Origin: Planctomycetota bacterium | GTDB taxonomy: Bacteria > Planctomycetota > Phycisphaerae > UBA1845 > UTPLA1 | Direction of reading: 5' to 3' | Assembly: GCA_015654675.1 (NCBI GenBank) | Contig: JAATGM010000031.1 | Location: 1-64,000, forward strand | DNA: 64,000 nucleotides | Part shown: one piece after another, positions 1 through 64,000 of the stretch | How positions within the stretch are numbered: position 1 is the stretch's first letter | Layout of the letters: each line of letters starts with the position of its first letter | Translations under genes and position numbers: made by a program | The notes under the pieces: model-generated | What the model was told of the DNA's origin: nothing | What the model saw: the letters and a program-made list of their open reading frames with translations, nothing else | The model's database searches: none

Positions 1-10
1 ATCGCCATCG

Positions 11-1561
11 ATGAGCAGGCCATCCAACCCCGGTGGTGGCGGCAGTTTCTACGGCGGCGGCGCCGGGAACCGGCCGGGTGGAGGCGCGGGCAATCGGCCC
101 GGCGGCGCGCCGGGCGGCGGAGGAATGGGAAATCGACCGGGTGGAGCAGGCGGCGGGAATCGTCCGGGTGGCGGTGCGGGAAATCGACCGTCGTCCGGAG
201 ATCTCGGGAATTTTCTCGGCATGCCGACGCAAGGCGGCGGTATGGGCGGAGGAATCGGCGGTGGGGCGGGCGGCAACCGACCGGGGCAATTGCCCGCGAA
301 TCGGCCCGGCGCCGGAGGCGGAGGGGTTCAGCGGCCCGGTGGTGGCAGCGGTGGCTTGCTTGGACCGGGCGGCGGTAACCGACCTTCGCAGCTCCCGTCG
401 AATCGTCCGGGCGCCGGCGGCGGTGGAATTCAGCGGCCGGGTGGCGGCGGAGATCGTCCGGGCGGTGGTGGGAATCAGCCCGGTGGCGGGGGTGATCGCC
501 CGGGTGGCGATAACCGGCCGGGCGGCGGCGATCGCGGTGGCATCGGTGATCGAGGCGGCCGTGACGGGATCGGGGGACGTGATGGCATTGGAGGGCGCGA
601 CGGAATTGGTGGTCGCGATGGAATTGGGGGCCGCGATGGCGTCGGCAATCGTGGCGGCATCGGCGATCGAGGAGGGATCGGCGATCGGGGCAACCGTCCT
701 GGCCGCGGCGATCGAAACGGCTGGAACAACTACCGGAGCAACCGCGCGACCAACATCCGCAACATTTCGGGCAACAACGTCAACTTCAATCGCGTCGCGG
801 CGCGTCCCGGCGGTTGGTGGGGCGGCGGCGGCAGTTATGCGCGCGGATTTGCGCACGGCTGGGCCGGCTCGAACGCGTACCACAACTGGGGCGGTTGCTG
901 GGGATGGCACGGCTGGGGGTCCGGATTCTGGTGGGGCGTTGGAACGTCGGCGATGGCGTTGACGAGCTGGTGCGTGGGGCTGGCCTCGAGCGGTCATAGC
1001 GAGCCGATCAGCTATGACTATGGCGACAATGTGTACGTCGATAACAGCACGGTTTACATGGATGGAAAACCGCTGGCATCCGAACAGGAGTATGCGACCC
1101 AGGCGATCCAGTACGCCAACGTCGCGGTGCCCGCGCCGCCCGACATAACCGATTCTGCGAAAGAGACGCCGGACCAGGACGCTGCGATGCAGCAGTTCGC
1201 AGACAACTGGATGGCGCTGGGCGTGTTTGCCGTTGGACGCGAGCAGGATGAAAACGCGACGCCACGGTACTACCTGCAACTTGCCGTGAGCAAGGACGGC
1301 TACATCGCCGGGACGTGCTACGACTCGGTCAACGACAAAACGCTTCCGATCACGGGCTCGGTGGACAAGACGTCGCAACGGGCGGCCTGGAAAGTGGACG
1401 ACAAAACCGACGTCGTCATGGAGACGGGCATCTACAACCTGACGCAGGAAACGGCGCCGGCGCTGATTCACTTCGGCAAGGACAAGACCGAGAACCGGTT
1501 GCTGGTGCGGATGGAGCAGCCCAAGGATGGGCAGGGTGCGGCCGCCCCAGCCGGCGGATAA
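11..1561 (+). CDS. Gly-rich low-complexity protein, possibly 5'-truncated
   Basis: The protein is about 516 residues from the first ATG, but the frame stays open to the edge of the window, so the true start and any signal peptide may lie outside. Residues 1-240 are very rich in Gly, Asn, Arg and Pro, built on GNRPGG-like and GRDGIG-like repeats. A Trp/Gly/His-rich stretch follows at about 270-320 (WWGGGG, WGWHGWG). A folded C-terminal part of about 190 residues includes DYGDNVYVDNSTVYMDGKPL and appears globular. I recognise the general architecture from planctomycete surface or exported proteins but cannot assign a function. It converges on pckA with only 12 bp between the stop codons. Confidence 0.75.
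   Translation: MSRPSNPGGGGSFYGGGAGNRPGGGAGNRPGGAPGGGGMGNRPGGAGGGNRPGGGAGNRPSSGDLGNFLGMPTQGGGMGGGIGGGAGGNRPGQLPANRPGAGGGGVQRPGGGSGGLLGPGGGNRPSQLPSNRPGAGGGGIQRPGGGGDRPGGGGNQPGGGGDRPGGDNRPGGGDRGGIGDRGGRDGIGGRDGIGGRDGIGGRDGIGGRDGVGNRGGIGDRGGIGDRGNRPGRGDRNGWNNYRSNRATNIRNISGNNVNFNRVAARPGGWWGGGGSYARGFAHGWAGSNAYHNWGGCWGWHGWGSGFWWGVGTSAMALTSWCVGLASSGHSEPISYDYGDNVYVDNSTVYMDGKPLASEQEYATQAIQYANVAVPAPPDITDSAKETPDQDAAMQQFADNWMALGVFAVGREQDENATPRYYLQLAVSKDGYIAGTCYDSVNDKTLPITGSVDKTSQRAAWKVDDKTDVVMETGIYNLTQETAPALIHFGKDKTENRLLVRMEQPKDGQGAAAPAGG
560..649 (+). repeat. Five tandem 18-bp units inside the Gly-rich gene
   Basis: Five consecutive 18-bp units encode RDGIGG four times and RDGVGN once (residues about 184-213). 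The third codon positions differ between units, so the array is not a very recent copy-number slip. Confidence 0.8.
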
Positions 1562-1573
1562 GCGGCGCGATCG

Positions 1574-3157
<1,584 letters not shown>

Positions 3158-3359
3158 GGTCGTGTCCTCCGATGGTCCGACGGCCGGTCGAGCGATGGAA
3201 CTCTTTTCTTGTTCCGGGCCATATTCTGCCTTCGGAAGTCGGCGAGTGGAAGGCGTATTGGGGTGTTTCGGGGGTTTTGTTCGCAGGCGCGGATTATTTG
3301 CAATGTTCGGCCGCGGCATGAGTTCGCGGCGTGATTGGGGGGTTGAAATGGGGTGAAAA

Positions 3360-3382
3360 GTGGAACGGTGATCCAGCTTGAT
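3360..3382 (+). repeat. 23-bp direct repeat, copy 1, upstream of the head module
   Basis: The sequence beginning GTGGAACGGTGATCCAGC and ending TTGAT is identical to bases 16018-16040. Both copies are in the same orientation, intergenic, and lie just upstream of a block of phage-type genes (48-50 bp upstream of the first gene in each case when the likely TTG start at 3432 is used). It could be a regulatory element, an attachment-type site, or a relic of a duplication that split one locus. Confidence 0.85.
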
Positions 3383-3431
3383 GGGTGCGGCGGGCGCGTG
3401 GGGCGCGGGCGGCCGCGTTGAGGAGAGGTGG

Positions 3432-4763
3432 TTGGACGCCGGGGCACTTATTTTTGTCTGCTCGGTCGCGATCTCGCGCGGGATGCGGTTGCTGCCTTAT
3501 CAGGCGGCGGCGGTGAATCGGGCCGTTCGGCTGACGTGGACCAACTGGGCGCGGCAGACGGGCAAGAGCACCACGTTTGCGCTGCGGCGGATCGTACGCG
3601 CCATTCGGCGCGGGCGATTGCAGGTGTTGCTGTCGGCGGGGGAGCGGCAGAGCCGCGAGTTGATGGCGAAGGTGGCGAGTCTGTGCGGCGACCTGGGGGC
3701 CGCCTGTCGCGTGCGCGAGGCACGCGAAACGCTGGGGGACGTGCGCAAGCTTGAAGCGCGGCTGGCCGGCATGCTGCGGCTGGTGGGGCTGCCGGCCAAT
3801 CCGATGACGGCGCGGGGCTACTCGGGCGACCTGCTGCTCGACGAGTTTTCGATGCACCGCGACGACGACGCGATCTGGGCGGCGCTGTTTCCGTCGCTGC
3901 TGCGCGGCAGCGGCGAGCTGGACGTGGCCTCGACGCCGCGCGGCCGGAAGAATGCATTTCATCGACTGCTCTCCAACGCACTTTTTTCGCATGAAACGAT
4001 GTCGGTGCATGAAGCGATCGAGCGCGGGCTGGCGATCGACGTCGAATCGCTGCGGGCGTCGATGGATGACCCGGTCGCGTTCCGGCAGGAGTTTGAGTGC
4101 GAGTTCGTGGATGAAGCGACTGCGTTCATTCCGCACGAGTTGATCTTGCGCTGTGAGGATGCGTCGCTGGCGAAGCGGCTGGACGAGGCGCGGCTGGGGA
4201 CGCGCGAGGCGGCGATTTATCTTGGCGTGGATGTGGGGCGGGTGCGCGATCTGACGGTGATCTGGATCTGGGAGGCGGCGGCCGGCGGGTTGTATGTGAC
4301 GCGCGGGGTTGTTGAGTTGGCCGGAACGCCATTTGCGGCGCAGCGGGCCGAGTTGGAGCGGTTGCTGGCGCGGCCGGCGGTGCGGCGGTGTGCGATCGAC
4401 CGCACGGGGCTGGGGGCTCAGCTCGCGGAGGAGCTGGCGGCGCGATTTGGGGAGCAGCGGGTGGAGCCGGTGAACTTTACGGCGGAGACGAAGAGCGAGA
4501 TGGCCGGTCGGCTGCGGGTGCTGGCCGAGCGGGCCATGTTGCGGATTCCGGCGGACGAGGCGATTCGGCGCGACTGGCACTCGTTGGCGCGGATCGTGAC
4601 GACGGCGGGGAACGTTCGCTTCGAGGGGGATCGCGGGAGCGGCGGGCATTCGGATCGATTCTGGGCGGCGGCGCTGGGGTTGCAGGCGGCGCGGAAGCCG
4701 GGCGGTGTGATCGAGTATGTCGGGGCGGGGGCGTTTGCGTTTGGGCGGGAGGGGGCTTGGTGA
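3432..4763 (+). CDS. Phage terminase large subunit, Mu gp28-like
   Basis: This is the ATPase-nuclease that would drive DNA into a preformed head. Walker A is ARQTGKST at about residues 40-47, Walker B LLLDEFS at about 134, and a coupling motif VASTPRG follows. The nuclease half keeps its acidic residues in GVDVGR (about 264), AIDRTG (about 321) and HSDRFW (about 405), so both activities look intact. The start is uncertain: TTG at 3432 has a GAGGAG ribosome binding site 6 bases upstream, while ATG at 3483 lacks one and would begin MRLLPYQ. No small terminase subunit is adjacent. It is the first gene of a seven-gene head module of phage Mu type. The ATG at 3381 lies inside the 23-bp repeat and is unlikely to be used. 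Confidence 0.9.
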   Translation: MDAGALIFVCSVAISRGMRLLPYQAAAVNRAVRLTWTNWARQTGKSTTFALRRIVRAIRRGRLQVLLSAGERQSRELMAKVASLCGDLGAACRVREARETLGDVRKLEARLAGMLRLVGLPANPMTARGYSGDLLLDEFSMHRDDDAIWAALFPSLLRGSGELDVASTPRGRKNAFHRLLSNALFSHETMSVHEAIERGLAIDVESLRASMDDPVAFRQEFECEFVDEATAFIPHELILRCEDASLAKRLDEARLGTREAAIYLGVDVGRVRDLTVIWIWEAAAGGLYVTRGVVELAGTPFAAQRAELERLLARPAVRRCAIDRTGLGAQLAEELAARFGEQRVEPVNFTAETKSEMAGRLRVLAERAMLRIPADEAIRRDWHSLARIVTTAGNVRFEGDRGSGGHSDRFWAAALGLQAARKPGGVIEYVGAGAFAFGREGAW

Positions 4764-4782
4764 ATACCAAAAAGAATTGCGG

Positions 4783-4829
4783 CCCTTCGACCCTTCGACT
4801 GGCTCAGGGCGGGACAAGCTCAGGGACCG
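4783..4829. repeat. REP-like dispersed element between terminase and portal
   Basis: The stretch carries units of the form CCCTTCGACnnGCTCAGGG in partly inverted arrangement. This family of short palindromic repeats is widespread in environmental bacterial chromosomes and typically reads PEPVEG-like peptides when translated. A related shorter copy lies at 7894-7918. Its presence suggests the head module has been resident in the chromosome for some time. Confidence 0.65.
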
Positions 4830-4843
4830 TGAGGAGCGATGTG

Positions 4844-6130
4844 ATGAACGGATTGGTTCGGCGCGTGGTGAATGCGGTTCGCGGCGGGCGCGAGCGGGTA
4901 CGCGGTGGCGTGATCGCTGCGCCGCGCGAGCGTGATTCGTGGCGGAGCTATCCGGCTGACGGGCTTACGCCGCAGCGGATGGCGGCGGTGTTCAAGGCGG
5001 CGGATGCGGGTGATCTAACGGAGCAGATGGCGCTGTTCGAGCAGATGGAGGAGAAGGACCCGCACCTGTTCTGCGTGGCGAACACGCGACGGCTGGCGGT
5101 GACCGGGCTGGCATGGCGGATCGTGTCGGCGAGCGAGGTGGATGCCGACGGCGGGTTCGATCGCCCGGCGGCCGACGAAGCGGCGGCGTATTGCCGGGCG
5201 GCGCTGCGGCGGATCGAGCGGCTGGATGAGGCGCTGCAGCATGTGTCATTGGCGGTGGGGCGGAACGTGGCCGTGGCGGAGCTGGTGTGGGAATTGGGGG
5301 CGGATGGGCCGGTGCTGGTGGACATCGTGCCGGTGGAGTTTTCGCGGCTGGTCATCGGGTCGCGCGGCGAGGTGCGCGTGCTGACGGAGGAGCAGCCCAA
5401 CGACGGGATCGAGCTGCCGGCCAACAAGTTCATCGTGCACGCACCGCATGCGGTGAGCGGATCGCCGGCACGGGGCGGGCTGCTGCGGGCGTCGGCGCTG
5501 GCTTATCTGGGCAAGCAATTCGCGCTCAAGGACTGGCTGATCTTCGCGGAGATCTTCGGGATGCCGCTGCGCGTGGCGCGGTATGAGCCGCATGCGACGC
5601 CCGATGAGAAGCGCGAGTTGTTGGACATGCTGCGGCGGCTGGGAGCGGATGCGGCCGGGGTGTTTTCGAAGGCGGTCGAGCTGGACATCAAGCAGACGCG
5701 CGTGCCGGGCGACACGAATCCGTACGAGTCGCTGTGTCACTATTTCAATCGCGAGCTATCGAAGGCGTGGCTGGGGCAGACGCTGACGACCGACACGGCG
5801 CGATCGCTGGCGAACCTGGGGGCGGCCGAGGTGCACGATCGCGTGCGGCGCGACCTGCGCGATGACGACATCGTTAAGGAAGCGCGGACGATGCGGCGCG
5901 ATCTGCTGGCGGTACTGACGCGGGTGCGGTTCGGGGCGGAGGTCGAGCCGCCCTATTTTCGCAGGGAACCGGAGCGGCCGCGGGATGCGGCGGGGTTCGC
6001 CAAGATGCTTGGCACGGCGTTGAATGAGCTGGGGGTGCGCGTTCCGGAGGGGTGGGCGCGGGCAATGTTGGGGATTCCGGGGGCGAGTGAGGGTGAATCG
6101 GTGTTGCAGGATCTGAATCGAAAGGAGTGA
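4844..6130 (+). CDS. Phage portal protein, DUF935 / Mu gp29-like
   Basis: The 428-residue protein would form the dodecameric portal through which DNA enters the head. Family features are the segment DPHLFCVANTRRLAVTGL near residue 70, the block FALKDWLIFAEIFGMPLR in the middle, and YFNRELSKAWLGQTLTTD further on, all characteristic of DUF935. The frame is open upstream into the terminase gene, but the ATG at 4844 is preceded by GAGGAG at a spacing of about 8 and is the convincing start. Length is somewhat shorter than Mu gp29. The stop codon is followed after 2 bases by the protease start, so the two are probably translationally coupled. Confidence 0.9.
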   Translation: MNGLVRRVVNAVRGGRERVRGGVIAAPRERDSWRSYPADGLTPQRMAAVFKAADAGDLTEQMALFEQMEEKDPHLFCVANTRRLAVTGLAWRIVSASEVDADGGFDRPAADEAAAYCRAALRRIERLDEALQHVSLAVGRNVAVAELVWELGADGPVLVDIVPVEFSRLVIGSRGEVRVLTEEQPNDGIELPANKFIVHAPHAVSGSPARGGLLRASALAYLGKQFALKDWLIFAEIFGMPLRVARYEPHATPDEKRELLDMLRRLGADAAGVFSKAVELDIKQTRVPGDTNPYESLCHYFNRELSKAWLGQTLTTDTARSLANLGAAEVHDRVRRDLRDDDIVKEARTMRRDLLAVLTRVRFGAEVEPPYFRREPERPRDAAGFAKMLGTALNELGVRVPEGWARAMLGIPGASEGESVLQDLNRKE

Positions 6131-6132
6131 GC

Positions 6133-7101
6133 ATGACGAGCGTGATGGAGTTGGCGGAGCGGCGGGTGAGTTCGGTGGCGCTGGAGGCGACCAGCGGCGG
6201 CAAGCTGCCGACGCGCGTGCTGCTGGTGCCGTGGGGCGAGGTGGTGAGCGAGCATGGTGCGTTCGTGATGGACGACGAGGCGGCCAAGCTGACCATCGCG
6301 GCCTTTGAGTCGCACGGGACGGACCTGCCGATCGACTACGAACACCAGACGCTGGGCGGGCAGTTCAGTTCGCCGAGCGGGCAGGCGCCGGCCGCGGGCT
6401 GGATCAAGCGGATCGAGGCGCGGGCGCCCAGCCCTCACCCCGACCCTCTCCCAGGGGGAGAGGGGGAGGCGGCGGGGCTGTGGGCCGACGTGGAGTGGAC
6501 CGAGCCGGCTCGTGAGCAACTGGCCGCGCGGCAGTATCGCTATCTCTCGCCGGTGGCGCTGGTGCGCGGTGACGATCGGCGGATGGTCGGGCTGCACTCG
6601 GCGGCGCTGACCAACAAGCCGGCGATCGTGGCGATGCGGCCGGTGGTGAATAAGGCGGGCGATGTGTGGGAGGAGTTGCGGGGGGCGGTTTATCCGCCGA
6701 TGCGTCGCGGCGTGTTCACGGGCGGCGAGACACAGGAGGAACTCGCGGCCGGCGCGGTGGCGCGGATTCGCGATCTGACTTCGCAGCTCGCGCGGCGGAC
6801 GGCGTCAGAGCTGGTTTCGCAGGCGCTAGCGTCGGGCAAGCTGCTGCCGAGTCAGCGGCCGTGGGCCGAGCAACTCGTGCGGCAGAACCAGTCGGCGTTT
6901 GAGACGTGGCTCGAGGAAGCGCCGGTAGTGGTGGCCGCGGGTCGGACGCGCGGGCCGTCGGGCGAGCGCGACGTGCGGCGCGAGGCGATTGCGGCGCGGG
7001 CGCGGGCGGAGTATCGCGCGGCGGGGCGGTTCATCTCGGGGATCTGCACGGAGGAGGCGTTTGTGGCGGATGCGGTGAAGCGAATGGCAAAGAGCGAATA
7101 G
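6133..7101 (+). CDS. Mu gpI-like prohead protease (and scaffold)
   Basis: This 322-residue protein matches the Mu-like prophage I family, which cleaves scaffold and head proteins during head maturation. Diagnostic segments are LPIDYEHQTL near residue 65, PAAGWIKRIEARA at 86-98, and RQYRYLSPV at about 132. The C-terminal half is helical and charged, as expected for a scaffold. The ATG at 6133 has an AAAGGAG site 5 bases upstream. Residues 99-112 (PSPHPDPLPGGEGE) are not part of the family: they are encoded by a REP-like palindrome inserted in frame between two conserved blocks. The reading frame survives, so the protein could still be functional. Confidence 0.87.
   Translation: MTSVMELAERRVSSVALEATSGGKLPTRVLLVPWGEVVSEHGAFVMDDEAAKLTIAAFESHGTDLPIDYEHQTLGGQFSSPSGQAPAAGWIKRIEARAPSPHPDPLPGGEGEAAGLWADVEWTEPAREQLAARQYRYLSPVALVRGDDRRMVGLHSAALTNKPAIVAMRPVVNKAGDVWEELRGAVYPPMRRGVFTGGETQEELAAGAVARIRDLTSQLARRTASELVSQALASGKLLPSQRPWAEQLVRQNQSAFETWLEEAPVVVAAGRTRGPSGERDVRREAIAARARAEYRAAGRFISGICTEEAFVADAVKRMAKSE
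6427..6468. repeat. REP-like palindrome inserted in frame in the protease gene
   Basis: Bases 6444-6452 (CCCTCTCCC) and 6456-6464 (GGGAGAGGG) form a perfect 9-bp stem with a 3-base loop. The unit resembles the dispersed CCCTCACCC...GGAGAGGG repeats of many bacterial chromosomes, which read SPHPNPLP-type peptides. Here it adds 14 codons without disturbing the frame. Confidence 0.75.
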
Positions 7102-7107
7102 CGAATT
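7092..7107 (+). repeat. 16-bp direct repeat, copy 1 (second at 7934-7949)
   Basis: GAGCGAATAGCGAATT occurs at 7092-7107, at the end of the protease gene, and again at 7934-7949, before the major head gene. Both are followed a few bases later by GAACGA. The two copies bracket the decoration gene, so that gene may have been inserted or duplicated there, or the repeat may be a simple dispersed sequence. Confidence 0.6.
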
Positions 7108-7137
7108 GCGAACGAATTCAGAAGGGATCGGTGAAAT

Positions 7138-7893
7138 ATGGCGTTGACGGCGAATCGGGAAGTGAGCCGGTATGTGGATCAGGAGTTGCGCTCTTATCGC
7201 GTGGCTGGCGGGGCGCATGTTTTCAAGGGAGCGTTTGTCGGGCTGAACCGGGCCACGGGCTATGCGCGGGCACTGGCGTCGGGCGATGCGTTTGTCGGTA
7301 TCGCTTACGAGGAGGCGGACGCTACCGGGGCTTCGAACGGCGACAAGTCGGTGCGGGTGTTTACGCAGGGGGATTTTCTGCTGGCCGTCACGGGTACGGT
7401 GATCACCTCGATCGGCCGGCCGGTGTTTGTATCGGGCGATGATGCATTGTCGCTGACGTTGGCAGCGGGCGTAGCGCGGGTGGGGCGATGCGTGGATGTG
7501 CCGTCGGACGGGACGGCCATCGTGCGGATCGAGACGCTCGAAGACGCCCAGGAGGTGCGTTACGCGAACGTGCCGCTGGCGAGTCTCACGAGCGGGGCGA
7601 CCACCAACCCGGTGATGATCACGCACAAGCCGTGCGTGATTCTCGCGGCCGAGGTGGTGTTCAACACGAAGCCGGACGCGGGGAATCTCGACGTGGGCGT
7701 GGGCAATACGACGCCGAATGAGATCGTGAGCGCGTTCAACCTGACGTCGCTGACGAACAACGTCAGGTCGGCGCTGACGCTGGCCGGTTCGGCGGTGGCG
7801 GCGGGAGCGCGAATCTGGGCGCGGGTGGGCTCGGCCACGAGCACGGCGGGCGTGGGTGGAATCCTCACGCTGCGATATGTGGAGATGCCGTAG
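7138..7893 (+). CDS. Capsid decoration/cement protein, DUF2190-like N-terminus
   Basis: The 251-residue product sits between protease and major head protein, where Mu-like phages often encode a small cement protein. The N-terminal 125 residues (EVSRYVDQELRSYRV, HVFKGAFVGLNRATG, FVGIAYEEAD) have the short beta-rich pattern of DUF2190-type decoration proteins. The C-terminal half (VVFNTKPDAGNLDVGVGN, then GARIWARVGS) looks like an added beta-sandwich that could face outwards from the capsid. The N-terminal assignment is a family-level inference; the C-terminal domain is not recognised. An AAGGGA site precedes the ATG. Confidence 0.7.
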   Translation: MALTANREVSRYVDQELRSYRVAGGAHVFKGAFVGLNRATGYARALASGDAFVGIAYEEADATGASNGDKSVRVFTQGDFLLAVTGTVITSIGRPVFVSGDDALSLTLAAGVARVGRCVDVPSDGTAIVRIETLEDAQEVRYANVPLASLTSGATTNPVMITHKPCVILAAEVVFNTKPDAGNLDVGVGNTTPNEIVSAFNLTSLTNNVRSALTLAGSAVAAGARIWARVGSATSTAGVGGILTLRYVEMP

Positions 7894-7918
7894 TCGCCCT
7901 TCGACAGGCTCAAGGACC
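7894..7918. repeat. REP-like dispersed element, short copy
   Basis: CCCTTCGACAGGCTCAAGG follows the stop codon of the decoration gene directly. It is related to the longer element at 4783-4829. Confidence 0.6.
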
Positions 7919-7975
7919 GAATTGAATTGCGACGAGCGAATAGCGAATTACAGAACGAAAGTCGGGGAGTGAAAC

Positions 7976-8887
7976 ATGGCTGTGATTGATACGGGGTTGT
8001 TGACGAAGGGGCTGCGGAGCGAGTTTTTCAATCGGTTTGACGGGACGCCGGTTCACTATCGCGATCTCGCGACGCGGATTGTGTCGAACGCGGACCGCGA
8101 GACATACAAGTGGCTCGGGACCGTGCCGAAGATGCGCGAGTGGGGCACCGGCCGGCTGGCGCAGGGGCTGCGGACGGAGTCGTACTCGGTCGAGAACCTG
8201 AAGTACGAATCGACCATCGAGGTGGATCGTGACGAGATTTCGGATGACCAGACCGGGCAGATCCGCATCCGCATCGGCGAGCTGGCGCAACGGGCGGCGA
8301 CGCACAAGGACTATCTGATCTCGCAGTTGCTGCTGGCGGGCGAGTCGAGCGGGCTGGCGTATGACGGGCTGCCGTTCTTCAGCGATGTGCATGTGTCGGG
8401 GGCGTCGGGTTCGCAGTCGAATGCGCTCGAGCCGTCGTCGGGCAGTCCGTCGTCGCCGACGGTCGAGGACTTCAAGGGGGCGATGACTGACGGCATCGCC
8501 GCCATGCTTGGCTTCAAGGATGACCAGGGCGAGCCGATGCTGATCGACGCGTCGGGACTGGTGTGCGTGGTGCCGCCGTCGATGTACTTCACGGCGCTGG
8601 AGGCGATCAACGCGACGGTGATCGGGAACCGGTCGAACGTGCTGGCCAGTGCGGCGCGGGTGGTGGCCATGCCGTGGCTGACGAGCGAGACGACGTGGTA
8701 CCTGCTGAAGACCGACGGCGTGGTGCGGCCGTTCATCTTCCAGGATCGCGAGCCGGTCGAGTTCAACGCGCTGACGGCCGAGTCGGAGGAGGGGTTCATG
8801 CGCGAGAAGTTTATCTACGGCGTGCGGGCGCGGTATCGCCTGACGTATGGCTACTGGCAGCACGCGGTGTTGCTGCGGTTCTCGTAG
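7976..8887 (+). CDS. Major head protein, Mu gpT-like
   Basis: This 303-residue protein is the main capsid shell subunit. It matches the Mu-like gpT family through YKWLGTVPKMREWG (about 43-56), the block YESTIEVDRDEISDDQ (about 79-94), YDGLPFFSDVH (about 128) and the C-terminal segment REKFIYGVRARYRLTYGYW. Length is close to that of Mu gpT (about 305). The ATG is preceded by GGGGAG. The protein appears complete, with no interruption, which argues that the head module is maintained and not merely decaying. Confidence 0.92.
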   Translation: MAVIDTGLLTKGLRSEFFNRFDGTPVHYRDLATRIVSNADRETYKWLGTVPKMREWGTGRLAQGLRTESYSVENLKYESTIEVDRDEISDDQTGQIRIRIGELAQRAATHKDYLISQLLLAGESSGLAYDGLPFFSDVHVSGASGSQSNALEPSSGSPSSPTVEDFKGAMTDGIAAMLGFKDDQGEPMLIDASGLVCVVPPSMYFTALEAINATVIGNRSNVLASAARVVAMPWLTSETTWYLLKTDGVVRPFIFQDREPVEFNALTAESEEGFMREKFIYGVRARYRLTYGYWQHAVLLRFS

Positions 8888-8957
8888 TCGGTTGGGAGTT
8901 GGAGCGCGGCGGCGGGGAAAGGGTGGCGCCCCGCCGCCGCTGCTGGGGAGGTGGGCG

Positions 8958-9395
8958 ATGAGTTACATCACGGCGGCGGATATCGAGGAGCGGCTGGGCA
9001 CGGCGGCGTATGTGCAATTGACCGACGACGCGGGGAGCGGCACGGCGGATTTGGACAAGGTGGAGGAGGCGCGGGCGGGGGCCGAGGGCGAGGCCGACAG
9101 CTATTTCGCGATGCGATATGCGACGCCGGTGGATCTGACAGCGCATCCGGAGCTGGCGGCGGTGCTCAAGAGCTTTGTGCTCGACATCGCCGAGTATCGG
9201 CTGCACGCGCGGCGGCCGCCGATGCCGGCCGATGTCGTGCGGCGGCGCGGCGAGGCGATTGCGTGGCTCGGTCGCGTGGCGAGCGGGGCGGTGCAACTGC
9301 CATCGGCGATTACGCCGGCCACGAGCGCGGCGCGAGTGGTGGCGGTGACGGGGGAGGAACGCATGTTCACGCGCGAGACGTTGCGCGACGCGTGA
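8958..9395 (+). CDS. Mu gp36-like protein (DUF1320), head completion
   Basis: The 145-residue product begins MSYITAADIEERLG, followed by a helical, Ala- and Glu-rich body (ELAAVLKSFVLDIAEYRLHARR), the pattern of DUF1320/gp36 proteins found just after gpT in Mu-like phages. These are thought to act in head completion or as head-tail connectors. The chosen ATG has a GGGGAGG site 6-8 bases upstream; the frame is open into the major head gene but upstream starts are not plausible. It is followed after 19 bp by the gp37-like gene. Confidence 0.85.
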   Translation: MSYITAADIEERLGTAAYVQLTDDAGSGTADLDKVEEARAGAEGEADSYFAMRYATPVDLTAHPELAAVLKSFVLDIAEYRLHARRPPMPADVVRRRGEAIAWLGRVASGAVQLPSAITPATSAARVVAVTGEERMFTRETLRDA

Positions 9396-9414
9396 GCGAG
9401 CAGGGGGTCGGGGC

Positions 9415-10194
9415 ATGTCTTATCTGGGTGATATCGAGAGCAGTTTTGTGGATCGGATCGCGGGGACGCTGGTGAGCGGCGTGCCGCTCATGGGGGCCGT
9501 GCGTGGCGCGACCGGCGTGTTTCGACCGGCCATGCGCGCCGCGCTGCTGCGCGAGCGGACGCCGGCGGCATACGTGAGCGTGCTCGACGAGGCGACTGTG
9601 GCCGGTACGGCGACGGCGCGCGGGCCGCGCTGCGCGGTGTATGCGGCCACGCGGAGCTTGCGGCTGACGTCGAACCCGCGCGAGGGGGATGCGGCCGAGG
9701 TTGGCGTGTTCGAGGTGATCGGGCGGCTGCGCGGCCGGCTCGACTACTTCGAGGTGATTGCGGGGCGGAAGGCGCTCGGGCTTACGGTGAAGCTGCTCGA
9801 AGGCGACGAGCGCACGGCCATCGCCGAGTTGCTCTATCGCGTCGAGACACCCACTGCGGGATTGATGTTCGACGGCTCGATGCTGGGCGGCCCGGCCAGC
9901 ATCACGACGCGCGGGCTGCGCTCGCCGTTCGTCGAGCCGCCGGGCGTTCCGCCGGCCAATGAGCTGATCTGGAGCGGCGAGTTCCGCGGGGTGAACGATG
10001 CCGCGGTGGATGGGTCGATCTCGGCCATTGAGGCATTGATCGGGGCCGCGACAACCGGCGAACTCGTCGATGAGGCGGGAACTGCATGGCCGGGGATGCG
10101 AATTGTCGAGTGGTGGGAGGAACGGCCGCGATTTACTGACCCACATCTGAACATGGTTGCCCAGCCGGCCGGGATGCGTTTTCAACAGGATTAG
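9415..10194 (+). CDS. Gp37-like phage protein, last gene of the head module
   Basis: The 259-residue protein occupies the position of Mu gp37 (DUF1834), after gp36. The N-terminal part (MSYLGDIESSFVDRIAGTL) and the central region with alternating strands (GDAAEVGVFEVIGRLRG) are compatible with a small connector protein, but sequence identity to a named family is not evident to me. The C-terminal half contains a segment ELIWSGEFRGVNDAAVDG and a Trp-rich end (VEWWEERPRFTD). Function is inferred from position only. No tail sheath, tube, tape measure or baseplate gene follows; the next gene is a PEP-CTERM-type protein. Confidence 0.6.
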   Translation: MSYLGDIESSFVDRIAGTLVSGVPLMGAVRGATGVFRPAMRAALLRERTPAAYVSVLDEATVAGTATARGPRCAVYAATRSLRLTSNPREGDAAEVGVFEVIGRLRGRLDYFEVIAGRKALGLTVKLLEGDERTAIAELLYRVETPTAGLMFDGSMLGGPASITTRGLRSPFVEPPGVPPANELIWSGEFRGVNDAAVDGSISAIEALIGAATTGELVDEAGTAWPGMRIVEWWEERPRFTDPHLNMVAQPAGMRFQQD

Positions 10195-10379
10195 CCAGCG
10201 CGCGGCAGCACTGAAACGGCCGGGTCCGGAAAGCTCCGCGTTTTCAATGCAGGCGCGGGGGTAGCCGCGCAGAAGTTGCCGAAGCTATCGGCGTGGGCGG
10301 GCCCGCGTCGATAGGGCTGAGAACCACGGATCGGCCGCGCGGCGGACGACTTCGTAAATCGCTGAGAGGAGGACGGGTC

Positions 10380-10979
10380 ATGAAAACGGCTGCCGGTATT
10401 TTGGCGCTGGCTTTGATCGCATCTCCGGCCGGGGCGGCGCTGATTACGGCCGACACACTCGGCAACGATAACGCCACGACGAACGACTACTACGGCGTGC
10501 AGTTCGTGTCGGGTGAGGGGAGCGTCCGGTCAGTCACTTTTGACGTTTCGGGCACGGCCGGGGCGATGTTTGATTTTGATGGCGTGGGGAATTTCGCCGC
10601 CGGAACGAATCCGGTGGTGCGCGTGCCATCGCTGGTGGGCCTGTCGCCTTCGGATTTTAGCTATGTATGGAACAGCGCGGCCGGGCATCCGAGTGTGCTG
10701 ACGATCGATTTTGCGCCGGGCTCGTTTACAGCCGGCGATTCCTTTCGGTTCGGGGCTGACACCGACTTTCTCGTGACCGATCCGGCGCCGGGGCGCGTGT
10801 TCGGAATGGCGGGCGTGCCGTTCACGGTGCGGATGGAAAGCGGTTCGGAGGCGAGTGCTGCGTTCACGCAGGTTGGCAGCACGATGTCAGGTGCAGCTGT
10901 GTCGGTCGCGCCGGAACCGGCGACGGTCTGCTTCCTGCTGATGGGGCTATTGGCGCGTCGAGCGTCCACACGGTGGTGA
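10380..10979 (+). CDS. PEP-CTERM sorted exported protein
   Basis: The 199-residue protein has an N-terminal signal peptide (MKTAAGILALALIASPAGAA), a beta-rich body and the C-terminal sorting signal APEPATVCFLLMGLLARR: a PEP motif, a hydrophobic stretch and terminal arginines. Such proteins are processed by an exosortase and placed in the exopolysaccharide matrix or on the surface. The ATG at 10380 follows GAGAGGAGG. No exosortase is seen in this window. Base and codon use are like the neighbours and it is not part of the head module. Confidence 0.8.
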   Translation: MKTAAGILALALIASPAGAALITADTLGNDNATTNDYYGVQFVSGEGSVRSVTFDVSGTAGAMFDFDGVGNFAAGTNPVVRVPSLVGLSPSDFSYVWNSAAGHPSVLTIDFAPGSFTAGDSFRFGADTDFLVTDPAPGRVFGMAGVPFTVRMESGSEASAAFTQVGSTMSGAAVSVAPEPATVCFLLMGLLARRASTRW

Positions 10980-11269
10980 TCGCGATCGAGGAGGGTGTGC
11001 AGTCGAGGTGCAGTTTGGAAATGGGGCGCGGAGCGATTGGCAATGTTCAACAGTCGTGCGGTGGAGGGCATCGTCATGTGCGTTGAGAGCTATAAACGTG
11101 CCGCGATCGATCACGAACCGGGCTGCGTGCTTGCGCGTATCGAGGGTACATGGGGCTGGTCGACCGGACCTCCGCGGTGAGCCGCATCGGCGCTTAAGCC
11201 GATTTCGAGCGGCGCTGCGGTTGGATCGGCCAGGTCGACAGCCAGACCGGGTCCACCTAGCATCTGGTC
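10980..11269. other. Intergenic stretch without recognised genes
   Basis: Short open frames here lack ribosome binding sites and protein-like composition. I see no convincing RNA gene, terminator or repeat. Confidence 0.5.
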
Positions 11270-12100
11270 ATGTCCGTCGTTCGGCTGATGCGCGAGATTC
11301 GATTCTCAATCGATCGTGATTGGGCGGGGGCGGCGCACGGGGAAGAAGGGTTCAGCGGGGCACATCCGGTTTCCAATTCGTGGGGCGGCTGGCCCTCGGC
11401 GGTCGGCATCGCGCCCTACCTGACTTTGCGGGCCTATGTCGATGGTCCGCCCGATCCGGTCACGGGGTATCTGGTCAACATCCGGCTGATCGACGTCCTG
11501 CTGCGCGAGAAGGCGATTCCGCTGGCGGCCCAGCGGCTGCGCGAGTTCGGCGTGAAGGCCACCGGCGAGCGCCTGGTGCAGGGGCTTTGGTCGGCCGTCG
11601 CGCCGCATGCTCCGGAGCCGGCGCGGCTGCTCGCGCTCAAGCTGGGGACGACGCCGCATGTTCATTTCGAGGTCGAACGAGGAGCACCTGAGATGGTCCG
11701 GCTCACGCAGAGTTTCGAGTTTTCGGCGGCCCATCGGCTGCACGTCGACCGGTTGAGCGACGAGGAGAATCGCCGCGTCTTCGGCAAGTGCAACAATCCG
11801 CGCGGCCACGGTCACAACTACCAGGTCGAGGTGAGCGTGGTGGGGCGGCCGGACGCGACGAGCGGGTGCGTGCTGCCGTTGCCGCTGCTCGAGCGGATCG
11901 TGAAGGAGCGCGTGATCGACCGGCTCGACCACACGCATCTCAATCTGGATACAAAAGAGTTCGCGACTCTGAATCCGTCGGTGGAAAACATCGCCATCAC
12001 GGTCTGGAAAATGCTGGCCGACCAGGTCAGCCCGGCCAAGCTGGACTGCGTGCGGGTGTGGGAAACGCCCAAGACATACGCGGAATATCGGGGAGAATAG
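11270..12100 (+). CDS. 6-pyruvoyl/6-carboxytetrahydropterin synthase-like protein with duplicated domain
   Basis: The 276-residue protein carries a QueD/PTPS domain at about 142-276: FSAAHRLH with zinc ligand H155, GKCNNPRGHGHNY with C174, H180 and H182, then LDHTHLN and NPSVENIAI. This domain would act on dihydroneopterin triphosphate in the queuosine/deazapurine or pterin pathway. The N-terminal 140 residues look like a second, degenerate copy of the same fold (YLVNIRLIDVLLREKAIP) without the His and Cys ligands. A pterin carbinolamine dehydratase lies elsewhere in the window (44.6 kb) but no other que gene is adjacent. The start is uncertain: no clear ribosome binding site, and ATG 11288 is an alternative. 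Confidence 0.85.
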   Translation: MSVVRLMREIRFSIDRDWAGAAHGEEGFSGAHPVSNSWGGWPSAVGIAPYLTLRAYVDGPPDPVTGYLVNIRLIDVLLREKAIPLAAQRLREFGVKATGERLVQGLWSAVAPHAPEPARLLALKLGTTPHVHFEVERGAPEMVRLTQSFEFSAAHRLHVDRLSDEENRRVFGKCNNPRGHGHNYQVEVSVVGRPDATSGCVLPLPLLERIVKERVIDRLDHTHLNLDTKEFATLNPSVENIAITVWKMLADQVSPAKLDCVRVWETPKTYAEYRGE

Positions 12101-12214
12101 CGGGTTTGGCCGCGTTTTTGGGGCAAAAACACTTTCTGCCGGCCGGGCGTCGTGGGTAGAATTGTGGCAGGGGCGGTGTCGTGGTGCGCGCCGTCCGGGG
12201 AGGCGGGAGAATCC

Positions 12215-14104
12215 ATGTCGAGTTTTCGCAATCGAAGAGGACTTACAGCCGCACTGGCGGCGGCGGTCGTGGGAGTTTCGGTCTGCCCCGCGCTGGCGAT
12301 CAAGATTGTGTCTTACAATCTCCTCAACTATCCCGGGACCAGTGCGGCCGAACGCGACCCGCTCTTTCGGACGATCCTGAACGATCTTCAGCCCGACATT
12401 GTGATGGCGGGCGAAGTTCAGAACGCGACGGCGGCGGCGCTGTTTCGTAACAACGTCCTGAATATGGTCAATCCGGGGGCGTGGGTCGAGGACATGCACG
12501 TCGATTGCGGTGACACGGACCAATCGCTTTTCTACCGGAGCAGCGTTGTTTCGCAGGCAGGCGTGGGTGCGGATCGGTTGACGATCATCGGGTCGACGCC
12601 GCGGACGTCACCGCGCTGGAAGCTGCAACTTGCCGGGTATACCCAACCGAGCAGTGCATTCTATATATATGGATGCCATCTGAAGGCGAACGACACGACC
12701 ACCGACGCCGCCGAGCGCACTTCGGGGGCGAATCTCATCCGCGCGGACGCGAACAATTTTCCGGCCGGGACGCGGTTCATGGTCGCAGGCGATATGAACT
12801 TTTATCGCATGTCTACCGAGCCGGCCTACACCAGTTTTACGGGGTCGCAGGCCGACAACGACGGCCGGCTGGCGGACGTATTGAATCCGTCGTTGGTCCT
12901 GCAGGAGTGGCACAACAGCATGGCGCTGCGGCTCATGCACACGCAGTCGCCGCGCGCGAGCAATCCTTCGTATTCGGGCGACGGGGCGACGGGCGGGATG
13001 GATGATCGCTTCGATTTCATCTTTGTTTCGACCGCGCTCAACGGCGGAACCGGGCTTTCGTATGTGTCAGGGACTTATCGCTCGGTTGGGAACGATGGAA
13101 ATCGTTGTTGCAATTCGGCGGTGAATAACCCGTTGCCTAACCTGGACGTTTCGAACGACGTCGCGAACGCACTGTGGGGCGCGGCCGACCATCTGCCTGT
13201 GCTGCTTCAGCTCCGGTCGCCGGCGCGCGGCACGATTTCGACGCCGACTCTGGCATTCGGCTCGGTGCTGATCGATTACAGCGCGACGCAAACGCTCACC
13301 GTCAGCGACGCCGCGTCGGTCCCGGGCGAGTCGATGACCTATCAGTACGCCTCGGCACCGCCGGGGAGTTTCGTCGGGCCGGGCGGCGTTTTGTCGGCGG
13401 CCGCGGGCGTGTCGAACAACGACTCCGTTTCAATGGATACGAGCACCGCCGGCGTGAAGGACTTGTCGCCGGCCCTGACGATTTCGACCAATGCCGGTGA
13501 GACGCCCACGATCAACGTGGCCGCAACGGGCACGGTGCTCAATCATGGCGTGCCGTCGAGCGATCAAAGTTCGCAACAATTGTCGGGCGTGGTGGATTTC
13601 GGCTTGCACGCGCCCGGCGGCTTTTCGCAGCAGACGGCCACGATCTACAACGTCGGCTTCGATGGGCTGCAGGCCCCCGTGGAGATTTATGACGCCTTTT
13701 TCAGCGGACCCGACGCGGCGCGGTTTTCGCTCGTGGATCTGCCTTCGTTTTTTGCTGACGGCACGCCGGCATTCATTTCGATTTACTTTGACGACACGGG
13801 CGTGACGCCCGGGGCGAGCTATTCGGCGTCGGTCGAGTTCGTCACGGCGGACGACACGAGTCTGCCGGGGGCCGCGTCGCTCGACAGCGTGACGTTTACG
13901 CTGCTGGCGGGCGTGCCGGCCGTGAAGGGTGATTTCAACTTCAACGCGGTGGTGGATTGTTCGGACATCGCGCCGTTTGTGGCGGTGCTGCTCAATCCGC
14001 CGGGCGCGACCGTCTCACAGCGCTTTATCGCCGACATGAACGACGACACGCGCAACGACGGAATTGATATTCAACTCTTCCGCAACGCGCTTATTTGCCC
14101 GTAG
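12215..14104 (+). CDS. Secreted endonuclease/exonuclease/phosphatase-fold protein with dockerin-like tail
   Basis: The 629-residue protein has a signal peptide (to about residue 28), then an EEP-fold domain: IKIVSYNLLNYP at the start, GDMNFYR in the middle, DRFDFIFVS and ADHLPVLLQL at the end, which are the metal- and phosphate-binding positions of DNase-I-like enzymes. Two or more beta-sandwich regions follow at about 350-570 (choice-of-anchor type). The last 60 residues (GDFNFNAVVDCSDIAPFV, then ADMNDDTRNDGIDIQLF) form a paired Asp/Asn calcium-binding dockerin-like repeat common in planctomycete secreted proteins. It would act outside the cell on nucleic acids or phosphoesters. The last codons overlap the end of the convergent heme oxygenase gene by 14 bp. 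Confidence 0.82.
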   Translation: MSSFRNRRGLTAALAAAVVGVSVCPALAIKIVSYNLLNYPGTSAAERDPLFRTILNDLQPDIVMAGEVQNATAAALFRNNVLNMVNPGAWVEDMHVDCGDTDQSLFYRSSVVSQAGVGADRLTIIGSTPRTSPRWKLQLAGYTQPSSAFYIYGCHLKANDTTTDAAERTSGANLIRADANNFPAGTRFMVAGDMNFYRMSTEPAYTSFTGSQADNDGRLADVLNPSLVLQEWHNSMALRLMHTQSPRASNPSYSGDGATGGMDDRFDFIFVSTALNGGTGLSYVSGTYRSVGNDGNRCCNSAVNNPLPNLDVSNDVANALWGAADHLPVLLQLRSPARGTISTPTLAFGSVLIDYSATQTLTVSDAASVPGESMTYQYASAPPGSFVGPGGVLSAAAGVSNNDSVSMDTSTAGVKDLSPALTISTNAGETPTINVAATGTVLNHGVPSSDQSSQQLSGVVDFGLHAPGGFSQQTATIYNVGFDGLQAPVEIYDAFFSGPDAARFSLVDLPSFFADGTPAFISIYFDDTGVTPGASYSASVEFVTADDTSLPGAASLDSVTFTLLAGVPAVKGDFNFNAVVDCSDIAPFVAVLLNPPGATVSQRFIADMNDDTRNDGIDIQLFRNALICP

Positions 14105-14744
14105 CCGGGGCGGCGTAGAGCTCTTCGTAAACCTCGGTGATCCCCGAAAAGGTCGCGCCGGCCGCGTTCACGATCGCGGCCCGCTGGGCCGGCGTCAGCT
14201 CGATGGCGTCCATGTCGGCCCGGAAAGCGCCCCAGTATTCGCGCTGCTTGTCGCCGTAGGGGTCGAGGTAGCGCGTGCCCGCTTCGCCGGCGAACTTGTA
14301 GGTTCGGCGGACGACCTGCGTGAGCATCTTCGAACCGTTCTTGCTGCCTTCGAGCACGTAGTGGACGCCGAGCAGGGCGAGCGGCTCATCGGCCGCCAGT
14401 AGGTCGAGCGTGTCGATCATGCGCTGCGTGGCGGGAACCGGTGCGATGTCGGCGATGTCGCGGCCGAAGTAGGCCAGGTCTTCGCGGAGGTAGGGCTCCT
14501 GATACTGATAGTCGCGGACGACGGCGGCCACGGCCGGATTGCGGCGGGCCAGGGTGCGGAGGTGGGCCTCCAGCGCGCGATGCAGGCAGAAGAGCTGGAC
14601 GAGCGATTCAACGTAGTGCTCGCGCGCGAGCGTTCCCGCGATCATGGCCTGCTGAAAGCCGGTCTTCTCGGCGCGGTCGTGCAGGGTGCGCGTGTCGGTT
14701 CGCAGTCGCATCATGATCGAATCGGGGGTAGTGACGGCGGTCAT
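14091..14744 (-). CDS. Heme oxygenase (biliverdin-forming type)
   Basis: The 217-residue all-helical protein would cleave heme to biliverdin, CO and Fe2+, using reducing equivalents from a ferredoxin or reductase. The proximal heme ligand is probably H22 in LHDRAEKTGF, and the distal helix carries the flexible glycines in YVLEGSKNGSKML. Length is typical for bacterial heme oxygenases. It is the second gene of an operon with a small membrane protein 35 bp upstream, and a Fur-like palindrome precedes the pair, which supports a role in getting iron from heme under iron limitation. Confidence 0.87.
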   Translation of the reverse strand: MTAVTTPDSIMMRLRTDTRTLHDRAEKTGFQQAMIAGTLAREHYVESLVQLFCLHRALEAHLRTLARRNPAVAAVVRDYQYQEPYLREDLAYFGRDIADIAPVPATQRMIDTLDLLAADEPLALLGVHYVLEGSKNGSKMLTQVVRRTYKFAGEAGTRYLDPYGDKQREYWGAFRADMDAIELTPAQRAAIVNAAGATFSGITEVYEELYAAPATGK

Positions 14745-14779
14745 TCTGATACTCCGGGTAAAACAGGGTGATGATCTGT

Positions 14780-14989
14780 TCAGTCGGTCACGAGCCGGGC
14801 GTCGGCCGGGCGCGACGGCTGCCGATCATTAGCGGCGATGATACCCCTGGCCGCAAGTATGGGGAGGATGATCCACAGCAATCCCTTAATCAGGAAGAAG
14901 GCGAAGCCGGCCGCACCCAGGCGTCGAAGCCAGGGGTGTCGAGCGTGGGTCTGCGGGTCGATCAACGCGGCGGTCTGCGGGGTGGACAT
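14780..14989 (-). CDS. Small single-pass membrane protein, first gene of the heme oxygenase operon
   Basis: The 69-residue product has one hydrophobic segment (GAAGFAFFLIKGLLWIILPIL) flanked by charged ends. The frame is open upstream, but the ATG at 14989 has a TAGGAG site and makes MSTPQTAALI the N-terminus. Its position between a Fur-like box and heme oxygenase suggests iron-regulated expression. I do not recognise the family; a partner in heme or electron delivery is possible but speculative. Confidence 0.65.
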   Translation of the reverse strand: MSTPQTAALIDPQTHARHPWLRRLGAAGFAFFLIKGLLWIILPILAARGIIAANDRQPSRPADARLVTD

Positions 14990-15002
14990 CGGCGCTCCTA
15001 AT

Positions 15003-15017
15003 TGAGACTGAGTCTCA
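15003..15017. promoter_or_regulatory. Fur-like operator, perfect 7-1-7 inverted repeat
   Basis: TGAGACT-G-AGTCTCA is an exact 7-1-7 palindrome, the geometry of ferric-uptake-regulator boxes, and is close to the TGAGAAT-N-ATTCTCA forms used in many bacteria. It lies 14 bp upstream of the small membrane gene and just downstream of the predicted -10 box, where a bound repressor would block transcription. Confidence 0.75.
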
Positions 15018-15026
15018 GTCTCCAAA

Positions 15027-15055
15027 AAAGTAGCCGGGTACAGCCGATGTCGCAA
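15027..15055 (-). promoter_or_regulatory. Promoter of the heme oxygenase operon
   Basis: On the minus strand TTGCGA (15055-15050) and TACTTT (15032-15027) are separated by 17 bp, a fair sigma-70 type promoter. The Fur-like box begins 10 bp downstream. Confidence 0.5.
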
Positions 15056-15167
15056 GGGGCCTGGGCGAAAAAAAACGTGCGAATTTGGGACGTCCGCCGA
15101 CGCGCGAAATCTTCCGGGTTGTGCAGCGGATCAGGCGGTTGTGAACGGGATCGCGGTGGGCAGCGCG

Positions 15168-15815
15168 TCAGTCGGCGTCTGAATCTTCATCTTCTTCATC
15201 GGCCGCGTCGCCGTCGGACTCGCCGTAGGGAATCGAGCGCTCCTTGTCGCCTTCGCATTTCAGGCAGCGCTTAGCGAACGGAAGGATTTCGAGCCGCTTG
15301 CGCGGGATGGGCTTGCCGCAGGTGGCGCATGCCCCATAGATGCTCGAATCGAGACGCGCGAGCGCTTCCTCGACTTCGTCGAGCTGAGCGGCCTCGATCG
15401 ACAACAGGCCGGCGGTCAGTTCGTCTTCGAAGCCGTCGGACGCGCGATCGGCGATGTCGGACGGATCGCCGTCGTTCGAGGCCAGTTGGTCGCGGCCCGA
15501 ACGGACGACGTTGTTGATCGACAGGCGGCGCTGCAGAAGCGCCGAGCGAATGCCGTCCAGGAATTCCTTGTCGAATGTTGCCGCGGATTGCACGAGTATC
15601 GCCCTGGCAGGTCCGGTCGGCTTGGGCAGAGGCGGCGGCGCGACGGCGGCCTTCGCAACGGGCGCTGGTTTGGCGGCGACCGGTTTTGCCGGGGCCGGCT
15701 TGGCCGCGGGCTTTGCGGCGGGGACTGGTTTTGCGGCGACGGCCTTGGCCGCGGGTTTTGCGACCGGGGCCGGCTTGGTGGGCGATGGACGAGCGGGCTT
15801 GCGCGAAGTTGCCAT
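15168..15815 (-). CDS. DksA/TraR-type zinc-finger protein with Ala/Pro/Lys-rich arm
   Basis: The 215-residue protein ends in a DksA-like C4 zinc finger (C163, C166, C184 and C187: ACATCGKPIPRKRL and KRCLKCEG), preceded by the helical coiled-coil region (FLDGIRSALLQRRLSINN, EVEEALARLDSSIYG). The N-terminal 65 residues are a repetitive PAAKPAPAKPVAAKP arm like eukaryotic histone H1 tails, which probably binds DNA or RNA polymerase non-specifically. The C-terminus is very acidic. DksA-type proteins bind in the RNA polymerase secondary channel and modulate initiation with ppGpp; whether this one keeps the acidic tip residues needed for that is not clear. Confidence 0.85.
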   Translation of the reverse strand: MATSRKPARPSPTKPAPVAKPAAKAVAAKPVPAAKPAAKPAPAKPVAAKPAPVAKAAVAPPPLPKPTGPARAILVQSAATFDKEFLDGIRSALLQRRLSINNVVRSGRDQLASNDGDPSDIADRASDGFEDELTAGLLSIEAAQLDEVEEALARLDSSIYGACATCGKPIPRKRLEILPFAKRCLKCEGDKERSIPYGESDGDAADEEDEDSDAD

Positions 15816-16017
15816 AGGGTCTTTCTATTTCGAGGTTGGCGAGGCGTTACTGCCGCCGATATTCCGTCCCCTGATCCCCAGGGGGCCATGTACCATGCAA
15901 TTGTATAGCTCTCAAGTCAAGCGTTCGGCAAGCCCCAAGTATCGATTTACTGCGCTTTTAGTTTTTTTCGTAACTCCCTTTGCCGCCACGAGCAGGGAGC
16001 GATTTTAGCCCTCCAGG

Positions 16018-16040
16018 GTGGAACGGTGATCCAGCTTGAT
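16018..16040 (+). repeat. 23-bp direct repeat, copy 2, upstream of the second phage-like block
   Basis: Identical to 3360-3382 over 23 bases and in the same orientation. The following lipoprotein gene starts 48 bp downstream. The flanking bases differ between the two copies, so the identity is confined to this element. Confidence 0.85.
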
Positions 16041-16087
16041 ACGCGGACGCGGCGTTTTGGTTCGCGCCGCGGGAAAGCGAGGGATCG

Positions 16088-16615
16088 ATGTTGCGAAGGG
16101 TGCGAAACGGTTTGGCGGGCTGGCTGGTGATGGCGATCGCGCCGCCGGCGGGCTGCGTGGGCCATGCCCAGGTCGAGCTGGCGGCGGCCGACGCGATGGA
16201 TTCGGTCGCGTCCGAGACGACGCGGGCGCTGGACGAATACGACCACGAGACGCGCGCGGCCGACGGTGAGCGGCAGCGACGCGTGATCGCGGCGTTTGTC
16301 GAGCGGACGAAGAAGGACCACGCCAACGAGGAGGCCATGGCGGGTCACGAGACGATGGTGGCCGCGGCGCTCGAGGCGATTGATGCCGATCGTGAGGCGG
16401 CCCGGCTGCGGCGGACGCGGGCCGGCGACAACGTGGCCGTGTTGCGCGAGACGGCGGCGGGGCTGCGGCGCTTCGGCGTCGACTCGATGCGGCTGGATGA
16501 CGAGATGCGCCGCTACGTCGAGTCGCTGATTGACGCGCGCAAGCGGAGCGTGGCGGCGGGTACGCCCACCACGGCCCCGGCGGCCGCGAGTGATGGCGCG
16601 AAGGGAGGCAGGTGA
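16088..16615 (+). CDS. Small helical lipoprotein of the second phage-like block
   Basis: The 175-residue product has a signal peptide and lipobox-like end (LVMAIAPPAGC), then an Ala/Arg/Glu-rich helical body and an Ala/Pro-rich tail. A lipid-anchored, helical protein beside a membrane plus coiled-coil protein resembles an outer spanin or other lysis component, but no sequence match is evident, so this is inference from layout. The stop overlaps the next start (TGATG). A GAGGG site precedes the ATG. Confidence 0.6.
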   Translation: MLRRVRNGLAGWLVMAIAPPAGCVGHAQVELAAADAMDSVASETTRALDEYDHETRAADGERQRRVIAAFVERTKKDHANEEAMAGHETMVAAALEAIDADREAARLRRTRAGDNVAVLRETAAGLRRFGVDSMRLDDEMRRYVESLIDARKRSVAAGTPTTAPAAASDGAKGGR

Positions 16616-16896
16616 TGGCAAGCGTAACGGAGGCGCTGGACCGGCTGGTCGGCGCGGTGGATCAGGCGGCGTCGCAGGCCGATGGGGGCGCGACGACGCC
16701 TTCGCAGCGGGCGCGCGACGCGATTGACGAAGTGCTCGAAGGCCCGCGGCGGACGACGCAGGTCGTCTCGCTGGGCGAGAGCGAGGTGGTGGCGGCGTTT
16801 CGCCGCGAGTTGGCCGACGGGTTCATCCGCATCGATACGGTGAACCAGTTGCTGCGGCTGGTGTCGGCGGTGGTGGAGCGGATCGTCGCGGCCTGA
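16615..16896 (+). CDS. Small helical protein in the phage-like block
   Basis: The 93-residue product (MASVTEALDRLVGAVDQ...) is predicted helical, ends with a hydrophobic helix (LLRLVSAVVERIVAA) and has a strong GGAGG site. Translation is coupled to the preceding lipoprotein by the TGATG overlap. No family is recognised. Confidence 0.6.
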   Translation: MASVTEALDRLVGAVDQAASQADGGATTPSQRARDAIDEVLEGPRRTTQVVSLGESEVVAAFRRELADGFIRIDTVNQLLRLVSAVVERIVAA

Positions 16897-16926
16897 TGGC
16901 AGCGACGGCGTGAAGGAGGGGTTCTC

Positions 16927-17319
16927 ATGGCGGCGTCCGTATCGTGGGAGACCATTGCGGCGGTGGCGGGGACGGTTTCGGCGCTGGCGGGTCCGCCGCT
17001 GGCCGTGATCGTCTCCCATGTGCGGGCGATCCGCGAGGACCAGCGGACGACGCACGGCGATTTGCGGCAGCGGATCGAGCAACTCGACGGTGACGTGCGC
17101 CGGCTGGAGCGCTCGGTGGAAGAGGTACAGCGTGCCTACACGACGAAGGACGAATGGCTGCGCGAGACGATGCTGGCGAGGCAGCAGCTCGAGCGGCTGA
17201 GCGAGGTGCTGGCGCGGCTTCAGGCCGACATGGAGAACATTCGCGGCTTGGTGAACCACTTCGGGCGGGCGACGAATGCGATTGTGGAACTGGCGGACCG
17301 GGTGGCGGGGCGGGGTTGA
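16927..17319 (+). CDS. Membrane plus coiled-coil protein, DUF2730/Mu gp25-like layout
   Basis: The 130-residue protein begins with a hydrophobic segment (TIAAVAGTVSALAGPPLAVIV) followed by a long charged coiled coil (about 35-115, for example QRIEQLDGDVRRLERSVEE). This layout is shared with the small DUF2730-type proteins that Mu-like phages encode just before the terminase genes and with some holin-associated proteins. A GAAGGAGGG site precedes the ATG. Together with the 23-bp element it links this block to the head module at 3.4 kb. The assignment is by architecture only. Confidence 0.6.
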   Translation: MAASVSWETIAAVAGTVSALAGPPLAVIVSHVRAIREDQRTTHGDLRQRIEQLDGDVRRLERSVEEVQRAYTTKDEWLRETMLARQQLERLSEVLARLQADMENIRGLVNHFGRATNAIVELADRVAGRG

Positions 17320-17417
17320 ATATTGCGGTTGCCCGAGGCGCGGAATTATCATCGCGTTGTCGGCGTGGTTGTCCGTGCTTTCGGGCCTGCGTCGAAAGGG
17401 AAGGACGGGCACGCTCA

Positions 17418-18094
17418 ATGTCTTCTTCCGAATCTATCCCGCCGAATCCGCCGCCTCCGCCGGTTGCGCGGATGGCTCCGCCGACCGTGGCCGAAATGCT
17501 GCCGGCCGCGCCGCCGGTTGTTGCTCGGTGGCCGTTTGCGATCGGCGTGGTGCTCATCGTTTATGCCGGGTTGCATTTGCTTGGGGGCGTTTGCTCGCTT
17601 GCCAGTCCGCTTTGGAATGCGATGATGAAGTCCGGGCCGGCGGGGCCGGGATGGTCGAAATCGTGGCCGTGGCCGAGCGCTGGGCGGGCTGGTCGGTCGG
17701 ACTGGGAATCGTCGGCATAGCGCTGGCGGCGTTCCTGCTGGCGTTGGGAATCGGCTTCCTCAATCGGCGGCGCTGGACGATCGGTTATGCACGCATCTGG
17801 TGTTTCGCGCAGATTTGTCTCGCAATCGGGAATAGCATCCTGGGATTTGCAATCCAATCTGAGCTGGTGAAGGCGATGGCGACGAGTGCGCCAAGGATGG
17901 GCCCGGGCGGGGCACCACCACTCGCGGCGTTCGCCATCGGCGCGAAGGTCGGCTTAGTCGTGGGCCTGCTCTGGGGTGCGGGCGTACCAATTTTCCTGCT
18001 CACCTGGCTCGCGCGCCGTTCGGTAAGCACCGAGTGCGCGACCTGGACCTCGGCCGGTCGCAGTGGAGTCGCGAATGCGTTGCCGCGGGTGTGA
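17418..18094 (+). pseudogene. Pro-rich membrane protein interrupted by a frameshift near 17650
   Basis: An ATG at 17418 opens a frame with a Pro-rich start (IPPNPPPPPVARMAPP) and a first membrane helix (WPFAIGVVLIVYAGLHLLGGV). Near the G-rich tract at 17640-17650 the protein-like reading passes into another frame, beginning MVEIVAVAERWAGW at 17651 and continuing with three more hydrophobic helices to 18094. The two halves together look like one four-helix membrane protein of a type common in planctomycetes. It could be a true frameshift, a sequencing error in the G tract, or two overlapping genes. Function unknown. Confidence 0.55.
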
Positions 18095-19505
18095 CTACCG
18101 TCTGTGGAACATCGCCTCGCGGAAGTGTCCCGAGTGCGGCGCGGCGTTTCTGCCCAGCCAGTATGAGTTCGTGCCCAACAGCGTGCAGTTCTGCTGCCCG
18201 CATTGCCGCCAGCCCTATTACGGCACCGGTCCGCGCGGGGCGCTCGTGCCGGCCGCGTTCAACTGCGTGAAATGCAACGCGCCGATCGCGATGGACGAGA
18301 TGGTGCTGCTGCCGGCTGCGGGCGTCGAGGAGGATTCGACCGAGCCGCGCCCCATGCCGTGGCTGGATCGCGCGAAGCTCGGGCGATTTCGGGCCTGGTT
18401 TCAAACTGTCAAATTGTCGCTGACCAGGCCGGGCGAATTGATTGAGTCGACACCGGCGCGGGCGGGCACGGGCGACGCGATGCGGTTCGTCGCGATGAAC
18501 AGTCTGGTCAGCATTACGGTCATGATGGGCTTGGTTTTTGTGATCCCCTTCGCCTTTGTGCTCTTCGGCCGGCCGGGATCGATGCGTGGCGCCGGCTTTG
18601 GACTGTTAGCTTTCCCGGTGGTGGTTGCCGGGGCCACGTTGTGCCAGATGTTCATGGCGTTCGTGTGGAGCTGGGCAGCTCACGGTGTCTTGCGGCTGAC
18701 GGGAGAAACCGCATCGGGGCGGGCCCGAACGGCGCAGGGAATCTATTACGGCAGCGGCGGGAATCTCCTGACGCTGGTTCCATGCCTGGGGGCCTATTTC
18801 GGCTGGATCGGCTGGGTGGTCAGCGCGACGATGATGGTTCGCCGCGGGCAGCGCGTCTCCGGGCTCCGCGCGGCGTTTGCCACGGCCGGGCCGCCGGTGG
18901 TCGCACTCGTGCTTTTCGTGACGGTCTATGTGGGGTTTTTGTTCCTGGGAATTTCGTCCGGTCGTTTTGTGACGACACGACCGGCGGTGGTGCTCGTTCC
19001 GCTGCCGTCCTTGCAGGCCATCGTGGATCATGCGCGCTCGCACGGCGGCAAAGCGCCGCGGCATATTGCGGAACTGTTGTGGGGCGGCACGCTTTTACCC
19101 GACGAGCTGGTGGCCTCCGGGCTGGATAGCGACGCCGAGCAGATCGCCATTGGTTCTACGACGATCGGGCAGATGCAATCTATGCCGCTCAGCCAGCGCG
19201 AAAGCGTCATCAACCAGTTTGTGAGTTCGCTGCCGTCCGACCGGAAGCCGTATCGCTTTGGCGACTATGTGTTCGCGCACGAGGGCGTCGTCTTCAACGG
19301 AACAAATAGCCAGATGTGGGTCATCATCGAATGGCCGGTCGGCCAGACGCCCACCTTCGTCCGCATCGGCCGGGCCGACGGTAGCACGACCGCTTTGCCC
19401 ATGCAGCAATTCTTAAGCGAGCTGATACGGCAGAACGCGCTGCGAACCAGCATGGGACTTGAGCTCATACCGTTGCCATTGCTCAGTCCGGCAGGCCGAA
19501 GCTGA
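18075..19505 (+). CDS. Zinc-ribbon membrane protein, Yip1-like
   Basis: The 476-residue protein begins with three CxxC pairs: CRGCDYRL, CPECGAAF, CPHCRQPYY and later CVKCNAPI, that is two zinc ribbons in the first 80 residues. A membrane domain with about five helices follows (about 140-310), including GGNLLTLVPCLGAYFGWIGW, of the Yip1-like type. The last 150 residues are soluble. The ATG at 18075 has a GTGGAG site and lies inside the end of the previous gene. Such proteins are frequent in planctomycetes; the role is unknown, possibly membrane organisation or sensing. Confidence 0.7.
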   Translation: MRCRGCDYRLWNIASRKCPECGAAFLPSQYEFVPNSVQFCCPHCRQPYYGTGPRGALVPAAFNCVKCNAPIAMDEMVLLPAAGVEEDSTEPRPMPWLDRAKLGRFRAWFQTVKLSLTRPGELIESTPARAGTGDAMRFVAMNSLVSITVMMGLVFVIPFAFVLFGRPGSMRGAGFGLLAFPVVVAGATLCQMFMAFVWSWAAHGVLRLTGETASGRARTAQGIYYGSGGNLLTLVPCLGAYFGWIGWVVSATMMVRRGQRVSGLRAAFATAGPPVVALVLFVTVYVGFLFLGISSGRFVTTRPAVVLVPLPSLQAIVDHARSHGGKAPRHIAELLWGGTLLPDELVASGLDSDAEQIAIGSTTIGQMQSMPLSQRESVINQFVSSLPSDRKPYRFGDYVFAHEGVVFNGTNSQMWVIIEWPVGQTPTFVRIGRADGSTTALPMQQFLSELIRQNALRTSMGLELIPLPLLSPAGRS

Positions 19506-19510
19506 TCCGG

Positions 19511-20308
19511 TCATTTTCGCTGCGGAATCGGGAGGTCGAGCCGCGTGAGGACCATCTTCAGGTCTTCCCATGCCTTGCCCTTCTCGCCCGGGCTGCGGAG
19601 CAGATAGGCGGGGTGGAAGGTCGGCATGAGCGGCGTTGGTTCGCCGATCATGGACGAGCCCGAGATGAAGAAATCGTGGAAGCGACCGCGCAGGCGGGTG
19701 ATGCCGTCGCGCGTGTTGAGCAGCGTCTGCGCCGCCGGGCCGCCAAGGGCGACGATGACATCGGGCTGGATGATCTGGAGCTGCTCGAACAGGTAAGGCG
19801 AGCATGCGGCGATCTCGTCTGAGGCCGGGGTGCGGTTGTCCGGCGGGCGGCACTTGAGCACGTTGCAAATGAAGACGTCGTCGCGCTTCAGCCCCATTCC
19901 CTTTTCGATCATCGCGGTGAGTAGCTCGCCGGCGCGGCCGACGAAGGCCAGTCCGGTGCGATCTTCGTCCGCGCCCGGCGCCTCGCCGACAAAGACGATC
20001 CGCGCGGCCGGCGATCCTTGACCGAAAACGGTCTTCGTCCGCGTTTTGCAGAGCCCGCAGCGGATGCAGGGCTTCACGCGCGTGTTGTCGATCGTTTCGA
20101 GAGTTCGGACGCGATCGGCCAGCGCGGCGGAATCGTCGATCGTGTGGATGCGAACAGGCCCAGCGGGAGCTGCCGGGCTCGGTGCGGACGACGGTGCTGA
20201 CGGCGCGTGAACGGCTGCGGCGCGTTGCAGCGCGACCGGAATTGCCCGCGCGCCGAGAATGGCGTCGGCTTCAAAGCGGGTGCGCAGGGCTGAGCGAAGA
20301 TCGTCCAT
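19511..20308 (-). CDS. Uracil-DNA glycosylase, family 4-like (Fe-S)
   Basis: The 265-residue protein removes uracil from DNA in base excision repair. It carries GEAPGADEDRTGLAFVGRAG (about 109-128), the core of family 4/5 uracil-DNA glycosylases, cluster-binding cysteines in CIRCGLC (81, 84, 87) and ICNVLKC (148, 153), and HPAYLLR near the C-terminus. About 70 residues of Ala/Pro-rich linker precede the catalytic domain. The ATG at 20308 is chosen because upstream codons do not look protein-like. It converges on the zinc-ribbon gene with 5 bp between the stops. Confidence 0.88.
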   Translation of the reverse strand: MDDLRSALRTRFEADAILGARAIPVALQRAAAVHAPSAPSSAPSPAAPAGPVRIHTIDDSAALADRVRTLETIDNTRVKPCIRCGLCKTRTKTVFGQGSPAARIVFVGEAPGADEDRTGLAFVGRAGELLTAMIEKGMGLKRDDVFICNVLKCRPPDNRTPASDEIAACSPYLFEQLQIIQPDVIVALGGPAAQTLLNTRDGITRLRGRFHDFFISGSSMIGEPTPLMPTFHPAYLLRSPGEKGKAWEDLKMVLTRLDLPIPQRK

Positions 20309-20394
20309 GTGAGATTCTCGATCGACAGCATACTCGCGCGGCTGCGCGGGGCAAGGTGTTGACTCGCCGCGACCGGGCGGCGAAATGAACGGAC

Positions 20395-21558
20395 ATGCGG
20401 GCCGTCGTTGGGTTCTCGGTGTCGTTTGCGATCGGGCTGGCCGGCTGCGCGGAATTGCAGCGAGACAACTCACTCAGGGAGATTCCGCCGCCGCCGGAGC
20501 GGCCGGCGCCGTCGCTGGCCGAATGCTTCCTAAAGGCAAACTATTTCTATCCCGCACGAGACTACCTGACGCTTTCGTGGGCGGGCCGGGCCATCTTTGG
20601 CGATGAGGCGATGGATCTCACTCCGGACGGCGGTGTGCCGAATTCGGGGCTCTATGTAAATCGCGATCTGACGCGAATCGAGCCAGAGGCGTTTGACGGC
20701 GACACTCTGTTCGGCCCGCCACCCGTCGGCCCATGGCGCGTGGCGCAGCGAAAAGTGACCGGCGGCACCGAGGGATTCATTGGCGTTGATGCATCCGGCC
20801 GGCGTTGGATGGTGAAGTTCGACGCGGCTGAGTATCCGGAATTGGGAACTGCGTCCGAGGCCATCGCCGCGCGGATCCTCTGGGCGATGGGCTACCAGAT
20901 TCCCGCGACGTTTGTCGTCGCGATCGATGGCACGGGCGATGGTCGATACGACGGACGCCGGGCCGTTGCATCAGCTTTGGTGCCGGGAAAGATCCTCGGT
21001 CCCCTTCGGATGGATCATTTTCGCATGCGCCGCGAGATGCGCGCGCTGCGGCTAGTCCTGGCCTGGGTCAACGACCCCGATCACGGAGATCGCAACACCG
21101 TCGTGGCGGAGGAGAGCGGCGCGGCCACGTTTTACATCGTCGACTTCAACAGCGCCCTGGGCAGTTGGAACGGCCGGCCGAAGGAGGCGTGGCGCGGTCA
21201 TCGTTATGTATGGGACATCGAGTGGCAGTGCATCGAGATTCTGACGATCGGACTCGCCCATCCCGACGTGGACGAATTGCAGCCGGTCGTCAGTCCAGCG
21301 GTGGGGCGGTTCTGCTCGCGCTTCGATCCCAAATACTGGCGGCCGCAGAATCCGACCACGGCGTTCGACCGAATGACGCCGGCCGACGCTGCCTGGATGG
21401 CGGCGAAGATGTCGGCGCTGAGCGACGACCAGCTTCGAGCGATCGTGGCGGCCGGCCGATATGCCAGACCCGAGGACGCGACTCATGTATTCGAAACGCT
21501 GCGCGAGCGGCGGACGAAGATTATCGAGTGGGTGGGTTCGCTTGCGGCGCGTCAATGA
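20395..21558 (+). CDS. Lipoprotein with kinase-like (HipA/PI-kinase-type) domain
   Basis: The 387-residue protein starts with a lipoprotein signal (FAIGLAGC, Cys18). The body has a pattern seen in protein and phosphoinositide kinase-like folds: MVKFD with K141, an acidic helix residue E155 in ASEAIAARILWAMGY, then DPDHGDRNTVV (D229, D232, N234) and IVDFNSALG (D250). These would be ATP-lysine, catalytic-loop and metal-binding positions. If correct, this is a lipid-anchored kinase-like enzyme outside the cytoplasm, comparable in concept to CotH or Fam20-type secretory kinases. Assignment rests on motif spacing only. Its 3' end overlaps the convergent gene by 38 bp. Confidence 0.6.
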   Translation: MRAVVGFSVSFAIGLAGCAELQRDNSLREIPPPPERPAPSLAECFLKANYFYPARDYLTLSWAGRAIFGDEAMDLTPDGGVPNSGLYVNRDLTRIEPEAFDGDTLFGPPPVGPWRVAQRKVTGGTEGFIGVDASGRRWMVKFDAAEYPELGTASEAIAARILWAMGYQIPATFVVAIDGTGDGRYDGRRAVASALVPGKILGPLRMDHFRMRREMRALRLVLAWVNDPDHGDRNTVVAEESGAATFYIVDFNSALGSWNGRPKEAWRGHRYVWDIEWQCIEILTIGLAHPDVDELQPVVSPAVGRFCSRFDPKYWRPQNPTTAFDRMTPADAAWMAAKMSALSDDQLRAIVAAGRYARPEDATHVFETLRERRTKIIEWVGSLAARQ

Positions 21559-22213
21559 TGAGGGGCGCATCGAGCTGCAATGATTCCATCACGCAGCGCA
21601 TGTCTTCAATTGCGTTGGCGGCCGCATTTCGGAGGCGCACCGCGATCACGCGATGCGTGAGCACCGCGAGCGAGTCCGCGACATCGGCCACCAAGTCCGG
21701 TCCGGACGCCTCGACCTCCATGCCGACCCAATACGAGTTGGCCTCATCGATCAATTCGCGCATGTCCCCAACGCTGAATCCCAGCTCCGCGCGGGCCTGA
21801 ACCGCCAACCGGACGCCGCAGCGCTCCGCGTCAAACCGAATCTTTCGCAAAGAGTCGATCGCAAATCGAAAAGTGTCATCGTGCCTGAAGGAATTGCCGG
21901 GTGCTGCCTCGGCCAGCGAGCCGATGACCAGCGGAACGCGGGGTTCGCGCGCCGCGATCAACGTGTCGCACCACGCCGGATACCCGGAGTCGAAAAGTTC
22001 GGGCTGTCGCGGGTCTGTCAGCGGCTGGGGAACGACGATCGCCGCGATTCGAAACTCGCCAGCGCGACCAGACTCCAGCGCGGCGTTCAATCCGGCGCCT
22101 CCGACAACGGCCACAGCCGAACCGTCGGCCATTCCGGCTGCCCGCAGTTGGCTGCGAATTGCATCGGGTGATGAAATCGATGCCGAAAACTGCAAAACGA
22201 TCTCGACTGGCAC
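21521..22213 (-). CDS. Sugar-phosphate isomerase/epimerase-like TIM-barrel protein
   Basis: The 230-residue protein resembles, in part, xylose-isomerase-like TIM-barrel proteins: an alternating strand-helix pattern, SLRKIRFDAERCGVRLAVQ followed by IDEANSYWVGMEVEASGPD, where a family member would read LIDEV...VGVCLDTGH. The metal-binding residues of active members are not clearly preserved, and the protein is shorter than usual. It may be a divergent or non-catalytic relative. It overlaps the end of the kinase-like lipoprotein gene tail to tail. Confidence 0.55.
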   Translation of the reverse strand: MPVEIVLQFSASISSPDAIRSQLRAAGMADGSAVAVVGGAGLNAALESGRAGEFRIAAIVVPQPLTDPRQPELFDSGYPAWCDTLIAAREPRVPLVIGSLAEAAPGNSFRHDDTFRFAIDSLRKIRFDAERCGVRLAVQARAELGFSVGDMRELIDEANSYWVGMEVEASGPDLVADVADSLAVLTHRVIAVRLRNAAANAIEDMRCVMESLQLDAPLIIDAPQANPPTR

Positions 22214-22255
22214 GCGGCGGATGTTACTCGCTGCCGATCCGGTTCGCGCGCGGGG

Positions 22256-22438
22256 TCAGACGGGGCTCGCTCGGCGGGGGACTTGCGTCTGCTTGCCGGG
22301 TTTGTGCGGCCGGGGCGGCGCGCTCTCCGCCAGCGCGAAAGCGGTCTGACATTGGCGGCAGCGAAGTTGATTGCCGGCGTGCCTGACGGGCACGACGGTC
22401 GGGTGGCAGCAGTGCGGGCAGTGAACATAGACCGCCAT
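22256..22438 (-). CDS. Small zinc-ribbon protein
   Basis: The 60-residue product (MAVYVHCPHCCHPTVVPV...) holds one CPHC...CRQC zinc ribbon, similar to the N-terminal module of many planctomycete membrane proteins but without a membrane segment. The ATG has an AGGAG site at a spacing of 9. It may regulate or bind nucleic acid, unknown. Confidence 0.6.
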   Translation of the reverse strand: MAVYVHCPHCCHPTVVPVRHAGNQLRCRQCQTAFALAESAPPRPHKPGKQTQVPRRASPV

Positions 22439-22605
22439 GGGGGAAATCTCCTGAAGCTCGCGGGTCCGCTCGTCGCTCGCAGGAAGGCAAACGGGCGACC
22501 CGGGTGGGTATTTCGGCTTGCGTCGAAACTATTTCAGGCGGATGCTGCGCCAATCGGCGGTTCGGGGTGATTCTCTAAATGTCGCGGCGGCCGAAACTTG
22601 TCGGG

Positions 22606-22635
22606 TTGACAGTGGGCGGCGGCTGCCAATAATAT
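22606..22635 (+). promoter_or_regulatory. Promoter of the STAS/RsbW cassette
   Basis: TTGACA (22606-22611) and TAATAT (22630-22635) with an 18-bp spacer form a near-consensus sigma-70 promoter about 55 bp upstream of the first STAS gene. Confidence 0.7.
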
Positions 22636-22689
22636 CAGAGCTTGGGGAGTCGGACGTTTCGTTCGCCGCCGCCAAAGGAGCGGTCTTTC

Positions 22690-23049
22690 ATGCCTGAACA
22701 GACTACACGCGTCAAGGTCACCAAGCTGGGCAACCTCAATCTGGTTCAGTTCGCGGACCGCAAAATCCTCGACGAACTGGCGATTCAGGAAATCCAGGAC
22801 GAATTGCTCAAGCTCGTCGGCGAGCGCGACGATGGTTCGCGTCTGCTGCTCTCGTTTTCAAATGTCGATCACCTTTCCAGCGCCGCTCTCGGCATGCTGA
22901 TTACCCTGAACAAAAAGGTGAAAGAGAAAAAGGGCGCTCTTAAGCTGAGCGACATCAAGCCGCAAATTTACGAAGTTTTTAAGATCACGCGGCTCAACAA
23001 GATGTTCGAGATATACGACACCCTGGACCAGGCCCGGGCCAGTTTGTAG
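22690..23049 (+). CDS. Anti-sigma factor antagonist, STAS domain
   Basis: The 119-residue protein is a single STAS domain with the phospho-acceptor serine region NVDHLSSAALGML (S63/S64). Such proteins sequester an RsbW-type anti-sigma kinase when unphosphorylated. It begins the cassette STAS - kinase - STAS, about 55 bp downstream of a strong promoter, and has an AAAGGAG site. No sigma factor or PP2C phosphatase is next to it, so the target of the switch must be encoded elsewhere. Confidence 0.88.
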   Translation: MPEQTTRVKVTKLGNLNLVQFADRKILDELAIQEIQDELLKLVGERDDGSRLLLSFSNVDHLSSAALGMLITLNKKVKEKKGALKLSDIKPQIYEVFKITRLNKMFEIYDTLDQARASL

Positions 23050-23102
23050 CCGACCCGCAAGGGTAGCGCCTGTCGGTGAGCGAGACGGGGCGATCTTCGA
23101 GC

Positions 23103-23537
23103 ATGAGTTCCGCGTCCTTGTTTGATCCTGCCGAGCCGATGAAAGAGATCGTCGTCCGCAACAACCTCGCGGCCGCGAAGCTCCCCGAAGAGTCCATCCT
23201 GGCCGAGGCACTGGCGGCCGGTTTCAACGAAGAAGACGTCTTCGCGATCAAGCTGGCCCTGGAGGAGGCGATGACCAACGCCGTCCGCCACGGAAACCGC
23301 AACGATCCCAGCAAGCAGGTCGTGGTCCGATACGCGATCAATGCCCGCAAAGTAACCATTCTGGTGCGCGACGAGGGCGGCGGCTTCAAGCCCGAGCACG
23401 TCCCGGACTGCACGGCCCCCGAAAACATCGAGCGGCCCTGTGGACGCGGCATCATGTTGATGCGCGCCTACATGACCGAGGTCTCGTACAACGCCGACGG
23501 CAACGAGGTCCTCATGATCAAGGTCAACGAGCGATGA
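23103..23537 (+). CDS. RsbW-like anti-sigma factor / serine-protein kinase
   Basis: The 144-residue protein is a GHKL-type ATPase: N box ALEEAMTNAVRHGN (E54, N59), G1 box DEGGGF (90-95) and G2 box GRGIMLMR (114-121). It would bind and inhibit a sigma factor or other target and phosphorylate the STAS antagonists. The chosen ATG is at 23103, though the frame extends to a GTG at 23076 and neither has a strong ribosome binding site. Its stop overlaps the next gene by 4 bp (ATGA), so the kinase and the second STAS protein are translationally coupled. Confidence 0.87.
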   Translation: MSSASLFDPAEPMKEIVVRNNLAAAKLPEESILAEALAAGFNEEDVFAIKLALEEAMTNAVRHGNRNDPSKQVVVRYAINARKVTILVRDEGGGFKPEHVPDCTAPENIERPCGRGIMLMRAYMTEVSYNADGNEVLMIKVNER

Positions 23538-23950
23538 GCGGCACACGGCCCGGCTCGGCGTCCTACGGCCCCAGCGAGCGCCCGCTCACCATCCAGGTCC
23601 AGCGGCAGGAGCACTTCGCGGTCGTGAAGCTCTCCGGCTCCTGCACCATGGAGGTGTCCGACCAGGTTCGCCATTGCCTGGTGGGCCTTTCTCAGGAAAT
23701 GGTCCGCATGATCGTTCTCGACCTGAGCGATCTCGACTTTATCGATTCCAACGGACTGGGCGGAATCATCGCCGCCCACCTCAAATCGCGGCATCACCGG
23801 GGAACGTTGCGCGTGGTCAATCCCAATCCGGCCATACGCGACCTGCTGGCCGTCACCCGCCTCACTCAGCTTTTTACCATCTACCCGGATGTGGCCACGG
23901 CCGTCGCCGATGTCGGCGCCAACCCCCCAAACCGGCCGGCCGGCCGCTAG
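23534..23950 (+). CDS. Second STAS anti-sigma factor antagonist
   Basis: The 138-residue protein is a STAS domain with the typical DLDFIDSNGLGG acceptor region (S72). It differs clearly in sequence from the first STAS protein, which suggests the kinase can be released by two signals. It is coupled to the kinase gene by an ATGA overlap. The last residues are Pro/Asn-rich and disordered. Confidence 0.87.
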   Translation: MSGTRPGSASYGPSERPLTIQVQRQEHFAVVKLSGSCTMEVSDQVRHCLVGLSQEMVRMIVLDLSDLDFIDSNGLGGIIAAHLKSRHHRGTLRVVNPNPAIRDLLAVTRLTQLFTIYPDVATAVADVGANPPNRPAGR

Positions 23951-24198
23951 CCGCCCGCCCGAATGGCGTTCATCGCTTTTCCTCTTTGGAGATAAAGGGC
24001 CCCTTTGGGGCGGCCCGATGAGCGTAAAGAGCCGGATCGGCGAGATTTTTGTCGTGCCAGACCGATATTATACTATGGGTCTAAGTCGCGCTGCGAGCCG
24101 GGTTTTTGCGCCGTTTAGACCGGACGGTCCCGCATTTTGACCTGCATTCAAGGTCGGGGCCGTCTATATAACGGTACGGTAAACCCCCAGGAGGTCGC

Positions 24199-26568
24199 AT
24201 GAGTACGCATCCCCGGTTGCGATGGATCGTTTTGATGGCGGCGGCTTCGGCCGCGGTTCTCACGTCCCCGGTTCGAGCGATCGACCCGAAGGACGAGGTT
24301 CAATTCTCGTCCGCCGACCAGCGCGAGCGCTGGCAGAAGGGCTCCGACCAGGTTCTCTCCGGAGACTTCCAGTCCGGCGCCAAGACGCTGGAGCGGCTAC
24401 ACCAGGAAGTCCCGAATGCCGAGGGTCTCCGCGACGTTCTGCATTGGGTCGACGAGATCAACGACCTTGAGCAGTCGCGCGATCGACTGCGCACCAAGAT
24501 TTTCAACTATCACAAGGACAAGGCCATCAAGTACGAGCGCGAAGCGCGCGAGCGCGACGCCACGGGCGCCCCGCTGGCCAAAGAGGAGCCGGCCGAGGAC
24601 GAGGGCAAGAAGGATATTGACAAGCCCGACCCGAACATCAAGAACGAAAAGAGTGACAAGAATGCCAAGGTTGAGAGCAAGGACAAGCTCGCGACCTGGA
24701 AAGAGTCGATGGGCGAGGTCTACAACTCGTTGCAGAACTCGACCGACGAGAAGGGCTTCCGCGAGCTGGACTGGGTCAAGCGCATCAGCGCCGACGCGGC
24801 CCGCGCCGGGGCCAAGCTCCGCGACCAGCGCAACTGGCGCGAGTCCTATGTTCTGTTCGAGCTGCTCCGGCTGACCTACCCGGATGACGAAACCTATAAG
24901 CGCGAATCGCGCGACTGCCGGCAGCACGCCCACTTTGAGGCCTTCTACACGCCCAAGAACGAATGGAAGCGCGAGCTGAAGGACATTGACGCGAGCGTGG
25001 TGCGCGAGATTCTGGCACGGGCATCGCAGGACTACGTCCGCGAGCTCGACTTCAAAAAGCTCACCATCTCCGGTCTCGAAAACGTCCAGCTTTTGGCCAA
25101 GACCGGCAAGCTTTCCAAGGTTCTGCCGTCGCTGGGCGACAAGGACCTGGTCGGAAATTTCAACGATCGCATCGAGCAGCAGATCGGTAAGGTCCGCTCG
25201 CGGAAGCGGTTTGATTACAAGGAGTCGGCTGCGACGTTCGAGCAGGTCCGCCGCATCAATCGCGAGACGATCAATCTGCCCGACGCCATCATGGTCGACG
25301 AATACATCAGCGGCGTGCTCGAGCCGCTCGACGACTTCACCTCCGTGATCTGGCCCTCTGACGTGGCCGAGTTCACCAAGCATACGCGCGGCGAGTTCGT
25401 CGGCATCGGCATCCAGATTCAGAAGGATCTGGCGACCAACTTCATCCGCGTCGAGTCGCCGCTTGAGGACACGCCTGCCTACGACGCCGGCGTTGCCCCG
25501 GGCGATCTGATCACCAAGGTGGACGGCAAGAGCACCACCGATGTCTCGGTCACGGACGCCGTCGAACTCATCACCGGCGAGCCCGGCTCAAAGGTGACGC
25601 TGACGCTTCGCGAGCCGAACGGCAACGAGCGCGACCTGACGCTCACCCGCCGCAAGGTCCAGATTCGCACCATCTTCGGCGTCTCGCGGACCAATGGCGG
25701 CACCGACTGGGACTTCATGCTCGATCGCGATCGCAAGATCGGCTACGTCCGCATCAACAGCTTCATGGAGCAGACGGTCGAGCAGCTCAAGCTGGCCCTC
25801 GAGAAGTTGCAGCGCGAGGGCTGCAAAGGCCTCGTTCTCGATTTGCGCTTCAACCCGGGCGGCCTGCTCAAGGCGGCCACCGATGTCTCGTCCCTCTTCC
25901 TCGATGAAGAAGAGCCGATCGTCATGACCAAGGGTCGCAACGGAAAGCCCGACCAGGACATCACCTCGAAGGGTGGCCCCGGCTTCCGCAACATCCCGCT
26001 GATCATCCTGGTCAACGAGTCGAGCGCCAGCGCCAGCGAGATCGTCTCGGGTGCGCTGTCGGGCCGCGGCAAGGCCTGCATCATCGGCTCGCGGACCTTC
26101 GGCAAGGGTCTCGTGCAGAATCTCATTCCGATTGAGGATGGCGCGGCCTATCTGAAGCTCACCACGCAGTACTACTACGTCCCGAACGCGGATAAGGAGA
26201 TGCCGTGGCGCTGTCTCCATCGCGAAGAAGGCGCCAAGATCTGGGGCGTCGATCCGGACATCATGGTCAAGGTGACGCCGTTCGAGGCCCGCAAGATCAT
26301 CAAGCTGCGGCGCAAGTCGGACGTGCTGCGCGGCAAGGGCCGGGCCGAGGTCGCCAAGGACACGGCCGATCGCAAGCCCACCACGCAGCCGGATGACGAA
26401 GATGAGGACTCGCTCGCCCACGCCGACGAGCATCCGGATACCGATCCGCAGCTCATGACCGCCCTGAGCATCATGCGCATGAAGCTGCTCTCGAATCAGC
26501 CGTTCGCCTCGGCCCCCAAAGTGGCCATCCGCGACCCGCTGATCGAAGAAGTCCCGGCCGAGCGATAA
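24199..26568 (+). CDS. S41 C-terminal processing peptidase with PDZ domain
   Basis: The 789-residue exported protease has a signal peptide (to about residue 27), a long charged, partly helical N-terminal region (about 30-390), a PDZ domain (about 395-475, FVGIGIQIQK and PGDLITKVDGK) and an S41 catalytic domain (about 510-660). The catalytic serine is in NESSASASE (about 607) and the lysine in TFGKGLVQ (about 633), the Ser-Lys dyad of CtpA/Prc. It would act in the periplasm on C-termini of proteins. The ATG is preceded by AGGAGG. The C-terminal tail is rich in Asp/Glu. A clear terminator follows. Confidence 0.92.
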   Translation: MSTHPRLRWIVLMAAASAAVLTSPVRAIDPKDEVQFSSADQRERWQKGSDQVLSGDFQSGAKTLERLHQEVPNAEGLRDVLHWVDEINDLEQSRDRLRTKIFNYHKDKAIKYEREARERDATGAPLAKEEPAEDEGKKDIDKPDPNIKNEKSDKNAKVESKDKLATWKESMGEVYNSLQNSTDEKGFRELDWVKRISADAARAGAKLRDQRNWRESYVLFELLRLTYPDDETYKRESRDCRQHAHFEAFYTPKNEWKRELKDIDASVVREILARASQDYVRELDFKKLTISGLENVQLLAKTGKLSKVLPSLGDKDLVGNFNDRIEQQIGKVRSRKRFDYKESAATFEQVRRINRETINLPDAIMVDEYISGVLEPLDDFTSVIWPSDVAEFTKHTRGEFVGIGIQIQKDLATNFIRVESPLEDTPAYDAGVAPGDLITKVDGKSTTDVSVTDAVELITGEPGSKVTLTLREPNGNERDLTLTRRKVQIRTIFGVSRTNGGTDWDFMLDRDRKIGYVRINSFMEQTVEQLKLALEKLQREGCKGLVLDLRFNPGGLLKAATDVSSLFLDEEEPIVMTKGRNGKPDQDITSKGGPGFRNIPLIILVNESSASASEIVSGALSGRGKACIIGSRTFGKGLVQNLIPIEDGAAYLKLTTQYYYVPNADKEMPWRCLHREEGAKIWGVDPDIMVKVTPFEARKIIKLRRKSDVLRGKGRAEVAKDTADRKPTTQPDDEDEDSLAHADEHPDTDPQLMTALSIMRMKLLSNQPFASAPKVAIRDPLIEEVPAER

Positions 26569-26591
26569 GCCCGGTCAATCAAGGTAAATAG

Positions 26592-26624
26592 AAAAGGCCG
26601 TCGCGGATTCGCGGCGGCCTTTTT
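26592..26624. terminator. Bidirectional rho-independent terminator
   Basis: A 10-bp stem (26596-26605 with 26610-26619, one G-T pair) and GATT loop is followed by TTTTT and preceded by AAAA, so it can terminate both the protease gene and the convergent STAS gene. Confidence 0.85.
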
Positions 26625-26649
26625 CATTGCGCTTTGATTTGATATTTCG

Positions 26650-26988
26650 TTATCGCTGCATCTGCAGCGTCGCGAGGCCGCTGGGCACGTCGTCGGAGAA
26701 CTCGAAAATCTTGTCGAGGCCCGTGACGAGAAATACGCCCCACACGCTGTTGTTGATCCCGCACAGTCGCAGCTTTCCTGGCGCGTTGCTGTGCAGCAGC
26801 TTGCGGAGCTTGAGCAGCTTGGCGATGTTTGATGAATTGAGGAAGTTGATGGCCGTGAAGTTCAGCAGGACATCGGAGCCGTTTCGCTTCTCAACCAGGT
26901 CGATGAGTGCGTTGAGGTCGTCCGTGAATTGCGGGTCGTCGCTCAGGTCGACTACCACGATTCGCTCGGACCAGTCCTGAATGCCCAT
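26650..26988 (-). CDS. Third STAS-domain protein
   Basis: The 112-residue product (MGIQDWSERIVVVDLSDD...) has a STAS fold with the acceptor region NFLNSSNIAKL (S52/S53). It lies on the opposite strand from the partner-switching cassette, convergent with the protease gene. It could be another antagonist of the RsbW-like kinase. The chosen start is ATG 26988; the upstream frame is not protein-like. Confidence 0.78.
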   Translation of the reverse strand: MGIQDWSERIVVVDLSDDPQFTDDLNALIDLVEKRNGSDVLLNFTAINFLNSSNIAKLLKLRKLLHSNAPGKLRLCGINNSVWGVFLVTGLDKIFEFSDDVPSGLATLQMQR

Positions 26989-27034
26989 GGCGTTGATTCC
27001 TGCCGGCCGCGGAGACGGGCGGCTGATTCGGAAG

Positions 27035-27460
27035 TTATGGCGGCGGTGGGGTGGTGTCAACCGGCGCCGAGCCGCGCGCCGCGGGAGCGGACGCGATCGG
27101 AAATCGAAGGTAGCTCACGATTGGCAAGAGCTTTTTTGGTCCGAGGCCCGGCACGCGCAGCAAACTTTCCGGCCGGGCGAAGGGCGGCTCTCCCGGCCAT
27201 TGCGCGGCGCGGCGCTCCCGTTCGGCCACGATGGCCTTGGCCAGCGAAGCGCCAATGCCGGGTAGCCGCTCCAGTTGCCACCAGGTCGCAGCGTTCGGGT
27301 CGAGCTGCTGGTCGGCGGTGGGGGCGGCCGGCGGGACTGACTTTCCGAGGGGTGTTCCCGGCCAGGCGAGCGTCAAAATCGCCCCCACGGCCACCAGCCC
27401 GATAGCCGTCCGGGCGTACTTCGGATGAAGCCAGGCTGAGCCGCCCGGTGAATGCGCCAT
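27035..27460 (-). CDS. ComEA-like helix-hairpin-helix protein
   Basis: The 141-residue protein has one N-terminal membrane helix (about 17-36, YARTAIGLVAVGAILTLAW), a Pro-rich linker, and two helix-hairpin-helix motifs (LERLPGIGASLAKAIV and LLRVPGLGPKKLLPIV). This is the layout of ComEA, which binds incoming double-stranded DNA at the membrane during natural transformation. No other competence gene is beside it. The start at 27460 is uncertain by 3 codons; a second in-frame ATG at 27469 lies just upstream. Confidence 0.75.
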   Translation of the reverse strand: MAHSPGGSAWLHPKYARTAIGLVAVGAILTLAWPGTPLGKSVPPAAPTADQQLDPNAATWWQLERLPGIGASLAKAIVAERERRAAQWPGEPPFARPESLLRVPGLGPKKLLPIVSYLRFPIASAPAARGSAPVDTTPPPP

Positions 27461-27759
27461 AAGTGGCATAATAACAGGTAATTGTGGAATCTCTCCAGGC
27501 CGGTAAGCCGATGGGTCTGGATGAAGCAAAATTCACCTCCGCTGCCGCGTCCGAAATCCCTAATCTCTGCTAACGAAGGGATTTCCAACGGGTCTAAAGG
27601 GGTCGAGTTTGCTGTGGGCGGGGGCGTCCCCGCCCGGCCGATTGACAGCGGATGCGCGTTTTTGGTACGTTTCTCCGCTCAGTTGGTGGCGATGGAAGTG
27701 CGAATCACGAAGTCCTGCCCGTCCGGCAACTCGTTGGATCCCTCAGGAGCTCTGGAATT
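27461..27759. other. Intergenic stretch between divergent genes
   Basis: No gene seen. It probably holds promoters for the ComEA-like gene and the glycosyltransferase, but no near-consensus pair stands out. Confidence 0.4.
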
Positions 27760-29268
27760 ATGTCCCGTGTGATGTCCGCGCCGCGGATGCCTCAACTGGT
27801 ACTCAACGCGCAACGCCAACAGCCGCGCGTCTGGTGGGAGACGCCCGCCAAGGCCGCAATCCTAATCCTGTCGGCCATCGCGCTCTTCTCGTCGTTGCGC
27901 TCTGGGGCATTCTTCCAAACCTTCTACGGTTTCTCCGAAAAGATGCTCTATAAGAGCTTTTTCTGGACGACCGCCATTTATGGTGTCATCACCTACGCCG
28001 CGCTGGCGTGGCGCATCATGCTCTGGCGGCGCTATCGGCCGATGGAGTCGGTCTCCAACGCCAAGTTGCCGACTGTCACCGTCATCATCCCCGCATTCAA
28101 CGAAGGCGCACTCGTCCGCCAGTCGATCCGCTCGGTTGCCGCGAGTCGCTATCCGCACGAGAAGCTGCAGATCATCGTCGTCGATGACGGCAGCACCGAC
28201 GACACGTGGGAGCACATCGAGTCGGCCGTGGCCATGCTGCCCGATTCGATCGATGTGCGATCGATGCGGCACTCGCGCAACTCGGGCAAGCGCCGCGCCC
28301 TTTACGACGGCTTCAAGCACGCGACCGGCGAGGTCTTCGTCACCGTCGATTCCGACACGATTGTCGACCCCAACGCCCTGCGCAACGGCGTCACCCCGCT
28401 CGTCCGCGAGGCCGACCTGGGCGCCGTGGCCGGTTGCGTTGAGATTCTCAATCCGACCGACAGCATCTACACCCGCTTCCTCAAGACGACTTTTTCGCTG
28501 TCGTTCAAGTTCGTGCGGGCCTATCAGAGCGAGTTTCGCGGCGTGTTCTGCACGCCTGGGGCGATCTCGATCTATCGCGGTTCGGTCGTCCGCAAAGTGG
28601 CCGACGAGTGGCTGAATCAGACCTTCTGGGGTGTGCCCTGTGCGATCGGCGAAGACCGCGCCATGACCAACCTCATCCTCCGCGACGGCTGGCTGACGGC
28701 CTACCAGGAGAACGCCCGCGTCTGGACCAAGGTCCCGACCACCTACGGCGGCATGACCAAGATGCTGCTCCGCTGGGCCCGCAGCAATATCCGCGAGACG
28801 ATCGTCCTCAATCGCTTTATGTTCACCCGCTTCCGCCCGAGCGGCCGATTCCTGACGTCGTTCCGGCTCAACATGGTGCTGGTGCTTTCGACGCTGATCG
28901 TGCCGTACCTGCTGATCGGCAACAACTGGGCCTTCCTGTTCACCAACGCCCTCTTCGCCCTGCGACACGCCGGCATGGTGGTCGCCTATGGCCTGACGAT
29001 GGCGGCCATCTACTATCGCAACGAGAAGGACAGCGACTGGATCTGGCTGCTCTTCTACGAGTTCTTCTGGGTGATCTGTCTGGCCTGGATCATGCCTTTT
29101 GCAGGGCTCACGATTCGAAACGCGGGCTGGCTGACGCGCGGCGTCGCGACCGGCAAGAGCGAGTCGCGGCAGCCGAAGCTGGCAGTCGAGCCGGTGCTCA
29201 GCGGCGGCCCTATGATTGGATCGCTGGTGGGCAGCGGTGCGACGGCCATGGCGGCCAGCCCCGCCTAA
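27760..29268 (+). CDS. Processive family-2 glycosyltransferase, NodC/hyaluronan synthase-like
   Basis: The 502-residue membrane protein has two N-terminal helices (about 30-85), a GT2 catalytic domain and about four C-terminal helices. Catalytic landmarks are VVDDGS and DSD (VTVDSDTIVD) for nucleotide-sugar and metal binding, GED in AIGEDRAMTN for the base, and LRWARSNIRE, a variant of the QxxRW acceptor-site motif. It would polymerise a polysaccharide from a nucleotide sugar and export it. The ATG follows an AGGAG site. The two following minus-strand genes include a NeuC-type epimerase, so a surface glycan pathway may be spread over this region. Confidence 0.85.
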   Translation: MSRVMSAPRMPQLVLNAQRQQPRVWWETPAKAAILILSAIALFSSLRSGAFFQTFYGFSEKMLYKSFFWTTAIYGVITYAALAWRIMLWRRYRPMESVSNAKLPTVTVIIPAFNEGALVRQSIRSVAASRYPHEKLQIIVVDDGSTDDTWEHIESAVAMLPDSIDVRSMRHSRNSGKRRALYDGFKHATGEVFVTVDSDTIVDPNALRNGVTPLVREADLGAVAGCVEILNPTDSIYTRFLKTTFSLSFKFVRAYQSEFRGVFCTPGAISIYRGSVVRKVADEWLNQTFWGVPCAIGEDRAMTNLILRDGWLTAYQENARVWTKVPTTYGGMTKMLLRWARSNIRETIVLNRFMFTRFRPSGRFLTSFRLNMVLVLSTLIVPYLLIGNNWAFLFTNALFALRHAGMVVAYGLTMAAIYYRNEKDSDWIWLLFYEFFWVICLAWIMPFAGLTIRNAGWLTRGVATGKSESRQPKLAVEPVLSGGPMIGSLVGSGATAMAASPA

Positions 29269-29288
29269 GGGCTTTACAAGATTTGTGG

Positions 29289-29329
29289 CTGGCGGCAGCC
29301 GGCGTCTGAAAAGAAGCCGCTGCTGCCAG
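29289..29329 (+). terminator. Long GC hairpin after the glycosyltransferase gene
   Basis: Arms 29289-29299 and 29319-29329 form a GC-rich hairpin (11 pairs including one G-T) 20 bp after the stop codon. It has no T tract and probably assists the terminator that follows. Confidence 0.45.
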
Positions 29330-29341
29330 TTCGGGACGCAG

Positions 29342-29371
29342 GCCCGCGGACGATGTTTCGCGGGCTTTTTT
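29342..29371 (+). terminator. Rho-independent terminator after the glycosyltransferase gene
   Basis: Stem GCCCGCG / CGCGGGC (29342-29348 with 29359-29365) followed by six T residues. Confidence 0.8.
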
Positions 29372-29394
29372 CTTGCGCTGCGCGGGGGTGCGAA

Positions 29395-29703
29395 TCAGGG
29401 GATTGCACCGGTTCGCGGACGATTTCCCGGTGGTTGTGTGGCGCGGCTCGCAGGTCGGGGCGAGCCGCCCGAAACGACTCCCGGCGTTTCGGACGGCTTG
29501 CCGTTCGACAGATGAGTGCGATCTGCCTGCTCGACCCTGGGCACTTTGCTCCGCGCAGCGCGCGAGCGCGCCAGTTCACTTTCAGGAGTCGCGGAGCGCA
29601 GGACCCACCAGGAACTGCCGAACGCCGCGAACATCAGCGCGATGACCGCGACGTGTTTGCGTGCGATGGAGTTGAAGAATCGTGCCGATCTGAGTGTGGT
29701 CAT
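29395..29703 (-). CDS. Small membrane protein with one helix
   Basis: The 102-residue product has one hydrophobic segment (HVAVIALMFAAFGSSWWVL, about 17-35) followed by a long Arg/Ser/Pro-rich soluble tail. The ATG at 29703 has a strong CAGGAG site at a spacing of 6, which is the main reason to accept it. Function unknown. Confidence 0.5.
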   Translation of the reverse strand: MTTLRSARFFNSIARKHVAVIALMFAAFGSSWWVLRSATPESELARSRAARSKVPRVEQADRTHLSNGKPSETPGVVSGGSPRPASRATQPPGNRPRTGAIP

Positions 29704-29824
29704 GGCGTGCTCCTGGAGCGGGCGGGACGCAGCCGCGCGACGTGCGAGTGAGTCGCGCCGCCAATTTCATCCCGCCGCCATGGCGTTGGACGGGAGTAGG
29801 TGCCGCGGGTTCCCGCGTCTTGCG

Positions 29825-31000
29825 CTAATCCTGGGATTTTGCGAGAAGGCGTGTCTTTTCAGGTAGCCCGGCCAACGCGGCGACGATTCGCCCGGCCGCC
29901 CGGCCATCGCCCCATGGGTTTTTCAGGTTTGCGAGCGACGCCCGAAACTCAGGTGACGCGGCGCGGCGAATGGCGGTGGCGATCAGAGACGCGTCCCACT
30001 GCGGCATGTCGATCACATTTTCCGCGTGCAATCGCCCGCCCTGGCGCGTGCCGACGTTGACGACCGGGAGCTTGAGCGAGGCGGCTTCGATGATGCCCGC
30101 GCTGGAGTTGCCGATGAACAGAGCCGCATGGTGCAGGCAGCTCCAGAAGCGCGCCTGCGGCATCGATAGCACCAGCCGTGCGTTCGGCCGGGCGGCGATG
30201 AATTGCTCCATCTCCTTTCGGAGCTGAAGGTGTCCTTCGTCGGCGTTCGACCCAACCACGACAACGTTGCCCGCGAACCCGCCCAGCGCGTCCGCCATCA
30301 CGCGAAATTGCTCGTTGGGGCTGGTCGAACCCAACGTTTCCGGGTGAAGGCAGATGACGGCCGTCGGCTCGCGAACGTCGAGTCCCAGGGCTGACGAAAC
30401 CGCATCAGACGGCTCGGGTTTGAACGCCGCGAGTTCATCGAGCGCCAGTGCGCCGGTGACGAAAATGCGCGAATCATTCTCGCCCATCCGCCGGATTCGT
30501 TCGGCGTGCGCGGGCAATGCGGGAAAATGCAGTGCCGCCAGTTTCGTGATCGCGTTGCGAATCGAATCGTCGAGCGACCCGGCCGTGATGTCGCCGCCGT
30601 GGAGGTGGGCGATCGGAATGTGGTGCAGCAGGGCGGCGGTTGCGGCCGAGAGCATTTCGTATCGATCGCCGAGCAGAAACAGCAGATCGACCGGACGCTC
30701 GGCGAACATGCGTCCGAACGCGGTCAGGGCAGCGCCGGCCGACGCGGCAATGGCGGCGGCGTCGTCACCCGGCACGAAGTAATCCACTTCGACGATGTCG
30801 CCGAACGGTTCTTTTCCAATTTCACTGATCGTCGATCCAAACTCGTCGCGCAGATGCGTCCCGCCGGCGAATCGCGTCAGCCGGTAGCGACCCGCGGCGG
30901 CGAGCGCGCGCAGCAGTGGCCGATAGATGCCGTAATCGGCGCGGGTCGTGGTCACGATGCCAATGGTGCGTAGCCAGGATGATCCGTCAGACGCGGGCAT
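29825..31000 (-). CDS. UDP-N-acetylglucosamine 2-epimerase, hydrolysing (NeuC-like)
   Basis: The 391-residue protein matches the hydrolysing 2-epimerase family, which converts UDP-GlcNAc (or a related sugar) to ManNAc-type sugars for sialic/legionaminic-type acids. Diagnostic segments are GIVTTTRADYGIYRPLL, GDRYEML, HLHGGDITAGSLDDSIR, ITKLAALHF and GNSSAGIIEAASLKLPVVN. The start at 31000 is ATG; the frame opens at a TTG 6 bases upstream. No clear ribosome binding site. Which sugar it acts on cannot be told from the sequence. Confidence 0.87.
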   Translation of the reverse strand: MPASDGSSWLRTIGIVTTTRADYGIYRPLLRALAAAGRYRLTRFAGGTHLRDEFGSTISEIGKEPFGDIVEVDYFVPGDDAAAIAASAGAALTAFGRMFAERPVDLLFLLGDRYEMLSAATAALLHHIPIAHLHGGDITAGSLDDSIRNAITKLAALHFPALPAHAERIRRMGENDSRIFVTGALALDELAAFKPEPSDAVSSALGLDVREPTAVICLHPETLGSTSPNEQFRVMADALGGFAGNVVVVGSNADEGHLQLRKEMEQFIAARPNARLVLSMPQARFWSCLHHAALFIGNSSAGIIEAASLKLPVVNVGTRQGGRLHAENVIDMPQWDASLIATAIRRAASPEFRASLANLKNPWGDGRAAGRIVAALAGLPEKTRLLAKSQD

Positions 31001-31075
31001 ATTCAATTAGCGGCAAAGAGGGCCTGACGCCTGTACGTTCGCGGTTCTGGTGCGGTTCGCGGGGGGAACGAGTGG

Positions 31076-32278
31076 TCAGCCGATCTGCGGCCGGACGCGC
31101 GGTGGGGGGGCCTTGGGATTGGTGGCCAGTTCGTGCAGCCGGTCGAGCTGGCTGCGGAGGATTTCGGCCTGCGGCGAGTCCGGCCAGCGGCGGATGAGCT
31201 GGTCGGCCAGCGACTCGGCCTCGGCATATTGCCCGCGCCGCGCCAGCTCGGTGATTTCGGCGTCCATGTCCTGCCGGGCGGCGACTTCGGCGTTATTGGC
31301 CAGCGTCGAAAGTTGAATGCGGAGGGCGTCGGCTTCGCTGCGGTGCGGGAAGCGCTCGATGAAGGTCTCGGCAGCGGCAAGCGCTTCGTTCCAGCGACGC
31401 CGCGAGACGTAGCGTTCGATCTCGGCGTACATCTGTCGCCGCTGGGCATCTTCGTAAAGCTGGAACTCGCGATCAATTCGAGCGTCCAACTGAGCGGCCG
31501 CGCCGGAATCGGGATAGCGGCGGCGCAAGTCGTCGGCCGTGCCGCGCGCCCGGTCCCACGCCGAAATATTGATGAACTCTTCCACGCGGCGGGTGAACTC
31601 GTGCACGTCGGCCTTCTCACGCTCGTCGCGGCGACGGGAGATCAGCCCCGACATCTGCTCCAGCGCCGGCCGGCCGGGGAATCGCCGCCCCAACTCGCTG
31701 ACAAGCTGCACGGCCCGCGCAAAATCGCCGTCCACCGAGAGCCGTTCGACCCTCGTCTGGGCCTCGGAGAATGCCTGTTGCTCGACGCGAATCGCCTTCT
31801 CGCGGCGTTGCTCTTCGGTCAGCAGCGTGTTGTCCCGCGCGTCGCGGACGATCAGCAGGATTTCGTCGCATTCGGCCCGTAATGCGGCCACCGCCTCGGC
31901 GTGTGCCGCGTCGGCGCGGCTGTCGGCAATTGCGGGCAGGGCCTGCAGCGCCTGCGAAATTTGTTGCGCCGATGCTCGTGTCTCGTTCGAGACCTGCTCG
32001 AGATCAGCCATGCACGATTCAAACTCGGCGGAGCATTGAAGCAGCGAAGCCACCGCGCACAGCACGGCGGCGACACCAAGTCCCAGCACCAGCCCCAGGG
32101 AAACGTCGGCGACGAATGCCAGATCGATCGGCCCGTGCGCCCGCACGCGCGCAACCAGCATTAGCGCCGTGACGGCGAAAGTCAGACCGGCCACGGCGGC
32201 CGCCGCCCAAAGCAGCCGGTGTCTTGCGGCGCGGGCGTTCCGATCACTGGGTTTTCTGGGTGCTGGCGAGTCTTTCAT
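31076..32278 (-). CDS. Membrane protein with coiled-coil and TPR-like repeats
   Basis: The 400-residue protein has two N-terminal helices (about 20-80), then a long Glu/Arg/Ala-rich region of alternating helices including ARGTADDLRRRYPDSGAAAQLD and AESLADQLIRRWPDSPQAE, which repeat roughly every 40-50 residues like tetratricopeptide or SEL-type units. It probably scaffolds a membrane-associated complex, but no family is recognised. Start ATG at 32278; upstream starts are weak. Confidence 0.65.
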   Translation of the reverse strand: MKDSPAPRKPSDRNARAARHRLLWAAAAVAGLTFAVTALMLVARVRAHGPIDLAFVADVSLGLVLGLGVAAVLCAVASLLQCSAEFESCMADLEQVSNETRASAQQISQALQALPAIADSRADAAHAEAVAALRAECDEILLIVRDARDNTLLTEEQRREKAIRVEQQAFSEAQTRVERLSVDGDFARAVQLVSELGRRFPGRPALEQMSGLISRRRDEREKADVHEFTRRVEEFINISAWDRARGTADDLRRRYPDSGAAAQLDARIDREFQLYEDAQRRQMYAEIERYVSRRRWNEALAAAETFIERFPHRSEADALRIQLSTLANNAEVAARQDMDAEITELARRGQYAEAESLADQLIRRWPDSPQAEILRSQLDRLHELATNPKAPPPRVRPQIG

Positions 32279-32403
32279 GGGGGTTGAATCCACGCGGCGG
32301 GTCCGACGGACGGAAATAATACCCCTCACTCAACATCGTAGCGGCGCATTTGGTCCGATCAAGCCGCCGCGCCCGTATCATCGAGTCTTATTCACAGGCC
32401 CGA

Positions 32404-32409
32404 TACAAT
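32404..32409 (+). promoter_or_regulatory. Putative -10 box immediately before aroA
   Basis: TACAAT lies 6 bp before the GTG start codon of aroA and no Shine-Dalgarno sequence is present. This arrangement predicts a leaderless or nearly leaderless transcript. No clear -35 hexamer is seen. Confidence 0.35.
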
Positions 32410-32415
32410 CGCGGC

Positions 32416-33714
32416 GTGACCAGCATTGTCCTGCGACCGCCGCCCCGGCCGATCGACGCTGAAGTCCGTCCGCCCGGCAGCAAGAGTCTTACCAATCGTG
32501 CCCTGTTGCTCGCCGCGCTGGCCGACGGGCCGTCGCGCGTCGAAAACATCCTGGCCGCCGAGGACACGCGGCTCATGCTCGACTGCCTGCGAAGTCTGGG
32601 CGTGAGCATCGCTGCCGACGAGAATCGCTGCATCGCCAATGTCGCGGGCTGCGGCGGGCGCTGGCCGGCGGGTGAGGCGTCGCTCTATTGCGGCAACGCG
32701 GGCACCGTGGCGCGCTTTTTGACGGCCGCCCTGTGCGTCGGACAGGGTGAGTTTCTGCTGGATGGCTCGGCGCGGATGCGGCAGCGGCCGATCGAGCCGC
32801 TGGTCGATGCCATGCGCGAGCTTGGCGGGGCGATTTCCTACGCGGCTGGGGCCGGGCAATTCCCGCTGGAGATCGCGGCGGGGGGGCTGCGCGGTGGCAC
32901 GGTGCGATTCGACGATCCCGAGTCCAGCCAGTTTGTGTCGGCCCTGCTCATGGCGGCGCCACTGGCGCGCGGCGATGTGATGATCGAGATTCGCGGACCG
33001 CTCGTCAGCGGGCCGTTTGTGCGAATGACGCTGACGATGATGGAGCGATTCGGGGCCGCGGTAGTCGAGGACCAACTGCGAAAGTTCATCGTTCCGGGGA
33101 CGCAGCGCTATGCCGGTCAGCAGATCGAGATCGAACCCGATGCGACGGCCGCGTCCTATTTCTTCGGGGCCGCGGCCATCACCGGCGGCCGCATTCGCGT
33201 GAGCGGCCTGGGGAGCGCCAGCGTCCAGGGCGATATGGCGTTTCTCGGTGTGCTCGAATCGATGGGCTGCCGCGTACAGCGACGTGAGAGCGAGACCGTC
33301 ATAATCGGCCCGCCCGCCGGGGTCATGTCGGGCGTCGACGCCGACCTAGGCGAAATGCCCGACGTCGCGCCGACGCTGGGCGTGCTGGCGGTATTCGCCA
33401 ATTCGCCGACGCGGATTCGCAACGTGGCCAACCTGCGCGTGAAGGAGTCCGACCGCATCGCGGCCATCGCCACCGAGGTACAGAAGCTCGGTGCTGAAAC
33501 CGAGATTCACGCCGACGGCCTGACCATTCGACCGGCCCGCTCGCCGCACGCGGCCGCGATCAACACTTATGACGATCACCGCATCGCTATGAGTTTCGCA
33601 CTGGCCGGCCTGCGGCTGGATGGCGTGACGATCAAAGATGCCGGATGCGTCGGCAAGACCTACCCCAAATTCTTTGAAGACTGGTCGCGCGTCACCGGAT
33701 CAGTCGATTCCTAG
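32416..33714 (+). CDS. aroA: 3-phosphoshikimate 1-carboxyvinyltransferase (EPSP synthase)
   Basis: The 432-residue enzyme joins shikimate-3-phosphate and PEP to give EPSP in the shikimate pathway. Family segments are PGSKSLTNRALLLAALADG near the start, GNAGTVARFL, DGSARMRQRPIEPL, ESSQFVSALL, LRVKESDRI and TYDDHRIAMSFAL. The GTG start at 32416 is chosen because the protein then begins VTSIVLRPPPRP, as in relatives. It is followed after 8 bp by a BFD-like ferredoxin gene. Confidence 0.95.
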   Translation: MTSIVLRPPPRPIDAEVRPPGSKSLTNRALLLAALADGPSRVENILAAEDTRLMLDCLRSLGVSIAADENRCIANVAGCGGRWPAGEASLYCGNAGTVARFLTAALCVGQGEFLLDGSARMRQRPIEPLVDAMRELGGAISYAAGAGQFPLEIAAGGLRGGTVRFDDPESSQFVSALLMAAPLARGDVMIEIRGPLVSGPFVRMTLTMMERFGAAVVEDQLRKFIVPGTQRYAGQQIEIEPDATAASYFFGAAAITGGRIRVSGLGSASVQGDMAFLGVLESMGCRVQRRESETVIIGPPAGVMSGVDADLGEMPDVAPTLGVLAVFANSPTRIRNVANLRVKESDRIAAIATEVQKLGAETEIHADGLTIRPARSPHAAAINTYDDHRIAMSFALAGLRLDGVTIKDAGCVGKTYPKFFEDWSRVTGSVDS

Positions 33715-33722
33715 AATACGAC

Positions 33723-34013
33723 ATGAAGCTCGACGACCAGATTTGCTACTGCTTTCATGTTCCGCTGCGCAAGTTGACGAGCTTCGCCCGGCGGACGCGG
33801 CCGGTACGAGCTTCGCAAATGTCGGAATGCCTCGGCGCGGGGACCGGCTGCGGCTGGTGTATTCCCATTCTAAAAAAGATTCACGCCGAGTGCATGCGCG
33901 AGCAGTCCTTTGAAGAAGGCGAGAGTGTTGCAGGCCTGCCAGAAACGGCTGACGAATACGCCGCGGCGCGCCAGTCCTACCTCAAATCTGGCAACGAGAA
34001 AAACCGTTTCTGA
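33723..34013 (+). CDS. BFD-like (2Fe-2S)-binding protein
   Basis: The 96-residue protein has the cysteine pattern of bacterioferritin-associated ferredoxin-like domains: ICYCFHVP near residue 8 and GTGCGWCIP at about 42, which bind a [2Fe-2S] cluster. Such proteins can deliver electrons to ferritins or act in cluster assembly. It lies 8 bp after aroA, so it is probably co-transcribed. The C-terminal third is charged and disordered. Confidence 0.75.
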   Translation: MKLDDQICYCFHVPLRKLTSFARRTRPVRASQMSECLGAGTGCGWCIPILKKIHAECMREQSFEEGESVAGLPETADEYAAARQSYLKSGNEKNRF

Positions 34014-34028
34014 TCGCGCCGGCGCCGC

Positions 34029-34634
34029 TTAGAACACCGATCCGTTTCCGCTGGCCTCGACCGTGATGAAGCGGAAGTCTTCGCAGCGATTGTCCGGCCC
34101 GAATTCGGCCACGCCATAAACCTGGCTTCCGATCTTGATGATCTTCGCGTCATAGAGCTGCAGGGTGTGGCCATTCGTCTCGTTTTTGACGCGCAGCACA
34201 GGTCCGCCCATGTCCAGGGCCTCGGTGCATTCCTGCGGCGTCTTGCCCTTCGTCTTGTCCTTCAGCAGCATTGCGCGCGGAATGTCGAGCGTGGTGTTGC
34301 CGGACTTCTTGATGATCGCCACGTTGACGATCTTGTCGCCGCGCGCCTCGACGACGGTGGCGTTCATGTTCAGCGGGTCGGCCGAGGCCTTATAGAGATA
34401 CCAGGAGCGCTGACCGTTGGCTTCCTTATAGACGTCGGTGCGGGCGCCGAGCTTTTCGTCGGCGGCGGAGATGTTCTTGCCGACCAACTCGGTCGACATG
34501 TCGTCGGCCTGCTTGCCGCGAACGACCTTGCCGAAGGCCTCGGCGCCGACCTGCACCATGCTGACCGGATCGGTGCAGCCGGCCAGCAGGAGCGGGAGGG
34601 CGACAATCATTCGATACGTGCGAGATCGATGCAT
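34029..34634 (-). CDS. Lipoprotein of unknown function
   Basis: The 201-residue protein has a signal peptide and lipobox (LPLLLAGC), then a beta-rich body (ARTDVYKEANGQRSWYLYKA, IVNVAIIKKSGNTT). No family is recognised. It is the second gene after ribokinase: the ribokinase stop and this ATG overlap by one base (TAATG). Confidence 0.7.
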   Translation of the reverse strand: MHRSRTYRMIVALPLLLAGCTDPVSMVQVGAEAFGKVVRGKQADDMSTELVGKNISAADEKLGARTDVYKEANGQRSWYLYKASADPLNMNATVVEARGDKIVNVAIIKKSGNTTLDIPRAMLLKDKTKGKTPQECTEALDMGGPVLRVKNETNGHTLQLYDAKIIKIGSQVYGVAEFGPDNRCEDFRFITVEASGNGSVF

Positions 34635-35563
34635 TATGAACTCCTGGATGAATCTCGAAGGACTGCGTCAATGTCGGCCGGCGTCGGCAGGGAAGGCTGG
34701 GCCCCGAACTTGAGACACGCCGCTGCTCCTGCCGCGTTGGCCATTCGGATGGCGTCGGGCAGCGCCTGGCCGCGGGCGCGGGCCACGCCGAGGGCGGCAT
34801 TGAACGCATCTCCGGCGGCGGTCGTATCGACGGGCGTAATTTTGTGGGCCTGGACGTGCCTGAATCGGTTGCCATCGCAGACGATCGCGCCCTGGTCGCC
34901 CAGCTTGATGACGACGCGCCGTGCGCCGCGCGCCGCGAGCGCCGCCGCCAGCTCACGGTCCTCGGCGGTGTTCACAGCGGCCAGCGTTCGCGCTTCAATC
35001 AAATTCGGTGTAAGTATGTCGACCGCCAGTAGATGCTCGGGGGCATTGTTGGGCGCGGGGGCCGGATCGAGAATCGTCTCAACGCCGGCCGCGCGGCACA
35101 CGTCGATTGCGTGCAGGACCGTGTCGAGTGGCAATTCGAGTTGTAAGAGGCACACCTTCGCCTGCTTGATCGTGTCCGCCGCCGCATCGATATCGGCCGG
35201 CGTCACGCGATGGTTCGCCCCGGGCGCCACGCAGATCGCGTTCTGCCCGCGATCGTCGACGGTAATAACGGCCACCCCGCTCGCAACGCCGCCGGTGACC
35301 TGCACATGCCGCGCATCGACTTGATTCTCGTTTAGCCCCGCAAGCAGTCGTCGACCAAATTCATCATCACCGACACGGCCGACCATGGCCGTCCGAGCCC
35401 CGAGTCGCGCCGCGCCCACCGCCTGATTCGCCCCTTTGCCGCCCGGGATAGCCGAAAGATCGCGAGCCAACACCGTCTCGCCCGGCAGCGGCGGATGAGC
35501 GACGCGCAACACCAAGTCGAGATTGATGCTGCCGATGACGACGATTTCGAACTGGTTCGCCAT
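34634..35563 (-). CDS. rbsK: Ribokinase-like PfkB-family sugar kinase
   Basis: The 309-residue cytoplasmic kinase carries the two PfkB signatures: IPGGKGANQAVGAARLGA near residue 40 and DTTAAGDAFNAALGVA near residue 245 with the catalytic base D252. Ribose is the likely substrate (GSINLDLVLRV start, length typical for RbsK), giving ribose-5-phosphate. No ribose transporter lies beside it; purF, which consumes PRPP, is divergent 140 bp away. Confidence 0.85.
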   Translation of the reverse strand: MANQFEIVVIGSINLDLVLRVAHPPLPGETVLARDLSAIPGGKGANQAVGAARLGARTAMVGRVGDDEFGRRLLAGLNENQVDARHVQVTGGVASGVAVITVDDRGQNAICVAPGANHRVTPADIDAAADTIKQAKVCLLQLELPLDTVLHAIDVCRAAGVETILDPAPAPNNAPEHLLAVDILTPNLIEARTLAAVNTAEDRELAAALAARGARRVVIKLGDQGAIVCDGNRFRHVQAHKITPVDTTAAGDAFNAALGVARARGQALPDAIRMANAAGAAACLKFGAQPSLPTPADIDAVLRDSSRSS

Positions 35564-35702
35564 TGTTAAGACTGTGCCTGCTACGAGTCGAATCGACTGA
35601 TCGCGCGCAAGCGTAGTCCAGACGACCCCGAATTGCGACGACCCGCCTGAGTGACTATCGTTACGCGTGCCAGCTTCGTTGGCAGCGTTTCGGAATTACT
35701 AA

Positions 35703-37199
35703 ATGCACGAAAAGCGAGAATACTGCGGTCTCTTTGGTGTTTTCGGGCATCCCGATGCCGCCATGCTCACTTATCGCGCGCTCTACGCCCTTCAGCATCG
35801 CGGACAGGAAGCGGCTGGCATCTGTGTTTCCGATGGACGCCACATGCGGCGGCACGTCGACATCGGCCTCGTCACCGAAGTTTTCAAGCCCGAAACGCTC
35901 GAGGCCCTCAAGGCCCCGAACGCTATCGGCCACGTGCGCTATTCGACCACCGGCTCGCCCAGTGTCGTGAACGCCCAGCCGCTGCTCATTCAATACGCCC
36001 GCGGGCAGGTCGGCATCGCCCACAACGGCAACCTCGTGAACGCCGCCCTCCTGCGCGAGCAATACGAAGGTGAAGGCGCGATCTTCCAGACCTCCAGCGA
36101 CACCGAAGTCATCGTTCACCTGCTCGCCAACCCCCGGCACCAGGCGCGCAGCGACCCGCTCGGCCACGTCCTGACGCATCTGCAGGGGGCCTACTGTCTG
36201 CTCGTCTTCTTTCCCGATCGCATCGAGTGTTGTCGCGACCCATTCGGCTTCCGGCCACTCGTCATCGGCAAGCTGCCCAACGGGGCGTATTGCGCCGCGA
36301 GCGAAACGTGCGCGCTCGACATCGTCGAAGCCGAGTTCGTCCGCGAAGTCCAACCGGGAGAGATCGTGACGCTCTCGGCCCAGGGCATGTCGAGCCGATT
36401 CTTCGTCTCGCCCGGCCAGACGCGCCGCGCCCAGTGCATCTTCGAGCATGTCTATTTTTCCGACCCGTCCAGCGACGTCTTCGGCCAGAACGTGCACCAG
36501 TTCCGCGTCGCGTCGGGTCGCCAATTGGCGACTGAGGCCCCGGCTGATGCCGACGTCGTCATCGCGATCCCCAATGCCGGGCGCTGTGCTGCCATGGGTT
36601 ATGCGGCTGAAAGCGGCGTTCCGCTCGGTCGCGGCTTCACCGTCAATCACTACGCCGGGCGATCGTTCATCATGCCCACGCAGCACGCCCGCGACCTGGC
36701 CGTGCGGATGAAGCTCAACGTCATTCGCGAAACGATTGAGGGCAAACGAATCGTGGTGGTAGAGGACTCAATCGTCCGCGGCACGACCACGCGCGGCAAG
36801 ATCGGAGCCCTGCGGAAAGCCGGCGCGAAGGAAATCCACATGCGGATCGCCTGCCCGCCCATCCGCAATCCTTGTTTCTTCGGGATCGATTTCCCCAGCC
36901 GCAAGGAACTGATCGCTGTCAGCCGCAGCGTTGACGAAATCCGCGACTTCCTCGGCGTCGATTCGCTCGCCTATCTATCGCTCGATGGAATGCTCAAATG
37001 CGCCAAGCAGGCGGCCGGGGACTATTGCACGGCCTGCTTCTCAGGTGACTACCCGATGCCAGTCGATACGCAGGTTCACAAGTTCATTCTGGAAGACAAG
37101 CACCAGATGCGGATGTTTCAGGATGAGCGCTCTTCGTCATCCGGCGATGGCAACGAAGGCCGGGTTGAAGAGGTCGCATTGCGCGGCCGCGGCGCCTGA
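35703..37199 (+). CDS. purF: Amidophosphoribosyltransferase
   Basis: The 498-residue enzyme makes phosphoribosylamine from PRPP and glutamine, the first committed step of purine synthesis. A short propeptide (MHEKREY) precedes C8, the N-terminal nucleophile (CGLFGVFGH). The PRPP-binding motif is VVEDSIVRGTTTRGK, and cysteines in CPPIRNPCFFG and DYCTACFSG suggest the [4Fe-4S] form of the enzyme (Bacillus type). The last 82 bp overlap the end of a convergent gene. Confidence 0.95.
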   Translation: MHEKREYCGLFGVFGHPDAAMLTYRALYALQHRGQEAAGICVSDGRHMRRHVDIGLVTEVFKPETLEALKAPNAIGHVRYSTTGSPSVVNAQPLLIQYARGQVGIAHNGNLVNAALLREQYEGEGAIFQTSSDTEVIVHLLANPRHQARSDPLGHVLTHLQGAYCLLVFFPDRIECCRDPFGFRPLVIGKLPNGAYCAASETCALDIVEAEFVREVQPGEIVTLSAQGMSSRFFVSPGQTRRAQCIFEHVYFSDPSSDVFGQNVHQFRVASGRQLATEAPADADVVIAIPNAGRCAAMGYAAESGVPLGRGFTVNHYAGRSFIMPTQHARDLAVRMKLNVIRETIEGKRIVVVEDSIVRGTTTRGKIGALRKAGAKEIHMRIACPPIRNPCFFGIDFPSRKELIAVSRSVDEIRDFLGVDSLAYLSLDGMLKCAKQAAGDYCTACFSGDYPMPVDTQVHKFILEDKHQMRMFQDERSSSSGDGNEGRVEEVALRGRGA

Positions 37200-38056
37200 T
37201 GGTGAATGGTCTCGCGGACCACGTCGTCAAACGGCAGATTCGCCCGCCGCATCTGGCGGATGACGCGCTTCTGAATCTTCGCGTGTGACAGGGCCGAATT
37301 GCCGTTGGGGTCCTCGAACAGCAGGGGGGAGGACTTCCCCTTCTCGAGTACGCCCAGAACACGATCCAGCGCTTCGCCGTGGTAGTCGCCGACCAGTTCG
37401 TCGTCGAGTGGCCAGCGCGAAACTGCCCGCGACCAGAACCCCACCGATCGATGCCAATTCCGCGCCGACGCCAGCAGGTTCAGTCGCTTGAAGATGCGCC
37501 GGTTCATGCCGAATGGAAGCAGCGTCGTCGTCAGGTGGCCGGCCAGTAGAGCATCGGGCTCGGGGTACTTATTCGATAACGTGCTCCGCAAATCGCCCCA
37601 ATAGCCGTTGGGCAGCAGCGCGTCAGCACGAATCTCCCAGTAGATGTGTCCGAACGTCACGGTCGAACCGCACTTGAGAATCTGGTGTGGGAGAAATTTG
37701 TTGTGGGCCACCGTGTCGGCCGCGAGGTGCGAGAGATAGCCGTACGCAAACGCCCGGCCCGCGTCAGTCTCGGCCGCGTCGAGTAGCGAGAAGCCGGTCG
37801 ACCAGCGATGGCATACCTGCTTCACGCGGCTGAGCTTTTTCGCAAACACCACGTCGGCCGCGATGTTGCCGAAGACATATTCGCGCGCGTGCTTCGCCAA
37901 CACGGCAGCGACGCCGGCCGGCACGAGCCATAGCTGCGACAACACTTCGCCCGCCAGGTGAACGTGCGTGAGCGGTCCCCACGCGAGTGCGGCATCAGAA
38001 ATAGTCAGGCAGATGAAAGCGGCGAAACAGCCGATCAGGATTTTTCGGGGTAACAC
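37118..38056 (-). CDS. Zinc-dependent phospholipase C-like protein
   Basis: The 312-residue protein has an N-terminal signal peptide (ILIGCFAAFICLTISDAALA) followed by WGPLTHVHLAGEVL, the mature N-terminus of zinc-dependent phospholipase C-like proteins, then GNIAADVVFAKKL, FAYGYLSHLAADTVAHNKFLP, where the His/Asp zinc ligands lie. The preferred start is GTG 38056. The Pro/Ser-rich C-terminus overlaps the end of purF by 82 bp on the opposite strand, so the true stop or the real C-terminus may be shorter than it appears. Substrate unknown. Confidence 0.72.
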   Translation of the reverse strand: MLPRKILIGCFAAFICLTISDAALAWGPLTHVHLAGEVLSQLWLVPAGVAAVLAKHAREYVFGNIAADVVFAKKLSRVKQVCHRWSTGFSLLDAAETDAGRAFAYGYLSHLAADTVAHNKFLPHQILKCGSTVTFGHIYWEIRADALLPNGYWGDLRSTLSNKYPEPDALLAGHLTTTLLPFGMNRRIFKRLNLLASARNWHRSVGFWSRAVSRWPLDDELVGDYHGEALDRVLGVLEKGKSSPLLFEDPNGNSALSHAKIQKRVIRQMRRANLPFDDVVRETIHHQAPRPRNATSSTRPSLPSPDDEERSS

Positions 38057-38287
38057 CGTTTGGGTTCCGCTCCGGGTTGCGAGGTCCGGTCGCCACGGAT
38101 GATTGTATCGGACTGCGACGCCGCCGGTTGCAGAATCTGCGCCGGCTTCTTCATTTCTCAATCTCGGACGTTCAAAAAACCTCCAGTTTGCCGGGTCAAT
38201 CCTTGATCGGCGATCCGCTCCCGGGCACAATCCGCCTCCGGGCGCCCCCCGACGTTCTCGCCGTTCGTCGCTGCGCGGAGCTTGTGG

Positions 38288-41200
38288 ATGGTCCAGCTCG
38301 GCCTTCGACATCCCTACCTCATCGCGGTCCTGTCGATCCTGATCGGGATCTTCGGCTTATTCTCTGCCGACCGGATGGCTACGGACATCTTCCCCAATAT
38401 TAATATCCCCGTCGTCGCGGCCGTCTGGACTTACACCGGCATGCCGCCGGACGAGTTGCAGTCGCGCATTCTGGACGTGCACGAGCGGGCGCTGCCGGCA
38501 CTGGTGGACAACATCAAGCAGATCGAGGCCAACAGCTACTTCGGCATGGGGCTGATCAAGTGCTACCTCCAGCCAAATGCGGACGTGACGCTGGCCGTGG
38601 CGCAGGTGGCGGCGTGCAGCCAGGTGATTCTCAAATATCTGCCGGCCGGGATCACGCCGCCTGAAATCGTGCAGTTCAGCGCGACGGACGTGCCGGTGGT
38701 TCAACTCAGCATTGCCAGTCCGGTGCTGACCGACGACAAGCTCAACGACTTTGCGCAGAACTTCATGCGTCCGCAGCTTGCGGCCGTTCCGGGCGCGCAG
38801 TTGCCGTTCGTCTATGGCGGCAAACCGCGGCAGATCATGGCCGACCTCGATCCGAAGGCCCTGCTGGCGAAAGGCATTTCGCCGGTGAAGGTCCTCGAGA
38901 TGATGAACCTGCAGAGTCTCATCATTCCGTCGGGGACGGTGAAGATTGGGGATATTGAATACAACGTCAAACTGAACAACAGCCCCGATCTGGCGCACCA
39001 GTTCAACGATATTCCGGTTGCGGTCGATCGCGATGCCCTGATCTACATGCGCGAAGTGGGGCACGTTCGCGACGGCTTCCAGGTCCAGACCAATATCGTG
39101 CACGTGGACGGTATCCCGGGCACGCTGCAGGTGGTTCGCAAGAGCGGCAGTGTCTCGACGCTGACGGTCGTCGCGGGCGTGAAGAAGACGCTCGAACGAA
39201 TGAAGGACACTCAGCCGAAAGACATCATCGTCAAACCGATCTTCGATCAGTCGGTCTTCGTCCGCGCGGCGCTGCAGGGCGTCGCGACGGAAGGATTGAT
39301 CGCGGCCGGGCTAACCGCCGTGATGATCCTGGTCTTCCTGGGCAACTGGAAGCCGACCGTCATCGTCATGACCTCCATCCCCCTGGCCATCTGCTGCTCG
39401 CTCATTGCGCTGCTCACCCTCGGCCAGTCGCTCAATACCATGACGCTTGGCGGGCTCGCCCTCTCGATGGGAATTCTGGTCGACGACGCCACGGTGCAGA
39501 TCGAAAACACCGTGCGCAACGTCCGGCTCGGAATCTTCAAGACGCTGTATGACGCCATCGTCCGCGCGGCCGAGGAGATTCAGCTTCCGGCCCTGGTTTC
39601 GACGCTCTCGATCTGCATCGTGTTCGTGCCCATCTTCCTGATGGAGGGCGTCGGCAAATACCTATTCAGCCCCATGGCGATCGCGGTCATCTTCGCCTTG
39701 CTGGCGAGCTATTTCCTCTCGCGAACGCTCGTGCCGACGATGTACCTGCTCATGCTCAACCGCGAGTTCGAGGAGTTCACTGCGGCCGGTGGCGATCCGC
39801 CGCCGAGGTCGGCGTTCGCGCGGTTTCATGCGGCGTTTGAGCGGAAGTTCGACCGCTTCCGGCGCATTTACGGCGACTATCTCGCGTGGGCGGTGCGCCA
39901 CCCGGTGATCGTGCTGCTGATTTTCGGCGCGTTTGTCGGATCGGCCGCGCTGGTCTTTCCAAAACTGGGCATGAACTTTTTTCCCGACGTCGATGCCGGC
40001 CAGCTTCGATTGCACGTGCGTCCGCCAGCCGGCACGAAGATCGAGCGCTCGACCGAAATCTTCGCGGATGTGCAGCGGGCCTGCCGCGAGATCATCGGCC
40101 CGGCCGAGGTCGACACGATGCTCGACAACATCGGCCTGCCCTATAGCTCGCTGAACCTCGCGTTGAGCGACGCCGCCACCGTCGGAAATTTCGACGGCGA
40201 AATCCTCATCTCGCTGAAGGAAAACCATCGTCCGACCGCCATGCACATGGCCAATCTGCGGGCCGAACTGCCGAAGCGATTTCCCGATTGTGTCTTTTTC
40301 TCTCAGCCGGCGGACATCGTCAACCAGGTGCTGAACTTCGGCCAGGCGGCTCCGATCGACATCCGCGTGGCGGGTCCGCACCGGGAGAACAATCTCGCGA
40401 CCGCCGAGGGCATCATGCGACGGCTGCGTGACGTTCCGGGTGCGGTCGACGTGCGGTTGTTCCAGGTAACGGGCTATCCGAATCTGCGGGTGAAGGTCGA
40501 CCGCACGCTGGCGATGGAGCTGGGGCTGACGCAGAGCGATATCGCGCGGAGCGTGCTGATCGCGCTGTCGTCCAGCTTTCAGGTCGCGCCCAATTTCTGG
40601 CTGAGTCTGGTTAACGGAGTCAGTTATCCGATCGCGGTGCAGATGCCGCAGCTCATCATCGATTCGATCAGCCGGCTGCAGAACCTGCCGCTGTCGTTTC
40701 CGCAGAAGCGCAATCCGCCGATTCTCCGCGATGTCGCGCACGTCACGCGTGACTCGATCGACGCCGTCACATCGGAGATGAACGTCCAGCCGGTCTTTGA
40801 CGTGCAGGCCAACGTGCAGGGCATGGACCTGGCCGCGGTTGCAACCGCGATCGACGGAATTGTGGGTACCGAGCAGGCCAAGGCGGCCGCCGGCGTGCGC
40901 GTCACCGTCGGCGGACAGGTCGATCTGATGCGCAAGAGTTTCACCGACCTGGTGGCCGGAATCGGCTTCGCGGTCGTGCTGGCCTATCTGCTGATGGCCG
41001 CGAATTTCGCGAGCTGGCTCGATCCGCTCAACGTGCTTCTGGCCGTGCCTTGCGGGCTGGCGGGCGCGGTTTGGATGCTCTATCTGACACAGACACCGAT
41101 CAGCGTACCGGCCCTCCTGGGCTCGCTGATGATCATCGGCCTCGGCACGTCGAACGCGAATCTGGTCGTGGTGTTTGCGAACCAGGTACTGGGCGAAGGC

Positions 41201-41470
41201 AAAGACCTGCGCACGGCCTCGGTAGCCGCGGGCTATACGCGTATCCGGCCCGTGTTGATGACGGCACTGGCGATGATCCTCGGCATGTTGCCGATGTCGC
41301 TCGGCATGGGCGACGGTGGCGAGCAGAACGCTCCGCTCGGGCGGGCCGTCATCGGCGGGCTGCTGGTGGCGACGCCGGCGACGCTGATCTTCGTGCCCGT
41401 GATGTACGCCGTGCTGCATAAGCGTCGCCAGCCGGCGCCGGCCATGGCGGCCGCACCGGTCGCGGCATAG
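38288..41470 (+). CDS. RND efflux transporter, inner membrane pump
   Basis: The 1060-residue protein is a full-length RND pump of the AcrB/MexB superfamily, with helix 1 at the N-terminus, two large periplasmic loops (about 30-330 and 570-860) and eleven more helices. GILVDDATVQIENT (about 395-410) holds the paired Asp of the proton relay in helix 4. The ATG at 38288 has a GGAG site at spacing 7. It begins an operon with an adaptor and an outer-membrane lipoprotein, together a complete tripartite exporter. The substrate cannot be told. Confidence 0.92.
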   Translation: MVQLGLRHPYLIAVLSILIGIFGLFSADRMATDIFPNINIPVVAAVWTYTGMPPDELQSRILDVHERALPALVDNIKQIEANSYFGMGLIKCYLQPNADVTLAVAQVAACSQVILKYLPAGITPPEIVQFSATDVPVVQLSIASPVLTDDKLNDFAQNFMRPQLAAVPGAQLPFVYGGKPRQIMADLDPKALLAKGISPVKVLEMMNLQSLIIPSGTVKIGDIEYNVKLNNSPDLAHQFNDIPVAVDRDALIYMREVGHVRDGFQVQTNIVHVDGIPGTLQVVRKSGSVSTLTVVAGVKKTLERMKDTQPKDIIVKPIFDQSVFVRAALQGVATEGLIAAGLTAVMILVFLGNWKPTVIVMTSIPLAICCSLIALLTLGQSLNTMTLGGLALSMGILVDDATVQIENTVRNVRLGIFKTLYDAIVRAAEEIQLPALVSTLSICIVFVPIFLMEGVGKYLFSPMAIAVIFALLASYFLSRTLVPTMYLLMLNREFEEFTAAGGDPPPRSAFARFHAAFERKFDRFRRIYGDYLAWAVRHPVIVLLIFGAFVGSAALVFPKLGMNFFPDVDAGQLRLHVRPPAGTKIERSTEIFADVQRACREIIGPAEVDTMLDNIGLPYSSLNLALSDAATVGNFDGEILISLKENHRPTAMHMANLRAELPKRFPDCVFFSQPADIVNQVLNFGQAAPIDIRVAGPHRENNLATAEGIMRRLRDVPGAVDVRLFQVTGYPNLRVKVDRTLAMELGLTQSDIARSVLIALSSSFQVAPNFWLSLVNGVSYPIAVQMPQLIIDSISRLQNLPLSFPQKRNPPILRDVAHVTRDSIDAVTSEMNVQPVFDVQANVQGMDLAAVATAIDGIVGTEQAKAAAGVRVTVGGQVDLMRKSFTDLVAGIGFAVVLAYLLMAANFASWLDPLNVLLAVPCGLAGAVWMLYLTQTPISVPALLGSLMIIGLGTSNANLVVVFANQVLGEGKDLRTASVAAGYTRIRPVLMTALAMILGMLPMSLGMGDGGEQNAPLGRAVIGGLLVATPATLIFVPVMYAVLHKRRQPAPAMAAAPVAA

Positions 41471-41483
41471 GAAATCTGGATTC

Positions 41484-42788
41484 ATGACGCAGATGGCTCA
41501 GCAAGAACCAACTCAGGCCACGAAGACGCCGACGGACGCCGGCGCCGCCAAGCCGCCGAAGGAAGAGCGGATTCCGCGGCGTCACACGCCGCACGCGGGC
41601 AACCGGGTGCGGACATTGGTGATTCTCTTCGCGGTGCTGCTGGCCGTCGGATTTGTGGTGGCGCGGATTCCGAAGGTTCGCGAAGATAAGACAGCCAATG
41701 CGCTGGCCGAAAAGGTGCGAACCACTCCGCCGAGCGTCTACGTCGAACATCCGCACCGCGCCGACCCGATCTCCGGCCTCACCCTGCCCGGCGAAACCGA
41801 GGCCTTCAACCAGACCATCATCTATGCTCGCGTAAACGGCTACATCAAGGAGTGGTTCCACGATATCGGCGACCGCGTGAAGAAGGACGAACTGCTCGCG
41901 ACCATCGACGCCCCCGAGCTCGATCAGCAGCTTGCCCAGGCCGAAGCGGCCCTGGCCGCACGCGACGCTGATGTGAAGCTGGCCGAGGCCGAGGACGAGT
42001 TCGCCCGCGTCAGTCTGGTCCGCTGGGAAGAGGCCGCGCCCAAAGGCGCCGTCTCCAAGCAGGAGCTCGATCAGAAGCGGGCCGAGTACAAGGTGGCCGA
42101 GGCCAAGCTGAACGCCGCCCGCTCGCAGGTCGATCTGGCGCGGGCCAACGTGAAGCGGCTCGAGTTCTGGGAGGGATTCAAGTCCGTCGTGGCCCCGTTC
42201 GATGGCGTCATCTACCAGCGCCACATCGACATCGGCTCGCTCATCACGGCCGGTAGTGCGTCATCCACCACGCCGCTCTTCACCATCGAGCGGGCCGACG
42301 TCATCCGCGCCTACATCCAGGTCCCGCAAGCCGTCGCCGAGCTCATCAAGGTCGGCATGCACGCCAAGATCACCGCCCCCGAATACCCCGGCCGCGTCTT
42401 TGACGGCTACGTCGATCGCACGGCCCGCGCCATCGACCAGAAATCGCGAACCCTCAAGGTCGAAGCGCTCGTCAAGAATCCCGACTACACGCTCGTCACC
42501 GGAATGTATATCGGGGCGACCTTCGAGATGGAGCGCAAGGACCCGCCGTGGGTCATCCGCGCCAGCGCCCTGCATGTCCGCAGTGTCGGCTCGCAGGTCG
42601 CCATTGTGAGTTCCGACGGCAAGCTCGAGTTTCGAAACGTCGCCATCGTCGACGACCGCGGCGCGACGATCGACGTTACCGGCGACCTCAAGGCGGATGA
42701 CTGGCTCGCCCTCAACCTCAGCACCGAACTGCGCGACGGCGATCACGTGCACCCCGAGCCCTATGAAACGACCACGCAGCCGAAGTAG
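41484..42788 (+). CDS. RND efflux adaptor (membrane fusion protein)
   Basis: The 434-residue protein has one N-terminal membrane helix (about 43-61), half of a lipoyl domain (ARVNGYIKEWFHDIGDRVKKDELL), an alpha-helical hairpin (about 140-225), then the second lipoyl half (SVVAPFDGVIYQRHIDIGSLI) and beta-barrel and membrane-proximal domains. It bridges the pump and the outer-membrane channel. It is 13 bp after the pump gene and 6 bp before the outer-membrane gene. Confidence 0.92.
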   Translation: MTQMAQQEPTQATKTPTDAGAAKPPKEERIPRRHTPHAGNRVRTLVILFAVLLAVGFVVARIPKVREDKTANALAEKVRTTPPSVYVEHPHRADPISGLTLPGETEAFNQTIIYARVNGYIKEWFHDIGDRVKKDELLATIDAPELDQQLAQAEAALAARDADVKLAEAEDEFARVSLVRWEEAAPKGAVSKQELDQKRAEYKVAEAKLNAARSQVDLARANVKRLEFWEGFKSVVAPFDGVIYQRHIDIGSLITAGSASSTTPLFTIERADVIRAYIQVPQAVAELIKVGMHAKITAPEYPGRVFDGYVDRTARAIDQKSRTLKVEALVKNPDYTLVTGMYIGATFEMERKDPPWVIRASALHVRSVGSQVAIVSSDGKLEFRNVAIVDDRGATIDVTGDLKADDWLALNLSTELRDGDHVHPEPYETTTQPK

Positions 42789-42794
42789 GCAGGC

Positions 42795-44543
42795 ATGAAC
42801 GACCGACTCCGACATATTCTGCCGCTCGCCTGCCTGCTCGCGATGCTTCTCGCGACCGGTTGCAAGGTCGGTCCCAACTACGCCAAGCCGCAGGAGAAGA
42901 TGCCCGACGGCTTCTCCGCCGCCGCCGAGACACAGCCCACCGCCACGCAGCCCACCGTGAAGGACATCGAGCAATGGTGGACGTCTCTCGACGATGACGC
43001 ACTCGACTCGCTCGTCGAGCGGGCCGTGAAGGGCAACCTCGACGTCGCCCTGGCCGCGTCGCGCGTCTCTGAGGCCCGCGCCTCCGAGTCGGTCGCCATC
43101 TCGCGACTTACGCCGACCGTCAACGCCAACGTCGGCAGCCCGCCCGGCTCCGGCCTGCCGCCGCTCTACAACCGTGCCAGCCAGACCATCGAGAGCATCG
43201 GCGTCGTCAACCAGCGCTCCGTCCAGCCCGGCTTTCAGTTCGGCCCCGGCGGCCTCGGCCCGGCCACACTCAATTCGTCCTTCCCCGGCCACCGTGGCGC
43301 CGGCATTGGCCTCAATTCGGGCGCGTTCGGCAGCGCCATCACCGCCGCGCCCGGCGCCAGCAATAACATCATCGTCGCCCCCGACGCACGTCTCTCACCC
43401 GGCGGCGTCAACCTTACCGGCCCGGCCCTCGGCGGCGGGACGCGCGTCGTCAATCGCGACGAGTTCACGTTTTCGGCCGGTTTCGCCGCCGCCTGGGAGA
43501 TCGACGTCTTCGGCGGCCTGCGCCGCGCGATCGAGGCGGCCGACGCCTCGGCCCAGGCCGTCGACGAGACCCGCAACGACGTCCTGCTCGTGGTCGTGTC
43601 CGACGTGGCCCGCACCTATGCCCAGCTGCGCGGCTTCCAGTGGCGCTCCGACATCGCCACGTCCAACATTGCCGAGCAGCAGCAAAGTCTCGACCTCGTC
43701 ACCACGCGCTTCAAGACCGGCATCGGCAACGAGCTCGACGTCGCCCAGGCCACGCGCCAACTCGCCATGACCGAAGCCGTGAAAGGCCCGCTCGACGCCG
43801 GCGCGGCCGAGGCCCGCCATCGGCTCGGCGTATTGCTGGGCGGCTTCCCGGCCGCCCTCGACGACGAACTCAATCAGCAGAAGGCACTGCCCTCCGTCCC
43901 CGGCCACGCCCCGACCGACCTGCCTTCCGAGTTGCTCCGCCGCCGCCCGGACATCCGCCGCGCCGAGCGCGAGCTGGCCGCCCAGACCGCCCGCGTCGGC
44001 GTGGCGGTGGCCATGTTCTTCCCCAAGTTTTATCTCACCGGCTCATTCGGACCACAGACCAGCGACATCCGCGAAATGCTCAACGCCGACTCGCTCACTT
44101 GGTCGGCCGGGCCGGGCATGCGCTGGCCGCTGATCGACTTCGCCCTGATCGGCGAGCTGCGCATACAGGAGCTGCGCGCCCAGCAGGCCCTCATTAACTA
44201 TCGCCAGACATTGCTCATCGCCCTGCGCGAAGTGGAAGACGCCATCGCGGCCTACAACGGCCAGTCCGACAAGTCGGTGCAGCTTGAGCGCGCCGCCGAA
44301 GCCGCCCGCTCCGCCACGCGCCTCTCGATGATCCGCTACGAAACGGGCCTGGTGGACTATTTGAACGTGATCGACGCGTTGCGCTCGCAGTACGAAATCG
44401 AAGACTCGGCCGCGCTCGCCAAGCAGCAGCTCGTCGAAAACTTCGTCCAGCTCTACCGCGCCCTCGGCGGCGGCTGGGAGCACTTCGCCAAGCCGCTACC
44501 CGACGCCCGGCTGATTCCACCGGCGGTGACGCAGTTGCCGTAA
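42795..44543 (+). CDS. Outer-membrane efflux lipoprotein, NodT-like
   Basis: The 582-residue TolC-type channel has a lipoprotein signal ending LLATGC (Cys23), KVGPNYAKP of NodT/CusC-like proteins, and two repeats of helical hairpins with WEIDVFGGLRR and a C-terminal VDYLNVIDA segment. Residues about 115-220 are an unusually Gly/Pro/Ser-rich insertion (PPGSGLPPLYNRAS..., GPGGLGPATLNS) within the periplasmic helices, larger than in typical members. The operon order pump-adaptor-channel is standard. Confidence 0.9.
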   Translation: MNDRLRHILPLACLLAMLLATGCKVGPNYAKPQEKMPDGFSAAAETQPTATQPTVKDIEQWWTSLDDDALDSLVERAVKGNLDVALAASRVSEARASESVAISRLTPTVNANVGSPPGSGLPPLYNRASQTIESIGVVNQRSVQPGFQFGPGGLGPATLNSSFPGHRGAGIGLNSGAFGSAITAAPGASNNIIVAPDARLSPGGVNLTGPALGGGTRVVNRDEFTFSAGFAAAWEIDVFGGLRRAIEAADASAQAVDETRNDVLLVVVSDVARTYAQLRGFQWRSDIATSNIAEQQQSLDLVTTRFKTGIGNELDVAQATRQLAMTEAVKGPLDAGAAEARHRLGVLLGGFPAALDDELNQQKALPSVPGHAPTDLPSELLRRRPDIRRAERELAAQTARVGVAVAMFFPKFYLTGSFGPQTSDIREMLNADSLTWSAGPGMRWPLIDFALIGELRIQELRAQQALINYRQTLLIALREVEDAIAAYNGQSDKSVQLERAAEAARSATRLSMIRYETGLVDYLNVIDALRSQYEIEDSAALAKQQLVENFVQLYRALGGGWEHFAKPLPDARLIPPAVTQLP

Positions 44544-44551
44544 TCAGCGAC

Positions 44552-44854
44552 TCATTTCGCCCCCACCGCCAGATTCTCAAACGTCTTTGCCAGCTCCACG
44601 TCCTTGCTTGTCACGCCGCCGGCGTCGTGCGTCGCGAGGTCGATCTTCACGGTGCGATAGACGTTGAACCATTCCGGGTGGTGGTTGGCCGCCTCGGCCG
44701 CGAGGGCCGCCTGGGCCATGAAGCCGAAGGCCCGCACGAAATCGGCGAACTGGTACTCGCGGTGCAGCTTGCCGGCGGTGTAGCTCCACTTCGGCAGCGC
44801 GGCGAGGGCGGTGCGGATCTCGGCTTCGGACATTTTCGGCGGGGCGGTGGGCAT
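44552..44854 (-). CDS. Pterin-4a-carbinolamine dehydratase
   Basis: The 100-residue enzyme recycles tetrahydrobiopterin after aromatic hydroxylation, or acts in molybdopterin and tetrahydropterin metabolism. The active-site signature NHHPEW (H58, H59) is complete, with [17 protein letters not shown] downstream. The frame is open upstream to 45094 but the ATG at 44854 gives a family-typical length. It converges on the efflux operon. A PTPS-like gene at 11.3 kb is the only other pterin gene seen. Confidence 0.9.
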
Positions 44855-45052
44855 GTGCGGCCTCTCGATGGGTTGGCGGCGTGGCTTCGGCTCAGCACCG
44901 CCGTATCGCGCCGATGCTAACGTTTTGAAGCCGGCCGGCACAAGGGTGGGCGGATTCGTTGCTGGGGCGGGCGGCGGCGGCGAGGATTCAGCGTGGGGAG
45001 TCGGGGGCGTCGCGGATCGGCCCGGCCACGGCCGTGATGGCGAATCGCGGCG

Positions 45053-45080
45053 TTGACGAAACGCGGCGGTGGGATATGAT
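45053..45080 (+). promoter_or_regulatory. Promoter of the tRNA-Leu gene
   Basis: TTGACG (45053-45058) and TATGAT (45075-45080) with a 16-bp spacer, ending 16 bp before the mature tRNA start. Confidence 0.75.
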
Positions 45081-45096
45081 TTTCGGTCCCCCAAAC

Positions 45097-45180
45097 GCCC
45101 GGGTGGCGGAATTGGCAGACGCGCCAGGTTGAGGGCCTGGTTCTAGCAATAGAGTGCAGGTTCGACCCCTGTCCCGGGCA
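45097..45180 (+). tRNA. tRNA-Leu (GAG anticodon)
   Basis: The 84-nt gene has acceptor arms GCCCGGG and CCCGGGC pairing perfectly, a D arm with GGCGGAATTGGCAGACG, anticodon stem CCAGG / CCTGG around loop TTGAGGG (anticodon GAG, reads CUC/CUU), a long variable arm typical of class II tRNA-Leu, and a GTTCGACCC T arm. The 3' CCA is not encoded. Confidence 0.97.
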
Positions 45181-45370
45181 GTTTTTCCCCCCAATCGGCC
45201 GCTCGTCTTTGAAATCCGCGTTGGTATCCACCAGTCGGCGAGAGATTCTTTAGATGCGCTCATGCGGCGCCGCCCAGATACGCGGGGTGCCGCGGATTCG
45301 GCGCGCACTTGTTCCATACTTTTGGCATGGTGCTCAAACGATAGCAGCTCTTATGTTTCCGGCCGCGCGA

Positions 45371-45853
45371 CTAGCGATGGGCTTCGATAGTGCTTTGTGG
45401 CAGGAAGTACGCGCCGGAGTCGTCGCGACCGATGTGAACGCCATCCGGCCGCCACATAACAGTTCCCCATCGCTCCACCGCGTCGGCGCGGGTCGCTGCG
45501 TGGCCGATGACGCCGCAATCGTGGACATAGTTGTTGGTGTCGATCAGTATCCGGGCGCACACGTCCAATCCATGTTTCGTCGGAACGACGTACACCCGGC
45601 AGCCATAAAACGCGGGGCCGTCTTTGCCGTCGCCCCAACTCATCGCGATCGTATTTTCCAGTGTAGCGCTCTCGCCAGTCGTGTTCCCGATTTCCCAGGC
45701 GACCCAGACGCTGACGAAGAGAATCGTCAGCTTGATGGCTAGGCCGATCAACCGCCGAACGGTTCGCCTAATCGGCCCGGACGGTCGAGCGCTCGGCAGG
45801 CTTCCACAGTCGAGTGTAGAGGTGCGATCAGGAAGTGACTTCAGAGGATCCAT
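45371..45853 (-). CDS. Small membrane-anchored protein of unknown function
   Basis: The 160-residue product has one membrane helix (LIGLAIKLTILFVSVWVAWEI, about 35-55) and a soluble domain with conserved-looking Trp and Cys residues (AFYGCRVYVVPTKHGLDVCA, WGTVMWRPDGVHIGRDDSGA). No family is recognised. Start ATG at 45853, without a strong ribosome binding site. Confidence 0.5.
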   Translation of the reverse strand: MDPLKSLPDRTSTLDCGSLPSARPSGPIRRTVRRLIGLAIKLTILFVSVWVAWEIGNTTGESATLENTIAMSWGDGKDGPAFYGCRVYVVPTKHGLDVCARILIDTNNYVHDCGVIGHAATRADAVERWGTVMWRPDGVHIGRDDSGAYFLPQSTIEAHR

Positions 45854-45991
45854 ACTGCAATCATTTCGAGCCGACGGATGACGAAGGGCTGCGACTTGGG
45901 ATAGTGGACGTGAGGCACCCTGACTGGTGGTTTCGGTCAGGTGTCGCGCGGGTAGAATCGGGCGGGGCAGTCTTCGCACTCCAGAGCGATT

Positions 45992-46093
45992 CTAGATGAG
46001 AGCGTGTATCTTCCGTCCGCACTCCGGGCACCGGCCGGTTTGGTTTCCGCGAAAGTTGTATCCGCACCGGCAGCGAACTGTGGGTGGTATGCC
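45992..46093 (-). pseudogene. Fragment of a zinc-ribbon protein
   Basis: One minus-strand frame reads PPTVRCRCGYNFRGNQTG followed by RCPECGRKIHALI and a stop codon, a complete four-cysteine zinc ribbon of the kind that opens many planctomycete membrane proteins. No ATG, GTG or TTG start is in a plausible position, and no downstream membrane part is left. It is probably a decayed gene copy. Confidence 0.4.
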
Positions 46094-46142
46094 TTTTCGG
46101 CCGGCGAGCCGCAGTTCGGGCCCGCTTTCGCCCGCCGGCCAG

Positions 46143-46592
46143 TTAAATCGCGTTCGCCACGATGACCATCGCGATCAGCTCCAGGCCGCAGAACAGAATG
46201 GTGAGAGTGGATTCAGCGCTTCGCCTGGTCGGCGGATTCAAGGGTCTCGCCATGGGCGCTTCGTGCGCTGCTATCAATCCGATCGCAACGTTCCAAGCGA
46301 CGATGGGCGTCACGAGAAAGCCGATCAGCAATCCCACGAAGGCCGTCGGGGCAGCATCGGCGCCGGCAAGCCGAGTGCACGCGACGATCGCCGGGAGCAC
46401 GAGGAAATAGACCGCGACGAGCCAGAGCGGCGTCGGCTTCTCACCCAGGGATGATGCTCGACGCAGCGCTTCGCGATCGAAATCCTCGCCGCACTCTGGG
46501 CAGCGGGTTCGCGCGAGGCCGGTCAGGTTGTACTCGCAGACTGGGCAGAAGAGGTTTTCGTCGAGATCGGCGTTCGGCTGCGGAACCGCCAT
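46143..46592 (-). CDS. Zinc-ribbon membrane protein
   Basis: The 149-residue protein begins with a zinc ribbon (LFCPVCEYNLTGLARTRCPECG, four Cys between about 16 and 34), followed by three membrane helices (about 57-75, 82-110 and 128-148). This architecture, with YNLTGL between the Cys pairs, is characteristic of planctomycete proteins of unknown role. Confidence 0.65.
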   Translation of the reverse strand: MAVPQPNADLDENLFCPVCEYNLTGLARTRCPECGEDFDREALRRASSLGEKPTPLWLVAVYFLVLPAIVACTRLAGADAAPTAFVGLLIGFLVTPIVAWNVAIGLIAAHEAPMARPLNPPTRRSAESTLTILFCGLELIAMVIVANAI

Positions 46593-46604
46593 GGCAAGAT
46601 TGTA

Positions 46605-46877
46605 TCAGCTGGGCGGAGAGTTTTCGGCGGCGGTCGGCGGAAGCTCGTTTGGCAGCGGTTTTCGGACATGTCGGAGGCCATATTGGGTGCATGCGCCGAA
46701 CTCTAGATAGTTTTGCCGGGCCGCATTCAGACTCACGTCATTCGCACCGGGCTCGTTCGGGTTTCGAAATTGAACATCGTCGTCTTCCCAGAAACACACC
46801 GGGCAGACTTCAAAAGTACCGGGCGGATTTTGATCCAGCGTCAGGCACGCGCAGCACGGACACGCGAATCGCTTCAT
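46605..46877 (-). CDS. CPCC-type cysteine-rich protein
   Basis: The 90-residue protein starts MKRFACPCCACLTL, followed by CPVCFWEDDDVQ, the pattern of CPCC-domain proteins that probably bind zinc; NDVSLNAARQNYLEFGAC is also typical. The start overlaps the end of the RelE-like toxin gene by 4 bp, so it may be translated with the toxin-antitoxin pair. Function of the family is unknown. Confidence 0.75.
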   Translation of the reverse strand: MKRFACPCCACLTLDQNPPGTFEVCPVCFWEDDDVQFRNPNEPGANDVSLNAARQNYLEFGACTQYGLRHVRKPLPNELPPTAAENSPPS

Positions 46878-47137
46878 GATCGATACACATCTTTCCGATG
46901 CCCGACCTTCAATATGATGACGCGAATTTCTGCGTGAAGCACATCGTAGATGACGCGGTAGTCGCCAACTCGAATCCGATAGAGGGAGTCCTGCGCAACC
47001 AGCCGCTTCGAACCGGGTGGGAAAGGGTCCAGTGCAAGGCGATCCGCCGCTTCCATGACGCGCCGGCGGTGCTGTGGATCGAGCCGGCGGAGATGTCGCC
47101 TCGCCGTAGTTGAATAATCAACGCGATAGAGTTTCAC
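46874..47137 (-). CDS. RelE/ParE-family toxin
   Basis: The 87-residue protein has the RelE/ParE fold pattern: VDYSTTARRHLRRLD at the N-terminus, RIRVGDYRVIYDVLH in the centre and VIILKVGHRKDVYR at the end, with Arg and His positions used by mRNA-cleaving RelE toxins. The ATG overlaps the antitoxin stop by 4 bp (ATGA), standard for such pairs. Confidence 0.85.
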   Translation of the reverse strand: MKLYRVDYSTTARRHLRRLDPQHRRRVMEAADRLALDPFPPGSKRLVAQDSLYRIRVGDYRVIYDVLHAEIRVIILKVGHRKDVYRS

Positions 47138-47433
47138 GACCGAGTCTTGCGGCGGATCGCATTCTTCCGATCAGTTCGCGCCAATTCGCGTTTGACCTCT
47201 GCGGCGGGAATCAGCTTTTCCTTGCCGGACTTGATCCGCGCGCGAATCTTCTCGGCCTCCCGGATGTCCTCGAGGTCTTCCAACTGCTCCAGCAATTTGA
47301 GATCGGCGGCGGGAACGATGCCCACCGCAATCTTTCCGTTTTTGGTCACGGCGAAGCGCTTGCCGCCATAAGCGGCCTGGTTGACGACTTCGGCGAACCG
47401 CTGACGGGCGTTGGCGGCGGGAATGCGGGTCAT
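47134..47433 (-). CDS. YefM/Phd-like antitoxin
   Basis: The 99-residue protein begins MTRIPAANARQRFAEVVNQA, typical of Phd/YefM antitoxins (DNA-binding N-terminus), with a charged C-terminal tail that would wrap the toxin. The ATG at 47433 has a GAGGAG site at spacing 6; ATG 47439 directly abuts that site and is less likely. A palindromic operator with TGTACA cores lies upstream, fitting autoregulation. Confidence 0.83.
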   Translation of the reverse strand: MTRIPAANARQRFAEVVNQAAYGGKRFAVTKNGKIAVGIVPAADLKLLEQLEDLEDIREAEKIRARIKSGKEKLIPAAEVKRELARTDRKNAIRRKTRS

Positions 47434-47449
47434 GGGCATCTCCTCAAAC

Positions 47450-47468
47450 TGTACAAATTGTACAATTT
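47450..47468. promoter_or_regulatory. Palindromic operator of the toxin-antitoxin operon
   Basis: TGTACAA-A-TTGTACA (47450-47464) is a perfect 7-1-7 palindrome and overlaps AAATTGTACAATTT (47455-47468), another perfect palindrome. Two TGTACA cores are 9 bp apart centre to centre. The E. coli YefM-YoeB operator uses TGTACA cores too, which supports autoregulation. Confidence 0.75.
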
Positions 47469-47537
47469 GATTATTGCCTCACCTGGCCGGCCCGTCAACT
47501 CGCCCATGCGCCTCCAGAAAGTCTTCGCAATTCTGAC

Positions 47538-47732
47538 TCACGAAACGAGTTGGCGTTGTCGTGCCGCCCGTTGGCCTAGTAGTGTCACAAGGCAGCAGAC
47601 AATCGCCGCGATGGAGAGGCACCACCCGGCCACGGCATTCGTTTGGAGGCACGAAAGATACATGCAGGCGCACCACGCGGCTTCCCACCACTGGTGCGTC
47701 TGAGGCGGCCGGACTTTGCGGGCCACGATCAC
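47538..47732 (-). CDS. Possible small cysteine-rich membrane peptide
   Basis: The 64-residue frame holds one strongly hydrophobic stretch (AVAGWCLSIAAIVCCLVTLL). There is no good ribosome binding site and no recognised family; it may not be a gene. Confidence 0.25.
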   Translation of the reverse strand: MIVARKVRPPQTHQWWEAAWCACMYLSCLQTNAVAGWCLSIAAIVCCLVTLLGQRAARQRQLVS

Positions 47733-47753
47733 GAGTGTGCACCTCCGAGGTTG

Positions 47754-48860
47754 TTACAGCGACAACGGCGCAAACGGAATGCCAAACGTCTCCGCGACCG
47801 GCTTGTTCGTCACCTTGCCGCTGTCGATGTTCACGCCGTTCGCCAGCCCGGCATCTTCCTTGCAGGCCTGCTTCCAGCCCTTGCTGGCGATCCGCACCGC
47901 ATACGGCAGCGTCGCATTCGTGAGCGCGAAGGTGCTCGTCCGACCAACTGCGCCCGGCATGTTCGTCACGCCATAGTGCACGATGCCATCGACCATATAC
48001 GTCGGCTCGGCATGCGTCGTCGGTTTGATCGTCTCGACGCAGCCGCCCTGATCGACACCGACATCAACAATCACCGCACCCGGCTTCATCTTCGAAAGGT
48101 GCTCGCGCGTCACCAGCACCGGGCACCGCGCCCCGGGAATCAGCACCGCCCCGATCACCAGGTCGGCCAGCGCCAATTGCCGCCGAATCTGAAGCGGATC
48201 GGAAAACAGCGTCTGCACGTTGGCGGGCATTACGTCTGACAGATAGCGCAGCCGCTCCACGTTCACGTCCATGATGACCACACGGGCCCCGAGCCCGGCC
48301 GCCACCTTGGCCGCGTTTGTGCCGACCACGCCGCCGCCCAGAATCGTCACGTGCGCCGGCTCCACGCCCGGCACTCCGCCCAAGAGAATCCCGCGGCCCA
48401 TCATCGGCCGTTCGAGATACTTGGCGCCTTCCTGCACGCTCATCTTGCCGGCCACTTCGCTCATCGGCGTCAGCAACGGCAGCTTGCCTTCGCGATCGGT
48501 TACCGTCTCGTAGGCGATCGCAACCGAGTTGCTCTTGAGGATGCCCTGCGTCAGCGCCTTCTCAGCCGCAAAGTGGAAGTAGGTAAACAGAATCTGCCCC
48601 GGCCGGATCATCGAGACCTCGGCCGCCTGCGGCTCCTTCACTTTCACGATCATGTCGGCCCGCGACCAGACATCCTTGGCCGTGGGGACGATCGAGGCCT
48701 CGGCCTGCGTGTAGTCTTCGTCCGAAAAGCCCGAGCCCGCACCCGCCTGCGTCTCGACCAGAACCTGGTGCCCGGCCTTGCGAAGGGCGATCGCCCCGGC
48801 CGGAACCATGCCGACCCGGTACTCGTCGGATTTCACCTCTCGTGGGAGGCCGATGATCAT
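47754..48860 (-). CDS. ald: Alanine dehydrogenase
   Basis: The 368-residue enzyme interconverts L-alanine and pyruvate plus ammonia with NAD. Diagnostic segments are MIIGLPREVKSDEYRVGMVP at the start, VKVKEPQ (Lys of the substrate site), FTYFHFAAEK (catalytic His), the Rossmann glycine motif ILGGGVVGTNAAKVA and VDQGGCVETIKPTTH. Length is typical. Confidence 0.95.
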   Translation of the reverse strand: MIIGLPREVKSDEYRVGMVPAGAIALRKAGHQVLVETQAGAGSGFSDEDYTQAEASIVPTAKDVWSRADMIVKVKEPQAAEVSMIRPGQILFTYFHFAAEKALTQGILKSNSVAIAYETVTDREGKLPLLTPMSEVAGKMSVQEGAKYLERPMMGRGILLGGVPGVEPAHVTILGGGVVGTNAAKVAAGLGARVVIMDVNVERLRYLSDVMPANVQTLFSDPLQIRRQLALADLVIGAVLIPGARCPVLVTREHLSKMKPGAVIVDVGVDQGGCVETIKPTTHAEPTYMVDGIVHYGVTNMPGAVGRTSTFALTNATLPYAVRIASKGWKQACKEDAGLANGVNIDSGKVTNKPVAETFGIPFAPLSL

Positions 48861-49089
48861 GAGGAAGTCTCCAGTGCAAGCCCGGCAGCGTGCGGGCGAA
48901 CGGCGAATTCACTGAGAAAAGCGTATCAAATTGGCGGGTTTCAGGCAAGCTGGCGGCGGGGCGACGGATGCGAGCGACAATTCTCGCGCGGCGCGAAAAG
49001 CACGATCAATGAAAGCGTTTCTTTCCATGGCAATCAGCCGCGCAGCGCCGCCCGACGCGCTCGCACAACCCTCTTCGCAAGGAGCACGC

Positions 49090-50247
49090 ATGTCCGCGAC
49101 GCGCCGTCATTTTTTGAAAATCTCCGCCGCGGCCGGGTCCGCGCTCGCGCTGGGCGATCGCCTGCCATCGGCTCTCGCCGAACCAAAGTCGGAGGACGCT
49201 GCGGGCAAGTCCGCTAAGTCCGGTCTGAAGATTCTCATGCTCGGCGGCACCGGCTTCCTCGGCCCGGCCATCGTCGAATATGCCATCTCGCGCGGCCACA
49301 TCATCACGCTCTTCAATCGCGGCAAGCGCGCCCCCGATCTCTTCCCCAAGTGCGAAAACCTCGTCGGCGATCGCGACGGCAATCTCAAGGCCCTCGAAGG
49401 CCGCCGCTGGGACGCCGTCATCGACACCTCCGGCCACATCCCCAAGACCGTGCGCGAGTCGTGCAAAATCCTGAAGGACAGCGGCTTCTACTGCTTCGTC
49501 TCATCCATGGGCGTCTACAAGGATTTCAGCAAGCCGCTCGACGAAACATCGCAACTGCACGACACACCCGACCCCAACCTCGACAAGATGAACAACGACA
49601 CCTACGGCCCGATGAAAATCCTGTGCGAGCGGGCCATCCAGGAAACCATGCCCGACCGCACGCTCATCGTCCGCCCGGGCCTGATCGTCGGACCGCGCGA
49701 CTGGTCGGATCGGTTCACGTATTGGCCTGTCCGCGTTGATCGCGGCGGCGAGGTTTTCGCACCGGACAAACCCGATGACCCCACACAGTTCATCGACTCG
49801 CGCGACCTCGCCGCCTTCGTCGTTCGCCTCGTCGAGCGGAAGACTACCGGCGTCTTCAACGCGGCCGGCCCGAAAGACCGCCTGACCATGGGCGAAGTCC
49901 TGACCTGCTGCAAAGATGTCAGCAAGAGCGACGCAAAGTTCACCTGGGTTGATGCCGCCTTCCTCGAGACCAACAAGGTCAACGGCTGGACCGACCTGCC
50001 CATCTGGGTCGATCCAAAAGGCGACGGCATCGGCCTCATCACGGCCAACCTGAGCAAGGCCTTCGCCGCCGGCCTCACCTGCCGCCCATTGGTCGAGACG
50101 GTCCGCGACACGCTTGTCTGGTTTAAGAAAGAGCCCGCCGAACGCCGCGAAAAAAAGATGCGCGCCGGCCTGACGCCCGAGCGCGAGAAGGAACTGCTCG
50201 TGGCCTGGCACGCCCGCGACAAAGTCCCGGCATCCGTCGGCGGATAG
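49090..50247 (+). CDS. Tat-exported NAD-dependent epimerase/dehydratase, copy 1
   Basis: The 385-residue protein has a twin-arginine signal (SATRRHFLKISAAAGSALA) and an extended short-chain dehydrogenase fold: LGGTGFLGPAIVEYA for NAD binding, then SSMGVYKDF, YGPMKILCE with the Tyr-Lys equivalent, and RPGLIVGPRDWSDRFTYWP. The ATG at 49090 follows AAGGAG. Export of a Rossmann-fold nucleotide-sugar-type enzyme by Tat implies it leaves the cytoplasm with its cofactor already bound. A close paralogue follows 117 bp downstream. Confidence 0.82.
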   Translation: MSATRRHFLKISAAAGSALALGDRLPSALAEPKSEDAAGKSAKSGLKILMLGGTGFLGPAIVEYAISRGHIITLFNRGKRAPDLFPKCENLVGDRDGNLKALEGRRWDAVIDTSGHIPKTVRESCKILKDSGFYCFVSSMGVYKDFSKPLDETSQLHDTPDPNLDKMNNDTYGPMKILCERAIQETMPDRTLIVRPGLIVGPRDWSDRFTYWPVRVDRGGEVFAPDKPDDPTQFIDSRDLAAFVVRLVERKTTGVFNAAGPKDRLTMGEVLTCCKDVSKSDAKFTWVDAAFLETNKVNGWTDLPIWVDPKGDGIGLITANLSKAFAAGLTCRPLVETVRDTLVWFKKEPAERREKKMRAGLTPEREKELLVAWHARDKVPASVGG

Positions 50248-50364
50248 TTTGGGTTTGCAGCGAAAGCCGGGCCAGCGCCGCCCGTTAATCCGGTATGGCA
50301 TTTCCGCGCCGGATCGGCTATTCCGTGCGGCGAAGTGACCATTTCTCATCCGAAAGGACCGATC

Positions 50365-51504
50365 ATGAGCACGACCCGGCGACGTTTTCTCCAGCTATCG
50401 GCGGCAGCCGGTTCGGCCCTGGCCCTCGGCGACCGTGTCCCGCGCACATTCGCGGCCGATGTGGCCGGTCCCGCGGGCGGCGGCGACAAAAAGAAAACGC
50501 TGCTCATTCTCGGCGGCACGATGTTCCTCGGCCCGGCGCTGGTCGAGTCGGCCCGCAAGCTCGGCTACACCATCACGCTCTTTAATCGCGGCAAGACCAA
50601 CCCGCAGCTTTTCCCCGATGTCGAAAAACTGCACGGCAATCGCGACGGCGACCTCAAATCGCTCGTCGGCCGCCGTTGGGACGCAGTCGTCGACACGTCC
50701 GGCTATGTCCCGCGCGTCGTGCGCGACTCGGCCACGCTGCTGAAAGACAGCGGCCACTACGTATTCATCTCCACCATCTCGGTCTATTCCGACAACAGCA
50801 AACCCGGCGCCGATGAAACCGCCGCGGTCGGCAAGATCGCGAATGAGAAAGACGAAAAAGTCACCGGCGAATCCTACGGTCCGCTCAAGGCCCTCTGCGA
50901 GCAGGCCGCCATGGACGCCATGCCGGGCAAGACCACCGTCATCCGTCCCGGCCTTATCGTCGGTCCGATGGACCCGTCCGATCGCTTCACCTACTGGCCG
51001 GTGCGCGTGAAGCGCGGCGGCGAGGTGCTCGCCCCCGGCACGCCGGCCGACCCGGTGCAATTCGTCGATGTCCGCGACCTGGCCGACTTCGCGTTGCACA
51101 CCGTCGAAGCAAAAACCTTCGGCACGTTCCATGTCACCGGTCCCGCAAAGGAGCTCGGCATGGACGGCCTGCTCGATAGTTGCAAGTCGGTCTCCAAAAG
51201 CGACGCGAAGTTCACCTGGGTCCCGGCCGACTTCCTCGCCGAGCAGAAGGTCGCCCCGTGGTCCGACATGCCCGTCTGGGTGCCGCCCATCGGCGACTCG
51301 GCCGGCTTCGCTCGCTCCAACATCAGCAAGGCCCTCAAGGCCGGTCTGGTCTTCCGCCCGCTCGACGTCACGCTGCGCGACACGCTGGCCTGGTGGGACA
51401 CGCTGCCCGCCGCCCGCCGCGAGAAGCTCAAGAGCGGGCTAACGGCCGCGCGCGAAGCCGAAGTCCTCGCCGCGTGGCACAAGCACGAAACCAAGAAGAG
51501 CTGA
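50365..51504 (+). CDS. Tat-exported NAD-dependent epimerase/dehydratase, copy 2
   Basis: The 379-residue paralogue of the preceding gene shares its Tat signal (STTRRRFLQLSAAAGSALA), ILGGTMFLGPALVES glycine motif, STISVYSD, YGPLKALCE and RPGLIVGPMDPSDRF. In this copy the glycine-rich motif reads GGTMFLG instead of GGTGFLG, losing one of the standard glycines. The tandem duplication is old, since identity is spread over the length but moderate. The ATG at 50365 has an AAAGGA site. Confidence 0.82.
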   Translation: MSTTRRRFLQLSAAAGSALALGDRVPRTFAADVAGPAGGGDKKKTLLILGGTMFLGPALVESARKLGYTITLFNRGKTNPQLFPDVEKLHGNRDGDLKSLVGRRWDAVVDTSGYVPRVVRDSATLLKDSGHYVFISTISVYSDNSKPGADETAAVGKIANEKDEKVTGESYGPLKALCEQAAMDAMPGKTTVIRPGLIVGPMDPSDRFTYWPVRVKRGGEVLAPGTPADPVQFVDVRDLADFALHTVEAKTFGTFHVTGPAKELGMDGLLDSCKSVSKSDAKFTWVPADFLAEQKVAPWSDMPVWVPPIGDSAGFARSNISKALKAGLVFRPLDVTLRDTLAWWDTLPAARREKLKSGLTAAREAEVLAAWHKHETKKS

Positions 51505-51523
51505 GCCCTAGTCCGCCCATACC

Positions 51524-52885
51524 ATGACTGTCCGATCCGTCGCCGCATGGCTGAAGCGAGCGCTCGCCGTGCGAGACGATGAAGTCCGCACGGTCGCCTG
51601 GGCCTTCGTCTACTTCTTTTGCCTCATGGCCGGCTACTACGTCCTCCGCTCGCTGCGCGACGCGATGGGCGTAGCCGGCGGCGTGAAGCAGCTCCCGTGG
51701 CTCTTCATGGGAACATTCATTGCGACTACCGCATGCACTCCACTATTTTCGCTCCTCGTTTCGCGTTTTACGCGCAGCCGATTCATCCCGTTTGTCTATC
51801 GCTTCTTTCAGATCAATCTCGCCGTCTTTTTTGTGCTATTTCGTTTCATCTCGGACGGCGATCGGGTCTACATCGCCCGAGCGTTCTTCATCTGGACCAG
51901 CGTCTTCAATCTGTTTGCTGTGACGGTCTTCTGGAGCTTCATGGCCGACATCTTCAGCAGCGAGCAGGGCAAACGTCTTTTCGGCCTCGTTGGCCTTGGC
52001 GGAACCCTCGGGGCTCTTTCCGGCGCATATTTCAATTCCAAACTCGCCGAGATTCTGGGCGTTGTTAACTTGCTCATCGTCTCAGGCGTGCTCTTGGAAT
52101 TGGGAGTACAGAGCGTGAACCAGCTCGTGCGAATTGCCCGGCCGCGAGTCGCCAACGTGATCATTCCCGATCGCCCGATCACCGCGGGCGGCGTTTGGGA
52201 AGCGCTCGTGCGAGTCTTTTATTCCCCGTATCTACTCGGCATATGTGTATGCATGCTGATGTACACCGTCAGCACCACGTTTCTTTATTTCGAGCAGGCC
52301 AAGATCGTGAAGGCCGCGTTTGCGACGGATGAATCACGAACGGCCTTCCTTGCCAGGATCGATTTTGAAATCAGTCGCGTCACAATCGTTATGCAGCTCT
52401 TCCTTACTGCACGCGTCGTCAGCTTCATCGGCGTCGGTGCATCGATGGCCTTCGTGCCCATCGTTACACTGGGCGGCTTCATCGTCTTGCTTCGCCATCC
52501 AACCGCTAACGTGCTGTATTGGTTTCAAGTTGCCAAGAATGCCGCCAATTACGGCCTCGGCCGGCCGGCCCGCGAAGTGCTCTACACCGTCGTCCGCCCC
52601 GAAGAGAAGTACAAGTCCAAAACCTTCATCGACACATTCGTCTTCCGCGGTGGAGACGTGGTCGGCGCCTGGACCTACAAGCTTGTCACTGAACCGCTCG
52701 TTGTTCTGCTCGCCATGCCCGCTGGCACGCTCATCGGCGTCAGCGTCGGCGCAATGTCGGCCGTCTGGATCGGCTACGCGGCATGGCTTGGCCGCAAGCA
52801 GCGGGCCCTCGCGCAGCTCCGGTCCGACGAAGCCGCTGCAGCCGCGCCCCTCACCAGCGTGCCCCAAGCCGTTGCAGCAATCTGA
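51524..52885 (+). CDS. Npt/Tlc-type nucleotide transporter-like membrane protein
   Basis: The 453-residue protein has about 10-12 membrane helices and resembles the ATP/ADP carrier-type (Npt1/Npt2, TlcA) transporters in the N-terminal MFS-like half: YYVLRSLRDAMGVAGG, SRFIPFVYRFFQ, FWSFMADIFSSEQGKRLFG, and in the C-terminal half NYGLGRPAREVLYTVVRPEEKYKSKTF, which is a hallmark of this family outside intracellular bacteria. In obligate intracellular bacteria such carriers exchange ATP and ADP; in free-living bacteria the substrate is unknown. It follows the epimerase pair by 19 bp. Confidence 0.8.
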   Translation: MTVRSVAAWLKRALAVRDDEVRTVAWAFVYFFCLMAGYYVLRSLRDAMGVAGGVKQLPWLFMGTFIATTACTPLFSLLVSRFTRSRFIPFVYRFFQINLAVFFVLFRFISDGDRVYIARAFFIWTSVFNLFAVTVFWSFMADIFSSEQGKRLFGLVGLGGTLGALSGAYFNSKLAEILGVVNLLIVSGVLLELGVQSVNQLVRIARPRVANVIIPDRPITAGGVWEALVRVFYSPYLLGICVCMLMYTVSTTFLYFEQAKIVKAAFATDESRTAFLARIDFEISRVTIVMQLFLTARVVSFIGVGASMAFVPIVTLGGFIVLLRHPTANVLYWFQVAKNAANYGLGRPAREVLYTVVRPEEKYKSKTFIDTFVFRGGDVVGAWTYKLVTEPLVVLLAMPAGTLIGVSVGAMSAVWIGYAAWLGRKQRALAQLRSDEAAAAAPLTSVPQAVAAI

Positions 52886-52886
52886 A

Positions 52887-54530
52887 TCACCCCGCGACCC
52901 GGTTACCGGTGCGCGCCTCGATCGTCGCAATCGCCCGCTCGATCCGCTCTCGAATCGGCCGGCTGGTCTCGTGTTTGATCCCCTTGCGCAATCGCGGCAA
53001 ATCTTCAGCCGTGCCGATGATCCCCATCGTTATCGCCGCCGCCCGCCGCGTCCCGTCGCGCATGTCGTCGCGCAGAAGTTGAAACACCCGATCGCGAATG
53101 GCCGGCATCTGCGGCGATCCGCGCGGTACGCATTCGGCCGCCGCCGCACAGGCCCGCGCCCGCACGCCCGGGTCGTCGTCGTTCAACGCCACCAGAAACA
53201 CGCCCGCGTCAGTCGGCGCGCGGCGCAGTTCCGTCAGCCCATATAGCGCCCACGACCGCACGCGCGGCGAAGCATCCTTCATCGCCGCCTCGATCCGCTT
53301 CGCATTGTCCGGATCGCTCCCAAACGCCAGCGTGAACACCGCCGCCGCCCGCATGTTCTGGCTGTCGCCGGTCAGCAGCTTCAGCAACCGCGGCCGGCAG
53401 CCGTCCGCCAGTTGCTTCATTTCCTTTCTCGCTGCTTCAATCTCGTCGGCCTTCTCGCCCTCATTCGCCGCCCGCCACTTCCGCAGCGTCTCAACCACGC
53501 GCACGCGAAACTCCGCCTCGGCCACGGCCGGGTTCAGCTTCGAGTCCATCTCGCGCGCCAGGTAGTCCACCGCCGGCCGCCACAAGCTGTCCGGCCATTT
53601 CTTCAGAAAGCTCGCGCATCCGTCCCGCGCCGCGGCGAATTTCCCGGCGTTCTTGTCGCTGATGAGATCGCCCACCGCATTGATCTGATCGATCAGCAGA
53701 TTTGCCGCCTCGACCGAAAGAATGTCGTTCCGCGTCTGCCGGACCACCAGCGTCAACTCATATTCTTCGACGCCTTCGCCGCTGTTCCGCCGGTAGTGAG
53801 CCGTGCCCGAAAGTCCGTCGAGCGTATGCCGGCCATAACCCCAGCGGATCACCACCTCCGCCCCCATGAATTGGGAGTTCTTCGCCGCGCGACCGCGCAG
53901 CGATCCCTGCACGGTCATTCGCATCCGCAGCATCGTCCGATCGCCGACGCGAAAAACATCGGCCAGCTCAAACGACTGCGTTCCGTCGAAAAATCCTGTC
54001 GCGACCGAGTTCTCCCACCGGTCGCCCACGCGCATCGCTTCGGCCGGCCAGCGCGCGAAATCCAGCATGGCTGATATGGCCGCCTGCTCAATCGGCTCGG
54101 CCGCCGGGACCAGCACGGTCGTCTCGCTCTTGGTCCACTCGTCGGTCGCCAGCCGCGTTGATCCGCCCGACAACGCGATCGAGTCCGGCTCGGGCGGTTC
54201 GGAAACCGGTTGCCCGTCGCGGGTGAGTTTGATCTTGGCCGGCGCCGCATCGACGATCATCTGTGCGATCTTGCCGGTCCGCTGATCGGCGTCGCGAAGC
54301 TGCAATCGGGTCCACTCCGATTTCGCCACGTAAGACAGCACTTCGGACCGCTCGCCATAGCGCACCGTCCGTCGAATCGTCCGCTCGAGCGAATAGACCG
54401 AGAGCCGCCGATCCGTCGTGTCATTTTGCAGCCGATAGCTGCGAGTTTTGGGAGTGCCGGGCGGCGCAGCGCTGGCGGCCGACGCAACGGCCAGCACAAC
54501 CCAGGCGATTCGGTGGGAAATGCGTCCCAT
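52887..54530 (-). CDS. Exported HEAT-repeat protein
   Basis: The 547-residue protein has a signal peptide (to about residue 22), a beta-rich N-terminal domain (about 25-290) and, in the C-terminal 200 residues, HEAT-like repeats (MRAAAVFTLAFGSD, VRSWALYGLTELRRAP, VRARACAAAAECVPRG, RRAAAITMGIIGTAEDLPRL). It probably binds other proteins or surface structures. It is convergent with the transporter with 1 bp between the stops and divergent from nothing; Lgt follows upstream on the same strand. Confidence 0.7.
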   Translation of the reverse strand: MGRISHRIAWVVLAVASAASAAPPGTPKTRSYRLQNDTTDRRLSVYSLERTIRRTVRYGERSEVLSYVAKSEWTRLQLRDADQRTGKIAQMIVDAAPAKIKLTRDGQPVSEPPEPDSIALSGGSTRLATDEWTKSETTVLVPAAEPIEQAAISAMLDFARWPAEAMRVGDRWENSVATGFFDGTQSFELADVFRVGDRTMLRMRMTVQGSLRGRAAKNSQFMGAEVVIRWGYGRHTLDGLSGTAHYRRNSGEGVEEYELTLVVRQTRNDILSVEAANLLIDQINAVGDLISDKNAGKFAAARDGCASFLKKWPDSLWRPAVDYLAREMDSKLNPAVAEAEFRVRVVETLRKWRAANEGEKADEIEAARKEMKQLADGCRPRLLKLLTGDSQNMRAAAVFTLAFGSDPDNAKRIEAAMKDASPRVRSWALYGLTELRRAPTDAGVFLVALNDDDPGVRARACAAAAECVPRGSPQMPAIRDRVFQLLRDDMRDGTRRAAAITMGIIGTAEDLPRLRKGIKHETSRPIRERIERAIATIEARTGNRVAG

Positions 54531-54581
54531 GGACTGGAATACCCCGCGTTTCCGGCTCGTCGTGGCTACCGCAATGGCGTC

Positions 54582-55802
54582 TTAGTGCGCGACGCGCGCC
54601 ACCGGGGCCGTTTCGCCCGGCTCGGGCGGCGGCACGAACTCGACCGCCAGCGGACTCTTCAGCGGCAGCCGGCGCATCCACAGCAGCCAGGCGATCCCCG
54701 TCAGAATCATGATCACGCTGACCATCTGCGACCAACTCATACCGGCCGCGTCCAGCGGATTATCCTGCCGGATGGCTTCCTCAAACATGCGCGCCATCGA
54801 ATAGAGGATGAGCATCCACCCCAACACGACGCCATGCCGTTTTCGATAATAGAAAAGCGTGTCGAGGACCCAGTAGAGAATGATGCCGGTGAGGCTCGCA
54901 TAGAGTTGCGCCGGGTGCGATGGCTTCGACCAGTAGTGCCGTGACAAGTCGCGCAACTGCGACTGCGTAAGGTTCGCGTTCGCCGCCGCCCTCGAGAGCA
55001 GCTCATATCGCTGATCGTTGAGCGCCGTGCGCTTCTCTAGTTCCTTGATCTTTGCCTTCAGCGAATCAACCCGCGCCACGTCCGCCCCAATTCGCTGGCT
55101 CTGTTCGAGCTCTTCGCGCGCCAGTCGCAGGTCGCGCCGCGGCCCGTCCAGCTCTTCGCGCGTCGCCTCGACCATGTCGTGCGGCAGCGGCAGCGCCTGG
55201 CCGGTCGGGAGATACCACAGCAGTTCCTTCGGCAGTTCGAGCTGTCCGAATTCATATTGCTGAAGCATGGCCGGGCTGCCGAACGGATATTGCACCGCCC
55301 AGGGCAGTCCCTTTTCCTGGTGGGCCGGATCGTGCTCGTTGACGCAGATCGAACCCCAGCAGCAGCCGTTCAGGAAGCACCCGATCCGCGCCATCGACAT
55401 GCCGAACATCAGCGATGGCCCGGTGATGTCGAGATACCAGCGGATCGATTTCTTGGTCAGTGCCAGATAGGCAATCAGCGATGGAATGACCAACAGCGGC
55501 CCGCCCCAGAACTCCAGCCCGCCGGCGCGAATGTCAAACACCGCGAACAGCGGATTCGGCTGGTTCGCGAAGCGCGAGTCCCAGTAATGGATGACGAAAA
55601 ACGCCCGCGCCCCGACGACTCCTGCAATCAGGGCAATGAAGCCCATGTTCAAGACCACGTCCGGATCGGCCTTCACCTTCATCGCCCGCCGGCACGAGAG
55701 CCAGATGCCGCCTAGAAAGGCGATCATCATCATGAAGCCGTAACTTTTGACGTCGGCCCACTGTTCCGGAACGAATGGAATCTTGAAAAGCGTCGGGTAC
55801 AT
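54582..55802 (-). CDS. lgt: Prolipoprotein diacylglyceryl transferase with central insert
   Basis: The 406-residue membrane enzyme attaches diacylglycerol to the lipobox Cys of prolipoproteins, a role consistent with the several lipoproteins in this window. The Lgt signature is GMSMARIGCFLNGCCWG (about 134-150). The usual short periplasmic loop is replaced by about 110 residues (178-291) with a charged coiled coil (REELDGPRRDLRLAREELEQ), before SHPAQLYASLTGI resumes the family. Most bacterial Lgt proteins are near 290 residues, so the insert accounts for the extra length. It is the third gene of a run with ada and a PLP decarboxylase. Confidence 0.87.
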   Translation of the reverse strand: MYPTLFKIPFVPEQWADVKSYGFMMMIAFLGGIWLSCRRAMKVKADPDVVLNMGFIALIAGVVGARAFFVIHYWDSRFANQPNPLFAVFDIRAGGLEFWGGPLLVIPSLIAYLALTKKSIRWYLDITGPSLMFGMSMARIGCFLNGCCWGSICVNEHDPAHQEKGLPWAVQYPFGSPAMLQQYEFGQLELPKELLWYLPTGQALPLPHDMVEATREELDGPRRDLRLAREELEQSQRIGADVARVDSLKAKIKELEKRTALNDQRYELLSRAAANANLTQSQLRDLSRHYWSKPSHPAQLYASLTGIILYWVLDTLFYYRKRHGVVLGWMLILYSMARMFEEAIRQDNPLDAAGMSWSQMVSVIMILTGIAWLLWMRRLPLKSPLAVEFVPPPEPGETAPVARVAH

Positions 55803-55814
55803 GTCGAATGGATG

Positions 55815-57302
55815 CTAAGCTTCGCGCACGCCGTCGGCAAGGATACCCCCCGGATGGCCCGCCAATTCGTCGCCGATCCGCACGACGGCGGAAACCAGCC
55901 GGTCCAGATCGGCCGTCCGCGTGCGGTGGTTCACGATCGCGACGCGAATGGCGAAACGGCCTCGAATCACCGTGCTGGAGGGAACCGCCTCGCCCGATTC
56001 CTGCAGGCGGATCAGCAATTCGCGATTCAGGGCGTCGGCGCGCTCGGGGCTCGCCCCCGCCTCGGCATATCGAAAACAAACCACATTCAGCGGCGCCGGC
56101 GCCATTCGCTCCAGCTTGTCGTGGGCGTCAATGCGCTCGGCCAAATAGCGCACCTGCTCCACGTTTTGCTCGATCAGCCGCGCAAAGGTGTCGATTCCAT
56201 GCGCCTTCATCGACATCCATGCCTTGAGCGCCTTGAAGCCGCGCGTCAGATCAATGCCGCGCTCGGCGAACGGCAGACCGCCGGCGATCACGCCGCGCGT
56301 TGTCTCGGCCAGATAGCTTGGCGTCATCGCAAACGCGCCGCGATGTGCCGCCGCGTCGCGCACCAGCACGCACGCGATTTCAAACGGCTGATACATCCAT
56401 TTGTGCAGGTCGAACGCCAGCGAATCCGCCCGTTCGATTCCCCGCACGATCGGTCGCAGCGCCGGCGACAATCGCGCCAGCGCCCCATAGGCCCCATCGA
56501 CATGGAACCACAGCCCCTCTTCCGCGCAGAAATCGGCGATCGCCGGAAGATCGTCCGTCGCGCCGGTGTTGATCGTCCCGGCCGTCCCGATGACGCAGAT
56601 GGGCTTGTGTCCCGCGGCCCGATCGGCCGCGACGGCCTTCCGCAACGCGCCGAGATCCATCCGAAACTCGTCGTCGACGGTGATCCGCCGCAACGATCGA
56701 TTGCCCAGCCCAAGCAGCTCGGCCGCCTTCTGCGCGCAGCTATGCGCCTCGACTGAGCAATACATGGTTAGCGCCGGCCGCCCGCCGCCTTGCAGGCCCT
56801 CTTCGCGAATATCGAAGCCCGCCTTCGCATGCCGCGCCACCGTCAGCCCGACCAGATTGGCCGTCGTCCCGCCGGTCACCAGCACGCCGCTCGTCCCCGC
56901 CGGCATGCCCATCAGCTCGCGCAGCCATTCAATCACGCGGTGCTCAACCAGCGCCGGTGCCTGGTTGAAACCGGCCAGGTGCGGATTCATCCCGGACGCC
57001 AGCATGTCGGCCATCATCGCCAGCGGCGTGCCGTTGCCCTGCACCCACCCCCAAAAGCGCGGATGCAGGTTGCCGTTGGGGTAGGGGAGTACGTTCGTCA
57101 GAAAGTCGCGATAGGCCAGCTCGGCGCCCTGCGGCGCGGTCGGCAGCGTTTCCGTCGTAATCGCCGATCGCACCGACTCCGGCATCGCCTGCCACGCCGG
57201 CTTGGTCGCGATCGACGACAGGTGATCGATCATGTCGTCGAGCATGCGATGCCCGAGCGCGCGAAACTCATCCCAGTTGGCCGGGTCGAGCGTGTGATTC
57301 AT
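55815..57302 (-). CDS. Group II PLP-dependent amino acid decarboxylase
   Basis: The 495-residue enzyme belongs to the aromatic-L-amino-acid / glutamate-type decarboxylases. The PLP lysine is K301 in DLHKWMYQPF, D269 in HVDGAYG binds the pyridine nitrogen and H187 in VEAHSCAQ stacks on the ring. It begins MNHTLDPANWDEF at 57302; the longer frame upstream overlaps ada. The start overlaps the ada stop by 4 bp (ATGA). Substrate cannot be told from the sequence; tryptophan- or tyrosine-type is most likely for this group. Confidence 0.88.
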   Translation of the reverse strand: MNHTLDPANWDEFRALGHRMLDDMIDHLSSIATKPAWQAMPESVRSAITTETLPTAPQGAELAYRDFLTNVLPYPNGNLHPRFWGWVQGNGTPLAMMADMLASGMNPHLAGFNQAPALVEHRVIEWLRELMGMPAGTSGVLVTGGTTANLVGLTVARHAKAGFDIREEGLQGGGRPALTMYCSVEAHSCAQKAAELLGLGNRSLRRITVDDEFRMDLGALRKAVAADRAAGHKPICVIGTAGTINTGATDDLPAIADFCAEEGLWFHVDGAYGALARLSPALRPIVRGIERADSLAFDLHKWMYQPFEIACVLVRDAAAHRGAFAMTPSYLAETTRGVIAGGLPFAERGIDLTRGFKALKAWMSMKAHGIDTFARLIEQNVEQVRYLAERIDAHDKLERMAPAPLNVVCFRYAEAGASPERADALNRELLIRLQESGEAVPSSTVIRGRFAIRVAIVNHRTRTADLDRLVSAVVRIGDELAGHPGGILADGVREA

Positions 57303-58366
57303 TTCAACCCCGGCTTGAGCGAACCCTGCCCGCGCTCGAGGTCCAGCAGAAACTGCTTCCGCCACAGTCCGCCGCCGTAGCCGCCCAGCTTGCCGCCCTT
57401 GTTCACCACGCGATGGCAGGGAATCACGATCGCGATACGGTTCTGGCCGTTCGCCCGGCCGACCGCCCGCTGCGCATTCTTCTCGCCGATGGCGTTCGCC
57501 AGGTCTTCGTACGAGCACGTCGTGCCATACGGAATCTTGAGCAGCCCGTTCCACACCTGCGTCTGAAACGGTGTTCCCGGATAACTCAGCGGAACAGCGA
57601 ATCGCTTCAACTCGCCCGCGAAATATCGCTTCAACTCATCGCGCAGCCGATCGAGCATCGCATGCTTGCCCGGCACCACCGCGTTGCCGAAGTGTCGCCG
57701 CACTTCCTTCATCTGTGCCTCGAGCGCCCGGCGATCGGTGAACTCCAGCAGGCAGACGCCCGCGTCCGTCGCCCCGGCGAGTAGCGGCCCGACCGGGCTT
57801 TCGATCATCGCCGTCGTCACGGCCGCCGCCTCGCCCGCCCGGCTCGGCGCCCGCCCGAAGGTTTTCTTGATGCCGTCATGAAAGCCGCTCGTCGATTCGT
57901 AGCCATGCTTCAAAGCCGTCGTGGTCATATCCGCACCTCGTCTCAATTCAATCAAAGCGTCCGAAAGCCGCCGCGCCCGCGAATAGGCGGCGAACGTCAT
58001 GCCATGATGCCGCTGGAAATACCGCCGCGCCCGTGCCGGATCGATCGACATGGCCCGCAGGTCCGCGTCGCGCCAGCGCTTCGACGGATCGCGATCCACG
58101 CGCGTCAGCAACTCGCGCACCCAGCCGGGCGGCCGGCCATCCGTCGCCATCGGCCGGCAGCGCTTGCACGGCCGATAGCCGGCGAACAACGCCTGCCGCG
58201 CCGAAGGAAAATACTCACAGTTCCGGTCCAGCGGCTTGCGGGCCGGGCAGGAAGGCCGACAGAAAATCCCCGTCGTCTTGACGCCGGTGAAGAACACGCC
58301 GTCATACGAAGGATCGCGCTCGCGAAACGCCCGTCGCATCTCAGCCGTCTTGGGAAGCGTCGTCAT
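57299..58366 (-). CDS. ada: Ada, bifunctional transcriptional regulator and methylated-DNA-protein methyltransferase
   Basis: The 355-residue protein has all three Ada parts: the N-terminal zinc domain with C36, C40, C67 and C70 (GIFCRPSCPARK, YRPCKRC), in which C36 takes methyl groups from phosphotriesters; a central AraC-type helix-turn-helix (RRYFQRHHGMTFAAYSRARR); and the C-terminal alkyltransferase with PCHRVV, whose C317 removes methyl from O6-methylguanine. It would activate the adaptive response to alkylation damage. The following decarboxylase is coupled by ATGA. Confidence 0.93.
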   Translation of the reverse strand: MTTLPKTAEMRRAFRERDPSYDGVFFTGVKTTGIFCRPSCPARKPLDRNCEYFPSARQALFAGYRPCKRCRPMATDGRPPGWVRELLTRVDRDPSKRWRDADLRAMSIDPARARRYFQRHHGMTFAAYSRARRLSDALIELRRGADMTTTALKHGYESTSGFHDGIKKTFGRAPSRAGEAAAVTTAMIESPVGPLLAGATDAGVCLLEFTDRRALEAQMKEVRRHFGNAVVPGKHAMLDRLRDELKRYFAGELKRFAVPLSYPGTPFQTQVWNGLLKIPYGTTCSYEDLANAIGEKNAQRAVGRANGQNRIAIVIPCHRVVNKGGKLGGYGGGLWRKQFLLDLERGQGSLKPGLK

Positions 58367-58479
58367 GCCCGAAAGGTTAGCCAACCAGCCCACAACCCCG
58401 CCACCGATAATTGAGCGCCGAATTCAATTAGCGTCGCCCACATTTGCTAGAATCGGGCCTTGGATATCAGAGCCACCGC

Positions 58480-58860
58480 ATGACCCTTGCCCAAGTCCGC
58501 GAACGCTTTCGAGCCAATCAGCGCGGCTTTGCGGCCCGGTTTGCCTGGCTGCTCGCCATCTTCGGCGTTGCCCTGCTATGCGATGCCGTCAGCACCACCT
58601 GGTTCATGCTGCAGGAAGGCCCGGCCCAGGAGGTTCACCCGGTCGTCCGCAGCGTCTCGCACATGCTCGGCCCGATCGCCGGCCCCTGGCTCGGCGCGGT
58701 GTGGAAGTTCTGTGCTGCCGTCCTCGTCGCCATCTACCTCCGCCGCTGGGCCTGGCTCATCCTCACCGTCGGAACGATCCTCTCGCTGTGGGCCGCATGG
58801 TTCAACGTCTGGGGCAAAGAGATCTACGTCCCCAACCTGCTGCACTGGATACCCTGGTAG
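58480..58860 (+). CDS. Small multi-pass membrane protein (DUF5658-like)
   Basis: The 126-residue protein has about four helices, including WLLAIFGVALLCDAVSTTWF and the segment EGPAQEVHPVVRSV. The DAxST(T)W...E.HPVVR pattern resembles the DUF5658 family of small membrane proteins, unverified here. Start ATG at 58480; the frame opens further upstream without a good start. Confidence 0.6.
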   Translation: MTLAQVRERFRANQRGFAARFAWLLAIFGVALLCDAVSTTWFMLQEGPAQEVHPVVRSVSHMLGPIAGPWLGAVWKFCAAVLVAIYLRRWAWLILTVGTILSLWAAWFNVWGKEIYVPNLLHWIPW

Positions 58861-58890
58861 CTCATCGTCATCGCGGTAGGCGGGGCGCCG

Positions 58891-59391
58891 CTACTTCGTC
58901 GGCCGCGACCCAACGGCCAGCAGCTCGCTCAGCGGTTCGTTCGGGTCGAACTCTTCGGACATCGTTCCGACATAGAACCAGCACCAGTTTTGCTTCCTGT
59001 CGCTGTTGCACGAACTGTTGCGCAGCAGCAGCCCGGCCGGATTCGCGGGCTGAAAGTCGCTGGGGAGCGGCGTGCCGTCGCTGAAACTCGCGTGCTCCTT
59101 ATGCCAGCCGTGCATCGGCGCGTTCGATTTCACGAGTAAGGGACCCACATCGGGAAACTTGTAAACGTACTCGCCGTTGATGACAGGGACGTCGATCCCG
59201 TGCTCGCCGTCTTCGAGTGCGACAAACGTCCCGCGGCTCCCGGCGGGAAAAATGAGATGCACCGGCCGGCCAGAGTGCGTTGAATAGAAACCTATCGCGA
59301 GCGCAACGAGCACCGCTGCGGCTGCGAGCGCCACCAGCAACTTAGGCCCCCGTCGCGGTTGCGCCGCGCCGTCAGCTTGTTCGCGGCTCAC
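58891..59391 (-). CDS. Exported or membrane-anchored protein of unknown function
   Basis: The 166-residue product has one N-terminal helix (LLVALAAAAVLVALAIGFY) and a beta-rich body with FPAGSRGTFVALEDGEHGIDVP and a Cys/Trp-rich end (CNSDRKQNWCWFYVG). The start overlaps the end of the preceding hydrolase gene by 20 bp, so they are probably co-transcribed. No family is recognised with confidence. Confidence 0.6.
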   Translation of the reverse strand: MSREQADGAAQPRRGPKLLVALAAAAVLVALAIGFYSTHSGRPVHLIFPAGSRGTFVALEDGEHGIDVPVINGEYVYKFPDVGPLLVKSNAPMHGWHKEHASFSDGTPLPSDFQPANPAGLLLRNSSCNSDRKQNWCWFYVGTMSEEFDPNEPLSELLAVGSRPTK

Positions 59392-60268
59392 TAGTCTCGT
59401 CCTTCACCACCCCCGGCCGGCTGCCGACGCGCTGCCCCTCCATCAAAAACCGCACCCGGCTCATCACCGACTCATCCACCAGCCGCGCCAGTGCCTTGCG
59501 CGCGTCGCGCATCGCCGTCCGCCGGCTGAGGTGCGTCAGCAGAAACCACTCGTTCTCCATCTTCGGCAGAATGCGGGCCAGATCGCGGACGTGCATGTGG
59601 TACCCCTCGCGCGCCCGCCGCACGTGGTCCTCCTCGATAAAGGTGCACTCCATGATCAGCACCTTCGCCTTGCGCACGTGGTCCAGCGCCAGATAGTTCC
59701 CCTCGGCCGTGTCCCCGCAGAACGCCACCAGCGGCACCTCGATTCGCTGCTGAATCTCCACGCCCTGCTTCTTCAGCTCCACCAGCTGCGGCCCCGACCG
59801 ATCCGCAAACTCTGGTCGCAGCTTGTGCCGCACATCGATGAGCGTGAACCCCAGCGCCGGATAGCCGTGATTCACCGCAAACGTCCGCGCCAGCAGCCCC
59901 TTGCGAATCTCAAAGTCCTGCCCGGGCTCGACCCCCACGATCTTGGCCGGCGAGGGGTGCCGCTCGATCCGCGCCCACACCTTCATCAGGTCGCGAAACG
60001 GTTCGACCAGATGGGCCGAGCAAAGCAGCGTCCCGGCCGCGTTGCCGACAAAGTTCCGCTGGCTGAAGTAGTAGGCCATGCCGGCCGCATGATCCATGTG
60101 GCCGTGCGACAGCAGGATGTGATCAACGGCCAGAATCTCGGCCGGGCACTTGCCCACGTCAAAGCAGACATTCAGCTCCGGCGCGGCAATGACGGTCTCT
60201 TCGCCGGCCACGCTGTAGCCCAGGAGGCGAATGTCGGAAAGTCGATGCTCAAAAAGGCGTTCCGCCAT
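59372..60268 (-). CDS. Metallo-beta-lactamase-fold hydrolase, RNase Z-like
   Basis: The 298-residue protein has the metallo-beta-lactamase motif HGHMDHAAG (LLSHGHMDHAAGMAYY, about 52-67), followed by GDT of the aspartate ligand and HLSRRT at the C-terminus for the last histidine. Order and length resemble RNase Z, which trims tRNA 3' ends; the encoded tRNA-Leu lacks CCA, fitting a need for that activity. It could also act on another ester. The flexible arm of true tRNase Z is not obvious. Confidence 0.78.
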   Translation of the reverse strand: MAERLFEHRLSDIRLLGYSVAGEETVIAAPELNVCFDVGKCPAEILAVDHILLSHGHMDHAAGMAYYFSQRNFVGNAAGTLLCSAHLVEPFRDLMKVWARIERHPSPAKIVGVEPGQDFEIRKGLLARTFAVNHGYPALGFTLIDVRHKLRPEFADRSGPQLVELKKQGVEIQQRIEVPLVAFCGDTAEGNYLALDHVRKAKVLIMECTFIEEDHVRRAREGYHMHVRDLARILPKMENEWFLLTHLSRRTAMRDARKALARLVDESVMSRVRFLMEGQRVGSRPGVVKDETSEPRTS

Positions 60269-60322
60269 CCGCTCAGCGTAGCGTTTTGCAGGAAACCCCG
60301 CGAGGGGCGGACGAAGCTCCGG

Positions 60323-60994
60323 CTAGCGCGCTCGGCGGCGCAGAAGGCAGGCACATCCCAAGCCAAGCAGAACGCCGCTGTACGGCTCGGGCGTCCAAAG
60401 CTCGTAAGCCATCTGGCCGTTCGGGTTGACATGCCATGGCGTTCCGATAGGAAACTGTACGGCAAAACCGCCTGCCGTATTCGAGTTCTCCCACCGGAAG
60501 CGACTATTGATATCACCAAATTGCGCGATTTCTATCCACAGATTTGTGTTTGCTGGGACTGCAAAGCTGCTTGGTAGTGGTGCATCGTATAAGTATTCGA
60601 GAGGCCCCACGCCTGTCGGAATCGAAATTCCCGTGGCCACTCTCGTCGGATTCGCCACAAACGCTTCGTAAAGAACTGCCCCGGGCAGGCCGTCGGCATT
60701 TTCATAAATTCGCACTCGCATCGTTTCGTCGAGTGGTGGTGGTTCGAGTTCTTGCGCGAACGAGCTCCCGTAAAAGCCCCAGAAGCGCACGCGCCGCAAC
60801 GTCGACGATTGTGAAAGATTGAAGGCGTCCGCGAGCAATTCGCTCGTCGGGCTTCCGAAATCATCCAATACGAGCGTATCAGACGTAATGCCAAACGTTC
60901 GCCCCGGCGCCTGTCGGTGGAGCAATGTGTCGGCATTCGCGCTGGAGACCGCAAGAAGCACGCTCGCAACCAGACGCGCAGGCGCAGCTTTCAT
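60323..60994 (-). CDS. PEP-CTERM-type exported protein, paralogue 1
   Basis: The 223-residue protein has a signal peptide (ARLVASVLLAVSSANA), LLHRQAPGRTFGITSDT, a beta-rich body and the sorting end TPEPYSGVLLGLGCACLLRRR. Among the three tandem copies it has the most divergent C-terminus. Its start overlaps the stop of paralogue 2 by 4 bp (ATGA), so the copies are translationally coupled. Confidence 0.8.
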   Translation of the reverse strand: MKAAPARLVASVLLAVSSANADTLLHRQAPGRTFGITSDTLVLDDFGSPTSELLADAFNLSQSSTLRRVRFWGFYGSSFAQELEPPPLDETMRVRIYENADGLPGAVLYEAFVANPTRVATGISIPTGVGPLEYLYDAPLPSSFAVPANTNLWIEIAQFGDINSRFRWENSNTAGGFAVQFPIGTPWHVNPNGQMAYELWTPEPYSGVLLGLGCACLLRRRAR

Positions 60995-61674
60995 CGCCGC
61001 ACCGCCGCAACTCGTCGCAGAATCCCGACCGCAAGCGCGAGCAACACGCCACTGCACGGTTCCGGCGTCCAAAGCTCGTAGGCCATTTGCCCCTGGTTCG
61101 GCGAAGATGATCGCCACGGCGTATCAATCGGGAATCGCTGCGCGAACCCTCCGAATATGTTGGCATTTTCCCATCGAAACAGACTGCCAACGTCATCAAT
61201 CTGATCGACTTCAAGCCAATAACTCGCTCCGGCCTGTGCCGCAAAGCATCCCGGGATTTCCAGTCGGTAGAGGTATTCCTTCCGAATCGGACCAAGTGCC
61301 ACGAAAAATCCTGTCCATGTCCGACTCGGGTTTTGCAGGATTCCCTCATGTAAGACTGTGCCGGGCAGGCCTGCCGTGTCAGACCAAATCCGCACGCGAA
61401 GCGTCTCGTTGAGCGGCGGCAGCGGGTCGAGTCCCGGACTCGTTCCTCCGAAAAACCCGTAGACATTCGCTCGACAAATGTTCGCGGTCTGATTCAACGA
61501 AAAGGCATCTGCGATGAGGGAGCCGCTGGTGTGGCCAAAATCATCCAGATACTCCGTATCGGAAGGAATCCCAAACGTCCGCCCGGGCGACTGTCGGTGG
61601 AGCAGCGTGTCGGCATTCGCGCTGGCGCACTCAAGCAGCACGCCCGCAACCAGCCACCTAGATGCCGTCTTCAT
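60991..61674 (-). CDS. PEP-CTERM-type exported protein, paralogue 2
   Basis: The 227-residue paralogue shares LLHRQSPGRTFGIPSDT, the body LRVRIWSDTAGLPGTVLHEG and the end TPEPCSGVLLALAVGILRR. A coding and 5'-flanking stretch about 680 bp long is repeated in tandem with paralogues 1 and 3, since both the gene and the bases before the next start recur. It is coupled to both neighbours by ATGA overlaps. Confidence 0.8.
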   Translation of the reverse strand: MKTASRWLVAGVLLECASANADTLLHRQSPGRTFGIPSDTEYLDDFGHTSGSLIADAFSLNQTANICRANVYGFFGGTSPGLDPLPPLNETLRVRIWSDTAGLPGTVLHEGILQNPSRTWTGFFVALGPIRKEYLYRLEIPGCFAAQAGASYWLEVDQIDDVGSLFRWENANIFGGFAQRFPIDTPWRSSSPNQGQMAYELWTPEPCSGVLLALAVGILRRVAAVRR

Positions 61675-62393
61675 CGCCGCACCGCTGCAAATCGTCGCAC
61701 AATCCCGACTGCAAGCGCGAGCAACACGCCGCTGCACGGCTCCGGCGTCCACCATTCGTAGGCGAGTTGACCGCGCGTCGTCGGGGTGAGACGCCACGCT
61801 GTATCGATTGGGAACTGCACCGCGAATCCACCCCTCAAGCTGGAACTTTCGATTCGAAAGCGGCTGCTGAGGTCACCAAGCTGGGACGCCTCAAACCAGT
61901 AGGGGGTCTCGGCTGCCTGCATAAAGCAGGAGGGAAACTCTACGTCATAGAGGTACTCAAGCGGTCCAGGTCCGATGGCAATGGAGAATCCCGTGGCTGT
62001 CCGTGACGGGTTCAGGATCGTGCGTTCATAAACGACGGCCCCCGGAAGGCCGTTCGAGTCGGCGTAAATTCGCACCCGCATTGTCTCCGATGCGGGAGCC
62101 GCTTCGGGTACCTGCGCGAACTCGCTTCCGTAAAATCCCCAAAACCGCGTCCTGCAAATAGGTGATGAGTCCGTCAACGTGAACGAGTCGGCCACGAGTT
62201 GCGCCGCCTGTCCGCCAAAGTCGTCCGTCAGCAGCGTGTCCGATTCATTTCCGAATGTCCGCCCCGGTGCCTGTCGGTGCAGGAGTATGTCCGCTTGCGT
62301 CGCCGCTCGAGCGACAGGCGCACAAAGCACGGAACATACGATGAGTACCAGTAGGTGGATCTTCCAACGCGCAATCACGCTGCACCAAGTCAT
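61671..62393 (-). CDS. PEP-CTERM-type exported protein, paralogue 3
   Basis: The 240-residue first copy of the tandem set has a longer signal peptide (KIHLLVLIVCSVLCAPVARA), LLHRQAPGRTFGNESDT, MRVRIYADSNGLPGAVVYE and the end TPEPCSGVLLALAVGIVRR. The upstream frame to 62450 is open but the ATG at 62393 gives a proper signal peptide. It probably carries the promoter for the three genes. Confidence 0.8.
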   Translation of the reverse strand: MTWCSVIARWKIHLLVLIVCSVLCAPVARAATQADILLHRQAPGRTFGNESDTLLTDDFGGQAAQLVADSFTLTDSSPICRTRFWGFYGSEFAQVPEAAPASETMRVRIYADSNGLPGAVVYERTILNPSRTATGFSIAIGPGPLEYLYDVEFPSCFMQAAETPYWFEASQLGDLSSRFRIESSSLRGGFAVQFPIDTAWRLTPTTRGQLAYEWWTPEPCSGVLLALAVGIVRRFAAVRR

Positions 62394-62691
62394 TTCAACT
62401 TCGAGCTTCACTTCGGGAGGCGGTCGGGTGCGCGGGAGTGGGCAACCCAATCTATCTTAGCGTACGGCGCTAATACTGATGAAACTTATTCGCGGTGGGC
62501 CTACCGAATCGACGCCGCGCGCGGTCTGCTGCAGTCGCGAGCCGCACGCGCTCCCCGGACCGGCCGCCGCCGCGACCCGATTGCTCAAGAAGTTGCCCCG
62601 AACCACGACGTACGCCCCGACGTAATCGCCTAAGTGAATCGGCGCGGTGCTCGCGCGGACCGTCCGCGACCTGTCACCCGCCATTTTTTTG
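62394..62691. other. Divergent intergenic region before the nrdR promoter
   Basis: A minus-strand frame (62457-62849) lacks a ribosome binding site and looks like chance. I see no gene here; the left end probably carries the promoter for the PEP-CTERM genes. Confidence 0.4.
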
Positions 62692-62720
62692 TTGACATAC
62701 AACCTGTTGTGAGGTAATGT
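62692..62720 (+). promoter_or_regulatory. Promoter of nrdR
   Basis: TTGACA (62692-62697) and TAATGT (62715-62720) are separated by 17 bp, a strong sigma-70 promoter. A following 8-bp inverted repeat, TGGTTGTG / CACAACCA (62736-62743 and 62759-62766), could form a leader hairpin or an operator. No canonical NrdR box was found. Confidence 0.75.
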
Positions 62721-62843
62721 GTTGTCTGCATCGACTGGTTGTGTTCGAGCGTGTTCGCCACAACCACTGGCACTGCTGGCGCGGGGTCCGTCGATGCGGT
62801 TCTTGGGCACGTCCGCGGTGTCGGGCCGTCGCGATGCCGGATC

Positions 62844-63347
62844 ATGCAATGTCCATTTTGCAAAGAGCAGAACGAGGACAAAGTCATTGATTCCCGCGCG
62901 ACCGAGGGCGGAGCCGTCATCCGCCGCCGCCGTCAGTGCCTGAAGTGCAATAAGCGGTTCACCACCTATGAGCGAGTGGAAGAGCTCGTTCGACTATCAG
63001 TCATCAAGAAGGACGGCACGCGCGCCCCGTTCGACCGCACCAAAATCGCGGCGAGCATCCAGCGGGCAAGCTATAAGCGGCCGACTCCTGCCGACGTCCT
63101 CCAACGCGTCGTCGACGAAGTCGAAGAAGAAATCTTCCGCACGTTCGACCGAGAGGTGCAAAGCCGCCTGATCGGAGCCCTGGTCGCCGCCCGACTGCGG
63201 AAGGTCGACAAAGTCGCCTATCTCCGCTTCGCCAGCATCTACCAGGAGTTCCAGGAAGTCGGAGACTTCATCGCCGAGGCGCAGGCGGTCATCGACCAGA
63301 GCCGCCGCGAAGCGCCGGGGCAGCAGGAGCTTTTCAATGAACGATGA
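62844..63347 (+). CDS. nrdR: Transcriptional repressor NrdR
   Basis: The 167-residue protein represses ribonucleotide reductase genes in response to dATP/ATP. It has the zinc ribbon MQCPFCKEQNEDKVIDSR with CLKCNKRF and an ATP-cone (about 48-130, VIKKDGTRAPFDRTKIAAS). The start at 62844 gives the family-typical MQCPFC N-terminus. It overlaps the next gene by 11 bp. Confidence 0.95.
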   Translation: MQCPFCKEQNEDKVIDSRATEGGAVIRRRRQCLKCNKRFTTYERVEELVRLSVIKKDGTRAPFDRTKIAASIQRASYKRPTPADVLQRVVDEVEEEIFRTFDREVQSRLIGALVAARLRKVDKVAYLRFASIYQEFQEVGDFIAEAQAVIDQSRREAPGQQELFNER

Positions 63348-63966
63348 GCCCACTCCCTCCGTCCACCTGTGCATCCGCAAGCGCGACGGAAAAGTCGAAC
63401 CCTTCTCGCGTTCCAAGCTGCTCCGCTGTCTAACGCGCGCGCTGCACGAGGCCTGCGATCCCGATCCGCCCGCCACCGCCGAGGCCCTTGCCGAGGCCGT
63501 CATCCATTTTCTCGACCTCAATCGCCCGACCAACGCCATCCTCAGCGTCCGCATGCGCGAGTCGATCGAAGCCGTCCTTTCCCAGACCGGCTACGGCCCG
63601 GCCTCCGAAGTCCTCCGGCACCACGCCCGCTTCCGCGAGCAGCAGCGCCGCCAGGTCTCGGTCGCCTACTTCCATCCGCGCCGCAACCGCTTCGTTAACC
63701 GCCGCTGGAGCAAGAGCGCCGTCGTGGCCGCCCTCCAGAATGAGCACCAGCTCGGCGTCCCGACCGCCCGCCTCGTCGCCGGAATCGTCGAAACCGCCAT
63801 CCTCCGCTGCGGCCTGCGCGTCGTCACAACGGGCATGATCGAACACACCATCATCAGCGAGTTGCTCGCCTGGGGGCTGGTCCCGTCCGCCCTCACCGTG
63901 ACCCGTCCCGGCCGATCATCCAACATGCCGGCCCAGCAGCCCCGCGGCGCGGCCCGGCCCGATTAG
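63337..63966 (+). CDS. Tandem ATP-cone domain protein
   Basis: The 209-residue product begins with one ATP-cone (CIRKRDGKVEPFSRSKLLRCL, about 12-100), and a second, weaker cone-like segment follows (NRFVNRRWSKSAVVAALQ to ISELLAWGL, about 118-190). There is no zinc ribbon and no reductase domain. It overlaps nrdR and would be made with it, so it may modulate NrdR by nucleotide sensing, but no such protein is known to me. The last residues are disordered. Confidence 0.7.
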   Translation: MNDEPTPSVHLCIRKRDGKVEPFSRSKLLRCLTRALHEACDPDPPATAEALAEAVIHFLDLNRPTNAILSVRMRESIEAVLSQTGYGPASEVLRHHARFREQQRRQVSVAYFHPRRNRFVNRRWSKSAVVAALQNEHQLGVPTARLVAGIVETAILRCGLRVVTTGMIEHTIISELLAWGLVPSALTVTRPGRSSNMPAQQPRGAARPD

Positions 63967-64000
63967 CCATGCCGGCCTGCGTCGCCCGATGCGGCCCGCC

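Follow-up and report, generated by a model that had tools for sequence, protein, structure and literature searches.

A capsid module of the phage Mu type lies in the window, the whole stretch of 64,000 nucleotides that was analysed, from a planctomycete genome (G000; assembly of 4.93 Mb, 96% complete). It belongs to a cluster that probably represents a vertically inherited, exapted capsid with a tail of zero length, packaging DNA in a gene-transfer-agent-like manner. A wider reading, for which the chance is close to even though somewhat short of it, sees an order-wide viriform of Planctomycetota with a zero-length tail, which in some lineages, including that of the window, would be a selected capsid devoid of an attachment device. 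A domesticated capsid had been proposed in the first-pass annotation, and the proposal is now backed by order-wide single-copy presence, congruence with rpoB, purifying selection, loci that are split and yet kept, and the remoteness of viral relatives.

Seven open frames, all on the forward strand and none interrupted, occupy positions 3432-10194 in the order terminase, portal, protease, minor capsid or decoration protein, gpT, gp36 and gp37-like protein. Seven intact co-directional head genes in Mu order had been announced beforehand, and the open frames, Pfam and the concurring PHROGs assignments bear this out. The terminase large subunit (3432..4763, +; Pfam Terminase_6N/6C) starts at 3432 or at the ATG at 3483. 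It is followed by a Mu-type portal protein (DUF935; 4844..6130, +; Portal_Mu 2e-82), whose start is probably the ATG at 4844, and by a head maturation protease and scaffold of the Mu gpI type (6127..7101, +; Mu-like_Pro 3e-50, phrog_328) with 23 positions invariant across 45 genomes. A repeat of about 36 bp around 6431-6470 is inserted in frame within the protease gene (SPHPDPLPGGEGE in the protein) and has at least 12 other copies in the genome. Next come a minor capsid or decoration-type protein (7138..7893, +; XM1_gp53_minor_capsid 4e-6; phrog_1731, virion structural protein, 4e-20), the major head protein gpT (7976..8887, +; Mu-like_gpT 8e-58) and the head-tail adaptor gp36 (8958..9395, +; Phage_Mu_Gp36 2e-22; phrog_195, connector), the last probably starting at the ATG at 8958. 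The final protein matches Phage_Mu_Gp37 weakly (0.0014, under the Pfam cut-off). Its earlier label, 'gp37-like', covers a protein of two domains: residues 1-144 (9415..9846, +) form a tail terminator by structure and homology to c48, and residues 145-259 (9847..10191, +) a Dit-like baseplate ring by structure and HMM.

The module is embedded in host genes. On its left lies pckA (1574..3319, -; PEPCK_ATP 1e-215); on its right, the gene of 6-pyruvoyl-tetrahydropterin synthase (PTPS; 11270..12100, +; PTPS 3e-36) is accompanied by further host genes for an exo/endonuclease-phosphatase protein with a dockerin, a heme oxygenase and a DksA-type zinc finger. Between gp37 and PTPS, positions 10293-10979 encode a secreted protein with a PEP-CTERM-like tail and without a Pfam match, probably a host gene. 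The first base of the window is also that of contig C53; since pckA separates the contig end from the module, the latter is not cut off. In GC3, all seven module genes (0.82-0.89) match the host genes (0.81-0.89). Within the family of the window (f1), the seven genes are contiguous and in the same order in 13 of the 15 genomes examined, and PTPS adjoins the module in most members, usually downstream. The first-pass annotation had suggested a search of relatives for this gene order beside pckA; the gene order recurs, and the pckA neighbour itself is kept in one relative only.

A family-by-family search of the G000 genome found one copy of the module. Across the same genome, at 96% completeness, no second terminase of the same clan was present, Phage_Mu_F (PF04233) and PhageMin_Tail (PF10145) had no match, and hub or fibre relatives were found nowhere. 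As a control, PF04233 matches the intact prophages of G071 and G091; PF10145 fails to match these too, so its absence in G000 is weak evidence. With that reservation for PF10145, the reported absence of Mu F and tail genes is upheld, and an intact prophage holding the missing tail genes elsewhere in G000 was sought and not found. For transposase, integrase and repressor, also reported earlier as absent, the judgement comes from the annotated genes flanking the module, which are host genes. Lysis or regulatory genes were not identified in the family of the window.

The loss of the tail is recorded in the structure of gp37. In the intact prophages L138, L139 and L296 of the same order and in the viral contig L316, the genes run gp36, c20, c48, c33, c74 and c51, with c20 corresponding to Neck1 by PHROG in L138; the hub c7 comes after c51 in the three prophages, and L316 ends in c51. 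In domesticated clusters, gp37 directly follows gp36, and the hub comes after gp37. By HHalign, the N-terminal part of gp37 matches c48 (2.6e-7) and the C-terminal part c51 (1.2e-7), and an HMM of the C-terminal part picks up the separate gene that immediately precedes the hub in L295 (1.6e-15) and L298 (1.8e-15). The L295 series comprises a protein of 145 aa at the terminator position, one of 139 aa at the tube position, one of 551 aa at the tape-measure position, a C-part homolog of 138 aa and a hub of 754 aa; the tube and tape-measure names in intact prophages rest on position, size and sequence character, Pfam and PHROGs giving no useful match for these genes.

The AlphaFold model of gp37 (pLDDT 82) leads to the same two domains. 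With VIA-align, residues 1-144 resemble the terminators of Mu (Z 12.7-12.9), P74-26 (13.5), lambda (gpU, 11.3) and RcGTA (10.4), and residues 145-259 resemble the Pam3 baseplate protein (10.4), P1 (9.2), SPP1 Dit (8.7) and the lambda tail tube gpV (8.1); besides the fold, the sequence link and the position of the gene support the Dit identity of the second part. The neck chain 9gb5_H of phiCD508 covers both parts (Z 12.6, rmsd 4.8), indicating that two-domain neck proteins exist elsewhere. A single frame spans terminator and Dit in 18 genomes from f1, f5 and f8; the two are adjacent in two frames in G046, and are separate genes in the intact prophages L138, L139, L295 and L296 and in viral contig L316. 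No fused gp37 was detected with local HMMs among the viral contigs retrieved by head protein, hub or terminase. As read from gene order and homology, the block of tail tube and tape measure has been excised, and the flanking terminator and Dit genes have been fused in most members having both. Such a fusion implies a neck joined straight to the baseplate ring.

What follows gp37 varies among the members of the order. Complete members, which include G007, G014, G020, G023, G034, G037, G039, G043, G046, G061 and G065, carry after gp37 the gene c7 (about 700 aa), then c9, c10, adhesin-like genes (beta helix or LamG), c28/c43, c11 and c17; most genes downstream of the module have no useful match in Pfam or PHROGs. 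The c7 product is probably a baseplate hub of the gp27/gp44 type, a tentative label drawn from an AlphaFold model with pLDDT 53 and a Foldseek list made up almost entirely of baseplate hubs, Mu gp44 among them, none passing 1e-3. A hub relative occurs in about a third of genomes, in part of them at the cluster. Both c7 and c10 are missing genome-wide in nine genomes (G000, G001, G002, G005, G008, G011, G012, G013 and G015), as is c11 bar one marginal match in G001. Since G005 is placed among complete genomes in trees, loss of hub and fibres appears to have occurred repeatedly. Three genomes (G001, G012 and G015) encode a c62-like domain in frame behind the terminator; it replaces Dit and is possibly a substitute attachment part. 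Signs of decay are seen in single genomes: the hub of G003 (L242 7026-9100) is in pieces with a stop, G009 (L108 10016-10309) carries a surplus partial portal and lacks a head protein, and G052 shows several fragments.

Other arrangements occur as well. In part of f8, loci L124, L125, L128, L129, L144 and L250 carry a c12-c15-c13-(c57-c18-c21, LamG-like) block in place of gp37 and hub; this block holds no candidate for a tube or tape measure, and c12 and c15 were considered as divergent terminator and Dit genes, for which profile comparison gave no match. In f4 (L130-L134, L142, L143), portal, protease, minor capsid, head protein and gp36 are kept without a recognisable terminase, one f4 genome having a prophage-type copy, and a GNAT acetyltransferase gene separates portal from protease in those members that were examined. 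Small genes often follow gp36 there; one of them, c26, is membrane-spanning, and its homologs precede the terminase in prophages L139 and L299, a location that makes a lysis role possible. Some f5 genomes have no recognisable gp36 or gp37 beside the shell genes. Split clusters, with terminase and portal apart from the shell genes, occur in G003, G096, G048, G045 and several other f5 genomes; in G096, both halves are on one contig of 3.79 Mb, at 2.44 and 0.42 Mb. Retention of both halves is not expected of a remnant.

The cluster is a feature of one order of Phycisphaerae. The portal was present in 99 of the 200 relatives searched, and all matching genomes except four belong to this order, the other orders of the class being nearly empty (4 weak portal matches). 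Nearly every genome of the order has one copy of it, mostly at 39-71% identity. Of the 113 order genomes, 90 encode the major head protein; among the 65 of good quality, 60 do, and the remaining 5 lack it altogether. It is mostly single-copy, with 59-74% identity in most families and about 40% in f4. Terminase profile A3 was detected in 77 of the 113, the missing ones being mainly f4. Named head-protein records at 59-74% come from metagenome-assembled genomes of Phycisphaerae, Phycisphaerales or Planctomycetota, one being labelled just 'bacterium'. The best head protein match reaches 39-41% among 2.9 million viral contigs and about 35-37% among phage records, and the best viral terminase match reaches 47%. 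The close relatives of the cluster thus sit in host genomes, not in viruses.

Comparison with the host phylogeny points in the same direction. In the portal tree, each family with at least two members forms a single clade, and the branching within f1 is that of rpoB, with G003 deepest, G000 paired with G011, G002 with G013, and G005, G007 and G014 together. Portal and rpoB distances correlate with a Spearman coefficient of 0.85 when f4 is left out and of 0.89 inside f1, values as high being reached in 0 of 2000 permutations. By the congruence of these trees and the monophyly of the families, the cluster is inherited vertically with its host. Head protein trees are less clean, in that two prophage head proteins nest among domesticated ones; the prophage-like head proteins at L137 8294-9187 and L135 14324-15235 are 62-64% identical to domesticated ones, with portals only 34-39% identical, which suggests exchange of head proteins between prophages and the domesticated cluster. 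The family f4 was not accepted as a proven vertical case, because it lies outside all other families in the portal tree and beside f6 in the rpoB tree; this conflict, together with the missing terminase, may reflect a separate recruitment.

Selection on the genes has been assessed from conserved residues and from dN/dS. The first-pass annotation had noted that the terminase keeps its Walker and nuclease residues, and these are indeed invariant in 38 genomes: Walker A RQxGKS, Walker B LDEF, motif III STPxG and the nuclease aspartates D267, D323 and D408, individual sequences of the alignment having gaps or truncations at some of these motifs. The dN/dS comparison it had called for, made by NG86 on close genome pairs, gave about 0.04-0.16 for most genes in most pairs. 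Values were 0.040 for the head protein and 0.105 for the terminase in the head-only pair G002/G013, 0.088-0.158 in the split-locus pair G033/G045, and higher, up to 0.27, in G034/G037. Between G000 and its nearest relative G011 they were 0.21-0.54 (protease 0.43, gp37 0.54), near saturation, and may indicate weaker constraint in the lineage of the window. Overall, on the evidence of these ratios and the invariant terminase residues, the structural and packaging genes are kept under purifying selection.

These data can be assembled into a scenario. An ancestor of one Phycisphaerae order, comprising several families of which f4 may be a case apart, would have exapted a Mu-like siphovirus, passed on vertically ever since. 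As the sequences show, the hosts retain its portal, protease, minor capsid and head protein, plus the terminase outside f4. The proteins would assemble a matured icosahedral head, which the terminase would fill with host DNA, as no viral genome is left; this filling is predicted from the retention of terminase and portal. In the same scheme, gp36 and the terminator-Dit fusion would close the portal. In complete members, a hub of the gp27/gp44 type and fibre-like proteins would provide attachment, making the particle GTA-like with a tail length of zero. In the lineage of the window, hub and fibres have been lost as well, so that the head, closed and filled with DNA, would have no known means of attachment and would be either delivered through another adhesin or act without specific delivery. 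Classical delivery cannot be general, since the window and the majority of its family lack hub and fibres and no gp36 or gp37 is recognisable next to the shell genes of some f5 genomes.

For the window itself, the main rival is a domesticated capsid selected for something other than gene transfer: a shell, kept inside the cell or released, that holds DNA or other cargo and can dispense with attachment parts. This is possible rather than probable. It accords with the fact that portal, protease, minor capsid and head protein are the most widely kept part, that hub and fibres are missing from the window, most of its family and many other members, and that f4 retains a shell without a recognisable terminase. 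Packaging of DNA is nevertheless implied by the terminase outside f4, whose catalytic residues are the same in all 38 of the 38 genomes compared, and a hub relative persists in about a third of genomes, partly at the cluster. The remaining explanations fare worse. That the locus is a decaying Mu-like prophage remnant with head genes intact by chance, the alternative left open in the first-pass annotation, is very unlikely: the loss of hub and tail-tip genes in the window, the broken hub of G003, the fragments in G052 and the missing head protein of G009 would fit decay, and they are outweighed by order-wide retention, rpoB congruence, purifying selection, preservation of both split halves and a shared fusion scar; nor is the locus absent or broken in all close relatives. 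A PBSX-like killer particle, packaging host DNA and killing relatives, is a shade less credible again, for PBSX-type killing requires a tail, and no tail tube or tape measure candidate is present and no hub exists in the genome of the window, despite the hub and fibre-like genes behind the head in complete relatives. Least plausible is a capsid-forming satellite that would take its tails from a helper phage. Such satellites are known to combine head genes with a lack of tail genes, and some members of the order do carry intact Mu-like prophages, but inheritance is vertical, the family conserves the chromosomal neighbour, a tail tube taken from a helper would find no place to join because the terminator is fused to a Dit ring, and neither a helper-type Mu portal, a second same-clan terminase nor Mu F was found in the G000 genome.

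The preferred reading, a zero-length-tail capsid packaging DNA, can be set against known systems. With phage Mu, the cluster shares the gpI, gpT, gp36, gp37 and portal families of the head region; it differs in having neither an F or G gene nor contractile tail genes, and flanks without transposition genes. With the intact Mu-like siphovirus prophages of the same order, L138 (G071), L139 (G091), L295 (G043) and L296 (G040), it shares a homologous terminase and hub, and L138, L139 and L296 also have the order terminase, portal, protease, gp36 and the same terminator, Dit and hub families. The prophages differ in possessing Mu F (L138, L139), Neck1, a tail tube, a tape measure and separate terminator and Dit genes, and in their sporadic occurrence; tail tube, tape measure and Mu F are lacking in G000. 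With the GTAs of the Rhodogtaviriformidae, Bartogtaviriformidae and Brachygtaviriformidae (Kogay et al. 2022, PMC9662315), common features are an origin from tailed phages, transmission as part of the host genome, purifying selection on structural genes and a locus without replication or integration genes (here, annotated flanks made of host genes), and the N-terminal domain of gp37 has a fold like the RcGTA terminator (Z 10.4). No autonomous viral genome is apparent, the flanks being host genes and the locus being spread over distant sites in several genomes. Unlike GTAs, the cluster belongs to another host phylum, has a Mu-type head, has lost tube and tape measure, has terminator and Dit fused and is known from genes alone, and the lineage of the window has no hub or fibres. 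The cluster is thus best classed, on genomic grounds, as a phage-derived viriform, short of a proven GTA.

The recognised, genetically established GTA groups are two from Alphaproteobacteria and one from spirochetes, and Planctomycetes are not mentioned in that account (PMC9662315). No description of the present system was found in the literature covered, outside which most subscription papers and preprints fall. If the interpretation is true, the Planctomycetota capsid would have arisen independently of these groups, would differ from them in head type and would preserve the traces of tail removal. Clusters of this kind may be miscounted as prophages in genome surveys. The persistence of a head under selection while many lineages lose hub and fibres raises the testable question of what advantage the host draws from a tail-less phage head.
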